From contig CALUTK010000009.1 of the NCBI GenBank assembly GCA_944323675.1, forward strand, positions 1 to 44,238: a stretch of DNA of 44,238 nucleotides, given 5' to 3'. Below are positions 1 to 44,238 of the stretch, piece after piece. Position 1 is the stretch's first letter; every line of letters begins with the position of its first letter. Position numbers and translations under genes: made by a program. The notes below the pieces were generated by a model. It was not told the origin of the DNA, ran no database searches, and saw only the letters and a program-made list of their open reading frames with translations. Source of the DNA: Candidatus Gastranaerophilales bacterium. Lineage in GTDB: Bacteria; Cyanobacteriota; Vampirovibrionia; Gastranaerophilales; Gastranaerophilaceae.

Positions 1-1073
1 GGAGACGGAACAAGAACTCTTGTTTCGTGAGGCTGCGGCTCATCAATACCTCCGTTAAAGAAGAATGTTACGTGAGCGTATTTTTCTGTTTCTGCAGTTC
101 TAAATTGTTTAATCCCGTTTGCTTCCAGAACATCGCCTAAGATATTTACAAGATGTTCTTTCGGAAATGCTACAGGGAATGTAAAATCTTCATTGTAGCT
201 TGTCATTGTGATATAGCAGAGGTTTTTGAGAACTTTCTTTCTTTCAAAGCCGTCAAAATCAGCGAAATTGAGGGCTTTGGAAATTTCTCTTGCTCTGTCA
301 GGTCTGTAGTTGAAGAAGATAATAGCATCATTGTCGTGAATTCGGCTTTCTTCTCCGCCTATAACAGTTGGAAGAACAAATTCATCATTGTCTCCTCTTG
401 CATATGATGCTTTTACACCTTCACATGCTGTTGCAGCGTGTTCGCCTTCACCGAGAAGAAGTGCATTATAGCCTTTTTCAACTCTGTCCCAGCGATTGTC
501 TCTATCCATTATATAGTATCTGCCGATAATAGTAGCAATAGGCGGAAGATTATATTTTTTAAGTTCTGCTTCAACTTTTTCTAAGAATGTGCAGGCACTT
601 TGAGGCGGTGTATCACGACCGTCTAAAAATGCGTGTACGTAAACTTTTTTCAAGCCTTCATCCGCAGCAAGTTTTATTAATGCCATAAGATGGTCTAACG
701 AAGAATGCACGCCGCCTGTTGATACCAGACCGAATAAGTGAAGTGCTGAATCATTCTTTTTAGCGTGGTTAACAGCCATTAAAAATCTTTCATTTTTAAA
801 GAAGGAGCCGTCTTTAATAGCTCTATTGATTCTTGACAAATCCTGATGTACAACGCGTCCTGCGCCGAGGTTAAGGTGACCGACTTCACTGTTGCCCATC
901 TGACCTTCAGGCAGTCCTACGTATTGCCCGTCAGCGTGAATAGTAATTGACGGATAATCTTTTTCAAGTTCATCAACGTGAACAGGGTGTGCCAATTTGG
1001 TTGCATCATATTCCGGATGGTTTTTGCTGATACCCCAGCCGTCCATAATACACAATAAAACTCTTTTACTCAT
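1..1073 (-). CDS. gpmI: 2,3-bisphosphoglycerate-independent phosphoglycerate mutase (C-terminus cut off)
   Basis: Interconverts 3- and 2-phosphoglycerate in cytoplasmic glycolysis using two metal ions. The reading frame is open to base 1, so only about the first 357 of roughly 510 residues are present. Visible hallmarks are the metal-binding start IMDGWG (Asp11) and NSEVGH, which places the phosphorylated serine at residue 62, its canonical position. DGRDTPP and the RPDR segment typical of the family follow. The start at 1073 is preceded by the ribosome site AGAGGGGAT. It is transcribed from its own promoter and runs out of the window. The family assignment is firm. Confidence 0.97.
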   Translation of the reverse strand, partial: MSKRVLLCIMDGWGISKNHPEYDATKLAHPVHVDELEKDYPSITIHADGQYVGLPEGQMGNSEVGHLNLGAGRVVHQDLSRINRAIKDGSFFKNERFLMAVNHAKKNDSALHLFGLVSTGGVHSSLDHLMALIKLAADEGLKKVYVHAFLDGRDTPPQSACTFLEKVEAELKKYNLPPIATIIGRYYIMDRDNRWDRVEKGYNALLLGEGEHAATACEGVKASYARGDNDEFVLPTVIGGEESRIHDNDAIIFFNYRPDRAREISKALNFADFDGFERKKVLKNLCYITMTSYNEDFTFPVAFPKEHLVNILGDVLEANGIKQFRTAETEKYAHVTFFFNGGIDEPQPHETRVLVPS

Positions 1074-1110
1074 ATCTATATCCCCTCTAGTGATTCTATA
1101 CAATGATTAG

Positions 1111-1139
1111 ATTTTATCAGGAACATATTTTGATTACAA
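1111..1139 (-). promoter_or_regulatory. sigma-70-type promoter of gpmI
   Basis: On the minus strand TTGTAA (1134-1139) and TAAAAT (1111-1116) are separated by exactly 17 bp, about 38 bases upstream of the gpmI start. Confidence 0.6.
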
Positions 1140-1302
1140 GAGGGCGGCTGATAGATGTGATAATTCTTTGTCCGGAAATCTCCCAGCCCCATTTATAAGT
1201 ATGGTAGGTCTAATCCCCTCTCCTTTTGTAGAAAAGGGAAGCACTAACTGCCGGATGAGGGTGTAAAAAAGGAACTTATGCACCGGTAAGGAATAATTTT
1301 GA

Positions 1303-1464
1303 GTCATTCTGAGGGCGAAGCCCGAAAGAATCCAGCTTTTTGAATGTGAAAAGAGATGTATGAAGCGTGATGAGATTAATTATTGTTGAACCATTCACTC
1401 CTCACCCATCCCTTTTCACTTACAATAAAAGGCTGGATTGCTTCGGCTAAAGCCTCGCAATGAC
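1303..1464. repeat. Long imperfect inverted repeat in the gpmI-yjbQ gap
   Basis: The two ends are near-inverted copies: GTCATTCTGAGG...AGAATCCAGC at the left and GCTGGATTGC...AATGAC at the right. Inner arms (TGTGAAAAGAGATG against CATCCCTTTTCAC) extend the symmetry. No coding frame is present. The rest of the 433-bp gap (1074-1506) holds the gpmI promoter and, around 1211-1260, a CCCCTCTCCTTTTG-type repeat arm resembling one near 3548. It looks like an intergenic palindromic element, and no target duplication was found. Confidence 0.5.
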
Positions 1465-1506
1465 ATCTAAATTTTTCGCCATAACCATAATGCCTATATG
1501 TAAAAA

Positions 1507-1923
1507 TTAATACAAAATCTGCACATAAACCGTTCTGGTTCTTGCTTTATTGTCAAAGTCAACGAGAACAATCTGCTGCCACTGACCGAGTTGTAGTGCC
1601 CCGTCTATGAGCGGAACCATTGTGCTGTTGCCGATAATTGAGGCTCTTACATGTGCGTAACCGTTCCCGTCATGCCAGGTATCATCGTGGTGATAATCCT
1701 TATCTACCGGCGCAATTTTTTCTAAAGCTTCCGGAAAATCCTTTAAAAGCCCCGGTTCATACTCAATATTAGTTATGGAAACCGTGCTCCCCGCAACATA
1801 CACGTACACAACAGCATCATGCAGCGAATGTTTGTAAACCGCATTCTGAACCTGTCTTGTTATGTCTTTGATTTCGGTATTTCCTTTTGTGTGAATAATA
1901 AATTTTTCATTTATTATTGTCAT
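1507..1923 (-). CDS. yjbQ: YjbQ/UPF0047 family protein
   Basis: A 138-residue protein of the YjbQ (UPF0047) family, which forms small beta-rich trimers. Some members show weak thiamine-phosphate synthase activity in vitro, but the physiological role is not settled. The family core GNGYAHVRAS and the C-terminal GQWQQIVLVDFD are clear, with a His-rich stretch (DYHHDDTWHDGNG) before the core. Its ATG overlaps the stop of the upstream amidohydrolase-like gene by 4 bases (ATGA at 1920-1923), so the two are translationally coupled. It has no promoter of its own that I can see. Confidence 0.9.
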   Translation of the reverse strand: MTIINEKFIIHTKGNTEIKDITRQVQNAVYKHSLHDAVVYVYVAGSTVSITNIEYEPGLLKDFPEALEKIAPVDKDYHHDDTWHDGNGYAHVRASIIGNSTMVPLIDGALQLGQWQQIVLVDFDNKARTRTVYVQILY

Positions 1924-3230
1924 AGTGTATACCTGATATCTCCTTTTTTAACTAATTTTCTGCCGTTAGAATATGTTGCATAAGGGCTGTGTTTCTTTGT
2001 TAAATCTCTGTAATCTTCTCCGTCTTCCAGTTTGAAAACGTTGAAGTCAGCGCATTTCCCGATTTTAATTGAGCCTGTTGAATTATCAAGACGGAGAATC
2101 CTTGCAGGATAAATCGTTAGATATTTTATAAGTTCTACTACGTCAAGTTCGTTATTTTCGTTTGCAAGAACAGCTTCTTTAAGCAAACTGTAGTCTTTAT
2201 CCGGCTTGAAACTCTGAGTTGAAAACCCGAAATTTTCAGGGAAATATTTAAGAACAGTTTTTAAAGGCAGTTTCCGGTTGCAGATTTCTTCGCTGTATGA
2301 CGGCTGATAGACAAATTTTGCACCTGTTTCCGCAAGCTTTTCAAGTTCAGTGTCGGATAAATAGTTGCCGTTTGCAGCAATTACTTTCTTTGTCAGAACT
2401 TTTAAATTATTCAGGTATTCCACAGGGCTTAAATCTCTTTCATATGGCGTAATTTTGCGCATCCCCATAAATTTATGCAGCAAATCAATATCTGAAAACC
2501 CGTGTTCCAGCCACTCAATCTCGTCTTTTGATTCTGCAAAGCGTGTCATAAGAAGCATATTGTGTTTTCTGCAGTATTTTGAAAAAAGCTCCCAGAGTTT
2601 TTTGTGTACGCCTGATATTGAATTCAGCATAATGCCAATGTGGGTATTATCCCCTTTATGCATTACTAAATCTTCTACCTTGGCTCTCAGTTCTTTAAAC
2701 TGCTTTTTACTTTTCATAGAAGTGTCTGCATAAACTTCAAAAAAGAGGTACGTTTTTATCGGCATTTTATTAATAACATCAAAATACTTAAATTCTTTAG
2801 AAACCTGTGCAACGCATGTTGTACCTGCTTTTATTGCCATATTAACTCCGTTTTCAAAGGATTTAATTTTTTCGCTTCTATCCATCGTAAAATATTTTGA
2901 AAGGATAGCTGCCCACTTAAGCGAATATGTATCAGCGGACACTCCGGCAAAATTATATTGTCTGCTGAAATTAATAAAGAATTTTTTAAGGGTATTTTTA
3001 ATCCCGTGAGGCTTGGTGATATTTTCATCAGTGTATTGAAATTGAGTGAATAAATCAACGAATCCTGGCGTTATAACTGCATTTCCGAGTTCTTTAACGT
3101 ATTTTTCTTCAAAGCTGACATCTTTATTGGGTATTATGTCAATAATTTTACCTTCATCAACAACTAATGCGTAATCTTCAAGTACGCTGTCCTCAGATGT
3201 CAAAATCCATTTTGCTTTATAACACTTCAT
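1920..3230 (-). CDS. Amidohydrolase-fold protein lacking the metal ligands (probable pseudoenzyme)
   Basis: Length (436 residues) and landmarks match the cytosine deaminase/SsnA/MTA-SAH deaminase branch: a beta-sandwich N-terminus, PGFVD at 55-59, AGTT at 135-138, and the C-terminal TGSIKIGKCADF module. Every position where the family carries a metal or catalytic ligand appears changed. The HxH after PGFVD is Phe61 and Gln63, the HxAE histidine is Arg230 in TRFAES, the AHC/AHG histidine is Asn287, and the GTD aspartate is Gln339 in FSTQS. The fold is kept but hydrolysis is unlikely. The start follows AAGGGGAT, and the gene is the first of an operon with yjbQ. A non-catalytic or regulatory role is inferred. 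Confidence 0.8.
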   Translation of the reverse strand: MKCYKAKWILTSEDSVLEDYALVVDEGKIIDIIPNKDVSFEEKYVKELGNAVITPGFVDLFTQFQYTDENITKPHGIKNTLKKFFINFSRQYNFAGVSADTYSLKWAAILSKYFTMDRSEKIKSFENGVNMAIKAGTTCVAQVSKEFKYFDVINKMPIKTYLFFEVYADTSMKSKKQFKELRAKVEDLVMHKGDNTHIGIMLNSISGVHKKLWELFSKYCRKHNMLLMTRFAESKDEIEWLEHGFSDIDLLHKFMGMRKITPYERDLSPVEYLNNLKVLTKKVIAANGNYLSDTELEKLAETGAKFVYQPSYSEEICNRKLPLKTVLKYFPENFGFSTQSFKPDKDYSLLKEAVLANENNELDVVELIKYLTIYPARILRLDNSTGSIKIGKCADFNVFKLEDGEDYRDLTKKHSPYATYSNGRKLVKKGDIRYTL

Positions 3231-3251
3231 AATATCCCCTTTTGCTGTACT

Positions 3252-3280
3252 ATTTTAACTTATCAAAGACTAAAAATCAA
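3252..3280 (-). promoter_or_regulatory. sigma-70-type promoter of the amidohydrolase-yjbQ operon
   Basis: Minus-strand TTGATT (3275-3280) and TAAAAT (3252-3257) are spaced 17 bp. The flank of MITE copy A begins only 4 bp upstream of the -35 box, so the insertion has replaced whatever lay upstream. Confidence 0.65.
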
Positions 3281-3292
3281 TAGATAAATTAA

Positions 3293-3537
3293 GGGATTTA
3301 TATCGCAGTTTACACCAGAGGCACAAAAGTGTCATGCTGAATTTATTTGACAAAGCGAACCAAAAATTTTGTCATCCTGAATTTATTTCAGGATCTAAAA
3401 ATTTTTGAGTGAGCCTGTCCTTACGAAGTGCAGCATCTCTATGCTGTTAGACCCTGAAACAAGTTCAGAACATGCCCTGAATTTATTTCAGGGGTGACAT
3501 TTCTGCGTTTTTTAGTGTAAACTGCTATATAAGTCCC
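3293..3537. mobile_element. MITE copy A (245 bp)
   Basis: Terminal inverted repeats: left GGGATTTATATCGCAGTTTA, right the reverse complement of GGGACTTATATAGCAGTTTA. There is no coding capacity. The flanks TAAATTAA and TTAATTTA agree at 6 of 8 positions, consistent with an old or degenerate 8-bp target duplication. The outer 60-100 bp on each side are about 90-95% identical to copy C in the opposite orientation, and this copy carries about 80 bp extra in the centre. The body contains several hairpins of the type CCTGAA..TTCAGG. Confidence 0.85.
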
Positions 3538-3545
3538 TTAATTTA

Positions 3546-3690
3546 ATTGCATTTCCCCCTCTCTCTTTGTGATACAAAGGGAACCGCTGAGCTTTGCGAA
3601 GCGTGTGACTCTGTATGCCTTGTGCTTAGGGTAGAATTTGTTAATGAGCTTTAGCGAATTTACAAATTCGGGAGAGGGTTCATTGAGTTG
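3546..3690. repeat. Palindromic intergenic repeat (CCCTCTC / GAGAGGG ends)
   Basis: CCCCCTCTCTCTTTGTG near the left and GGGAGAGGG near the right are inverted, and ACAAAGGG lies just inside the left arm. No ORF or promoter is evident. A related arm occurs near 1213. The assignment as a repeat family is tentative. Confidence 0.35.
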
Positions 3691-3700
3691 TTTTTGCCTG

Positions 3701-4783
3701 CTAGAAGTTATCCGGATTGAATTCAGGATATTTTATGTCGAGATTACCCTTAAATTCTTTGAAACCTTCGCCATTTCGTAAATCTACATACATAGGGAAC
3801 GGGTCAAATCCTCCATTTGAATAAACTCCGTGCCAGTTGTTATATCTTAACAAGTCTTGTTTTGCAATGCCGAAGAGTTTGCCGTCTTTATATGCATAAT
3901 TGTATTTAACAACATATTCAGGCTGTGCTTCGTGGAGTCTGTCAAAACAGCCGAGGTTATTGTTGAATTTTTCATAGTAAATTGTGTAATCGTGAAGTCG
4001 TTTATTTTTGTTAAAGAATCCCTGATAGGTTTTGGCTGTTCCATTCGGAAAGGCTACACGGGTTAATCTTTCATAGCCTTCTGAAATATCACTCTTGCCA
4101 AGCGGCTTTTTAGCCTCTCCTGAGAATTCTTTTATAAGAAAATCTGAATCATAAATACTTTTTGGAAAATTTTTGGGGTTTTCAAGGATTTTTGTTTCAT
4201 CACCTTCATAGACCCGTGACCACATTTGTCCGTTTTCTTTTTTATACTGTGTAATTCTGCGGACTAATTTATCCTCGTTATTAAAGACAAGAATATCTTT
4301 GAAAGTTTCTTCATCCTTAACTTTTTTATAAGTAATAGTCGAGCCGTTTTTAAATTTTGCGTTAATAACTTCATATTCGCCGTCAAAATATGGCTTGAAA
4401 TTTTCAATTTTTGTAATTTTGGGATCATAAGGAAGCGGCGGGACGTTGGGCTTATTCGAATCCGGCTGCGGTGCTATCGGAAGCGGTTCCGGTTTAGAAG
4501 GCTCCGGAATCGTAGGCTTTGGCGGAATAACAGGTTTAGAGTGCTTTGACATTTCTTGCTTTGTTGTTTGAATAACAGAGTCGGGTTTTATTTCGGTTTT
4601 CGCTTTTGGCGGTCGTTTCCCTCTGAAAATCAGCCATGCAAGAATACTTAAACCTACAACAGATGCCGCAGCGATTACTGTTTGCTGCTGCGTTGTGCTT
4701 AATCGTTTTCGTTCTTGCTGTTTTGCCGGTTCTGCCGACATAAATTGTGTATGATAGCTATTATTTATTCCGTAGATTTTCAT
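3701..4783 (-). CDS. Membrane-anchored protein of unknown function
   Basis: 360 residues, family not recognised. A short polar N-terminus (MKIYGINNSYHTQFM) is followed by a single transmembrane segment at about 35-53, a basic stop (FRGKRPPK), a proline-rich linker at about 57-125, and a C-terminal region of about 235 residues rich in Tyr, Asn and Lys. The C-terminal part contains recurring FPNGTAKTYQGFFN- and FKNGSTITYKK-like segments, which suggest small beta repeats. The topology fits a surface or periplasmic domain on a stalk. It lies 64 bases downstream of obg on the same strand and may be cotranscribed. The N-terminus resembles those of two other unknowns here (see findings). Confidence 0.7.
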   Translation of the reverse strand: MKIYGINNSYHTQFMSAEPAKQQERKRLSTTQQQTVIAAASVVGLSILAWLIFRGKRPPKAKTEIKPDSVIQTTKQEMSKHSKPVIPPKPTIPEPSKPEPLPIAPQPDSNKPNVPPLPYDPKITKIENFKPYFDGEYEVINAKFKNGSTITYKKVKDEETFKDILVFNNEDKLVRRITQYKKENGQMWSRVYEGDETKILENPKNFPKSIYDSDFLIKEFSGEAKKPLGKSDISEGYERLTRVAFPNGTAKTYQGFFNKNKRLHDYTIYYEKFNNNLGCFDRLHEAQPEYVVKYNYAYKDGKLFGIAKQDLLRYNNWHGVYSNGGFDPFPMYVDLRNGEGFKEFKGNLDIKYPEFNPDNF

Positions 4784-4847
4784 GATTCGCGTCTGGTATA
4801 AAACATGTAAATTCTTATTTTTGTTATGTGCGGGGTAATTTTAAAAT

Positions 4848-6131
4848 TTATCCGTAGAATTCGTCGGCATAGTATGCAAATTCCAGATGCCCTGTAATAA
4901 CTGTGTCGCCGTCTTTAATCCCCATAGACTTGAGCTTTTCAAATACCCCCATGCCGGTCAGGATATTCTGGAAACGTATTACCTGTTCGGAGTTTCTTTC
5001 ATCTGTAACCTGAGCGAGGCGAGAGATTTTTCCGCCGGTTATTATGTAGACATCTTTTGCCGCCTTTGTTATCTCATAGTCGCTGTCGTCGTTATTGTAT
5101 GCGTCTAAATCTTCTTCGACAACAATTTCTGTGACTGGTTTTTCAATTTCGTCAACCTTCTGTGACATAAAATTAACAAGTTTATCCACATTTTCGCCGG
5201 TTACAGCGGAAATCAAAAATACATCCTCAGCTTTTTTCTTAAACTCATTGTATAAAAAGTCTTTTCTCTCCTCATCAATCGCATCTATTTTATTCAGCGC
5301 AACGATTTGATAAAGTTTGCCGAGTTTTTCAGAGTGTTTGGAAAGTTCAAGGTTGATTTTTTCATAATTTTGGAGAGGATTTTCTTCAGTTGTGTCGATT
5401 ATATGAACAAGAAATCTGCATCTTTCAACATGACGTAAAAAGTCGTGTCCGAGACCGACACCTTCCGACGCTCCTTCAATAAGCCCAGGAATATCTGCAA
5501 CAACGTATCCGTCTCCCGATGGCTTTCTTACAACTCCGAGATTCGGAATAAGTGTTGTGAATGGGTAATCCGCAATTTTAGGTTTGGCAGAACTAATTCT
5601 GCTTATAAATGTTGATTTTCCTGCATTAGGCATCCCGAGAAGCCCGACATCTGCAATAAGTTTTAATTCTAAATATAATTCGCGCTCAATCGGCGGTTCC
5701 CCGGGTTCACAGAATTGAGGCGCGCGTTTTTGCGCGGTTGCAAATCTTGCATTGCCGCGTCCGCCCCTGCCTCCTTTTGCCACAAGAACCTTCTGTTCGT
5801 GTTCGGTTAAATCAGCAATAATATTGCCGCTTTTAACATCCTTTACAACAGTTCCGACCGGAACTTTTATATATAAATCCTTTGCCCAGCGTCCGTGGCA
5901 GTTTTTAATTCCGCCGTTTTCGCCGCTTTCAGCCTTGAATACGGATTTGTATTTAAAATCCATCAGGGTCGACATGTTTTCGTCAGCTATTAAATAAACA
6001 TCGCCGCCCTTGCCGCCGTCGCCGCCTGCAGGGCCGCCTTTATCCACGTATTTTTCCCGCCGCCACGCAACCATTCCGTTGCCGCCTCTGCCTGAAACTA
6101 TTCTGATTTTTGTTTTATCTAAAAATTGCAT
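4848..6131 (-). CDS. obg: Obg/CgtA GTPase
   Basis: Ribosome-assembly and stress GTPase. The order is the Obg glycine-rich domain (RGGNGMVAWRREKYVDKGGP, with GGDGGKGG), the G domain (P-loop GMPNAGKST, G2 DYPFTTLIPN, G3 DIPGLIEGA, G4 NKID, G5 ISAV), then a C-terminal OCT domain ending near YADEFYG. The start at 6131 (MQFLDKTKIRIV) is chosen over an ATG 36 bases upstream because AAAGGAT lies at the right distance and family members begin here. This gives 427 residues, a normal length. Confidence 0.97.
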   Translation of the reverse strand: MQFLDKTKIRIVSGRGGNGMVAWRREKYVDKGGPAGGDGGKGGDVYLIADENMSTLMDFKYKSVFKAESGENGGIKNCHGRWAKDLYIKVPVGTVVKDVKSGNIIADLTEHEQKVLVAKGGRGGRGNARFATAQKRAPQFCEPGEPPIERELYLELKLIADVGLLGMPNAGKSTFISRISSAKPKIADYPFTTLIPNLGVVRKPSGDGYVVADIPGLIEGASEGVGLGHDFLRHVERCRFLVHIIDTTEENPLQNYEKINLELSKHSEKLGKLYQIVALNKIDAIDEERKDFLYNEFKKKAEDVFLISAVTGENVDKLVNFMSQKVDEIEKPVTEIVVEEDLDAYNNDDSDYEITKAAKDVYIITGGKISRLAQVTDERNSEQVIRFQNILTGMGVFEKLKSMGIKDGDTVITGHLEFAYYADEFYG

Positions 6132-6173
6132 TTTTATATCCTTTATCAAGCCAAAACGGCTTCTCAAATATTG

Positions 6174-6297
6174 CGTTGGGTAAGTATGCCCAACTTACCT
6201 AATATAACATCGGGCGAGTATGTCCGACCGGCTTAAGACAGCTGTGCTTTTTATCGACATTTTTATATATTGTACAAGTGTGCCCGACCTGCATTTT
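6174..6297. repeat. Cluster of short palindromic repeats between obg and tsaD
   Basis: Three related units share a GGGC-AGTATG-CCCGAC pattern: GGTAAGTATGCCCAACTTACC-like at the left, TCGGGCGAGTATGTCCGACC in the centre, and an inverted ACAAGTGTGCCCGACC at the right. No coding frame fits. They may serve as transcript ends or as REP-like sites. Confidence 0.4.
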
Positions 6298-6310
6298 GCC
6301 AAATTTAAAT

Positions 6311-6343
6311 TTGCACTGCTGTTATTTTTATTTGTATTATAAT
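6311..6343 (+). promoter_or_regulatory. Promoter of tsaD, possibly giving a leaderless mRNA
   Basis: TTGCAC (6311-6316) is 18 bp from TATTAT (6335-6340), and an overlapping TATAAT occupies 6338-6343. Either choice puts the transcript start within about 3 bases of the ATG at 6350. Confidence 0.5.
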
Positions 6344-6349
6344 AATACT

Positions 6350-7426
6350 ATGAAAATGATTAAAGAAAAGCTGTTTAGTAAAACTTCCGTTGAGATAGGG
6401 CCGGAATGCGGATATGACAATTATATTATGGCAATAGAATCAAGCTGCGACGAAACTGCATGTGCTATTGTGAAAAACGGCAGGGAGGTTATCGCAAATG
6501 TTGTGGCGTCCCAGATTAAAACTCATGCAAAATTCGGCGGTGTAATACCGGAAATCGCGGCGCGCGAGCACCTTGATTCAATCAATATCGTGATAGAAGA
6601 GGCTTTTAATCAGGCAAAGGAAAATGCAGGACTTGAGCCTGATGATATTACAGCATTTGCCGGAACCGTAGGACCGGGGCTTGTCGGATGCCTTCTTGTC
6701 GGGTTGAATGCTGCAAAAACTCTTGCGCTTGTATATGACAAGCCGTTTATCGGAGTTAACCACCTGAATGCTCATCTTTGCGGAAATTATATTGATACAG
6801 AACTGAAACCGCCATTTATGGCGCTTCTTGTGAGCGGCGGACATACTCAGATTATAGATGTTAAATCTTACTCAGAACAGTATATTCTCGGAGAAACAAT
6901 AGATGATGCCGTCGGGGAAGCTTATGATAAAGTCGCACGCCTTATCGGATTACCGTATCCCGGAGGGCCAAGACTTGATAAGCTTGCGCAGGAAGGAAAC
7001 CCGAAAGCGTATCAACTCCCGAAGGCTAAAGTCGACGGGTATAACTTTAGTTTCAGCGGGCTTAAGACCGCCGTATTAAGGCTGGTTAAAGACTTAAAAA
7101 AACAATACAATACGGAAGAACTTCCTGAAAATGTAATAAAAGATGTTTGTGCAAGTTTTCAGGAATGCGTATCTTCAACTTTGTTAAAGAAACTTAAATC
7201 TGCCGCTGATGAAAACGGATATAAGCAAATCGTCATTGCAGGCGGGGTTGCTGCAAATTCAGAAATCAGAAAGAAAATTTTTAATCTTCAAAATGAAGGT
7301 TATCAAGTATTCGCGCCTCCAATGAAATACTGTACGGATAATGCTGCAATGGTCGCGTCCTGTGCTTACTTTAATACAAATACTTTTGATGATGTGAATG
7401 TAGAGGTGTTTTCAAGGGTAAAATAA
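6350..7426 (+). CDS. tsaD: tRNA N6-adenosine threonylcarbamoyltransferase
   Basis: Transfers threonylcarbamoyl to A37 of ANN-decoding tRNAs, normally with TsaB and TsaE. Shown by AIESSCDETA near the N-terminus, the metal-binding GVNHLNAH (HxxxH), the LLVSGGHTQ segment, YDKVAR and FSFSGLKTA. The start is uncertain. ATG 6350 adds about 26 residues before the usual family start, ATG 6356 is similar, and ATG 6428 (MAIESS) matches family length. None has a good ribosome site. I chose 6350 because a promoter ends just before it. It is divergent from obg. Confidence 0.95.
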   Translation: MKMIKEKLFSKTSVEIGPECGYDNYIMAIESSCDETACAIVKNGREVIANVVASQIKTHAKFGGVIPEIAAREHLDSINIVIEEAFNQAKENAGLEPDDITAFAGTVGPGLVGCLLVGLNAAKTLALVYDKPFIGVNHLNAHLCGNYIDTELKPPFMALLVSGGHTQIIDVKSYSEQYILGETIDDAVGEAYDKVARLIGLPYPGGPRLDKLAQEGNPKAYQLPKAKVDGYNFSFSGLKTAVLRLVKDLKKQYNTEELPENVIKDVCASFQECVSSTLLKKLKSAADENGYKQIVIAGGVAANSEIRKKIFNLQNEGYQVFAPPMKYCTDNAAMVASCAYFNTNTFDDVNVEVFSRVK

Positions 7427-7646
7427 TTTATTTTTCCCTCTCTAACCTTTACGTCCTAATATCAAAATTTTCGAGTTCTACTCTCATAAAAATTTTTAAT
7501 CATAGTTTATTCATAAAAGAACGCAAAACAATAGCTGTCTGTTTTTGATATGTCCTTGCCGGAGCCGGAATAGGAAACGATGCTAACTTAAATTTTGTGG
7601 TTCAGTCTAAAACAAAACATTAAATTAAGTCATGCGTACTCAAGTC

Positions 7647-9938
7647 TTAAACTTTTTCAAGTTCAGAGATTGCTGGGTCGAGTAATCTTCTTCCTATATT
7701 TGCAAAATTGATTGAACAAAGAGTTTTGTTGCCGTATTTAATCATCTTTTCAACAACGCCTTCTCCGTATTTAGGGTGAGTAACCCTGTCTCCCTGTTCA
7801 AAAACAGGAATATCTTCCCTCATTGGAGTATCCGCAGGGTATACAGGAACATCAAGTTCTTCCGGAATATTAGACGCCCCTATATTTACATCCTCAATGA
7901 AGTTTAAATCATCTTCCGACAAAACTTCTTCTTCAGGCTCAGATATGAGTTTTGTGTCAAGTTCCTGCTCTGTTTCGGATTCTGTCTCGTAGTCAGCTGC
8001 AGTCGTTTCTGAAGCAGGTTGTTCAGGTTCTTCCTCTATGACAGGCTGTTCTGAATGAACATTGAACATTATTTCATCAACAGCAGCTGCTGCATAGTCT
8101 CTTGAATCTGTAATCTCTTGTATAGGTGAATTCTTTTCATATTCTTCAGTTTTTTCTACATTTTTTTGAAGTTCTTCATCAGACATAAAAGGCAGAATGT
8201 TTTCGTTATAATCTATATTTGGAATCGGTTGAGCTTCACTCTCTTCCAGTATATTTTCTGCAGGTAACTTTGATGTTACTATAGGATTCATTTCCTGTCG
8301 TATGCGGAACGGAACTTCCTTCAAAATATCGTGAGGGTTTTCTGCAATTGTCGGCGTAGGAATTTCGTCAAAATTTTTCTGCGGAGCTTCTTGCAGCGGA
8401 GGCTCTTCTATAACTGGTTCTTCTTCTATAACCGGCTCTTCTGCGGCAATATCTTCATCTATAATATTGCTTATAATTTCAGGTTTTATTTCTTCCTGAA
8501 CAGTTTCCGGTTCCGGTTCTGATTCTGGTTCTTCCGGTTTATCTTCAACAGGTTCTTCTTCCTGTTTCTGTTCTTGAACCGGCTCATCATCTGTTATAAG
8601 TGTTTCATATGAATAGGAATTTGATTCATCCGAAAAATCATCAGGTTTTTCAGGTTCCGGCTGTGCCGGCTCTTCCTGAACATTTGCAGCCGGTGCAGGA
8701 GTTTCTGTTTGGGCAGATTCTTCTTCTACCTCTTCCTGCTGATCAAGTATTGATGATAATTCAATTATCAAAGGAATGTGCTGGGTTGCTTTGCCGTAGA
8801 TAACGTATTCATCCGAGTTTAATTTATTTAAAAACGTATTATAAGATGCAAAATCGTGCTGCAGCGTCTGCGGTGTAAAAAGTATAAGATTGTTTGCCCG
8901 CTCTTTTAATTCGTAAAGATACTTAAAGTTGTGGCTGCAGGCGATTGTTGTATAAATTTTGTTTTTTGTTAGGAAGTGTCGGATGAGCTTTTTATCAGCA
9001 TTATCATTAGTTAACGGAACAAATGAATATACAAACAAATCCATTTCATCAATAGAATCATAAACGTATCTTATTATTTCATTTTGAACGATATCGCTTG
9101 CGGATGAGATATCAAGAATGTTTGTTAAATTTGCACGGATTGCGCTTCTTAATGTATGAATTTCTTTGGCATTCTGTGCAAAAACATTTTCTTCTTTGTA
9201 TTTTAGAAGTTTATTTTTTAACAATACAAGCTCAGTAAGCCCGAGTGCTTTGTACTGTTGGTCTACAACATTTATGAATGTGTCAAACGGAATAAATTTA
9301 TCCAGAACGGTTTTAGAGTATTCCTGAACCTCAAGAAAAATGTCCTGAATCATGGCTTTACTTGCAGGTTCAATGTTATCTAGATCGTGTTCATAGATAA
9401 AGTTTATTGTATCGTAATTGAGCGGAAGTTTGAAATCTTCGCCGAATTTGAGTTTTTGTCCGGCAAATTTACCGTCAGTATCAAAGATTACAGATTTGTT
9501 GTTTTCTGTGCTAAGCTGGAATACAAAGTTTTCAATTAACGTATTGGTATTTTCTTTATTTTCTGAACAAATGAGGAGATTTTTTTCAAGAATAGATCTG
9601 TCTACTTTTAATTTTGCATCCTGATTTGCAAGATAACCTATTTCAATAGGATTGTTAACAGGTAATATATCTAAAAGCTCGTCAGATGTAAGTTTTGTGA
9701 CATCTGCATCCAACGCCGGAATAGTCCCGTCGTAATTTTTAACTATGCCTTCCGCGTCAAATGTAAAAAGAAGTTTGACAATTGCGTAATTGATGCCGTT
9801 GTCGGCTTTTAGGCTTAAAACTTGCGCAACGTAAGGTGATTGCGAATCTTCTATAATTACAAACCCTGACAACAAAAGGTTATCTTCACGATTATATGAT
9901 ATTTTAACAAGGTTATTCTTGATTTCCAGAACTTTCAT
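7647..9938 (-). CDS. HerA-like protein with degenerate P-loop, acidic linker and UvrD-type C-terminal domain
   Basis: 763 residues in three parts. Residues 1-400 resemble the HerA/HAS-barrel ATPases: a beta-barrel N-terminus, IEIGYLANQDAKLKVD, a strand leading into a P-loop position that reads CSENKENT (124-131) instead of GxxGxGKS, then VIFDTDGKF where Walker B-like VIDPHGEY is expected. Residues about 401-700 are a Glu/Pro-rich, disordered-looking linker. Residues 712-763 (QGDRVTHPKYGEGVVEK...) resemble the Tudor-like C-terminal domain of UvrD/PcrA, which binds RNA polymerase in those proteins. Nucleotide hydrolysis seems unlikely, and a scaffold or polymerase-linked role is inferred. It lies 64 bases downstream of yqeK, with GAGGAAT before the ATG. 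Confidence 0.75.
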   Translation of the reverse strand: MKVLEIKNNLVKISYNREDNLLLSGFVIIEDSQSPYVAQVLSLKADNGINYAIVKLLFTFDAEGIVKNYDGTIPALDADVTKLTSDELLDILPVNNPIEIGYLANQDAKLKVDRSILEKNLLICSENKENTNTLIENFVFQLSTENNKSVIFDTDGKFAGQKLKFGEDFKLPLNYDTINFIYEHDLDNIEPASKAMIQDIFLEVQEYSKTVLDKFIPFDTFINVVDQQYKALGLTELVLLKNKLLKYKEENVFAQNAKEIHTLRSAIRANLTNILDISSASDIVQNEIIRYVYDSIDEMDLFVYSFVPLTNDNADKKLIRHFLTKNKIYTTIACSHNFKYLYELKERANNLILFTPQTLQHDFASYNTFLNKLNSDEYVIYGKATQHIPLIIELSSILDQQEEVEEESAQTETPAPAANVQEEPAQPEPEKPDDFSDESNSYSYETLITDDEPVQEQKQEEEPVEDKPEEPESEPEPETVQEEIKPEIISNIIDEDIAAEEPVIEEEPVIEEPPLQEAPQKNFDEIPTPTIAENPHDILKEVPFRIRQEMNPIVTSKLPAENILEESEAQPIPNIDYNENILPFMSDEELQKNVEKTEEYEKNSPIQEITDSRDYAAAAVDEIMFNVHSEQPVIEEEPEQPASETTAADYETESETEQELDTKLISEPEEEVLSEDDLNFIEDVNIGASNIPEELDVPVYPADTPMREDIPVFEQGDRVTHPKYGEGVVEKMIKYGNKTLCSINFANIGRRLLDPAISELEKV

Positions 9939-10002
9939 CTATAATTCCTCTTTTACTGAATAAATTTTATCATGAACATGCCCGAATGTTGTCAAATCAT
10001 GA

Positions 10003-10593
10003 CTAAACATTTACCAAATCTTCAAGTTTGTTATAAATCTCAATAGTTAAAAGGCAGATTTTGAGGTCTCTTTTGACTAGACTCTTAATTGTTTCTTTGT
10101 AACATTTTAGCATAGCTTTATTAAGCCCGTTTTCTTCTTCAAGGTAACTTTTTATGATTGCGGAATATTCTTTATCCCTTGTATTAGGTTCAATTTTATC
10201 AGCAAGGAATATGATTTTTTCAAAATCACTCATTTCAAGTTTACCTAAGGTATGCCAGCGTATTGCTGATAAAATTTCCTTGTCGTCTACTCCGAATTGT
10301 TCTTTTGCGTAAAATGCGCTCACAGGTGCGTGAAGCGTTTTATAATTCAGCATTTCTTCTTCATGCACATCCAGATTGTCGTGAATTATTTTAAGCAGCT
10401 TTTCATTAGTAAAACATTTTGCGCAGTCATGTAATAATCCTGCTGTATAAGCCTTTTCCTCATTGAGATTAAATTGATGTGCTAGCTCTTTTGCACACTC
10501 TGCTGTGCCCAGAGAATGCGAATATCTTTCTTCATTCAAATTATTTTTGAGCCATTCTTTTATCTCTTTTTCGCTAACTTTTGTATAAATCAT
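10003..10593 (-). CDS. yqeK: YqeK-family HD-domain phosphohydrolase
   Basis: 196 residues with the HD-domain metal pattern: RYSHSLGTA, GLLHDCAK, HAPVSAFYA, and the AIRWHTLG and ADKIEP segments specific to YqeK. Family members hydrolyse diadenosine tetraphosphate symmetrically to ADP. It starts inside the end of nadD (20-base overlap), the standard nadD-yqeK pairing in Firmicutes and Cyanobacteria-like genomes, which suggests control of dinucleotide pools alongside NAD synthesis. Confidence 0.95.
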   Translation of the reverse strand: MIYTKVSEKEIKEWLKNNLNEERYSHSLGTAECAKELAHQFNLNEEKAYTAGLLHDCAKCFTNEKLLKIIHDNLDVHEEEMLNYKTLHAPVSAFYAKEQFGVDDKEILSAIRWHTLGKLEMSDFEKIIFLADKIEPNTRDKEYSAIIKSYLEEENGLNKAMLKCYKETIKSLVKRDLKICLLTIEIYNKLEDLVNV

Positions 10594-11164
10594 TTATTTT
10601 TATATATTCCTCTACTTTTTGCGGCACAAGTCTTTGTATGCTTTCCTGCAGCTTAACCTTTTCTCTTATATCAGTTGACGATATGTCCAGAAATTCAAGC
10701 GGCATAAATTCAAACCTGTAACCCTTTTTACGTAAATAATCAAATCTTGCAGGGTTAAAATTATTTTCTCTTATAAATACCACAAAATCAACAAGCTCTT
10801 TGAGTTTATCAGTTTCGTACCAGGATTCTATTTTTTCAAAAGCGTCAGTTCCGATTAGGAATTTTATTTTTCCGTCAATTAAGTGGCGTTTATATATTTC
10901 GCAAACGGTTAAATAAGTATAAGATTTTCCCTTTCTTTGAAATTCAATATCCGAAACAGAAAATTCATCCCTGTCTTGAACTGCGAGTTTCACCATTTCA
11001 AGCCTATCTCCGGCGCTGCAGCCGCCGCTTGATTTGTGCGGCGGGTCATATGCGGGAATAAAAACAACCCTGTCGCAAATTGAATTTTTTACGGCAAATT
11101 CTGCAACCTGAATATGTGCGTTATGTATCGGGTTAAATGTTCCCTGAAATAGACACAGTTTCAT
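10574..11164 (-). CDS. nadD: Nicotinate-nucleotide adenylyltransferase
   Basis: Makes deamido-NAD from nicotinate mononucleotide and ATP. The nucleotidyltransferase signature GTFNPIHNAH is at the N-terminus, and the second motif ISSTDIRE is near residue 165. The length of 196 residues is typical. ATG 11164 is preferred over an in-frame TTG at 11170 because the predicted transcript start is at 11165. No Shine-Dalgarno is visible, so the mRNA may be leaderless. The gene overlaps yqeK by 20 bases. Confidence 0.95.
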   Translation of the reverse strand: MKLCLFQGTFNPIHNAHIQVAEFAVKNSICDRVVFIPAYDPPHKSSGGCSAGDRLEMVKLAVQDRDEFSVSDIEFQRKGKSYTYLTVCEIYKRHLIDGKIKFLIGTDAFEKIESWYETDKLKELVDFVVFIRENNFNPARFDYLRKKGYRFEFMPLEFLDISSTDIREKVKLQESIQRLVPQKVEEYIKINDLYKS

Positions 11165-11171
11165 ATACAAA

Positions 11172-11200
11172 TCTTAACATAACTGCTGAATTTTTGTAAA
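11172..11200 (-). promoter_or_regulatory. Promoter of nadD overlapping an HLR1-type box
   Basis: Minus-strand TTTACA (11195-11200), 17 bp, TTAAGA (11172-11177). The predicted transcript start at 11165 is one base before the ATG. The -35 box is itself one half-site of the TTACA repeat at 11195-11210, so a bound regulator could block this promoter. Confidence 0.5.
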
Positions 11201-11210
11201 ATATTGTAAC
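11195..11210. promoter_or_regulatory. HLR1/RpaB-type direct repeat (perfect)
   Basis: TGTAAA-N4-TGTAAC, which on the other strand reads G-TTACA-AT-AT-T-TTACA-AA. It fits the cyanobacterial HLR1 consensus (G/T)TTACA(W)(W)NN(G/T)TTACA(W)(W) at every constrained position. It lies between nadD and the 595-residue gene. Confidence 0.65.
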
Positions 11211-11227
11211 AATTTTTACTATATTAT

Positions 11228-11254
11228 TAAGATTCTGCCTAAAAATTCCGTAGA
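11228..11254 (+). promoter_or_regulatory. sigma-28-like promoter of the flagellin-like gene
   Basis: TAAG-N15-TCCGTAGA. This compares with TAAA-N15-GCCGATAA for FliA/SigD promoters, with the same spacing and the CCG core kept. The site near 38712 has the same layout, and both lie 16-17 bp after a TTACA direct repeat. Confidence 0.35.
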
Positions 11255-11287
11255 TATAAGAGAACAACTATAAGGAAAACGTTTACT

Positions 11288-13075
11288 ATGGGAATGGCAG
11301 CAGGACAGGCTAGATTATTATCTATCACGGCAAGGCTCAATCACAACGAATTGAGAACCATGCATATTTCTAATGCCAAAATACGTCTTGCAGACCAGAC
11401 AGAGAAGGTTGGAGAAGAATATATTAATGCATTAAATGAAACGCAATTGATGTATTCAACATATGATGAAAACGGAAATATTTCATATGAAAGATTAACA
11501 GGTTATGCACTCTCTTCTTACGGCCCTTTGAAAAACCAGTACGGACTTGTGAATGCTGCAGGTCAGATTCTTGTAAGCGAGCTTGACGCTGCTAACTATG
11601 AGTCAAGTGATAATTTGGAAGAATTTCTTGATAAATACGGACTTTTAGGCTCTCTGGACGAAGGTAAAATCGTTGAGGTCAAAAACCCTGCCTACGATAC
11701 AGCATGGGATGAATATAACGCTAAATATCAAGAATGGAAGGCTAAAGAACCAGACAAGACCAATCCGATTTATTGGGAAGAAGGTCAAATGGAGGCCTCC
11801 TCCGAATTATATGATAGTTTCTTGTGGGCTACAGGTGTATGCTACAGCGCTGCAATGGGTGCTCTTTGCGGAGCTTTAGGTTTACCTGGCGATACCATAT
11901 ATGATAGCAAAGGCAATAAAGTTGTTACTTATTCCGCAACTGATTGTATTGCCTATTCTGATGACGGATCAGAAACTGAGATTAACCATGAAACTGTAGA
12001 TTATAATAGACATAAAGACTGTTATAGCCATGTGTTATCTCACCTGTTGAATTTGGGGTCATATACAACAACCACAGGTAAAAATATTACAATAACTGAT
12101 GGATATGGTACAAACGGACATTATGCTCACTGGTGGGAAAACGGTTCCGGAAATGATAGAGGCGGGCGTGCTGCAGAATTGGCAAATATATTGTCAGAAA
12201 ATGCAGATAAGGTTTATCACTGCTGCGCTGAAGATGCTGTTGATATTACACAAAATTCGTCTGAAGTAGAAAAATTAATGAGTGATTATTATTTTGATAA
12301 GAGTGGTAATATTCAAACTAAAACTTTGCAGCAAAAAATTGTCGATTTAAATTATGCTATGTGCAGTGGTTTAATGAGTGATCAGGAAATGTATGATGCG
12401 ATTCAGCACTTTGTAAACCACGATTTGAAAGTGCTGAATGAAACAGAAGATGTATTTAAGCAGGAAGAATATGATGCTGATTATGCAAAGTGGGAGGCTA
12501 CAGAGCCTGTAAAACCTGAGGTTGAACCTTACCTTACCAAGAAAGTCCGTCAGATTGAAGACAGTGACAAAGGCGAATGGTATGTTAACCTCTGGCACAG
12601 AATGAACGGTGAAAGCGACTACAAATCCGGTTATATGAACCTTGATAAATACGACGAAAATTTTGACGGCTGGATTTCGGATTCAAAAGTTAATGAAAAT
12701 TACGCAGTGCTCGAAGACGGGCTGATGAACAGTCCGGAATGGCTTCAATTCGCGCTTGAGCACGGCGTTATTACGCTTGAAAAAGTTGAGTTTACTTATC
12801 CGAGTGAGGAAGGCGACGGCTTAACTGATGTTCAGTGGGTTTCAACGATTTATTCATCCGTAACAGATATCACTGAGCAAAAAGACGAAAATGCCGCGAC
12901 AAAAGCTGAAGTCTGGTATAATCAGCAGTTACGTGAAATTGAAGCAAAAGATAAAGAGTATGATAATCAGATGAAACTTTTGGATACCGAACACAATGCT
13001 TTACAAACTGAATTCGATTCAATAAAAGGGACAATCGAGAAGAACGTTGAGCGTACATTTAAAGTCTTTTCTTAA
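11288..13075 (+). CDS. Large helical protein with flagellin-like terminal helices, unknown function
   Basis: 595 residues, no signal peptide, family not recognised. The N-terminal 60 residues (MGMAAGQARLLSITARLN...) and the C-terminal 60 (coiled-coil-like, ending NVERTFKVFS) are amphipathic helices. A variable middle rich in Tyr, Asp, Asn and Gly separates them, as in flagellin or hook proteins where the termini pair. Two segments repeat internally, EYNAKYQEWKAKEP (142-155) and EYDADYAKWEATEP (394-407), and may bracket an inserted domain. Cysteines cluster at 312-313. The ribosome site AAGGAAAA is 10 bases before ATG. An HLR1-type box and a sigma-28-like promoter precede it and a terminator follows. 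Filament-like secretion is an inference only. Confidence 0.7.
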   Translation: MGMAAGQARLLSITARLNHNELRTMHISNAKIRLADQTEKVGEEYINALNETQLMYSTYDENGNISYERLTGYALSSYGPLKNQYGLVNAAGQILVSELDAANYESSDNLEEFLDKYGLLGSLDEGKIVEVKNPAYDTAWDEYNAKYQEWKAKEPDKTNPIYWEEGQMEASSELYDSFLWATGVCYSAAMGALCGALGLPGDTIYDSKGNKVVTYSATDCIAYSDDGSETEINHETVDYNRHKDCYSHVLSHLLNLGSYTTTTGKNITITDGYGTNGHYAHWWENGSGNDRGGRAAELANILSENADKVYHCCAEDAVDITQNSSEVEKLMSDYYFDKSGNIQTKTLQQKIVDLNYAMCSGLMSDQEMYDAIQHFVNHDLKVLNETEDVFKQEEYDADYAKWEATEPVKPEVEPYLTKKVRQIEDSDKGEWYVNLWHRMNGESDYKSGYMNLDKYDENFDGWISDSKVNENYAVLEDGLMNSPEWLQFALEHGVITLEKVEFTYPSEEGDGLTDVQWVSTIYSSVTDITEQKDENAATKAEVWYNQQLREIEAKDKEYDNQMKLLDTEHNALQTEFDSIKGTIEKNVERTFKVFS

Positions 13076-13098
13076 AGAATTAAGAGAGAGAATATATT

Positions 13099-13123
13099 AA
13101 GCCGCATATTTTGCGGCTTTTTT
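13099..13123 (+). terminator. Intrinsic terminator after the 595-residue gene
   Basis: AAGCCGCA-loop-TGCGGC followed by six T, 24 bases after the stop. Confidence 0.85.
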
Positions 13124-13212
13124 ATTTTATATACTTTTGAGGCTCTGTTTTCTTTTTCGTATTAAGTGCTTATACGAATATCGTTTCAAGGTATAAAAGG
13201 CGACTGGTCGCC

Positions 13213-13245
13213 AAAAAAAACCTGATTTTTTTGGGAAAAATCAGG
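13213..13245 (-). terminator. Intrinsic terminator for the 56-residue gene
   Basis: Minus-strand hairpin CCTGATTTTT / AAAAATCAGG with a 5-base loop, followed by a run of eight T. It lies about 100 bases beyond the 56-residue ORF. Between them the transcript has an A/T-rich tail with no further ORF. The plus strand at about 13200-13214 also has a small GGCGAC/GTCGCC palindrome. Confidence 0.7.
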
Positions 13246-13341
13246 TGCAAAATTTGTAGGGGAAAAATTAATTGGAGTTATATTATTTAATGAAAAATCT
13301 TTGTTTTATCGCTTCCGGCTTTAATCAAAACCGCCGACATC

Positions 13342-13512
13342 TTAAATAAGATGAAGTGCCTGTCTGTTTGCCATTGCTATAAAGTTCATCTGTGCAAACA
13401 AAACTTCGGATCTGTCTTTGAATGGCTCGTTGTTTGATACGTTTGTTGTTACCTGGTCTTTGTACATATCTTTTAACTGACTATCAATTTTCTTTAAATT
13501 TTTAACTGCCAT
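13342..13512 (-). CDS. Small helical protein, 56 residues, unknown
   Basis: Begins MAVKNLKKIDSQLKDMYK and ends FIAMANRQALHLI. No family is recognised. It is predicted all-helical, with a Met/Ala/Phe-rich second helix. Support for being real: a GAGAGG ribosome site, its own promoter built on the 21-bp AT palindrome 32 bases upstream, a perfect HLR1-type box, and a terminator downstream. Its size and helix-turn-helix-like layout recall export-apparatus rod/needle subunits, but no signature proves that. It is divergent from the 682-residue gene. Confidence 0.65.
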   Translation of the reverse strand: MAVKNLKKIDSQLKDMYKDQVTTNVSNNEPFKDRSEVLFAQMNFIAMANRQALHLI

Positions 13513-13543
13513 TTTTATCGCCTCTCTTATTTATCTCTCTCTT

Positions 13544-13564
13544 GTATATATATAAAGTATATAC
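13544..13564 (-). promoter_or_regulatory. 21-bp AT palindrome promoter element (copy 1)
   Basis: On the minus strand: GTATATA-CTTTATA-TATATAC, 7-bp inverted arms around a 7-bp centre, 31 bases before the 56-residue ATG. It is identical over all 21 bp to 34020-34040. Both copies have TTGAAAT(C/T)AG seven bases upstream and an HLR1-type box exactly 31 bases upstream. Confidence 0.6.
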
Positions 13565-13595
13565 AAACTTTCTAATTTCAATTTTTGATTAACTC

Positions 13596-13611
13596 GTTAC
13601 ATTTCTTTACA
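13596..13611. promoter_or_regulatory. HLR1/RpaB-type direct repeat (perfect)
   Basis: Reads G-TTACA-TT-TC-T-TTACA-AA on the plus strand, a full match to the HLR1 consensus with 10-bp half-site spacing. It sits 31 bp upstream of the palindromic promoter of the 56-residue gene, and about 32 bp upstream of the -35 box of the divergent 682-residue gene. Confidence 0.65.
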
Positions 13612-13643
13612 AAAACTATAAATATCTAAAAATTAATCAATTT

Positions 13644-13673
13644 TTGAAAATCAGGTGTTTTTATATATATAAT
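13644..13673 (+). promoter_or_regulatory. sigma-70-type promoter of the 682-residue gene
   Basis: TTGAAA (13644-13649), 18 bp, TATAAT (13668-13673), 20 bases before the ATG. Confidence 0.7.
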
Positions 13674-13693
13674 AGTAGGTTAAAGGTAGGACT

Positions 13694-15742
13694 ATGGTTA
13701 GTAACAACAATATTAATTTAAGACAGAATATACCGATGCAGGCAGGGATGCAGCCGCTTCAGGGAATGCAGAATGTTGACGGAGAAAAGATTAAACAATC
13801 AGTAGATAATTCTTATCTGGCAAATCGAGTCAAGGCTTCGACGGACGATGAATCAAATCCTTTTGCAACGCTAGGGGTAGGTACAGCTTTATGGTACGGA
13901 ATCTCTCAAGGGATGGATAAACTTAACCCTAAAATGGAAGGAAAGTATGAAGATACTATTCTCGGTAAAATGGGTGCATGGGGTGATAAGGTTGCGACAA
14001 ATTCAACTAAAGCAGGTATAGGAAAGAAAATTGATACTTTCCTGAGAAAGATGAAAATAGGCTGGTGGAAACTTACTAAGAAAAGTGATATAGCATATGC
14101 TATCCAGAACCATAAGACAAGCCCTGAATGGTCTTTTGCAAAAGTACCCGGAAAAGGTGTTGAAGGTTTTCTTGCTTCTGATACAGAACAGGTGTTTGAA
14201 GAATTTTTGAAGCCGATATCCGGACGTGAACGCAAGCTTAACTTTCTCTTCTTTGATGTTCCGCTCGGAAAGTATAATTCTTACCAGAAACTTGAACAAT
14301 ATGGCGTTGACCAGCGATATATTGATGATTTTGTAAATAAAATCAAGAACTTATCTTTTGATGAAAAAGCGATTGCATTACAAAAAGAAGAACTGAAACT
14401 TCTCGGAGCAACGGATGATGTTATAAACGCGGCTTCAGCAAAAGGTCTTAAGGGCTTGCGTGATGCTGCGTATGAGTTGAAAGTTAAAAAACTCGGATTT
14501 GACTCTAAATCAGCCTATGAAGCAATAAAAGGTAAATTTATTGATAATACAAAAACTGTAATGAATGCACTTTCAAAGGCTGATAAAAACCTTAAGATTT
14601 CAATTTGGCGCAAAAACGGAACCTGGGGCAAAATTAAATCTCACCTGTTTGGCAGGCAGGTTTCTTTGAGTGAATATCATAATAAATACATTGCAACAAT
14701 GGGCAAGGGTAATAAAACTGCGCTTGGAAGATTTTTACCTAAAGCATTCAGCTGGTTCCTTGAAGGTACTACAAACAGATTTGCCGGCGGCAAACTGGCT
14801 GTTGCAATGCAGGCCGGTATCTTTGCCGATATGTTAATCCACTCATTTAAAGCGCCAAGCGGTGAAAAATGGAAAACTTTATCAGAAAGATTTGTAAATG
14901 ATTTCACATACTTTATGGCAATGCCGTTCGGTATCTGGGCAATGCACAAAGTCGGCGGTATGAAATACGCCGGTCTTGATAAAAAAGGGGTGGAAGCATA
15001 CAACAAAGCCCGCGAAGCATTCAATGCAGACGTACGAGCCGGTAAGCTTGCTGATAAGGCGCTTTATAAACAAAGACGGAAAGATTTGAAAAATATTCTG
15101 AAAGCTAATGTTAAAAATCCGATTACACGTTTATTAAAGAAAATCGGCGGATTTATAAACATTGGCAACGAAAAAATTCTCGGTCGCGTATCAAACGCAA
15201 AATGGAATATGAACTTCTTTAGAAAATCCGGAAACTTCTTTAAGAACCTTCTCGGTGTTCCGATGAGAATTGCAATCCCTATGATGATTATCGTTCCGTT
15301 TGTTGCTAAGAATGCAACGAAAATCTCTCACTTCCTCTTTGGTAAACCGACAAAATCAGTACTGGATGAAGATAGTGAAACTTCTCAGGACAAATTAACA
15401 CCTGAACAGCAGGCGCAGATGCAGAAACTTGCAGAAGAATACCAGAAACAAATGCAGACTCAGGCACAAGCTGCAGGTCAGAAAAAGAATGAACAATTTG
15501 TAAGCAATAACAGTCCGACAAATCTTATAAATATGGCTAAAAACGGTAATCCTTATAAAGAAACAATTCCGAAAGTAACGGAGCCTGAACAATTATCAAA
15601 ACCGACATATACATACATACCGTCACCGGAAAGCACAATTATTCCAAATGCGGGCGAAGATTTGACCCCTGCAAATGCAGCGCTTCAAAAAGCTGACGCT
15701 ATGGAACAGAAGGTTGCCGAAACCTTGTCAATGAGGTTGTAA
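13694..15742 (+). CDS. Large basic protein with paired hydrophobic helices, unknown
   Basis: 682 residues, family not recognised. A Met/Gln/Asn-rich N-terminus comes first, then hydrophobic stretches at about 57-74, 363-383, 400-418 and 519-538, separated by strongly basic helical regions. The C-terminal 130 residues are Gln-rich (LTPEQQAQMQKLAEEYQKQ) and disordered-looking. The pattern of a hydrophobic helix ending in Asp/Glu, about 20 polar residues, then a second hydrophobic helix also occurs in the proteins at 18874, 38967 and 40280. AAAGGTAGG precedes the ATG. No signal peptide is seen. An envelope-inserted or exported protein is inferred. Confidence 0.7.
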   Translation: MVSNNNINLRQNIPMQAGMQPLQGMQNVDGEKIKQSVDNSYLANRVKASTDDESNPFATLGVGTALWYGISQGMDKLNPKMEGKYEDTILGKMGAWGDKVATNSTKAGIGKKIDTFLRKMKIGWWKLTKKSDIAYAIQNHKTSPEWSFAKVPGKGVEGFLASDTEQVFEEFLKPISGRERKLNFLFFDVPLGKYNSYQKLEQYGVDQRYIDDFVNKIKNLSFDEKAIALQKEELKLLGATDDVINAASAKGLKGLRDAAYELKVKKLGFDSKSAYEAIKGKFIDNTKTVMNALSKADKNLKISIWRKNGTWGKIKSHLFGRQVSLSEYHNKYIATMGKGNKTALGRFLPKAFSWFLEGTTNRFAGGKLAVAMQAGIFADMLIHSFKAPSGEKWKTLSERFVNDFTYFMAMPFGIWAMHKVGGMKYAGLDKKGVEAYNKAREAFNADVRAGKLADKALYKQRRKDLKNILKANVKNPITRLLKKIGGFINIGNEKILGRVSNAKWNMNFFRKSGNFFKNLLGVPMRIAIPMMIIVPFVAKNATKISHFLFGKPTKSVLDEDSETSQDKLTPEQQAQMQKLAEEYQKQMQTQAQAAGQKKNEQFVSNNSPTNLINMAKNGNPYKETIPKVTEPEQLSKPTYTYIPSPESTIIPNAGEDLTPANAALQKADAMEQKVAETLSMRL

Positions 15743-15746
15743 ATCC

Positions 15747-15873
15747 GTCATTCCGGAAGCTTAGAAAAACTGATTGAGGCATTATGCTGAAATCAAGTTT
15801 TTCAAGCTATGCGGAATCGCAGAATCCAAGGATACTACGACTTTGCGAGCCCGGGTCTAGCCCGGGATGACGC
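15747..15873. repeat. Hairpin repeat (ATTCCG...GCGGAAT type), copy 1
   Basis: CATTCCGGAAGCTTAG...AAGCTATGCGGAATCG forms an imperfect hairpin. It is followed by GCCCGGGTCTAGCCCGGG and a terminal GATGACG that inverts the opening CGTCATT. A shorter relative lies at 19903-19953. No ORF is present. Confidence 0.5.
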
Positions 15874-15954
15874 TAAAGACTCTGCTCGCTGCCTGTAATA
15901 ATTTTTCTAGAAACTTTATTGTGGCTCTCAATGTAATGTTTTAATCACTAATTG

Positions 15955-15983
15955 TTGAAAATTACAATAAAAACTGTTATAAT
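15955..15983 (+). promoter_or_regulatory. Strong sigma-70-type promoter of the structured RNA
   Basis: TTGAAA (15955-15960), 17 bp, TATAAT (15978-15983). The predicted start is near 15990, which is exactly the 5' base of the long terminal stem described next. Confidence 0.75.
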
Positions 15984-15989
15984 ATTAAT

Positions 15990-16168
15990 GCTCTGTACGG
16001 GTGTTCAATTTTGTTCCTACATTTATTATAAAAGGGAGAGTTGACTCTGTCAGATATTGAAGTATACCCGCCGAAGTATTCTTCGCCAGCGGGAAACGGA
16101 TTTATCGAGGCGCTCACCCACCTGCGAGACCAGCAGGTAACAAAATCACATTCGCACAGGGCTTTTTT
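15990..16168 (+). ncRNA. Structured non-coding RNA, 6S RNA-like candidate
   Basis: About 179 nt with no ORF. The ends pair over a long range: 15990-15996 with 16156-16162, 15998-16004 with 16148-16154 (one A/C mismatch between), and 16008-16015 with 16139-16146. That gives 22 pairs including a few G-U. U6 follows immediately. Inside are hairpins CCCGC-CGAAG/CTTCG-GCGGG (16067-16092) and CCTGC/GCAGG (16120-16137). Size, closing stem, large centre and a 3'-side hairpin fit 6S RNA, which binds sigma-70 RNA polymerase. Sequence alone does not prove the family. A leader of the downstream cpaE gene is the alternative, though the U-run argues for termination. Confidence 0.6.
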
Positions 16169-16222
16169 ATGCCTTGCTCATTTATGCGAAATATGATAAA
16201 CTCTCTTATAGAAAGGTTTTGT

Positions 16223-17419
16223 ATGTCAGAAAATATTTCAACAGTTATCCTCTCAAAAGAGAGTCGTTTTAAAGAACTTATGTCTCTGTATCTGAAAGAG
16301 TACGGTAATTTTGAGGTTCTGGAAGATTTTTCAGATGATTCTGATATATATAATACCTTATCTTCTCTATCAAAGTCGTTTTTAATTGCAAATATGCAGG
16401 ATAATTCGTTTGATTCGCTGATTTCCCGTATATCTGCAGACTGTCCGAATTGTAAAATTCTTGCCGTGACTGAGAATCCGACAGTTGATTTTATTATTAA
16501 TGCAATGAGGCTCGGTGCCAAGGAAGTTATATCGTCTCCGGTTATAAAATCAGAGTTTTTTGACGTGCTTAAAAAAGTAAAAAATCAATTAAATTCCGAT
16601 TATCAAAAAGTTAATAAATGCAGAATGATAACTATTTTTTCAAATAAGGGCGGAATCGGTAAAACATCAGTCGCTACTAATTTAGCGCTCGAACTTGCAA
16701 GGACAACTAAAGAAAATGTTGCTCTGATAGATTTAAACTTCCAGTTGGGAGATATAACGACATTTTTGGACTTAAAGCCTTCTTTTAACATATCTTATAT
16801 GCTGAAAAATCTGGATAAAATTAACAAAGATTTTTTATTGAACACGCTTGAAAAATATAAAAACACAAGCCTTTACGTGCTTGCGGATCCGCCGTATTTT
16901 AAGCAGGCTGATGATATTTCAGCAAAACAGGTTTCAAAGTTATTTGATATTCTAAAGGAAAGCTTTTCATATATAGTTGTTGATACGGATGCAAGTTTCG
17001 GAGATAAGACGATTACGGCGCTTGATAATGCGGATTTATTATTCCTCGTCACCTGTATTAATCTTCCGGCATTAAGAAATTGTCAAAGATGCCTTGATTT
17101 ATTTGAAAAACTCGGCTACAGTGCTGAAAAAGTTCAGGTTCTGGTAAATAGATATATGGAAAATGACGAAATAAAAGCGGAAGATGCTGAAAAAGTTTTG
17201 AATAAAGAAATTTACTGGAAAATTCCAAATAACTATTTTACGATGATGGCTGCAATTAATAAAGGGGTACCTGTATCAGAGATTAATCCTGCCTCAAATG
17301 TTGCACAGAGCTATAAAGAACTCGCAATTTACGTATCCGACAGTATTCACAGGCATGAACTTATAAAAAAATACTCCAACAATTCAAAAGGCAGTATTGA
17401 TAGTATTCTGAAAGGTTAG
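16223..17419 (+). CDS. CpaE/TadZ-like ATPase with pseudo-receiver domain
   Basis: 398 residues. Residues 1-120 form a receiver-like domain in which the phospho-acceptor position reads FLIANMQD (Asn instead of Asp). A MinD/ParA-type ATPase follows, with deviant Walker A NKGGIGKTS (141-149), LIDLNFQLGD and VVDTDASF. Family members place the Tad/Flp pilus machinery at the cell pole. The start is 16223, because GAAAGG lies 6 bases upstream; an ATG at 16169 falls inside the RNA terminator. It is followed after 4 bases by a CpaF-like gene, but no CpaB, CpaC, TadB, TadC or pilin genes are in the window, so this is a detached pair. Confidence 0.85.
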   Translation: MSENISTVILSKESRFKELMSLYLKEYGNFEVLEDFSDDSDIYNTLSSLSKSFLIANMQDNSFDSLISRISADCPNCKILAVTENPTVDFIINAMRLGAKEVISSPVIKSEFFDVLKKVKNQLNSDYQKVNKCRMITIFSNKGGIGKTSVATNLALELARTTKENVALIDLNFQLGDITTFLDLKPSFNISYMLKNLDKINKDFLLNTLEKYKNTSLYVLADPPYFKQADDISAKQVSKLFDILKESFSYIVVDTDASFGDKTITALDNADLLFLVTCINLPALRNCQRCLDLFEKLGYSAEKVQVLVNRYMENDEIKAEDAEKVLNKEIYWKIPNNYFTMMAAINKGVPVSEINPASNVAQSYKELAIYVSDSIHRHELIKKYSNNSKGSIDSILKG

Positions 17420-17423
17420 GAAA

Positions 17424-18671
17424 ATGGGATTCAAAGACAGATTTAAAAACTTACAGCCTCAGAAAATTGATAACAATGCTCTTTCAGAGAAAGATTCTGC
17501 CGGTAGTAAAGAGCCTGTTAATCCTTTAATTGACAGTTTGAAGCTTAAGTTATCCGTAAAAATAGCATCAATACCGGTATGGTTTGATTATTCTGAGGAA
17601 GAAAAACAGGGGCTAATAAAATCATTTTTTGAAAATTGGCTGAAGGAGTCGGATTTAAAACTTTCAGAGGATGAAAAATTCAGACTGACAGATAGTTTGT
17701 ACTCTTCAATTTACGGTTTCGGCGTACTGGATACCTTGCTTTCAGATGTTGCAGTTACTGAACTTTTTATTTCAGAAACTTCTAATGTTAAAATTCGTAA
17801 AAATAGTGAGCTTACTTTATCCGAGGTTAAAATTGCGGACACGGTTGACCTTGTGAATCGTTTAAAAAAATCAGCCGGTATATTTTCAGAAAAACCTGTT
17901 TTAAAATTTGTACTGAGAAATTTGATTATAACTATAGTACAGCCGCCTGTTGGAGAAACTTTTATCGCAATCAGGAAGAAAACACGAAAACACACTGATT
18001 TTGCGTATTTACTTGAAAATCATAAAATTGATGAATCTATTTATTCTTTTTTGATTACTTTAATAAATGAGAAGAAAAATATACTTATTTCAGGTGCTGT
18101 TGAAGCCGGAAAAACATCGTATATAGAAGCTTTGTATTCCGCGATGAAAAATAGCGTAATTATTCAAAACACGAACTTTATTGAAGAAAAAAGCTATATT
18201 TGCGGAGGTTTAGATGACGAAGAACTGGATAATCTAATATCCGCCTTGAGTGCTCAAACTCCTGATTATATAGTATTTGATATGAATAGCGGATATTCCC
18301 AGGATGTCGGCTGCGGTGTTGTATCGTCAGTGAGGGCAGATTCGCCAATGCTTGCGGTTACAAAACTTGCCTCAAACAGTGCTGCCACTCAAAAGATAAC
18401 TGAAAAACAGGCAAAGGCTGATATTGCAGAACGTTTTAGCTATATTATGCAGATTGAAAAAGATTTATTTATTTCATCAATCTCGGAATTTTCTTTAAAT
18501 AAGGCGGGTTCGCTTGTTATGACAGAAATTCTGAAACGAAGTGAAGGAGAATATACTTATACATTTGCAGAGACAAATGAAAAACTGCAACAATCAGATT
18601 CAAATCCTGAACAGCCTGTTATACAGCCGGAACCCGTATCCCCTAACAGTTTCAAGTCAAGATTTAAATGA
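17424..18671 (+). CDS. CpaF/TadA-like secretion ATPase homologue with altered catalytic motifs
   Basis: 415 residues. The N-terminal domain of CpaF is recognisable (YGFGVLDTLLSDVAVTELF; PPVGETFIAIRKK). Walker A is intact (GAVEAGKTS, 224-232). The Walker B/GEVRG region reads PDYIVFDMNSG and the histidine box TIHANSP reads SVRADSP (302-308), so key catalytic residues of type II/IV secretion ATPases appear lost. Both ends carry a near-identical motif, GFKDRFK at 2-8 and SFKSRFK at 409-415. The stop codon lies in the target duplication of MITE copy B. It probably binds but hardly hydrolyses ATP, and a partner role with the CpaE-like protein is inferred. Confidence 0.8.
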   Translation: MGFKDRFKNLQPQKIDNNALSEKDSAGSKEPVNPLIDSLKLKLSVKIASIPVWFDYSEEEKQGLIKSFFENWLKESDLKLSEDEKFRLTDSLYSSIYGFGVLDTLLSDVAVTELFISETSNVKIRKNSELTLSEVKIADTVDLVNRLKKSAGIFSEKPVLKFVLRNLIITIVQPPVGETFIAIRKKTRKHTDFAYLLENHKIDESIYSFLITLINEKKNILISGAVEAGKTSYIEALYSAMKNSVIIQNTNFIEEKSYICGGLDDEELDNLISALSAQTPDYIVFDMNSGYSQDVGCGVVSSVRADSPMLAVTKLASNSAATQKITEKQAKADIAERFSYIMQIEKDLFISSISEFSLNKAGSLVMTEILKRSEGEYTYTFAETNEKLQQSDSNPEQPVIQPEPVSPNSFKSRFK

Positions 18672-18672
18672 T

Positions 18673-18849
18673 GGAATTTATATCGCAGTTTACACTGAAA
18701 AAGGCTAAAAATGCCTGCCCTGAAATAAATTCATGGCAGGCTCTGAACTTGTTTCAGGGGCTTACCAATGGAAAGATTCCGAAACAAGTTCGGAATGACA
18801 TTATAGCTGTGCTTCGAGCATGTTTAGTGTAAAGTTGTATATAAGTTCC
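18673..18849. mobile_element. MITE copy B (177 bp) with perfect 8-bp target duplication
   Basis: Flanked by TAAATGAT at 18665-18672 and 18850-18857. Ends: left GGAATTTATATCGCAGTTTA, right the reverse complement of GGAACTTATATACAACTTTA. There is no ORF. The left TSD contains the TGA stop of the cpaF-like gene, so the insertion preserved that protein exactly. The body carries CCTGAA/TTCAGG hairpins shared with copies A and C. Confidence 0.9.
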
Positions 18850-18873
18850 TAAATGATTATATTTGTGTAAATA

Positions 18874-19875
18874 TTAATTAGTTTTGCCGGCGCCTCGTTT
18901 TATATGCTTTTTCAGATTACTGGAATCAAGCAGGGCTTTATTGAATTTTTCAATACCGGGGTCAATGTAATTGGGCATTACAACTTTTTTCACAAAAGCA
19001 TCAATCGGTTTTATACTGAGAATCATTGCAATAAGTCCGCCGATAGTTTTGAGAAGTTTATTCCCGAACTGGAGTTTGTTAATGTATTTTTTCAGAGAAT
19101 ATCTAAGCGCGTTATTTGCAAAGATTTCCCCGTACGTTTCTTTTAATACAGGGTATTCCCGCATATATTTTCTGTAACTTGAAAGGGAAATTTCAGGCGG
19201 TTTTTTCTTTGCCTGCAGGTCTTCTTTAATCTTTATAAGCATATCAATATTTTCGTCGGCGTAGTTCATAATCTTTGCTTTTTTACAATTAGCGAGGGCA
19301 TATTTACCGCTTAAATTTTTAAAGAATTTTTTCAGCCAATGGTCTGATTGTTTTTCGTTTTTGCAGGCTCTGATTTTGTTTTCTAGAGAATCAGAGAAGA
19401 ATTTTTTAAATTTTTCTCTATCGTCAAATATATCGCCGACGCATTGATCGACAGCATTACTCATATGCAGAAGAGTATCTCTTTTTGCGTTGACACTCAA
19501 TCCTTTGTTCAATAGTTTAGCAATAGGAGAAGTCAGGTTTTGTCCTGCAAGAATTGCGGCAGCAGGAAACACAAAACTGCTTAAACCCTGATAGATTGCC
19601 TGTTCTACTGCTCTTGTCCGGCTCGGGTTATAATGATTTTTGTCGTTTTTATATTTATCGTAAATATCAGCCCCGAGGTACATTAAAGGCGGTATCCATA
19701 ATATCTGGCTTAATTTCGGAGCAATTTCGTATATAGCGGCACCCAGTTCATTTGAATATGACAGTGCCACCATCCATTTTTGATTCAAAGGATCGTGGTA
19801 CTTTTTGCTATTCTGCTTATTTTGTGCGGATTCTGGCTTCTTATTCTGCGAGCCGAATTCTACCGGATAAATCAA
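18874..19875 (-). CDS. Membrane-associated protein of unknown function
   Basis: About 333 residues, not recognised. Hydrophobic helices near IWIPPLMYLGADIY, SFVFPAAAILAG and TIGGLIAMILSI are separated by basic helical stretches. I place the start at a TTG (19875) because AAGGAA lies 7 bases upstream; the ATG 33 bases further up lies in a dispersed hairpin repeat. With this start the N-terminus is (M)IYPVEFGSQN, like other short xxFG N-termini here. It is convergent with the cpaF-like gene, with MITE copy B between them. Topology resembles part of the 682-residue protein. Confidence 0.65.
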   Translation of the reverse strand: MIYPVEFGSQNKKPESAQNKQNSKKYHDPLNQKWMVALSYSNELGAAIYEIAPKLSQILWIPPLMYLGADIYDKYKNDKNHYNPSRTRAVEQAIYQGLSSFVFPAAAILAGQNLTSPIAKLLNKGLSVNAKRDTLLHMSNAVDQCVGDIFDDREKFKKFFSDSLENKIRACKNEKQSDHWLKKFFKNLSGKYALANCKKAKIMNYADENIDMLIKIKEDLQAKKKPPEISLSSYRKYMREYPVLKETYGEIFANNALRYSLKKYINKLQFGNKLLKTIGGLIAMILSIKPIDAFVKKVVMPNYIDPGIEKFNKALLDSSNLKKHIKRGAGKTN

Positions 19876-19902
19876 TTGAAATTTCCTTATTGTTAGTAAT
19901 AC

Positions 19903-19953
19903 CGTCATTCCGTAAGCGTAGAAAATCTGATTTTCAGGCTATGCGGAATCGCA
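19903..19953. repeat. Hairpin repeat (ATTCCG...GCGGAAT type), copy 2
   Basis: ATTCCG-TAAGCGTAGAAAATC and GATTTTCAGGCTAT-GCGGAAT form a tight imperfect hairpin. The same ends occur at 15751 and 15811. It sits just upstream of the membrane gene. Confidence 0.5.
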
Positions 19954-20026
19954 TTGTAATGAAGCTTCTCTATATTCAGATAAAGCTTTCCGATGTTAAT
20001 TATATTATAATTTCTAAAAGAAAAAA

Positions 20027-20055
20027 TTTGCTATTAAATTACTTTGGGATAAAAT
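20027..20055 (+). promoter_or_regulatory. Promoter of uvrB, predicted leaderless
   Basis: TTTGCT (20027-20032), 17 bp, TAAAAT (20050-20055). The predicted transcript start coincides with the A of the uvrB ATG at 20062. Confidence 0.5.
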
Positions 20056-20061
20056 TTTGTT

Positions 20062-22053
20062 ATGGAACGCAGGTTTAAAATTCATTCAAAGTATTTACCC
20101 TCGGGGGATCAGCCAAAGGCTATAAAGCAGTTAACTGACGGTTTGATAGCGGGCGATGATGCCCAGACTCTTCTCGGTATCACAGGATCCGGAAAAACTT
20201 TTACAATAGCAAACGTAATTGAACAGGTGCAGAAGCCGACACTTATAATTGCACACAATAAAACGCTTGCGGCACAGCTTTATAATGAATTTAAAGAACT
20301 TTTTCCTGATAATGCGGTTGAATATTTTATAAGCTATTACGATTATTATCAGCCGGAAGCATATATTCCGCGGACTGATACCTATATAGAAAAATCCGCC
20401 TCAATAAATGATGAAATTGACCGCCTGCGCCACAATTCCACAAGAAGCCTCTATGAGCGTAATGATGTTATTATTATTGCCTCGGTAAGCTGTATATATG
20501 GTTTAGGGCTTCCTGAAAATTATTTCAGAGGTTCTGTTGAATTAAAAGTGGGCGATGAAATAGATAGAGACGCACTTTTAAATCATCTTGTAACCACGCA
20601 ATATACGCGTAATGATTTAGTGCTGGAACGCTCTACTTTCAGAGTCCGCGGTGATATAGTGGAAATTATGCCGGCGTATGAAAAGATTGTGACAAGAATT
20701 TACTTTTTCGGAGATGAAATTGAAAAAATTATCAGAATTGATAATGTTTCCGGTGAAATTCTTGAAACGCCTGAAAAAGTAGTCATTTATCCTGCTGTTC
20801 ATTATCTTTCTTATGACGATGATGTAGATGAAACCTTAGGGTTAATTCGTCAGGAACTGCAGCAGCGCCTTGCAGAGCTTAACGCGGAAAATAAACTTAT
20901 AGAGGCTCAAAGGCTTGAGCAGCGCGTTAAATACGATATGGAAATGATAAAAGAAATGGGCTATTGTTCAGGTATTGAAAATTATTCAAGGATAATTGAA
21001 CGCCGTCCGCCTGGCTCTCATCCGGCAACTCTTCTGGATTATTTTCAAGGCGATTTTCTTACGGTTATTGATGAATCCCATGTTACTCTCCCTCAATTGA
21101 AAGGGATGAGCCACGGGGACGCTGCAAGAAAGGATGTTCTCATTAAATACGGGTTCAGGCTGCCTTGCGCAAAGGATAACCGTCCTCTTACAAGCGAGGA
21201 ATTTTTCTCTAAAGTCGGGCAGAAAATTTATATCTCGGCAACACCCGGAGAATTTGAACGCAAAACCTCTCAGCAGCTTGTTGAACAGATTATCAGACCG
21301 ACAGGCTTAGTTGATCCGAAAATCCATGTAAGGCCTATTGATACACAGATTAATGACTTAAAAGAAGAGATTAAAAAGCGTGCGGATAAAAATGAACGCG
21401 TGCTTATTACAACCCTTACAAAGCGTATGGCTGAGGATTTGACGGATTTCTTTATACAGGAAGGTATCAGAGTAAGATATTTGCACAGTGAAATTCAATC
21501 TCTTGAGCGTGTTGAAATTTTAAGAGATTTGAGGCTCGGGGAATTTGATGTTCTTATCGGGGTTAACCTTTTGAGAGAAGGGCTTGATATTCCTGAAGTT
21601 TCGCTTGTTGCAATTATGGATGCGGATAAGGAAGGCTTTTTGCGTTCAGAAACAAGTTTAATCCAGACAATCGGCCGTGCCGCGCGTAATGCCTGCGGTG
21701 AAGTTATTATGTATGCGGATAAAATTACGGATTCTATGCAGGCTGCAATTGACGAAACAGAACGCAGGCGTGAAATTCAGCTTGCATATAATAAAAAATA
21801 CGGAATTATCCCGCAAACAATTAAAAAACCGATTGAAAACAATCTTCTTTCTCTTGTTGCAAGCTATAGAGACCTTGAAGACATTGTAGCGGAAGAAATG
21901 GTTGAACTCGGTGTTGAACAAAAAGATTTGCCAAAACTTATAGATAAACTAGAAAAAGATATGCATAAGGCTGCCAAAATTCTTGATTTTGAACGTGCCG
22001 CCGAAATCCGCGACAAGTTGAAAAAGCTCCGCGAAATGGTTTCAAAAAAATAA
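20062..22053 (+). CDS. uvrB: Excinuclease ABC subunit B
   Basis: The damage-verification helicase of nucleotide excision repair. It acts with UvrA and UvrC, neither of which is in the window. Full length at 663 residues: Walker A GITGSGKT, the beta-hairpin region [16 protein letters not shown], helicase motif [11 protein letters not shown], and a C-terminal UVR coiled coil ([20 protein letters not shown]) for UvrC contact. No ribosome site precedes the ATG. No terminator is evident in the 110-base gap to the convergent membrane gene. Confidence 0.98.
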
Positions 22054-22163
22054 TTTTCCAGTAAGTTGAAGAGTTGAACTTTTCGCTGTTGACTGACACA
22101 TTATTCTGACAACTTCTGCGGCAGAAAGCCTCTATGCCTTTGTTTTAGCAGACAAATGCAGTA

Positions 22164-22883
22164 TTAGTATGTTGTTTTCTTGACCTCTTCTTTTTCCCGG
22201 AATGTGAAAATTTCTTCGCTGAGTTGTGCCAGATAATTTGTCATAACAGTAAGATTATACATAACTGCAACGCACCAGATAAAGTTTATAATAGCATTGT
22301 CAAGTCCCACAAACAGCCAGAACATGTATGTTATAAACCCTACTACAATTAATGCAATTATAACCAATTTTACAATCAGGTAAGAAAATGTAATGAATGC
22401 GTCCCCGTATGCAATTCCGATTTTTTTCAGATTGAAGGCTTCAAATACGTTTAGGCGTCTGATAAATATTAGATAAGCAGAAACCGGAAGTGCGGCAAGA
22501 AAAAGCCAAACAAATATATCTGCTGTCATTTTCCATGTCGGGTCTTCAATATTAATAAACCCTAAAATAGTTAATCCGAGAATATATGCAACTCCCACTG
22601 ACATAGCCATTGCAATAACTGTTTTTAATCCTGTCCATGCCATTGATAGAAAATTTACACCAGGAATAAGTTCAGGTTTTTTATCTATTGCGTTAAATGC
22701 GGATTCTGTTAAGAAGCCGATTAAAAGTAGCCCGAAAAGCCCTCCGACAACAGTTAAAAGCCCTATGTTATTTTCAAGATACAATGCCCTGCAATAATAC
22801 AGCGGTATAGCCCATAAAATTAATTTTAAACCTGTAAAACTTTCTCCTATAGTGCTGTCATAAGCTTCTTTTATTGACGCCAC
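22164..22883 (-). CDS. Six-helix membrane protein, unknown
   Basis: About 239 residues, mostly hydrophobic, with six likely membrane segments (for example LKLILWAIPLYYCRALYL, LLTVVGGLFGLLLIGFL, FVWLFLAALPVSAYLIFI) and a short charged C-terminus (FREKEEVKKTTY). No family is recognised. I place the start at GTG 22883, since GGGAGG lies exactly 6 bases upstream; the in-frame ATG at 22940 has no ribosome site. It is the last gene of the minus-strand operon, 60 bases after the histidine kinase, so it may be the kinase's membrane partner or an independent gene. Confidence 0.7.
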   Translation of the reverse strand: MASIKEAYDSTIGESFTGLKLILWAIPLYYCRALYLENNIGLLTVVGGLFGLLLIGFLTESAFNAIDKKPELIPGVNFLSMAWTGLKTVIAMAMSVGVAYILGLTILGFINIEDPTWKMTADIFVWLFLAALPVSAYLIFIRRLNVFEAFNLKKIGIAYGDAFITFSYLIVKLVIIALIVVGFITYMFWLFVGLDNAIINFIWCVAVMYNLTVMTNYLAQLSEEIFTFREKEEVKKTTY

Positions 22884-22943
22884 GTCATACCTCCCGATTA
22901 CTATATTTTTTATTTTAACATTTTTTTCTAAAAAAAACAACTT

Positions 22944-24041
22944 TTATATTTCCGGCAATTTTACAATAAATTCGGCCCCTTTCCCGAGCTCGCTTTTTAC
23001 TGATATAGAGCCGCCGTGAAGTTTTACAAGTTCCGCTGTTATTGTGAGCCCGAGCCCTGTTGAATTAGGGGTTTCTTTTAACTGTTCAAATTTATTAAAT
23101 ATTTTTTTATAATATTTTTTAGGGATACCGCAGCCGGTATCTTTGACTGAAATTCGTGAAAATTTTCCCTGTTTATCTGCCGTAATCTCTATTGCGCCCT
23201 CCTCAGGCGTAAATTTTATAGCGTTGCTTAATAAATTGAAAAGTATCTGCTGTATTTTTTGATAATCTGCAGTAACTTCAAAGTCTTTTTTAATTTTTAG
23301 TGCAATTTTTTGCCTTTTCTTAATAAAAAGCGGTGAAAGAATATTCAAGACCTCCTGAATATTCAGTTTTATACTGAATTTAGTAAGATTAAGAGTCATG
23401 CTTTTTGATTCAATTTTTGACATGTCGAGGATTTCATTAACCATATTAAGAAGATGAAGTCCTGCTATGCGTATATCTTCTACATATTCAAGCTGCTTTT
23501 CGTTGAGAGAACCTGTAAACTGTGCACTCAATAATTCTGTAAAACCGAGGATTGAATTCAGCGGCGAGCGGAGTTCATGAGACACGTTTGAGATAAACTG
23601 ATTTTTTAGATTTTCGGCTTCCGAGATTTTTTCGTAAGCCTTTGTTTTTGCCGAAATCCCCTCCTGAAGCGTCAAAAGCTGCGTTTTTATAATGGAATTC
23701 AATTCTTTCTCTTTTATCATATTTGAAATTATAGCCGCACAGGTTTCAAAAACTTCAAGTTCGCTTCTGCTAAATTTTTCATCCCGAAATATTTCTATAT
23801 ACCCGTAAGGAAGATTGTTAATATTTAGCATCTGGCGGGCATGCCCGAGGTAACTGCCGTTTTCCCCTGATGTAAAAGCTGGAGAATTTTCCTCACTATT
23901 CAGATAAATTATTTCCCCGTATTTGAATGGAATTATCGCCTTAAGAGTCCTGAATATACGGAGATTAACATCTGCGTCATTAGGATTAATCTCATAGAAA
24001 CTTTTTAGCTTTTTTATTGAATTTTCGTAAAACTTATCCAA
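22944..24041 (-). CDS. Soluble sensor histidine kinase
   Basis: 365 residues. The N-terminal 115 residues resemble a small GAF-like sensor domain with no membrane segment. A coiled coil at about 115-148 leads into the dimerisation domain with phospho-His155 (FISNVSHELRSPLNS), the N box (QQILFNLLSNAIKFT), G1 DTGCGIPKK, F box, and G2 STGLGLTIT. No response regulator is adjacent, so the partner is elsewhere. The gene follows hpt by 2 bases, with AAGGAAT as ribosome site. The signal is unknown, and cytosolic input is inferred from the lack of membrane helices. Confidence 0.93.
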   Translation of the reverse strand: MDKFYENSIKKLKSFYEINPNDADVNLRIFRTLKAIIPFKYGEIIYLNSEENSPAFTSGENGSYLGHARQMLNINNLPYGYIEIFRDEKFSRSELEVFETCAAIISNMIKEKELNSIIKTQLLTLQEGISAKTKAYEKISEAENLKNQFISNVSHELRSPLNSILGFTELLSAQFTGSLNEKQLEYVEDIRIAGLHLLNMVNEILDMSKIESKSMTLNLTKFSIKLNIQEVLNILSPLFIKKRQKIALKIKKDFEVTADYQKIQQILFNLLSNAIKFTPEEGAIEITADKQGKFSRISVKDTGCGIPKKYYKKIFNKFEQLKETPNSTGLGLTITAELVKLHGGSISVKSELGKGAEFIVKLPEI

Positions 24042-24043
24042 AA

Positions 24044-24568
24044 TTATTCCTTATAACCGATAAATCTTAAATTCCTCATGTAACCTTCGTAGTCAAGCCC
24101 GTAGCCGACAACAAACTTGTCGTCAATCTCAAAACCGTAGTAATCAGGTTCAATTTCAGTTTTACGCGTAATTTTTTTATCAAGAAGAGAGCAGAATTTA
24201 GTGGATTTTGTGTGGAAATTTGTGTGCATAAAATCCATTAAAAATTTTGCGGTTAAGCCTGTATCGACTATGTCTTCTATTATAAGAACGTTTTTGCCGT
24301 TCAAATCAGGAAGCGAAATATCCACGGCATTAACTTTTCCCGATGTATTAAACCCTGTTCCGTAGCTTGAAAGCCTTATGAATTCCATTTTTAAAGGCAT
24401 ATTCAAATTTTTTACAAGGTCTGTTGCAAACATTACGGCACCCTTTAAAACGCAAATGGCAATTACCTCTTCCCCATTATAGAAGTTATTCATCTCATTC
24501 GCTAGTTCTTTTATCTTATTTTGAATCTCTTCTTCGCTGAACAGTACTTTTAAATCTTCAACCTTCAT
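24044..24568 (-). CDS. hpt: Hypoxanthine phosphoribosyltransferase
   Basis: Purine salvage: hypoxanthine or guanine plus PRPP gives IMP or GMP. The PRPP-binding motif VLIIEDIVDTGLT is clear, as are CVLKGAVMFA and the C-terminal FVVGYGLDYEGYMRNL. 174 residues is a usual length. AAGGAAGG precedes the ATG, which overlaps the tilS end by 11 bases. The tilS-hpt pairing is common in bacteria, often followed by ftsH, which is absent here. Confidence 0.96.
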   Translation of the reverse strand: MKVEDLKVLFSEEEIQNKIKELANEMNNFYNGEEVIAICVLKGAVMFATDLVKNLNMPLKMEFIRLSSYGTGFNTSGKVNAVDISLPDLNGKNVLIIEDIVDTGLTAKFLMDFMHTNFHTKSTKFCSLLDKKITRKTEIEPDYYGFEIDDKFVVGYGLDYEGYMRNLRFIGYKE

Positions 24569-25877
24569 CCTGACCTTCCTTTTTTATTAATCTTATCATG
24601 TGTGTGGGTTTATTTACAACTTTAATCTTTTCGCTAATACCGAGGCCGGCCGCCCAGAGGACTTCTTTACCTTTGCATAGTAGAGGAATTAAATCTTTTT
24701 CATGGTTCGGTATTTTCTTTTCATTAAGATATTTTTTTAGTTTCTGTGAGCCGTGCGCACCGAGTGGATATATTATATCGCCGTCTTTTCTGTTCCGCAG
24801 GGTGAAATTAATTTCTTCTAACTCTGCATACGCTCTCATCTCGCTGTCTTTCGGGAATTCCGTAAGATTTTCGTTTATTCTTTTTATAATAAATTCGTAA
24901 CCGCCAAAATCGTAGCGGCCCTCTGTCGTAATTTTAACCTCAATAGTGCCGCGTCCTGTTTTTCTTATAAATTCAAACTTTTCGCTGTTTACGAATATCC
25001 ATAAATCAGTTGTAATAGATTTTGTTTTGCCTGATTTTGAGGAGGCATTTTCTTTAATGAAATCTACTATTGATAGAATTTTCTCTCTGTCGTATTCCAG
25101 ATTATTTTTAATAAAAAAATCGTGAATCAGATAGTTTTGGAGGGGGGCACCGAGTTTTATAAAGTGTTCTGTTATGTTCGAGGTTTCTAACGAAATTTTT
25201 GCCATGTAATCATCGACAATCTCCATTGTTTCTTCCGCGTTTTGCGAAAGATTTTTAAAAGCACGAAGATAATTAGGATTAACTTCTGCAATGAGCGGCA
25301 TAAGTTTTTTCCTTATAAAATTTCTTTTATATTTTACATTGTCGTTAGAACTGTCGAAAATTCCTTTGAGATTATTTTGAGCGCAATATTTCTCAATCTC
25401 AACGCGCGGAATATCCAAAAGCGGGCGGTAAACAATTCCGCGTTTTTCTGAAATTGCCTGAAGCCCTGTCACCCCTGTTCCTTTTATAATTCTATATAAG
25501 ACAGTTTCCGCTAAATCATCAAGATTGTGAGCCGTAAATATTGCATCAGCCCTAAATTTTTCTGCACATCTTTTATAAAAATCATATCTTGCCTCTCTTG
25601 CGGCGGCTTCTGTATGCGGAACGTCTTTTGAGAGGGTTTCTGTATAAAATTCTATCCCGTTTGTTTGGCAGTAATCACGGCAAAATTCTTCATCACGCAG
25701 ACTTTCTTCCCCGCGCCAGTTGTGGTTCAGGTGGATTGCTGTAATTGAGGCGCCTAATTTATGCAGAATATCTAAAAGACACAGAGAATCATACCCGCCC
25801 GAAAATCCTGCTAATATTTTTTTATTTTCAAGCTCATATTTTTCCAAAAAACATTTTACGGTTTCTGTAATGTTCAT
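24558..25877 (-). CDS. tilS: tRNA(Ile)-lysidine synthase
   Basis: Converts C34 to lysidine in the CAU-anticodon tRNA-Ile, so that it reads AUA. ATP-pyrophosphatase motif FSGGYDS at about 25-31, then the TilS-specific THNLDDLAETVLYR region. The C-terminal domain (NRKDGDIIYPLGAHGSQKLK, AAGLGIS) is complete. 439 residues. It overlaps the preceding Clp-N gene by 4 bases (ATGA) and hpt by 11. Confidence 0.96.
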   Translation of the reverse strand: MNITETVKCFLEKYELENKKILAGFSGGYDSLCLLDILHKLGASITAIHLNHNWRGEESLRDEEFCRDYCQTNGIEFYTETLSKDVPHTEAAAREARYDFYKRCAEKFRADAIFTAHNLDDLAETVLYRIIKGTGVTGLQAISEKRGIVYRPLLDIPRVEIEKYCAQNNLKGIFDSSNDNVKYKRNFIRKKLMPLIAEVNPNYLRAFKNLSQNAEETMEIVDDYMAKISLETSNITEHFIKLGAPLQNYLIHDFFIKNNLEYDREKILSIVDFIKENASSKSGKTKSITTDLWIFVNSEKFEFIRKTGRGTIEVKITTEGRYDFGGYEFIIKRINENLTEFPKDSEMRAYAELEEINFTLRNRKDGDIIYPLGAHGSQKLKKYLNEKKIPNHEKDLIPLLCKGKEVLWAAGLGISEKIKVVNKPTHMIRLIKKEGQDEG

Positions 25878-27229
25878 TGCTGAAACTTTTTAATGCCTTC
25901 TTTTATTTCAACAGCATCAACGCCTAACTGCTCAAGTGCTTTCATTGCAACGCTTGTCGGTTCAGTTGTGAGCGCAAGCAGCATGTGCGATGATTCAATT
26001 CGGGATTTGTGTTCTTTTTTGGCAAATTCCCATGCCGCTTCCAGTACTCTTTTGGCTCTTTGAGTAAAGACAATCTCTCTGTCGTAGTATTCGTTGCCGA
26101 AGCCTATTAATGATTCCACAACTTTTCTTGCGTCCCGTATATTTATCTCAAGTTCCGCCAGAACCTGCGCGCCAACGCCTGTGGCTTCTCCTAAGATTCC
26201 TAAAAGAAACATTTCAGTCCCGACAACGTTGCGTCCGAGCCGGCGTGCTTCCTCTTTTGCAAGACGAAGTATGGTAAGTGTTTCCGGCATTTGTTTTTCA
26301 ATTGGTTTTATAATGCTGTGCGCCAGGTCATCATCCGAGATTTTCAATTCCTTAAAAATCTCATATGCAAGCCCCTTTTTGGTTTTAAGAACACCGAGGA
26401 CAATGTGTTCCGGCAGAACAACAGAGGAGCCTAATTCTTTAGCTGTTTGAAGCGCCATATTCATTGTTGTGAAGGCGTTCGGCGTAAAGATTATCTGTTT
26501 GCCTTCATATTCAGCCTGACGTGATTGAATATTTTCTAATTTTTCTTCAAAATTTTCCGCAGTAACCCCGTTTTGCGCAAGAATTTTTGAAAGTTCTGAG
26601 TCTTTATCTTCCAGAATTGAAGATATAATTTGTTCAGTTCCCAGAATTTCATAATTTGAGGCTGAAAGTTTCGCGACTGCACGCTCAAAAACTTTTGCTG
26701 ATTCTGCGCTGTCAAAGAGGTCGCCGGTGTTTTCATCCGGTAATTTATTCTCTTTATTCTCATCAATTTCCGGATGATAAAGCCGCTTTATCTTTTTCTG
26801 GACGAGTTTTTCCAGCAGGGATTTTGCCGTATAGACGTCAAACCCCATTTTTTCAAGAGTTTTTACGTTGTTTGAATGTTTATCCGTAATTACGGCAAGG
26901 AATAAATGTTCGTATAAAATAGAAGGATTACCTGATTTATTCGCTAAATCAAGTGTTCTTTTCAAAATATTTTTTACGTGATGGCTGAAATTAGCCTTGG
27001 CGTTATCGTGGATTTTTTCGGTAATTTCTACAGTTTTACTTATTTCTTCATAAAGATTTTCATAAGTAATATTATACATTTTGAAAATTTTTAGAGATAC
27101 GCCTCTGGCTTCCCTCACAAGCGCTAATAAAAGGTGCTCCGATAAAATGTATTCGGACTGCATTTCTTCAGCGATTTTCTGGGCTTCTGCCACTACATTT
27201 ATTGCTTTTTCCGTGAATTTTTCAAACAA
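25874..27229 (-). CDS. Clp-N-domain-only protein: six tandem Clp_N motifs, no ATPase
   Basis: 451 residues made of repeated Clp_N (PF02861-like) motifs at about 5-70, 82-145, 178-235, 248-310, 316-378 and 388-450, equal to three ClpC/ClpA N-domains. Repeated landmarks are SEHLLLALV, YEHLFLAVI, PEHIVLGVL, GTEMFLLGIL and SSHMLLALT. No Walker A or B and no ClpP loop are present. In ClpC these domains bind adaptors and substrates. A free array could act as adaptor, decoy or chaperone-like scaffold; that is inference. It lies 3 bases after a DUF1292 gene, in the same operon as a free ClpX-type zinc domain. Confidence 0.88.
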   Translation of the reverse strand: MFEKFTEKAINVVAEAQKIAEEMQSEYILSEHLLLALVREARGVSLKIFKMYNITYENLYEEISKTVEITEKIHDNAKANFSHHVKNILKRTLDLANKSGNPSILYEHLFLAVITDKHSNNVKTLEKMGFDVYTAKSLLEKLVQKKIKRLYHPEIDENKENKLPDENTGDLFDSAESAKVFERAVAKLSASNYEILGTEQIISSILEDKDSELSKILAQNGVTAENFEEKLENIQSRQAEYEGKQIIFTPNAFTTMNMALQTAKELGSSVVLPEHIVLGVLKTKKGLAYEIFKELKISDDDLAHSIIKPIEKQMPETLTILRLAKEEARRLGRNVVGTEMFLLGILGEATGVGAQVLAELEINIRDARKVVESLIGFGNEYYDREIVFTQRAKRVLEAAWEFAKKEHKSRIESSHMLLALTTEPTSVAMKALEQLGVDAVEIKEGIKKFQQ

Positions 27230-27232
27230 AAT

Positions 27233-27514
27233 CTATTCCTCATTTCCTGCTTCATCTTCAAGACTTTCAACATATGAGGCTACTTTTTCAAACTCAGCAT
27301 CATCGTCAATTGTCTCAAATATATAATCTTCACCGTCTTTTGTTAATCTCATAAGAACGATTTCATCTTCTTCACCGGCTTCAGCATCAGTCGGAAGAAG
27401 GAGAGCGTATTCCTGTTCGTCAACTTCTACGATGTCAAAAAGTTCAAATGTGATTACGTTTCCGTTTTCGTCTACGGTTTCGATTAATTGATCATTTTCT
27501 TTTTCTTTTGTCAT
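27233..27514 (-). CDS. DUF1292 family acidic protein
   Basis: 93 residues, strongly acidic. ENGNVITFELFDIVEVDEQEYALLLP and the EIVLMRL-DGEDYIFETI segments match the DUF1292 (YrzB-like) family, of unknown function, which is often next to ruvX in Firmicutes. It is 18 bases after ruvX and 3 before the Clp-N gene. AAAGAGG lies upstream. Confidence 0.88.
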   Translation of the reverse strand: MTKEKENDQLIETVDENGNVITFELFDIVEVDEQEYALLLPTDAEAGEEDEIVLMRLTKDGEDYIFETIDDDAEFEKVASYVESLEDEAGNEE

Positions 27515-27532
27515 TTTTGTCCTCTTTCTTGT

Positions 27533-27934
27533 TTATTTTCGTGCAAGGTACTGTTCCAGTATAATACAAGCACTTTCAATATCAACCAGTCCTTTGTTTT
27601 TTTTGAAGTCTATTTTTTTATTTCTTAAATTTTCTTCTGCAGTGTCTGATGTGAGTCGTTCATCTTCGTATATTATCTCATAATCTTTCAGAAGTTTGGA
27701 AAAATTTATGCAGTCATCTGCCTGAAACCCTTTTGTTCCGTCCATATTCAAGGGAACTCCGACTACTATTTTTTTTACGTTATTTTCTTTTGCAATTTTT
27801 AGAATTTGGGCGACTGCCTCTTTTTCGGGTTTTCTTGAAATACACGAATGTCCGTTTGCCAGCATTAAAAGATAATCGCTGAGTGCTATGCCTATCCGTT
27901 TTGTTCCTATATCAAGCGCCATAACTTTATACAT
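27533..27934 (-). CDS. ruvX: RuvX/YqgF family Holliday-junction resolvase
   Basis: 133 residues with an RNase H-like fold. ALDIGTKRIGIALSD (first acidic residue), IVVGVPLNMDGT, EDERLTS and the final DIESACIILEQYL are family signatures. The family is linked to pre-16S rRNA processing as well as to junction resolution. It overlaps the upstream gene by 8 bases. Confidence 0.95.
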   Translation of the reverse strand: MYKVMALDIGTKRIGIALSDYLLMLANGHSCISRKPEKEAVAQILKIAKENNVKKIVVGVPLNMDGTKGFQADDCINFSKLLKDYEIIYEDERLTSDTAEENLRNKKIDFKKNKGLVDIESACIILEQYLARK

Positions 27935-29504
27935 TCTGCACCCACTTGCTTTCGATTTTTTCTATTATCTCATCAAGTTCTTTTAATGTAAACCTGTCGT
28001 CATTTTCTTCAGTATTATATTTTAAAGTGACGTAATATTCATAAATACTTTTTCTTAAAATAGTTTTAAGGATTTCTGTGAATACTTTGTCATCATTGTA
28101 TATTGCAAGGATATTTGCAGCCTGAGCCTCTTTATTATCGAACATTTTCAGGTAAGCGCAGGTGAGTAGTCTTTTGCGCCATATATATTTTTCTTCATCA
28201 TAAAATATTTTATCAAGATTTTCGTCAATCATCTTATCAAAATCAACGGATTTTAAATCAGCTTTAACTGCAGAATTCATGCTTTCAAGAAATTCTTCAA
28301 ATTCGCTGCTGTAATGAGCGTCCAAAAACCAGTGGCTCATAACGTCAAACTGTTCAACAACAGCTTTTTGCGGCGGATATTTTGAGGTGAGAATTGTTTC
28401 TATACTATCGCTGCCGCATTCAATATCCGCAAGAAGATTTTTCCAGCAGATGTATTCATAAGGGATAACTCTGGATTTTTGTGCAGAAATTTTTTCAGCT
28501 TCAAGAAGGAGTTTTTTGACTGCTTCTGGCGGTATATTCAGGGATTCTTCATCTTTGTAAAATCGTTCAATAATCTTGTCGCATTCAAACTGCGAAATAT
28601 CGTTGAAGCCGAAGCAGTCGCGGATTCCGCTGTAATCGTTCGTTACGACTGCCGCAAACTGTACTCTCTTATTTTCATTTGTTCTTGAAAATATCAGCGC
28701 CTGATTCCCGTGCCCGTCGGGGTAGGTTACACAGCAGCGGTATGGTTTTGACTCTGATAAAAGATTTTTATAGAATTCTTTTGAATTATCCTCTCTTATG
28801 CCGCTTAATTTAAGGATTGAAATATTTTTTTTAATAAACGGTTTTAGAGTTTCATCAGCGTTTTCATACGCTGTATTTAAAGCATGGTAGGCGAGCTGTG
28901 ATTTAGAATTGCCGAGAATAGAAAGTGCTTCTTTACCTGTATCTGATGACGGATTGGAAAGAAATACCGGTATCAGAATATTAGCAAGCGCGTCTTTTTC
29001 ATAATCCTCAGCAAGCGATTTTATCAGGATAATTTTGTCTTTTTCGTTCACAGCGCTCAAAAAGTCCAGAAAATCAATCTGCACTTCTGGGTTTACTATT
29101 GCTTTATCAAGAAGCTGCTTTGTATCGGCATCAATAATATCGTCAGCGTTATCAATATAGCCTTCGTAATCCTCGTATTTCCAGTCGGTTTCCAGATCTC
29201 TTAAGAAATTAAGAACAATTATCTTTGCTTCTACTGTTGCAAAATTGTTTTTCAAAATTGCCCAGAGCTGATTTGTTAATTCTTCTTTATCTACATAGCG
29301 TTCGAGCAGAATTTTTACAATATTTTCACTGCCGGCTTTCATATTCAATAATTCTTTAAAAAGAATTTTCGCAATAATATTCTTATTGCTGTTATCAAGT
29401 GCTTCAAATTCCGCAGTCGAGTATTCTCCGTAATATTTTGAATATTTCGAGATAATTCTTAATATTTCAGCTTTAATTTCAAAAGGATTAAGCTCTTTAA
29501 CCAT
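27927..29504 (-). CDS. Helical repeat-like protein, unknown
   Basis: 525 residues, acidic, almost entirely helical. Segments such as LLDKAIVNPEVQIDFLDFL and ALSILGNSKSQLAYHALNTA look like HEAT/ARM-type helix pairs, but I cannot define repeats exactly. A middle part (PYRCCVTYPDGHGNQALIFS...) is a likely small beta domain. The ATG at 29504 shares its A with the TAA of the zinc-domain gene, so the two are translationally coupled. A longer frame upstream only shadows that gene. A role tied to the zinc domain is inferred from coupling. Confidence 0.8.
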   Translation of the reverse strand: MVKELNPFEIKAEILRIISKYSKYYGEYSTAEFEALDNSNKNIIAKILFKELLNMKAGSENIVKILLERYVDKEELTNQLWAILKNNFATVEAKIIVLNFLRDLETDWKYEDYEGYIDNADDIIDADTKQLLDKAIVNPEVQIDFLDFLSAVNEKDKIILIKSLAEDYEKDALANILIPVFLSNPSSDTGKEALSILGNSKSQLAYHALNTAYENADETLKPFIKKNISILKLSGIREDNSKEFYKNLLSESKPYRCCVTYPDGHGNQALIFSRTNENKRVQFAAVVTNDYSGIRDCFGFNDISQFECDKIIERFYKDEESLNIPPEAVKKLLLEAEKISAQKSRVIPYEYICWKNLLADIECGSDSIETILTSKYPPQKAVVEQFDVMSHWFLDAHYSSEFEEFLESMNSAVKADLKSVDFDKMIDENLDKIFYDEEKYIWRKRLLTCAYLKMFDNKEAQAANILAIYNDDKVFTEILKTILRKSIYEYYVTLKYNTEENDDRFTLKELDEIIEKIESKWVQNV

Positions 29505-29776
29505 TATCTTCTGGCTTTCCCCCAAAATGCATCCAGAATCTGCTGGGCTTCCGCAGACGGCATACGGTCGTTTAGGATAAGGTATTGAACCGCAATCATA
29601 GCGCATTCGGAACAAATATTAACACCCGGCCCCTGAACCATTTTTAAAACTTGTGTATTAGGTCTTTTACAAAAACTGCAATAAACGAGTTCCTGTTCAT
29701 CATTGGAATCTTCATGTTCTTCCTTATGATGTCCGCCCCGTTTTGCCCCTAACTTAACCACTTTATCTTCCGACAT
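29504..29776 (-). CDS. Stand-alone ClpX-type C4 zinc-binding domain protein
   Basis: 90 residues. After an acidic/His-rich N-terminus (GGHHKEEHEDSNDEQE) comes CSFCKRPNTQVLKMV...NICSEC: Cys33, 36, 55 and 58 in CX2C-X18-CX2C spacing, as in the N-terminal domain of ClpX. That domain dimerises and binds substrates and adaptors such as SspB. No AAA+ module follows; after about 30 more helical residues the protein ends. It is the first gene of the nine-gene operon, with AAAGGAG at an ideal distance. Probably a Clp-related adaptor, but the partner is unproven. Confidence 0.9.
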   Translation of the reverse strand: MSEDKVVKLGAKRGGHHKEEHEDSNDEQELVYCSFCKRPNTQVLKMVQGPGVNICSECAMIAVQYLILNDRMPSAEAQQILDAFWGKARR

Positions 29777-29827
29777 GTTTATTCTCCTTTATTAGACCTA
29801 TTACACTATAGAAAATCTCATACATTT

Positions 29828-29856
29828 ATTGTAACTTAAATCTGAAAATTTGCCAA
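29828..29856 (-). promoter_or_regulatory. Promoter of the clp-like/ruvX/tilS operon
   Basis: Minus-strand TTGGCA (29851-29856), 17 bp, TACAAT (29828-29833). The -35 overlaps that of the divergent lipoprotein promoter by five bases. Confidence 0.7.
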
Positions 29857-29878
29857 ATTTTTTTGGTTAATTTATAAT
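29850..29878 (+). promoter_or_regulatory. Promoter of the lipoprotein-lgt operon
   Basis: TTGCCA (29850-29855), 17 bp, TATAAT (29873-29878). Back to back with the minus-strand promoter through the palindrome TTTGCCAAA, so RNA polymerase can occupy only one direction at a time. Confidence 0.7.
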
Positions 29879-29955
29879 ATCTTCAAATATAATTATTATT
29901 GTTCCCCGCGAGGCGGGTTTTGTTATAAAAGTAAAAGAAGAGGGATGAGTTAAAA

Positions 29956-30561
29956 ATGAAAAAAGCACTTTTATTAGTCAGTATTCTTTTTATTTCGGTT
30001 GTGACTACCGCTTGTATTAATAACCTTGCGGTGCAGGAGTTGAATAATAAAGCCGCTGCCTTTATGGAGGAGGGCAATTATACTGAAGCTATTGAACGCT
30101 TAAAATCCAGTATTGATTTGGATTCTTCTTTATATGAATCCCATTATAATCTTGCAATTGCCTATACAAAGGCTGAAGATTACCAGCATGCTATTTCTTC
30201 ATATGAAAAAACAATTGAATTAAATCCTGCCTTTGCCGATGCTTATTACGGTGTTGCTGTTGTTCAGGAGGATTTGATAGCTGATTTAAATTCAGGTCTG
30301 CTGAGAGTTAATGACGACGGCAATATTGAAAAGATTAATCAAAATGATACACTTGATGAAGATTTAGATAAAGCGTTTGTTGTGTCAGATAAGACAAAAA
30401 GCTTTATTAATGAGTTGACTGACGCAGCTATCAGTAATTATGAAACTTATCTTGAAAAAAATCCTTCTGCTGCTGATGCTGATGATATAAATTCTCATAT
30501 AAAAGATTTAAAATTAAGATTGAATCCGCAGACTCAGCCGGCGGCTATTGCTCAGGAGTAG
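29956..30561 (+). CDS. TPR-containing lipoprotein
   Basis: 201 residues. A lipoprotein signal peptide ends in VVTTAC (Cys20). Two clear TPR units follow (NKAAAFMEEGNYTEAIERLKS; YNLAIAYTKAEDYQHAISSY with ELNPAFADAYYG), then an acidic insert and a third TPR-like helix pair near the C-terminus. It is likely tethered to a membrane as an interaction scaffold. It lies 3 bases upstream of lgt, the enzyme that lipidates such proteins. GAGGGAT is the ribosome site. Confidence 0.88.
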   Translation: MKKALLLVSILFISVVTTACINNLAVQELNNKAAAFMEEGNYTEAIERLKSSIDLDSSLYESHYNLAIAYTKAEDYQHAISSYEKTIELNPAFADAYYGVAVVQEDLIADLNSGLLRVNDDGNIEKINQNDTLDEDLDKAFVVSDKTKSFINELTDAAISNYETYLEKNPSAADADDINSHIKDLKLRLNPQTQPAAIAQE

Positions 30562-30564
30562 GAT

Positions 30565-31359
30565 ATGTTTAAATCTCCGGGAGATGTTTTGTTTAGTATA
30601 TGCGGTTTTCCGATTTATAATTACGGGCTTACTATGGCGCTGGCATGTATTATTGGCGTCAGCGCAGCATATCTTTTGTTTAAAAAGTTTAATCCGGATA
30701 AAAACTACTCCGCACTCTGGGATATTTCCGCATATGTTATTGTTGCGGGGATTTTGGGTGCACGGTTGTATTATTGCCTTTTGAACCCTGTATATTATTC
30801 GCAGAATCCTTTAGAAATATTGAATTTTAGAGAGGGCGGATTATCCATCCATGGCGGACTTATTGCCGGTATAATTACGCTTATCCTTCTTTCAAAGAAA
30901 CATAAGCTTCCGGTATGGAATGTCCTTGACAGCTTTGCCTGCGGCGCTGCACTAGGGCAGTCGATAGGCAGATGGGGAAATTTCTTTAATTCAGAAGCCT
31001 ACGGTTTCCCGACCCAGCTTCCGTGGAAACTCTATATCCCGCCGTCTCACAGACTGCCGGAATTCGTTCACTTTGATTACTACCATCCGGCCTTTCTATA
31101 TGAAAGCCTTCTGGATTTATGTATTTTTGTTGTCTTGTATTTTGTACTTAAGAAATATGCAGTTTTAAAGCCGGGAGTAACTCTGTTTAGTTATTTGATA
31201 CTATATTCATGTGTCAGGCTGTTTGTCGAACACTTCAGAGTCGATAGCGCACTTGATATCTGGATTTTCCCGATTGCACAGATTGTATCGCTTGTCTTGA
31301 TAGTTCTCGGAATTGCAGGAATTATATGGCTGAATAAACGTTACTCGTCTGCTTCTTAA
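30565..31359 (+). CDS. lgt: Prolipoprotein diacylglyceryl transferase
   Basis: Integral membrane enzyme that attaches diacylglycerol to lipobox cysteines. 264 residues with about seven membrane helices. Signatures are GGLSIHGGLIAG and GRWGNFFNSEAYG, with the catalytic-region His and Arg and the C-terminal RLFVEHFR. CAGGAG precedes the ATG, overlapping the end of the lipoprotein gene. No terminator is visible before MITE copy C. Confidence 0.97.
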   Translation: MFKSPGDVLFSICGFPIYNYGLTMALACIIGVSAAYLLFKKFNPDKNYSALWDISAYVIVAGILGARLYYCLLNPVYYSQNPLEILNFREGGLSIHGGLIAGIITLILLSKKHKLPVWNVLDSFACGAALGQSIGRWGNFFNSEAYGFPTQLPWKLYIPPSHRLPEFVHFDYYHPAFLYESLLDLCIFVVLYFVLKKYAVLKPGVTLFSYLILYSCVRLFVEHFRVDSALDIWIFPIAQIVSLVLIVLGIAGIIWLNKRYSSAS

Positions 31360-31406
31360 CTATTGATGTTTCAGTATCTCTACAATTACTATTTTTATCT
31401 GAAATC

Positions 31407-31569
31407 GGGACTTATATCGCAATTTACACTAAAAGACGCAGAAATGTCACCCCTGAAATAAATTCATGGCAGGCTCTGAACTTGTTTCAGGGTCTAAAAG
31501 CATAGAGATGCTGAAATAAATTCAGCATGACACTTTTGTGCATCTGGTGTAAACTGCGATATAAGTCCC
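31407..31569. mobile_element. MITE copy C (163 bp)
   Basis: Ends: GGGACTTATATCGCAATTTA at the left, and the reverse complement of GGGACTTATATCGCAGTTTA at the right. Flanks CTGAAATC (31399-31406) and CTGAAATT (31570-31577) match at 7 of 8 bases. Inverted relative to copy A, its two outer segments are about 92-95% identical to A. No ORF. Confidence 0.9.
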
Positions 31570-31581
31570 CTGAAATTTGCA

Positions 31582-31610
31582 TTGATTTTTAGAAGTCTTT
31601 ATTAAATAAT
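31582..31610 (+). promoter_or_regulatory. Promoter of the MFS gene, predicted leaderless
   Basis: TTGATT (31582-31587), 17 bp, AATAAT (31605-31610). The predicted start is at the ATG (31617). It lies immediately beyond MITE copy C. Confidence 0.4.
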
Positions 31611-31616
31611 CAGTAT

Positions 31617-32792
31617 ATGGAAAATATACAGGAAAAGAAACCCCTTATATGGCTTTCAAGTGCCCATTTTATTAACGATATCTATACAGGCATGCTGAAT
31701 CCTATTATGCCTTTTATTGCACTTAAACTGGGTATTTCAATGGCGATTGCGACGATTATTGTAAGCTTATCGCATATTTTTGCTTCGCTCTTGCAGCCAA
31801 TATTCGGATTTTTTGCGGATAATATCAGAAAAAGAGCTTTTATTTTCTGGGGACTCCTTGCCACTTCAACATTTATTTCGCTCGCGCCGAGTGCTAATAA
31901 TGTTTTCATCTTACTTATATTTATAATTGCGGGAAGTCTGGGGTCAAGCTTTTTCCATCCGCAGGCGCTTGGATTTACTGTAAGGTTTTGCACAAAAGAT
32001 GTTATTAAATGTATGGGAATATTTATTGGCCTTGGAACTTTAGGCTATTCAACAGGCCCAATTCTTTCAGCGGCTGTCGCGCAGTTTATAGGACTTCATT
32101 CAATGCCTTATCTCGCACTTCCGGGGATTTTTGTCGCAAGCCTCATGTTTCTTTTTGTTCCGAAAATTTCTTCTTCAAATGATGTTAAAACTCATAATGA
32201 TTTCTTTAATACATTTAAAGAAATATTCTCCAATCGCAGATTAAATCTTTTAAACATAATTGCAATTCTAAAAACACTTGTTACAACATCAACCTCAATT
32301 CTTCTGCCGTTTCTGTGGCGGAATATGGGTTATAAACCTTTCAAAATCGGTGTTGCCTTGTTTGCATTCAGTTTTCTTGCAGGAATCGGGTCATTTGTAA
32401 GCAGAAGTGTCGAGAAAAAGTTTGGTGCAAGGGCGGTTCTTGCATTTTCTATGATTTCGACGTTTCCTTTAATGATTTTGTTTGCGGTGACGTATCAAAG
32501 ATTTTCGATTGCCGCATTTGCGGTATTTGTTCTTATGGGGTTCTGTACCGGCATGGCTATGCCTGTAACTATGGTTATGGCGCAAAGCACTCTCCCGCAG
32601 TATAAAAGTATTATCGGCGGCTTTATAAACGGATTTTCCTGGGGTGTTGTTGCAATCGCGCTTTCAATTATAGGTTTTGTGGCACAGGCTAAAGGTATTG
32701 TTCCTGTTTTAATCGTTATAACTCTCATTCCCGCACTTGCGTCATTCCCTGTTCTTGAAAAATTATTTAAGAAAAATTGTAATGTTTCTTAA
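31617..32792 (+). CDS. Major facilitator superfamily transporter (Fsr-like)
   Basis: 391 residues with about 12 membrane helices. The N-terminal SSAHFINDIYTGMLNPIMPF and LQPIFGFFADNIRKR (the loop 2-3 motif) match the fosmidomycin-resistance (Fsr) branch of MFS efflux pumps. The substrate cannot be read from sequence. No ribosome site precedes the ATG, and a promoter ends 6 bases upstream. The upstream neighbour lgt is separated from it by a MITE, so they are probably separate units. Confidence 0.9.
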   Translation: MENIQEKKPLIWLSSAHFINDIYTGMLNPIMPFIALKLGISMAIATIIVSLSHIFASLLQPIFGFFADNIRKRAFIFWGLLATSTFISLAPSANNVFILLIFIIAGSLGSSFFHPQALGFTVRFCTKDVIKCMGIFIGLGTLGYSTGPILSAAVAQFIGLHSMPYLALPGIFVASLMFLFVPKISSSNDVKTHNDFFNTFKEIFSNRRLNLLNIIAILKTLVTTSTSILLPFLWRNMGYKPFKIGVALFAFSFLAGIGSFVSRSVEKKFGARAVLAFSMISTFPLMILFAVTYQRFSIAAFAVFVLMGFCTGMAMPVTMVMAQSTLPQYKSIIGGFINGFSWGVVAIALSIIGFVAQAKGIVPVLIVITLIPALASFPVLEKLFKKNCNVS

Positions 32793-32867
32793 TATTAGGG
32801 CATTAATGCGCAATATCTTTTTATCAGCTTCTTTAATCTAAGCAGGTAAAAATAGAAAGGTTTTCGT

Positions 32868-33422
32868 ATGCAAATTAACAACAATTTTAACAGATTTTCT
32901 GCACCCCAATTTGGTATGGCTCTTAAATTAAACAAAGGTGCCGAAGAATACTTACAAAAACAGAGTATGAATACTCTTGAAAAACTGGCTCAGGCCGGTA
33001 AAGATATGGCTGATTTCAAGTTTTGGAATCTTGAAGTGAATGAAAAAGGTTTGCGAGTAAAGTCAAAACGCTATGCAAACGCTTACATTAATCCGCAAAT
33101 TGATAGAGATAGAGACCCTAATCTTTATAAATCCTTTACAGATGTTACTTTTAATACTGTTTACGATGGCATTAACGGCCCAACAGGCCAGAAATATCCA
33201 TTATACTTAGACTTAGCCTCAAATGAAAAGGCTGCAAAAGTGTATAATGAATTTCCTAAACTTGATTACGTTGATAGAAATATTGAATTAACAAATCTAT
33301 TAGAAGCAAGAGATGCTCAAAAAGCTGCAGAAGAAGCTGCAAAAAAAGATGCAGCACAAGCTAAAAATAATTTTATCTCAGACCTTTTTGAAAAATTTGG
33401 CAATAAATCGGCTAAAATATAA
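32868..33422 (+). CDS. Unknown protein with short QFGM N-terminal motif
   Basis: 184 residues, no signal peptide, not recognised. Begins MQINNNFNRFSAPQFGMALK. The middle has mixed alpha/beta character, and the last 45 residues are an Ala/Lys-rich helix (EARDAQKAAEEAAKKDAAQ). AGAAAGG is the ribosome site. MITE copy D lies 25 bases after the stop, then a bidirectional terminator. Function unknown. Confidence 0.7.
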   Translation: MQINNNFNRFSAPQFGMALKLNKGAEEYLQKQSMNTLEKLAQAGKDMADFKFWNLEVNEKGLRVKSKRYANAYINPQIDRDRDPNLYKSFTDVTFNTVYDGINGPTGQKYPLYLDLASNEKAAKVYNEFPKLDYVDRNIELTNLLEARDAQKAAEEAAKKDAAQAKNNFISDLFEKFGNKSAKI

Positions 33423-33447
33423 TCAGTATACAATATTTATAAAAAAG

Positions 33448-33589
33448 GGGAATAATATACAAGTTTCCTCTAAATATTCGTAATACTGTCATGCTGAACT
33501 TGTTTCAGCATCTCAAAACTGCGAGACCCTGAAACGAGTTCAGGGTGACAATTTTAGCCATTTTTAGTGGAATTTGCTATATAAGTCCC
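33448..33589. mobile_element. MITE copy D (142 bp) with perfect 8-bp target duplication
   Basis: Flanked by TAAAAAAG at 33440-33447 and 33590-33597. The right end is typical (reverse complement of GGGACTTATATAGCAAATTC). The left end (GGGAATAATATACAAGTTTC) matches it at only about 20 of 28 positions, so this copy has diverged. The right TSD is the A-tract of a terminator stem. No ORF. Confidence 0.8.
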
Positions 33590-33590
33590 T

Positions 33591-33622
33591 AAAAAAGACT
33601 CCTTGCAAGAGGAGTCTTTTTT
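33591..33622. terminator. Bidirectional terminator between convergent genes
   Basis: AAAAAAGACTCCT and AGGAGTCTTTTTT form a 13-bp stem with a 6-base loop. It serves the 184-residue gene (+) and the 88-residue gene (-), whose stop codon overlaps its edge. Confidence 0.85.
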
Positions 33623-33887
33623 AGGCCATAACATCTAAATTTCTTTTTATTTCCTGTTCCTGCCGCTTTTTAGCCGCTTTTTCCTGCAGGTAGGAAATCT
33701 TGTATAATAAGCTGTTTGAGGCCAAATCTAAACTTAATCTTTTGTCCTGCTCGTGAAGCATTGCTAAATCATGCTCTCCGCCGAATGTGCTTAAATTTGT
33801 AAAAGTACTTGCCGCGTTCATCATGTTCATGGCGGCATTATTCATGTTACTGATAGCATTAAAACGAGCAATGGATGAAACTAACAT
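33621..33887 (-). CDS. Small helical protein, 88 residues, unknown
   Basis: Starts MLVSSIARFNAISNMNNAAMNMM and has an Ala/Asn/Met-rich first helix and a charged C-terminal helix (LQEKAAKKRQEQEIKRNL). Not recognised. No signal peptide and no cysteines. The size and two-helix layout recall secreted filament or rod subunits but do not prove it. TGAGGTTAGTAA precedes the ATG. The HLR1-type box at 33973-33988 is 86 bases upstream. Confidence 0.6.
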   Translation of the reverse strand: MLVSSIARFNAISNMNNAAMNMMNAASTFTNLSTFGGEHDLAMLHEQDKRLSLDLASNSLLYKISYLQEKAAKKRQEQEIKRNLDVMA

Positions 33888-33972
33888 TTACTAACCTCAA
33901 AACAAGTTTAACTACATTTCTAGAATATAACATTTTTCATGAAAATGCAATAGTTAAAGATACTAATTTCTA

Positions 33973-33988
33973 TGTAAACTTTTGTAAC
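33973..33988. promoter_or_regulatory. HLR1/RpaB-type direct repeat (perfect)
   Basis: TGTAAA-N4-TGTAAC, on the other strand G-TTACA-AA-AG-T-TTACA-TA, a full HLR1 match. It is 31 bp upstream of the palindrome at 34020, exactly as at the 13.6-kb locus. Confidence 0.65.
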
Positions 33989-34019
33989 AAAAATTACAAG
34001 TCTTGAAATCAGCTTTTGA

Positions 34020-34040
34020 GTATATACTTTATATATATAC
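34020..34040 (+). promoter_or_regulatory. 21-bp AT palindrome promoter element (copy 2)
   Basis: GTATATA-CTTTATA-TATATAC, identical to the element driving the 56-residue gene, with TTGAAATCAG seven bases upstream. Downstream there is no ORF with a start, only AGAGAG-rich leader sequence and a terminator. Confidence 0.55.
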
Positions 34041-34044
34041 AGAG

Positions 34045-34178
34045 AGTTAAACATTAAATAAACACAAAAAAGAGAGAGAGTATTAAAGAATCCGTTTAAA
34101 ACAAGAGAGAGAAATTAAATTCCTATTCCTACCTTCCTAGAACAAAATTAAAAGCCCCTTATAAAAGGGGCCTTTTTA
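34045..34178 (+). ncRNA. Candidate small RNA or decayed gene driven by palindrome copy 2
   Basis: About 130 bases between the palindromic promoter and the hairpin at 34154-34171, with repeated AGAGAGAG tracts and no ATG-initiated frame. It could be a small RNA, or the leader of a lost gene related to the 56-residue one. The whole non-coding stretch 33888-34203 is accounted for by this, the HLR1-type box and the terminator. Confidence 0.3.
34154..34178. terminator. Terminator after pyk, likely bidirectional
   Basis: GCCCCTT-ATAA-AAGGGGC. T-rich tracts follow on both strands (CTTTTTATT on plus, TTTTAATTTT on minus). Confidence 0.75.
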
Positions 34179-34203
34179 TTACTTTTGCATTTGCCGGTAT
34201 AAT

Positions 34204-35640
34204 TTAGCCTGTAATGCCGATTGTATGGATTTTAATAAAGTTTGTTCCGCCAATAAGCAGTTCAGGTACTGAACCCGTAATTACGACGGTATCGCCTTCT
34301 TTGTATCCAAGGTATTTTGTGAGGAATTTATCCATTTTTTTCAAAGATGGAAGGTCTATTCTGCCGCTGATATCAAGTTTAATCGGGAATACGCCTCTGT
34401 AAAGCTTAATATCTCTGCAGATTTCCTGTTTAGGACAGCAGGCAAAAATTGGAACGCTCAGGCGGCCTTCTGATAGGAATGATGCTGTAAATCCGCTTCC
34501 TGTCAATGCAATAACGGCTTTAACAGGCATTTTCTTTGCCATATCCGCAATTGACATACCGATTGCCATAGCCTGAGAATCTTTTTCTTCCTCTATCATT
34601 TTTCTAGGGAATTTATTTTTTCTCATAAACGGAGATTCTTCAACAGCAACCGCAATTTTTTTCATCATAGCGACTGATTCAACAGGATAAGCGCCTGCTG
34701 CAGTTTCGCCTGATAGCATAATTGCATCTGTTCCGTCTAAAATTGCGTTTGCAACATCAGAGGTTTCCGCACGCGTCGGGATAGGGTTCTCAATCATACT
34801 TTCAAGCATCTGTGTTGCAACAATTACCACTTTTCTTTTTGTATTAGCTTTTCTGATGATTGTTTTTTGTACAATAGGAACTTTTTCAGTGGAAATTTCA
34901 ATACCGAGATCTCCCCTTGCAACCATAAGCCCGTCAGAAACTTCTATAATGCTGTCAATATTTTCAACAGCCTGAGGTTTTTCTATTTTTGAAATGATTT
35001 TTGCTGTAGTGTTGCCGTGACCCTGCAAAAGTTCTCTCAGTTTTACAACGTCTGATGCTTCTCTGACAAATGAAAGCCCGAGGTAATCTATATCGTTGTG
35101 TGCTGCAAATTCTACAAATTTTAAATCTCGTGCTGTCAAGACATCAAGGCTGCCCTGAGAACCCGGAATATTTATTCCTTTTCTCTGTTTTAAAAGTCCG
35201 TCAGTGAGAACTTGGGCATAAATGATTTTATCTTCAACTTTTACCACTTCTAGCTGAATTTTTCCGTCATCAATCATGATTTTTTCGCCAGGTGTAACAT
35301 CATCTGCCATCCCTTTATAGTCAACCGGAATAATATCATCGGTCATTTCCGGCTGATGGCGGAATTTTAAAACTTCGCCCTTTTTAAGTTCAATAGGGTT
35401 ATCAAGATTGCCAATTCTGATTTTAGGCCCCTGTAAGTCTAAAAGAACAGGAATAAGCGTATTTCTTGCTTCTTCAAGCTCTCTGATATAAGATAAATTC
35501 TTTTTGTGCATTTCAACATCGCCGTGCGATGAGTTTAATCTGAACATTGTAACGCCTGCATCAAAAAGTTTGGTAATCATTTCTTTACTGCTCGTTGCAG
35601 GACCTAGTGTTGCGACTATTTTAGTCATTGTATAGTCCAT
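34204..35640 (-). CDS. pyk: Pyruvate kinase
   Basis: Final ATP-yielding step of glycolysis. 478 residues. TKIVATLGPATSS at the N-terminus, FRLNSSHG, the active-site lysine region ISKIEKPQAVEN, GLMVARGDLGIE and MLSGETAAGAYPVE. The start at 35640 (MDYTMTKIV) has AAAGGAG upstream; the frame continues 99 bases further without family similarity. It is divergent from the SLH gene. Confidence 0.98.
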   Translation of the reverse strand: MDYTMTKIVATLGPATSSKEMITKLFDAGVTMFRLNSSHGDVEMHKKNLSYIRELEEARNTLIPVLLDLQGPKIRIGNLDNPIELKKGEVLKFRHQPEMTDDIIPVDYKGMADDVTPGEKIMIDDGKIQLEVVKVEDKIIYAQVLTDGLLKQRKGINIPGSQGSLDVLTARDLKFVEFAAHNDIDYLGLSFVREASDVVKLRELLQGHGNTTAKIISKIEKPQAVENIDSIIEVSDGLMVARGDLGIEISTEKVPIVQKTIIRKANTKRKVVIVATQMLESMIENPIPTRAETSDVANAILDGTDAIMLSGETAAGAYPVESVAMMKKIAVAVEESPFMRKNKFPRKMIEEEKDSQAMAIGMSIADMAKKMPVKAVIALTGSGFTASFLSEGRLSVPIFACCPKQEICRDIKLYRGVFPIKLDISGRIDLPSLKKMDKFLTKYLGYKEGDTVVITGSVPELLIGGTNFIKIHTIGITG

Positions 35641-35677
35641 TTTATCATCTCCTTTATTTAAATAGTGATAATGTATA

Positions 35678-35694
35678 TTTACAAAAACTTTACA
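35678..35694. promoter_or_regulatory. HLR1-like direct repeat with 11-bp spacing
   Basis: T-TTACA-AAAAC-T-TTACA on the plus strand, one base longer than HLR1. Its second half is the -35 box of the SLH gene promoter. Confidence 0.35.
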
Positions 35695-35717
35695 AAAGTT
35701 TCTATCTGATATATAAT
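35689..35717 (+). promoter_or_regulatory. sigma-70-type promoter of the SLH gene
   Basis: TTTACA (35689-35694), 17 bp, TATAAT (35712-35717), about 60 bases before the ATG. Confidence 0.7.
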
Positions 35718-35777
35718 ACATACTATAAAAATAATTCATTTGCTAGTGTTTAGTATTACAAGATGAGGAAGTAGAAA

Positions 35778-37046
35778 ATGAACAAATTGATGGTCGGGTT
35801 ATTAGCATGTGGTTTATTCGCTACTACGCTGATGCCTTCATTTGCGGCAGATATTGCCGATGTAAGCTCAAGCTACTGGGCTTCAAAAGAAATTAATGAA
35901 GTTGTTGACGACAACATCATGACTCTGACTGACGGTAATTTTAATCCGGAAGGAAGCGTTAAAAGAGTTGATTTCGTTCAGGCTTTGTTAAAAGTTTTGT
36001 CTAACGATAATTTAGACGTAAGCATTTCTAATAGTTTTTCTGATGTTAAATCATCTGACTATTTCTACAATGATGTTTTACGCTCTCAACAGCTTGGTTT
36101 GGTTTATGGTTATCCTAACAAAACTTTCCAGCCGAAAAAACTAATGTCAAGATCTGAAACTCAATCTGTTATCAGCCACATAACAAAAGATATGGATGCT
36201 GATACTTCTGTTTTAGATAAATACACTGATGCAAAAGAAATTCCGGCATGGGCTCAAAAACCTTATGCAAAAACTTTGAATTACGGCATTTATGTAAATT
36301 ATCCGAATGAAAATGAATTACGTCCTAATGACGTATTATCAAGAGCAGAAGCTGCTGTTATTCTTGCAAGATTAAAAGATAAATTAGGTCTTGTAAAAAG
36401 TGAATACAAAGACGGCGTTGAACACTTCGCTTATGCTAGAAAAGCTCCTAACAACGAAGTTAAAATAGGTAATAATGCTAATTACGTTCACGAAGGTAAC
36501 GTTATTCCTGTAGCATTCACTGAAAAATACAAATCAGATAAAAGTGCAGCAGGCGACAGCTTAACTTTTGTTGCTAAAGAAGATATTTCTACTAAAGAAG
36601 GTACGGTTATCTTCCCTGAAGGTACTAAATTCTATGCTACTGTTAACGAAATTCAAGACCCGAAATGGTTCAACAAAAACGCTAGAGTTTACGCTGAAAT
36701 CACAAGTGCTGAACTTCCTTGCGGCAAAAAAGTTGATTTAAACGCTAAACCGTTTACTAAAAAATACGATCTTAAAGAAGGTCCTTGGATGACTGCAGGA
36801 AAATTAGTATTGTGCACAGTAACAGGCGGTGCTGTTGGTACCGGCGCAGGTGTTGGTTTCGCATTCATTCCTGACCCTGTTAAAATCGGTACAGGTATCG
36901 CAATCGGTGCTCCTGTAGGTGCTGCTGTAGGTCTGGCTACTGGTTTAATCACTAAAGGCTTGAACTACCACGCTAAAGAAGGTGAAGTTATTAAAGTTAT
37001 TTTACTGAAAGACGCTCAGGTTGCTAAAGTTAAATCAGCTTTATAA
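35778..37046 (+). CDS. SLH-domain surface protein with C-terminal glycine zipper
   Basis: 422 residues. A signal peptide is cleaved near SFAA-D (about residue 24). Three S-layer homology domains follow at about 26-80, 86-140 and 147-200 (FSDV, GYPNKTFQP, ELRPNDVLSRAEAAVILARL). Next is a beta-rich region, and at about 340-395 a Gly/Ala-rich hydrophobic stretch (GGAVGTGAGVGFAF, GAPVGAAVGLATG) typical of glycine zippers. SLH domains bind cell-wall polymer or, in Cyanobacteria, link the outer membrane to peptidoglycan. Envelope anchoring is inferred. GAGGAAG is the ribosome site, and a terminator follows. Confidence 0.88.
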   Translation: MNKLMVGLLACGLFATTLMPSFAADIADVSSSYWASKEINEVVDDNIMTLTDGNFNPEGSVKRVDFVQALLKVLSNDNLDVSISNSFSDVKSSDYFYNDVLRSQQLGLVYGYPNKTFQPKKLMSRSETQSVISHITKDMDADTSVLDKYTDAKEIPAWAQKPYAKTLNYGIYVNYPNENELRPNDVLSRAEAAVILARLKDKLGLVKSEYKDGVEHFAYARKAPNNEVKIGNNANYVHEGNVIPVAFTEKYKSDKSAAGDSLTFVAKEDISTKEGTVIFPEGTKFYATVNEIQDPKWFNKNARVYAEITSAELPCGKKVDLNAKPFTKKYDLKEGPWMTAGKLVLCTVTGGAVGTGAGVGFAFIPDPVKIGTGIAIGAPVGAAVGLATGLITKGLNYHAKEGEVIKVILLKDAQVAKVKSAL

Positions 37047-37064
37047 TTAGCTTTTATAAATACT

Positions 37065-37101
37065 AAAAAAGAGAGGTTAATTTTTAGCCTCTCTTTTTTT
37101 T
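37065..37101 (+). terminator. Terminator after the SLH gene
   Basis: AAAAAAGAGAGG-loop-CCTCTCTTTTTTTT, 18 bases after the stop. Confidence 0.85.
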
Positions 37102-37205
37102 GCGCTTTCGGCTTAGCTAATATTCATAATATCTATTCTCCTGTTGGTTATTCTAATAATTTTTCAAAGGGTTAAAATTAGAATGTAACAAATAAGGAGA
37201 TATGT

Positions 37206-37493
37206 ATGAAAAAGTTTTTAATGTATTTTGGTGTTTTCGGTTTATTATTGCTTCCTGCACAGGGCGCTTTTGCATGGAATATTCAGAGCCTAAATCCGCT
37301 GCCTTATCTTGGTATAGGTCCGAATTATTCAACTTTCAGTCTGAATCCTTTTACAGGTTTTAAAAACTGCAACCCTTGTAAAAAAGTAGAAAAATGTAAT
37401 AAGTGCGCTAAAATCGAGGTTGTTCCGGCGTGTCCTGTCTGCCAAAAAGCCTTTGTTGAAGAGCAGTGCCCTTGTATGAGAAAACATTACTAA
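37206..37493 (+). CDS. Small secreted cysteine-rich protein
   Basis: 95 residues. A signal peptide (MKKFLMYFGVFGLLLLP...) with likely cleavage after AFA (23). The mature part is Asn/Pro-rich at first, then has eight cysteines at 55, 58, 64, 67, 76, 79, 88 and 90: three CxxC pairs and a CxC. The spacing suggests metal binding or disulfides. No family is recognised. AAGGAGAT is an ideal ribosome site. It has its own terminator. Confidence 0.75.
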   Translation: MKKFLMYFGVFGLLLLPAQGAFAWNIQSLNPLPYLGIGPNYSTFSLNPFTGFKNCNPCKKVEKCNKCAKIEVVPACPVCQKAFVEEQCPCMRKHY

Positions 37494-37501
37494 TATCTGA
37501 T

Positions 37502-37534
37502 AAAGCCGGCTGATTTATCATTCTGCCGGCTTTT
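37502..37534 (+). terminator. Terminator after the Cys-rich gene
   Basis: AAAGCCGGC-loop-GCCGGCTTTT, 8 bases after the stop. It may also stop the convergent minus-strand operon. Confidence 0.8.
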
Positions 37535-37536
37535 AA

Positions 37537-37773
37537 TTATTCATCAAGATCGTCATATTCTGTTTGTTTCGCTTTTATTGAGTATATTATTGACAGAATA
37601 AAAAGTATTAAAATAGGTGCGCCGTAAGCAATAAGAAAAGCTAGGCCTACTGTTTCAGGATTTTTTGCAATAGAATCCTTTGAGGCTTTTAAATGCCCCA
37701 TTGCCCAGAGAGTAAGTATTAAACAAGTAGATATACAAGCATTTTTAGCTCTTACCGCTTTTTTGTGATCCAT
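37537..37773 (-). CDS. Small membrane protein, two helices, unknown
   Basis: 78 residues. Hydrophobic segments CLILTLWAMGHL and AFLIAYGAPILILFILSIIYSI, acidic tail EYDDLDE. Not recognised. It begins one base after the uridine-kinase-like gene ends, so it is cotranscribed. Confidence 0.6.
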   Translation of the reverse strand: MDHKKAVRAKNACISTCLILTLWAMGHLKASKDSIAKNPETVGLAFLIAYGAPILILFILSIIYSIKAKQTEYDDLDE

Positions 37774-37774
37774 T

Positions 37775-38611
37775 TTAATATTCTATATCCTGTAATGTTT
37801 TGAAAATTCTGTCTGTAATATATTGAATATATTCCTGAGAAACCATGCCGTTAATAACCGCGTCCGCAATCTGGTATGCCGGTCTTATATACTGCTGGGC
37901 GGTTCTATTGACATCTTTGAACTGCAAATCAGCCGCGGCGCCGGTTTTTCCTCGTAATGCAGCGCGTCTGTACCAGCGGTCTTTAATGACTTCAAGCGGT
38001 GTATATACGTATACCTTTACATCCATGATATCCCTGATGCCTTCGTTCAATACGTATAAACCTTCTGTCAGGACAACTTTTGCAGGCTTTTTAACTTCGC
38101 CGTTCGGGTCTGATACGCAGGTTACAAAATTATAATTAGGCGAAACAACGGTTTCTCCCTTTTTTAATCCCATAAGATGCTCTTTCATTAAATCAAGATT
38201 AATGGCTTCAGGAGTATCAAAACTGAACCCTGTTTTAAAGAGTTCTTCATAACTTCCGGCTTCCTGCAATTCTTTAGAGGTGTCTTTATAATAGTCATCA
38301 CAGCGTACAACAGTGTAAATACCTTCTTTTTTATCTTTGACGCACGCTTTTATTGTGTTATCAACAAAAACGGTCTTGCCTGAAGCGCTTTCTCCAGTTA
38401 TACCAATAAGAAATGTCTTTTTCTTTTCCTGAACAACTTTTCTTGCAATATTTAAAATTAAATTATCAGATGTTTTAAGGAATAAAGGCTGTGTTTCTTT
38501 TTTATCCTCTTCAAGAACTCTTTTCAGCGATTCCACGATATTAGAGATAATTTCCATATCGCTTCTGCTTGAATAATAATCATAACTTGTCAAATGAAAG
38601 CTTGTGGTCAT
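37775..38611 (-). CDS. Uridine kinase/phosphoribulokinase-family P-loop kinase
   Basis: 278 residues. A 65-residue N-terminal extension precedes the P-loop GITGESASGKT (70-80). DDYYKDT, FDTPEAINLDLM, SPNYNF and LTEGLYVL follow, in uridine-kinase order. The RWYRRAALRGKTG region and the tail differ from standard Udk. Uridine/cytidine phosphorylation is the likely reaction but the substrate is unproven. A T-rich promoter region and an HLR1-like box (38680-38695) lie upstream. Confidence 0.85.
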   Translation of the reverse strand: MTTSFHLTSYDYYSSRSDMEIISNIVESLKRVLEEDKKETQPLFLKTSDNLILNIARKVVQEKKKTFLIGITGESASGKTVFVDNTIKACVKDKKEGIYTVVRCDDYYKDTSKELQEAGSYEELFKTGFSFDTPEAINLDLMKEHLMGLKKGETVVSPNYNFVTCVSDPNGEVKKPAKVVLTEGLYVLNEGIRDIMDVKVYVYTPLEVIKDRWYRRAALRGKTGAAADLQFKDVNRTAQQYIRPAYQIADAVINGMVSQEYIQYITDRIFKTLQDIEY

Positions 38612-38679
38612 AGTTTTTCTTATTCCCCTAATGAACTATTTTAACATTGTACTTTAAAGGTAAATTATTTTCTAATAAT

Positions 38680-38695
38680 TATAAATCTTTGTAAC
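38680..38695. promoter_or_regulatory. HLR1-like direct repeat (one mismatch)
   Basis: TATAAA-N4-TGTAAC; on the other strand G-TTACA-AA-GA-T-TTATA. It has correct 10-bp spacing and one deviating base. It lies between the kinase and the 53-residue gene. Confidence 0.45.
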
Positions 38696-38711
38696 AAATA
38701 TTTTTATTTGC

Positions 38712-38738
38712 TAAAGATTTTTGACGAATTACCGTAAA
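38712..38738 (+). promoter_or_regulatory. sigma-28-like promoter of the 53-residue gene
   Basis: TAAA-N15-ACCGTAAA, 16 bp after the HLR1-like box. The layout matches the site at 11228-11254. An alternative sigma-70 reading is TTGACG (38721-38726), 16 bp, TATGTG (38743-38748). Confidence 0.35.
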
Positions 38739-38769
38739 TAAATATGTGATAGTCAAATGGGAGTTCTAT

Positions 38770-38931
38770 ATGAGTGAAGATTTATTTAAAGAAGCCTTTT
38801 TAGAAGCCAGCGCAGAAGCAGCAGCCGAATATAGAGAAGAATTTAGTGAAATCGGAATGGCATTAGAAAAATTCTTTAATAACGTATTAGAAACAATTTC
38901 TCTGGGTGACAGGGATATGATGAAGCTTTAG
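38770..38931 (+). CDS. Small acidic helical protein, 53 residues
   Basis: MSEDLFKEAFLEASAEAAAE... is a single acidic amphipathic helix followed by a short tail (SLGDRDMMKL). Not recognised. The start at 38770 has GGGAG six bases upstream; an in-frame ATG 24 bases earlier lacks one. It has its own promoter and a strong terminator, so it is probably a real single-gene unit. Confidence 0.65.
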   Translation: MSEDLFKEAFLEASAEAAAEYREEFSEIGMALEKFFNNVLETISLGDRDMMKL

Positions 38932-38936
38932 TTAAT

Positions 38937-38968
38937 AAAAAAAGAACCCTTTAAAGGGTTCTTTTTTT
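38937..38968. terminator. Perfect-palindrome bidirectional terminator
   Basis: AAAAAAAGAACCCTTT and its exact reverse complement form a 32-bp perfect palindrome between the convergent 53-residue and 387-residue genes. Confidence 0.9.
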
Positions 38969-40130
38969 ATGCTGATTGAGCTTGCGTAATTTTTTTATAT
39001 GACTCAATAACCTCTGTATTTTGTTGTCCCATATTATCATTTTCGAGTTTTTGTTTTGTTGCAGCAATTAATTCCTGTTCAAAATTTTTATCAAACTTAG
39101 CTTTTAGAGCAATAACTTTTGCATTGTAGTCATTATTCTTTTGTAATTCTGATTCTCCGACGACTGCTCTGGAGGCTTTTCCGGCAAGCCAGCTTCCGAC
39201 AAGTCCGACTGCGGCTCCGACAACGGCCCCTACAGCGGTACCGACGCCCGGAATAGGAATACAGGTTCCAATCGCGGCACCTGCTGCAGCTCCTGCTTTC
39301 ATGCCTATTGCAAATCCGGCTGTCTCTGCAGCTACGTTTACAACGGATCTCGCAAGCTGCTTATTGCCGGCAGATGTTCCTAATTTGCTGTACGTTTCTG
39401 ATATTTCCGGCGCAGCCGCAAGAAGAGAAATTCCTGCAAATAACGCATTCCCTTTTACTGCTTTAGAAAGTGTTCTAAAAGTCCCTGATTTCACTGCAAG
39501 TTCTTTCGCTGCAGTAGAGGCTTTGGTTATTCCTGTTTTATTTTTAGCCCATTGAATGGCTTTACCGGCTTTTGTAACCGGTGCAAGCTCTCCGGCAGCT
39601 TTTGCCGTCTGTACATTTAAATCAGCTTTTGCAATTGCAGCGTACACTTCTTTCATTTTGCTTTTATAAGCATCACCACTCAGCTTCCCAGCTTCTCTGA
39701 GGAGTTTTCTTACATCGTTATAATATTTTGACTTTGAAATGTTTTGTAAATATTTAAGTCTTGCATTTCCTGTGAGTTTTGCAGCTTCATCTGCCGGTAA
39801 TTCAGTAAATGCTTTGTATTTTTGCGATAGTTCTTTCAGCGTATTATTCCGGTAGAAATTTTTCGTTGTCTGTACTATGTTATCGCCTTTAAGACTTTTT
39901 TGGAGTTCATCTGTAGCTTTTATTGATTTTTGCACTGTATTCCAAAAACCGTTGTCTTTAAAATTTTTCTTATTATCCAAAAGCCATTTAGTACCTCTGA
40001 TACCTCCGTCAAACACCAGATATCCCGCAACCCCTGCACCCAAATCAAGATTGTAGTGGTTAATGCCTGCACCTGTTGCGTATTTAGCAAGATTCAACAA
40101 ATCGTTACTATTATAACCAATATTTGTCAT
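38967..40130 (-). CDS. Glycine-zipper protein A, unknown
   Basis: 387 residues, basic, no signal peptide. A long helical Lys/Ala-rich part is followed by a hydrophobic core: LFAGISLLAAAPEI at about 230-243, then VVNVAAETAGFAIGMKAGAA and GVGTAVGAVVGAAVGLVG at about 262-313, with repeated GxxxG/AxxxG steps. A charged Gln-rich tail closes it. The core aligns with that of the 287-residue protein. Such helical hairpins insert into or cross membranes in pore-formers and secretion effectors, but no such family is identified. The ATG follows AAGGGAAA. Promoter-like ATACTTTATATATATA lies 24 bases upstream. Confidence 0.7.
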   Translation of the reverse strand: MTNIGYNSNDLLNLAKYATGAGINHYNLDLGAGVAGYLVFDGGIRGTKWLLDNKKNFKDNGFWNTVQKSIKATDELQKSLKGDNIVQTTKNFYRNNTLKELSQKYKAFTELPADEAAKLTGNARLKYLQNISKSKYYNDVRKLLREAGKLSGDAYKSKMKEVYAAIAKADLNVQTAKAAGELAPVTKAGKAIQWAKNKTGITKASTAAKELAVKSGTFRTLSKAVKGNALFAGISLLAAAPEISETYSKLGTSAGNKQLARSVVNVAAETAGFAIGMKAGAAAGAAIGTCIPIPGVGTAVGAVVGAAVGLVGSWLAGKASRAVVGESELQKNNDYNAKVIALKAKFDKNFEQELIAATKQKLENDNMGQQNTEVIESYKKITQAQSA

Positions 40131-40153
40131 ATTTTCCCCGTGTAAATTTCCCT

Positions 40154-40169
40154 TATATATATAAAGTAT
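40154..40169 (-). promoter_or_regulatory. Partial AT-palindrome promoter element (copy 3)
   Basis: ATACTTTATATATATA on the minus strand, 16 bases identical to the core of the 21-bp elements at 13544 and 34020 and at a similar distance from the start codon. The upstream TTACA box is missing here. Confidence 0.4.
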
Positions 40170-40203
40170 TTTTATTAAAAAAAATTGCCATCAAAGAAGC
40201 AAA

Positions 40204-40229
40204 AAGGGCGTTAATTTCTTAACGCCCTT
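40204..40229 (-). terminator. Terminator after glycine-zipper protein B
   Basis: AAGGGCGTTAA / TTAACGCCCTT 11-bp stem. On the minus strand a T5 run follows. Confidence 0.8.
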
Positions 40230-40279
40230 CCCGTCGGGTTATTGGGTGGGTTTGTTTTTACTACCTGCTACCCTGAACC

Positions 40280-41137
40280 CTAGTAAAACAGTCCTGCCTG
40301 TCTGGCCATAAAATCATCGCTGTATTTACCGCCGCCGTACATCTGCATTTGAAGCATAGCGAGTTCCTGCGGGGTCAGCGTAGGCTGCATGAACGGGTTG
40401 GTTGATCCTGTATCAAAGTGATATTGCCCTTGACCTGTTTTTTGCTGCTGGGCTTGCGCCTGTGCTTCCATTTTCTTTTCAGTGTGGCTTTTGCCTGTAA
40501 TAAGGCTGGCGAGCCCGTCCCCTGCCATATAACCGATGATACTGCCTAAGATTGGTCCTACAACAGGAATTGGAGATAATAGCGCTGCACCTATCGCACC
40601 GCCAACCATACCTGATGTTACTCTTGCTGCAGTTTTGACGGTTTCTGTTGCTCCGCCTATAATCCCTTTATCTTTTGTTGCACTCCATATATTCGGAATT
40701 TCTATCCCTATGGCCAGCAGACCTCCAAGAAGAGGTAATCTTGTTCCTAATGACTTGATTGAGCCTTTAAGTCCGCCCCACCATTTTGCTTTTCCGGCTT
40801 TAGCAGCAGTTCTGGCTCCAAGTCTCCACCCGGCTTTCATTCTTGTTGGAATTGATAATGTTTGTTTATACATATTTTTGAAGAAGCCGCCATGTTTATC
40901 TCGCTGAATTTTGTTGAAATCTTCGGCTGATTTAGTTGCATTTTTTAATTGTGTCCAGAAATTTTTGAAATGCAGTCCGCCTGTGCGTTTTCCTGTTTCT
41001 TTTACTGTTCCGTAAAAAGAATCAGTTAAAGTTTTTGAAAAAACTTCGTTACCTGTACCCAATACAAAATCAGGTGCAAGTTGAGCACCGCGTTTAATGT
41101 AATTCCAGGCTCTTGAACCTATTGCACTAATTCCCAT
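40280..41137 (-). CDS. Glycine-zipper protein B, paralogue of A
   Basis: About 285 residues, basic. Core LLGGLLAIGIEIPNIWS followed by TSGMVGGAIGAALLSPIPVV and GPILGSIIGYMAGDG. It shares with protein A the order hydrophobic helix-PEI/IP-N, about 25 residues, then a GxxxG-rich hairpin containing PIPxVG. A Gln-rich linker (EAQAQAQQQ) and LTPQELAMLQMQMYGGG close it; the linker resembles the tail of the 682-residue protein. I prefer ATG 41137 over 41143 because AGG then sits 8 bases upstream. Function unknown. Confidence 0.7.
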   Translation of the reverse strand: MGISAIGSRAWNYIKRGAQLAPDFVLGTGNEVFSKTLTDSFYGTVKETGKRTGGLHFKNFWTQLKNATKSAEDFNKIQRDKHGGFFKNMYKQTLSIPTRMKAGWRLGARTAAKAGKAKWWGGLKGSIKSLGTRLPLLGGLLAIGIEIPNIWSATKDKGIIGGATETVKTAARVTSGMVGGAIGAALLSPIPVVGPILGSIIGYMAGDGLASLITGKSHTEKKMEAQAQAQQQKTGQGQYHFDTGSTNPFMQPTLTPQELAMLQMQMYGGGKYSDDFMARQAGLFY

Positions 41138-41281
41138 AACCATTACCTACTATAATTTTCTAACTACCTTACTTATATAAAAAATTTTTGCTAATCAAAA
41201 TTGCCATGCTTTTAAGTTATGTTACAAAAGTTAAAGATAATTGATTATTTTTTAGCGATTTTTTAGTATTTGCTTTACGTA

Positions 41282-41309
41282 TTGCATTATATTTAAAAAA
41301 GTGTATAAT
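41282..41309 (+). promoter_or_regulatory. Promoter of the small Cys gene and icd, predicted leaderless
   Basis: TTGCAT (41282-41287), 16 bp, TATAAT (41304-41309). The predicted transcript start equals the ATG at 41316. Confidence 0.5.
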
Positions 41310-41315
41310 GATTTT

Positions 41316-41549
41316 ATGTATTGCAATGACTCACGGATTTTTATTGAAAATGATGACTTGTGTAATACTTGTGAAAATTATATAAAAGAATTAGATTGTC
41401 CCTTGCTCGGGGCGCTTATTCAAGGCGACGTGTTTCTGGAAGAGAGTCTTTTGGTGACCCGCTGCGGTTTTTATAAAGAATTTAAACGAAATCTGTATAT
41501 AGTGAAAGGTAAGAAGAAAGATGAAGACAGTAACATTAATAAAAGGTGA
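41316..41549 (+). CDS. Small cysteine-containing protein overlapping icd
   Basis: 77 residues with Cys at 3, 16, 19, 28 and 50 (CNTCENYIKELDCPLL...TRCGFYKEF). The CxxC-x8-C...C pattern suggests zinc or iron-sulfur binding. Not recognised. A GTG 15 bases upstream is also in frame but overlaps the -10 box. The last 29 bases overlap icd in another frame, so expression of the two is coupled. Confidence 0.65.
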   Translation: MYCNDSRIFIENDDLCNTCENYIKELDCPLLGALIQGDVFLEESLLVTRCGFYKEFKRNLYIVKGKKKDEDSNINKR

Positions 41550-42516
41550 CGGCATCGGTCCTGAAATTTCTGATGCGGTGATGAGAATTATTGAAGCCAG
41601 CGGTCTTGAAATTAACTGGGATATCCAAACTGCCGGATCTGAAGTTATTGCGGAAGAAGGTACTCCACTCCCTGCAAGAGTTTTGGAATCCATTAAAGTT
41701 AACCAGGTTGCACTGAAAGCTCCTATTTCAACCCCTATCGGAACAGGATTTCGCTCTGTAAATGTTCAGATGCGTCAGGCTCTTGATTTGTATGCTAATG
41801 TTCGTCCTTGTAAAAACCTTCCTAATGTTAAAACAAGATATGAAAATGTTGATCTTGTTGTTATCCGTGAAAATACAGAGGATTTATATGCAGGTATTGA
41901 GCATAAGATTGATGAAAATACTGCTGAAAGTATAAAAATTATTTCAAGAAAAGCTTCCGAAAGAATTTGCCGTTATGCTTTTGAATATGCTGTTGAACAT
42001 AAACGTAAAGAAGTTTGCTGTGCAACAAAAGCAAATATTTGCAAACTGTCTGACGGTCTGTTTTTAGATTGTTTCAGAACAGTCGCCGCTGAATATCCAA
42101 AAATTAAAGCAAGAGAAATTCTTGTTGATAATTTATGCTTGCAGCTTGTTCAGGATCCGTCAGAATTTGATGTGCTTGTAATGCCAAACCTCTACGGAGA
42201 TATTGTTTCTGACCTCACTGCAGGGTTAATCGGCGGTCTCGGCGTTGCTCAAGGGTCAAATATTGGCAAATACGGTGCTGTTTTTGAGCCGGTTCACGGT
42301 TCTGCTCCGGATTTAAAAGGCAAAAATAAAGCTAACCCTACGGCTATGCTTCTTTCTGCAATTGCCATGCTCAGATATATTGAGGAATATGAACATGCTG
42401 ATAAAATTGAAAAAGCACTTTTCAAAGTATTTGAGGATGGATGTTTTACTGAAGATTTAGGCGGAAAAATGAAAACAACCGAATTCCGCGATGCTGTTAT
42501 AATGAATCTTGGCTAA
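41521..42516 (+). CDS. icd: Isocitrate dehydrogenase, NAD-type family
   Basis: 331 residues of the isocitrate/isopropylmalate dehydrogenase superfamily. IKGDGIGPEI, substrate-binding FRSVNVQMRQALDLYANVRP, VVIRENTEDLYAG, NLYGDIVSDL and EPVHGSAPDLKGKNKANP. The length and the SVNVQMR segment fit the short (mitochondrial or Thermus-like) isocitrate enzymes. Isopropylmalate or homoisocitrate activity cannot be excluded, though no leucine genes are adjacent. AGAAAG precedes the ATG. A terminator follows. Confidence 0.9.
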   Translation: MKTVTLIKGDGIGPEISDAVMRIIEASGLEINWDIQTAGSEVIAEEGTPLPARVLESIKVNQVALKAPISTPIGTGFRSVNVQMRQALDLYANVRPCKNLPNVKTRYENVDLVVIRENTEDLYAGIEHKIDENTAESIKIISRKASERICRYAFEYAVEHKRKEVCCATKANICKLSDGLFLDCFRTVAAEYPKIKAREILVDNLCLQLVQDPSEFDVLVMPNLYGDIVSDLTAGLIGGLGVAQGSNIGKYGAVFEPVHGSAPDLKGKNKANPTAMLLSAIAMLRYIEEYEHADKIEKALFKVFEDGCFTEDLGGKMKTTEFRDAVIMNLG

Positions 42517-42534
42517 CGCCGCTTCTAAATAAGC

Positions 42535-42565
42535 AAAAAGACCGCTTGAATAAAGCGGTCTTTTT
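42535..42565 (+). terminator. Terminator after icd
   Basis: AAAAAGACCGCTT-loop-AAGCGGTCTTTTT; it also faces the convergent gene. Confidence 0.9.
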
Positions 42566-42589
42566 AATGTGTTTGAAATGGTATAATTT

Positions 42590-42925
42590 TTAATCTAACA
42601 AGCCTAAATCTCTCAAAAATCTTGAATTATCAGCGAGTCGTTCAAGTTTTTCGTCTTCAAGCGGGTCAGATGCACCGTTTTTGAAAAGTTCATCTACAAG
42701 GTCATTATGTGAAGTGTTCTCAGGATCGGAAAGCACTAGTTTTGAGAATTTTTTAATATCATGCTGTTTTTCATAGAGCCTAACCGCACGTTTTGATAAT
42801 CCGTCAAGAAATTCGTTTTTTGACATATCAAAATTTACATCAATAGGCTTTATCATGCCATTTGTCGCAGCTTTTTTGCTGTTTTTTGTGCTTAATTTTT
42901 CGGAAAGTTTTTTAAAAAGTTCCAT
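42590..42925 (-). CDS. Small soluble protein, unknown
   Basis: 111 residues, charged and helical: MELFKKLSEKLSTKNSKKAA, then FDMSKNEFLDGLSKRAVRLYEKQ and LERLADNSRFLRDLGLLD. Not recognised. The start at 42925 is chosen because GAGGAT lies about 9 bases upstream; an earlier in-frame ATG (42973) has none. No signal peptide. Confidence 0.6.
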   Translation of the reverse strand: MELFKKLSEKLSTKNSKKAATNGMIKPIDVNFDMSKNEFLDGLSKRAVRLYEKQHDIKKFSKLVLSDPENTSHNDLVDELFKNGASDPLEDEKLERLADNSRFLRDLGLLD

Positions 42926-43010
42926 GACACATATCCTCAATGATATTATCCTATTATTTTTAAAATTTGGCAATCATCCCATGGATTGAGATTAGGGCAG
43001 TGTTTAAATC

Positions 43011-43039
43011 TTGATTAATGTTTCTATTTAATTTATAAT
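43011..43039 (+). promoter_or_regulatory. sigma-70-type promoter of serS
   Basis: TTGATT (43011-43016), 17 bp, TATAAT (43034-43039), 36 bases before the ATG. Confidence 0.7.
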
Positions 43040-43075
43040 ATTTGTGCTGAATACTAAATAAGAAAGAGGTTTGAA

Positions 43076-44238
43076 ATGCTTGATATAAAACTAATTCGGG
43101 AATGTCCTGAAAAGATTAACGAACTTTTAAAAAGAAGAAATCCCGAATTATCAATTGATGAAGTTATTAAGATTGATGAAGAAAGAAGAAAAATTCAGAC
43201 TGCGGCAGATGAATTAAGGTCTAAACGTAAAAAAGATTCGCAGATGATAGGAGAATTAAAGAAAAAGGGTGAAAATACGGACGCTGTACAGGCTGAGGTG
43301 AAAAAACTCGGTGATGAAATAAAGGCTTTGGAAGATAAGCAGTCTGTTTTGGATGAAAAGCAGCGGGATTTACTTTTGCATATTCCGAATATTCCTGATG
43401 AAACAACTCCTGTTGGAGCATCTGAGGATGATAATCAGGAGGTTTATAAGTGGGGTGAACCGAGAAAATTTGACTTTGAATTCAAACCTCACTGGGATTT
43501 ATGTGAAGAAAAAGGACTTGTCGATTTTGAGCGCGGCGTAAAACTTTCCCAGAGCCGTTTTACATTGTATCGCGGCAAGGGGGCAAAACTAGAGCGCGCT
43601 ATTATAAATTTCTTCCTTGATTATCATTGCGGCGAACAGGGATATGAAGAAATTTTGCCGCCATTTATGGCAAATGCTGCAACAATGACCGGAACCGGTC
43701 AGCTTCCAAAATTTGCAGAAGATATGTATAAGTGTGTTGATGAAGATTTATATCTTATTCCGACGGCAGAAGTCCCTGTAACAAACATTTATGCTGGCGA
43801 AATCCTTTCGGAAGATGATTTGCCGAAATATATGACAGCCTATACCCCTTGCTTCCGCCGTGAAGCCGGTTCTGCAGGTAAAGATACAAGAGGATTAATC
43901 AGAGTTCACCAGTTTAATAAAGTTGAACTCGTAAAACTTTGCACACCTCAGACAAGCAAAGATGAACACGAAAAATTAACTGAAGATGCTGAAAAAATGC
44001 TTCAGCTTCTTGAACTCCCGTATAGACGTGAAGCCCTTTGTACCGCTGATATAGGTTTCTCTGCCAATAAATGCTGGGATTTGGAAGTTTGGATGCCGTC
44101 TTACGGTACTTATAAAGAGATTTCAAGCTGTTCAAACTACGGAGATTATCAGGCAAGACGGGCAAATATCCGATACCGCGATAAAGAGACAGGAAAAGTT
44201 CAATTCGTTCACACCATTAACGGCTCAGGACTCGCTGT
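43076..44238 (+). CDS. serS: Seryl-tRNA synthetase (C-terminus cut off)
   Basis: Class II synthetase that charges tRNA-Ser. The N-terminal antiparallel coiled coil (about 25-105) binds the long variable arm. The class II core follows with motif 2 ([22 protein letters not shown] region) and [14 protein letters not shown]; the frame is open at 44238, about 387 of some 425 residues. AAAGAGG lies 7 bases before the ATG. Confidence 0.97.

Follow-up and report, generated by a model that had tools for sequence, protein, structure and literature searches.

A predicted 6S RNA gene of cyanobacterial type upstream of cpaE in a Gastranaerophilales bacterium

The stretch of DNA analysed here (the window, 44,238 nucleotides) carries a cpaE-like gene for a MinD/ParA-type ATPase whose nearest relatives are found in Candidatus Gastranaerophilales and Candidatus Scatousia, so that the host is one of the non-photosynthetic relatives of Cyanobacteria. 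The gene starts 54 nt downstream of a compact element on the same strand, which consists of a promoter, a long-range stem and a run of T residues (Table 1). On either side lie two large proteins (13694-15742 and 18874-19908) without Pfam match, which are conserved in the genus neighbours. We argue below that the element is almost certainly a 6S RNA gene that is orthologous to cyanobacterial ssaA and has both a sigma-70-type promoter and a 3' end of its own, as judged from sequence comparison and folding.

Table 1. Features of the 6S RNA locus and the neighbouring gene
Feature	Coordinates	Strand	Basis
Sigma-70-type promoter of the 6S gene	15955..15983	+	TTGAAA-17-TATAAT, TG before the -10; 11/12 consensus matches
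6S RNA gene (predicted)	15990..16168	+	RF00013 full-length match, R1 match, fold z -4.5
P1, terminal (closing) stem, 5' strand	15990..16004	+	Partner 16148-16162; fold and covariation
P2 (downstream helix), 5' strand	16008..16015	+	Partner 16139-16146; fold; helix 3
Central bubble, 5' side	16016..16033	+	Unpaired in fold; likely pRNA template start about C16020/U16021
Apical (internal) arm with hairpins	16034..16118	+	Fold; helices 4-8 with compensatory changes
Central bubble, 3' side, ACCTGC..GCAGGT hairpin	16119..16138	+	Fold; helix 9 95.7% paired
T6 run, likely 3' end	16163..16168	+	Directly after the terminal stem (sequence)
cpaE-like gene (MinD/ParA-type ATPase)	16223..17419	+	Pfam CbiA/AAA_31/ParA matches

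A reading of the sequence alone had placed a promoter at the start of the stem, and the site is indeed close to the consensus: the -35 element (15955-15960) and the -10 element (15978-15983) are 17 bases apart, and the predicted transcription start G15990, seven bases past the -10, is the first base of the stem. In this AT-rich stretch promoter-like sites are not in excess, as ten were found in the region with 9.4 expected. The weight of the promoter therefore comes from its position and its conservation, and the case needed comparison with relatives. Promoters with at least 9 of 12 matches lie upstream of the RNA in 51 of 54 homologues, whereas base shuffles let one expect about 10 of 54. At the other end, the U6 that had been seen right after the partner strand corresponds to the T6 run, and a T-run follows the stem in nearly all homologues. 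The predicted transcript, from the start site to the end of this run, has about 179 nt and is thus inside the length range of 6S RNAs (about 160-200 nt). The earlier range 15955-16168 for the structured RNA is right from about position 15990 onwards; its first part is the promoter and lies outside of the RNA.

Folding returns the 22-pair terminal stem that had been proposed, composed of blocks of seven (15990-15996/16156-16162), seven (15998-16004/16148-16154) and eight pairs (16008-16015/16139-16146), and the stem closes over 173 nt. The minimum free energy is -59.6 kcal/mol as compared to a mean of -41.6 (sd 4.0) for shuffled sequences (z -4.5), and none of the 200 shuffles was that low. The predicted RNA is a rod with a terminal stem, a large central bubble and an apical arm, which is the architecture of 6S RNA, and this shape is kept by covariation. 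Within the 5' side of the bubble TCCT and CA are invariant across the order.

We searched the whole window against Rfam at the gathering cut-off and then the region 15900-16260 at a permissive threshold. No Rfam match was found anywhere in the window at the gathering cut-off. In the permissive search the 6S family (RF00013) was the sole family to appear, aligned end to end (model positions 1-187 of 187 with 15985-16168, E = 5.8e-8). The score of 44.6 bits is 1.8 bits short of the cut-off of 46.4, and at E values up to 10 the 1.8 Mb genome contains no other match to RF00013. As the gathering cut-off is a curation threshold and no biological trait, we maintain the assignment to 6S RNA by means of the other evidence.

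This evidence comes from the relatives. RF00013 matches are present in 49 of 59 related genomes, at one place in 48 of them and at two places in one (G012), and DNA similarity points to the same places. Nearly all relatives searched have one copy per genome. The cut-off is exceeded in only 22 of the 59 relatives, 18 of which belong to other families of the order and four (G016, G019, G021 and G031) to the family of the window. In this family RF00013 thus misses the RNA at its cut-off or gives no match at all in 32 of 36 genomes, which makes the gathering cut-off a blind spot of annotation; it would be repaired by including these sequences in the RF00013 seed. We built a covariance model, R1, from 35 of these RNA sequences alone, with no Rfam sequence. 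R1 scores the window RNA with 171 bits, the window sequence being itself a member of R1, and finds the locus in 55 of the 59 relatives. Of 146 genomes sampled across the phylum, most of which we infer to be Cyanobacteria, 73 have an R1 match. Where R1 and RF00013 both have a match outside the order, they name the same loci, for example in G149 (R1 7885-8007, RF00013 7858-8040) and further in G145, G167, G093, G076, G096, G072, G069 and G080.

R1 also gave divergent candidates where RF00013 has no match (G020, contig C13, 28077-28306; G023, contig C56, 24093-24263; G050, contig C68, 16666-16788). The first one spans 230 nt, as if there were an insertion within the RNA. The second copy in G012 (L051:4757-4938, contig C6) lies beside a gene which we name folP-like from its sequence. 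Its flank is most similar to the locus L059 of another genus, and the G012 genome has 4% contamination; the copy is probably foreign and located on a contaminating contig.

The 35 sequences were aligned with MAFFT without the use of structure, and the consensus structure was then derived from the alignment. In its 42 consensus pairs 94.8% of the cells are paired, as against 80.1% in shuffles and 37-47% when the helices are slid by one to three columns. The covariation score is 0.516, as against 0.238 for the shuffles and at most 0.119 for the slid helices; the slid control favours the consensus structure since the latter was derived from the alignment, but the difference is so large that this bias is unimportant. 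Changes on both sides occur in 26 of the 42 pairs. Much of this signal comes from the outer terminal stem (helices 1-2): all twelve pairs vary, and in ten both partners have changed. P2 (helix 3) is paired in 100% of the cells in the 35 sequences and has an invariant core UUUUG/CAAAA, and at its ends two pairs are changed on both sides (A-U/G-C and U-A/A-U). A lack of covarying pairs in the stem had been named beforehand as the outcome that would speak against a structured RNA, and the stem pairs do covary among the homologues.

The link to the experimentally studied 6S RNAs is provided by an alignment of eight sequences from the rest of the phylum, found with RF00013, with fifteen from the Gastranaerophilales. 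Across all of them 26 columns are invariant. In 20 controls, made by reversing and rotating sequences and aligned in a faster MAFFT mode than the alignment itself, the count is 0-9. The invariant columns include parts of TTTTGNTC, GGG, GTA, GAAA and CCCA.CTG. In common with cyanobacterial 6S RNA are the block of P2 and the 5' bubble, TTTTGATC, GGGA at the base of the apical arm, AGTA and GGAAAC in the arm, and CCCACCTG..CAGGT in the 3' bubble. With the same loci named by R1 and RF00013, the invariant columns argue for orthology. The sequence-only reading of a 6S-like RNA is thus borne out by the end-to-end RF00013 match that it had asked for, by covariation, by the near-universal single copy and by the cyanobacterial alignment.

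Cyanobacterial 6S RNA (ssaA, 6Sa, Yfr7) has been described before (PMC1242208), and in vitro it is reported to be able to replace the E. coli RNA in polymerase binding, inhibition of transcription and pRNA templating (PMC5721685). The RNAs of the Gastranaerophilales share with ssaA the length of about 174-188 nt and the rod shape made up of a closing stem, a central bubble and an apical arm. They differ in the closing arm, which according to the alignment gaps is several bases shorter per side, in the T-run after the stem and in falling below the Rfam cut-off in most of the window's family. The surroundings are also different, as the RNA is found near cpaE or other genes whereas the 6S gene of Synechococcus 6301 lies downstream of purK. 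With Escherichia coli 6S RNA (SsrS) and the RF00013 family the window RNA has the full-length covariance-model match and the architecture in common; unlike these it stays below the cut-off and has its own promoter and T-run. The SsrS transcript of E. coli is shared with ygfA. Free Bacillus subtilis 6S-1 RNA has a hairpin in the 3' bubble (PMC8876501), and a hairpin is likewise predicted at this place in the free form of our RNA.

The proximity of cpaE raises the question whether the element is a structured 5' leader, a riboswitch or attenuator which folds during transcription and at whose U-run transcription stops or passes on into cpaE. The distance of 54 nt on the same strand would fit, as would the conservation of this order at less than 90 nt in 40 of 80 cpaE loci. 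The position is, however, not fixed. The RNA is present in 58 of the 80 loci; besides the 40 close ones there is one at 167 nt, twelve have a gap of 0.8-2.1 kb, three have the RNA on the opposite strand at a distance and two are cut by the end of the contig. In many genera and in all other families tblastn detects no cpaE relative in the stretches fetched around the RNA, and different genes lie next to the RNA in other genera. Moreover, an extended -10 (TGNTAWVAT) lies between RNA and cpaE in 26 of 39 intergenic regions, compared to 0.9 in shuffles; in several relatives just 6 nt separate it from the aligned cpaE start. The corresponding site of the window is a weak one, reading TATGAT, or TAAACT after TTGCTC. 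In many relatives cpaE thus appears to be a separate transcription unit with its own promoter. Since the RNA occurs elsewhere without cpaE and cpaE appears to have a promoter in relatives, and given also that P1 is a long-range stem enclosing the entire RNA and that the family match is to 6S, a leader of cpaE is in our view very unlikely. Transcription running on into cpaE had also been named beforehand as an outcome that would speak against the reading; the cpaE promoter of the relatives and the genomes with the RNA away from cpaE bear on it indirectly, and some read-through from the 6S gene into cpaE is possible.

Just as improbable in our judgement is a 6S-related RNA with another mode of polymerase binding, for example to the core enzyme as stated for Ms1 of Actinobacteria (PMC9130861). 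Ms1 has a 6S-like shape and is itself associated with RNA polymerase. The score below the Rfam cut-off and a central bubble whose sequence departs in its details from that of E. coli would be compatible with such an RNA. Against it stands the direct alignment with cyanobacterial 6S RNA, a homologue of which binds E. coli RNA polymerase, inhibits transcription and templates pRNA in vitro (PMC5721685). Finally, a TTG frame of 51 codons (16041-16196) is open and could in principle be translated into a small protein. This frame begins within the RNA and extends beyond its end, indels of one and two bases occur here among the homologues, and the pairs are kept by compensatory changes, so that we attach practically no probability to a small protein gene. 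On the minus strand a near-consensus promoter inside the RNA, CTGACA-17-TATAAT (16053-16025), would start transcription close to the expected pRNA site; as the full site is present in only 3 of 35 sequences we regard it as a chance occurrence, and the mean score of the antisense -10 in the bubble is 4.69 compared to 4.50 in shuffles.

For the 6S RNA of the window we infer by homology that it inhibits the sigma-70 holoenzyme and is released by pRNA synthesis. The RNA would mimic an open promoter and be bound by the housekeeping sigma-70 holoenzyme, which would then be blocked for transcription under nutrient scarcity. When nucleotides are available again the polymerase could copy the 5' side of the bubble, leading into P2, into a short pRNA of about GUAGGAACAAAAU..., or one base longer. 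In analogy to the 6S RNAs of E. coli and B. subtilis the start is likely at C16020 or U16021. Synthesis of the pRNA would unwind P2 and thereby free the enzyme. When we blocked the pRNA site in silico P2 opened and the rest was unchanged; no new helix was predicted, unlike in B. subtilis 6S-1 RNA with its central bubble collapse helix. One may speculate that 6S RNA has been retuned in the host-associated Gastranaerophilales, with pRNA start and release proceeding without a collapse helix and with the adjacency of cpaE coupling polymerase sequestration to the cpaE operon via read-through, but we consider this improbable.

The result is an unannotated 6S RNA of cyanobacterial type in the non-photosynthetic sister lineage; the RNA family is known and the finding is ordinary in kind. 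In the literature searched, which left most subscription papers outside, we found no paper joining 6S RNA with Melainabacteria or Gastranaerophilales. The assignment places a global regulator of transcription in a large lineage of gut bacteria that are related to the Cyanobacteria but not photosynthetic, and the comparison allows one to test which parts of the cyanobacterial 6S RNA go with photosynthetic life.

Several relatives have, at the same loci, a prepilin-like gene that contains a run of ten G and is situated between the 6S gene and cpaE. The leaders of prepilin-like genes (..FTLAEVL..) of the Gastranaerophilaceae contain poly-G runs of 8-12. In all 13 such genes of the fetched loci (L088:4180-4960, L090, L101, L011, L021, L056, L071, L103, L115, L116, L209, L219 and L222) the ATG that has a ribosome-binding site lies in another frame than the mature prepilin. 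This suggests pilins controlled by slippage, either phase-variable or transcriptionally slipping, with assembly errors in the G runs being possible as well. Poly-G runs are present in 19 of 20 genomes sampled. Four runs in the genome of the window (G000), all outside the window (C13:5491, C27:719, C46:12960 and C53:9666; loci L188, L197, L254 and L256), fall within the signal-peptide part of proteins that look secreted, and three of the four are out of frame.
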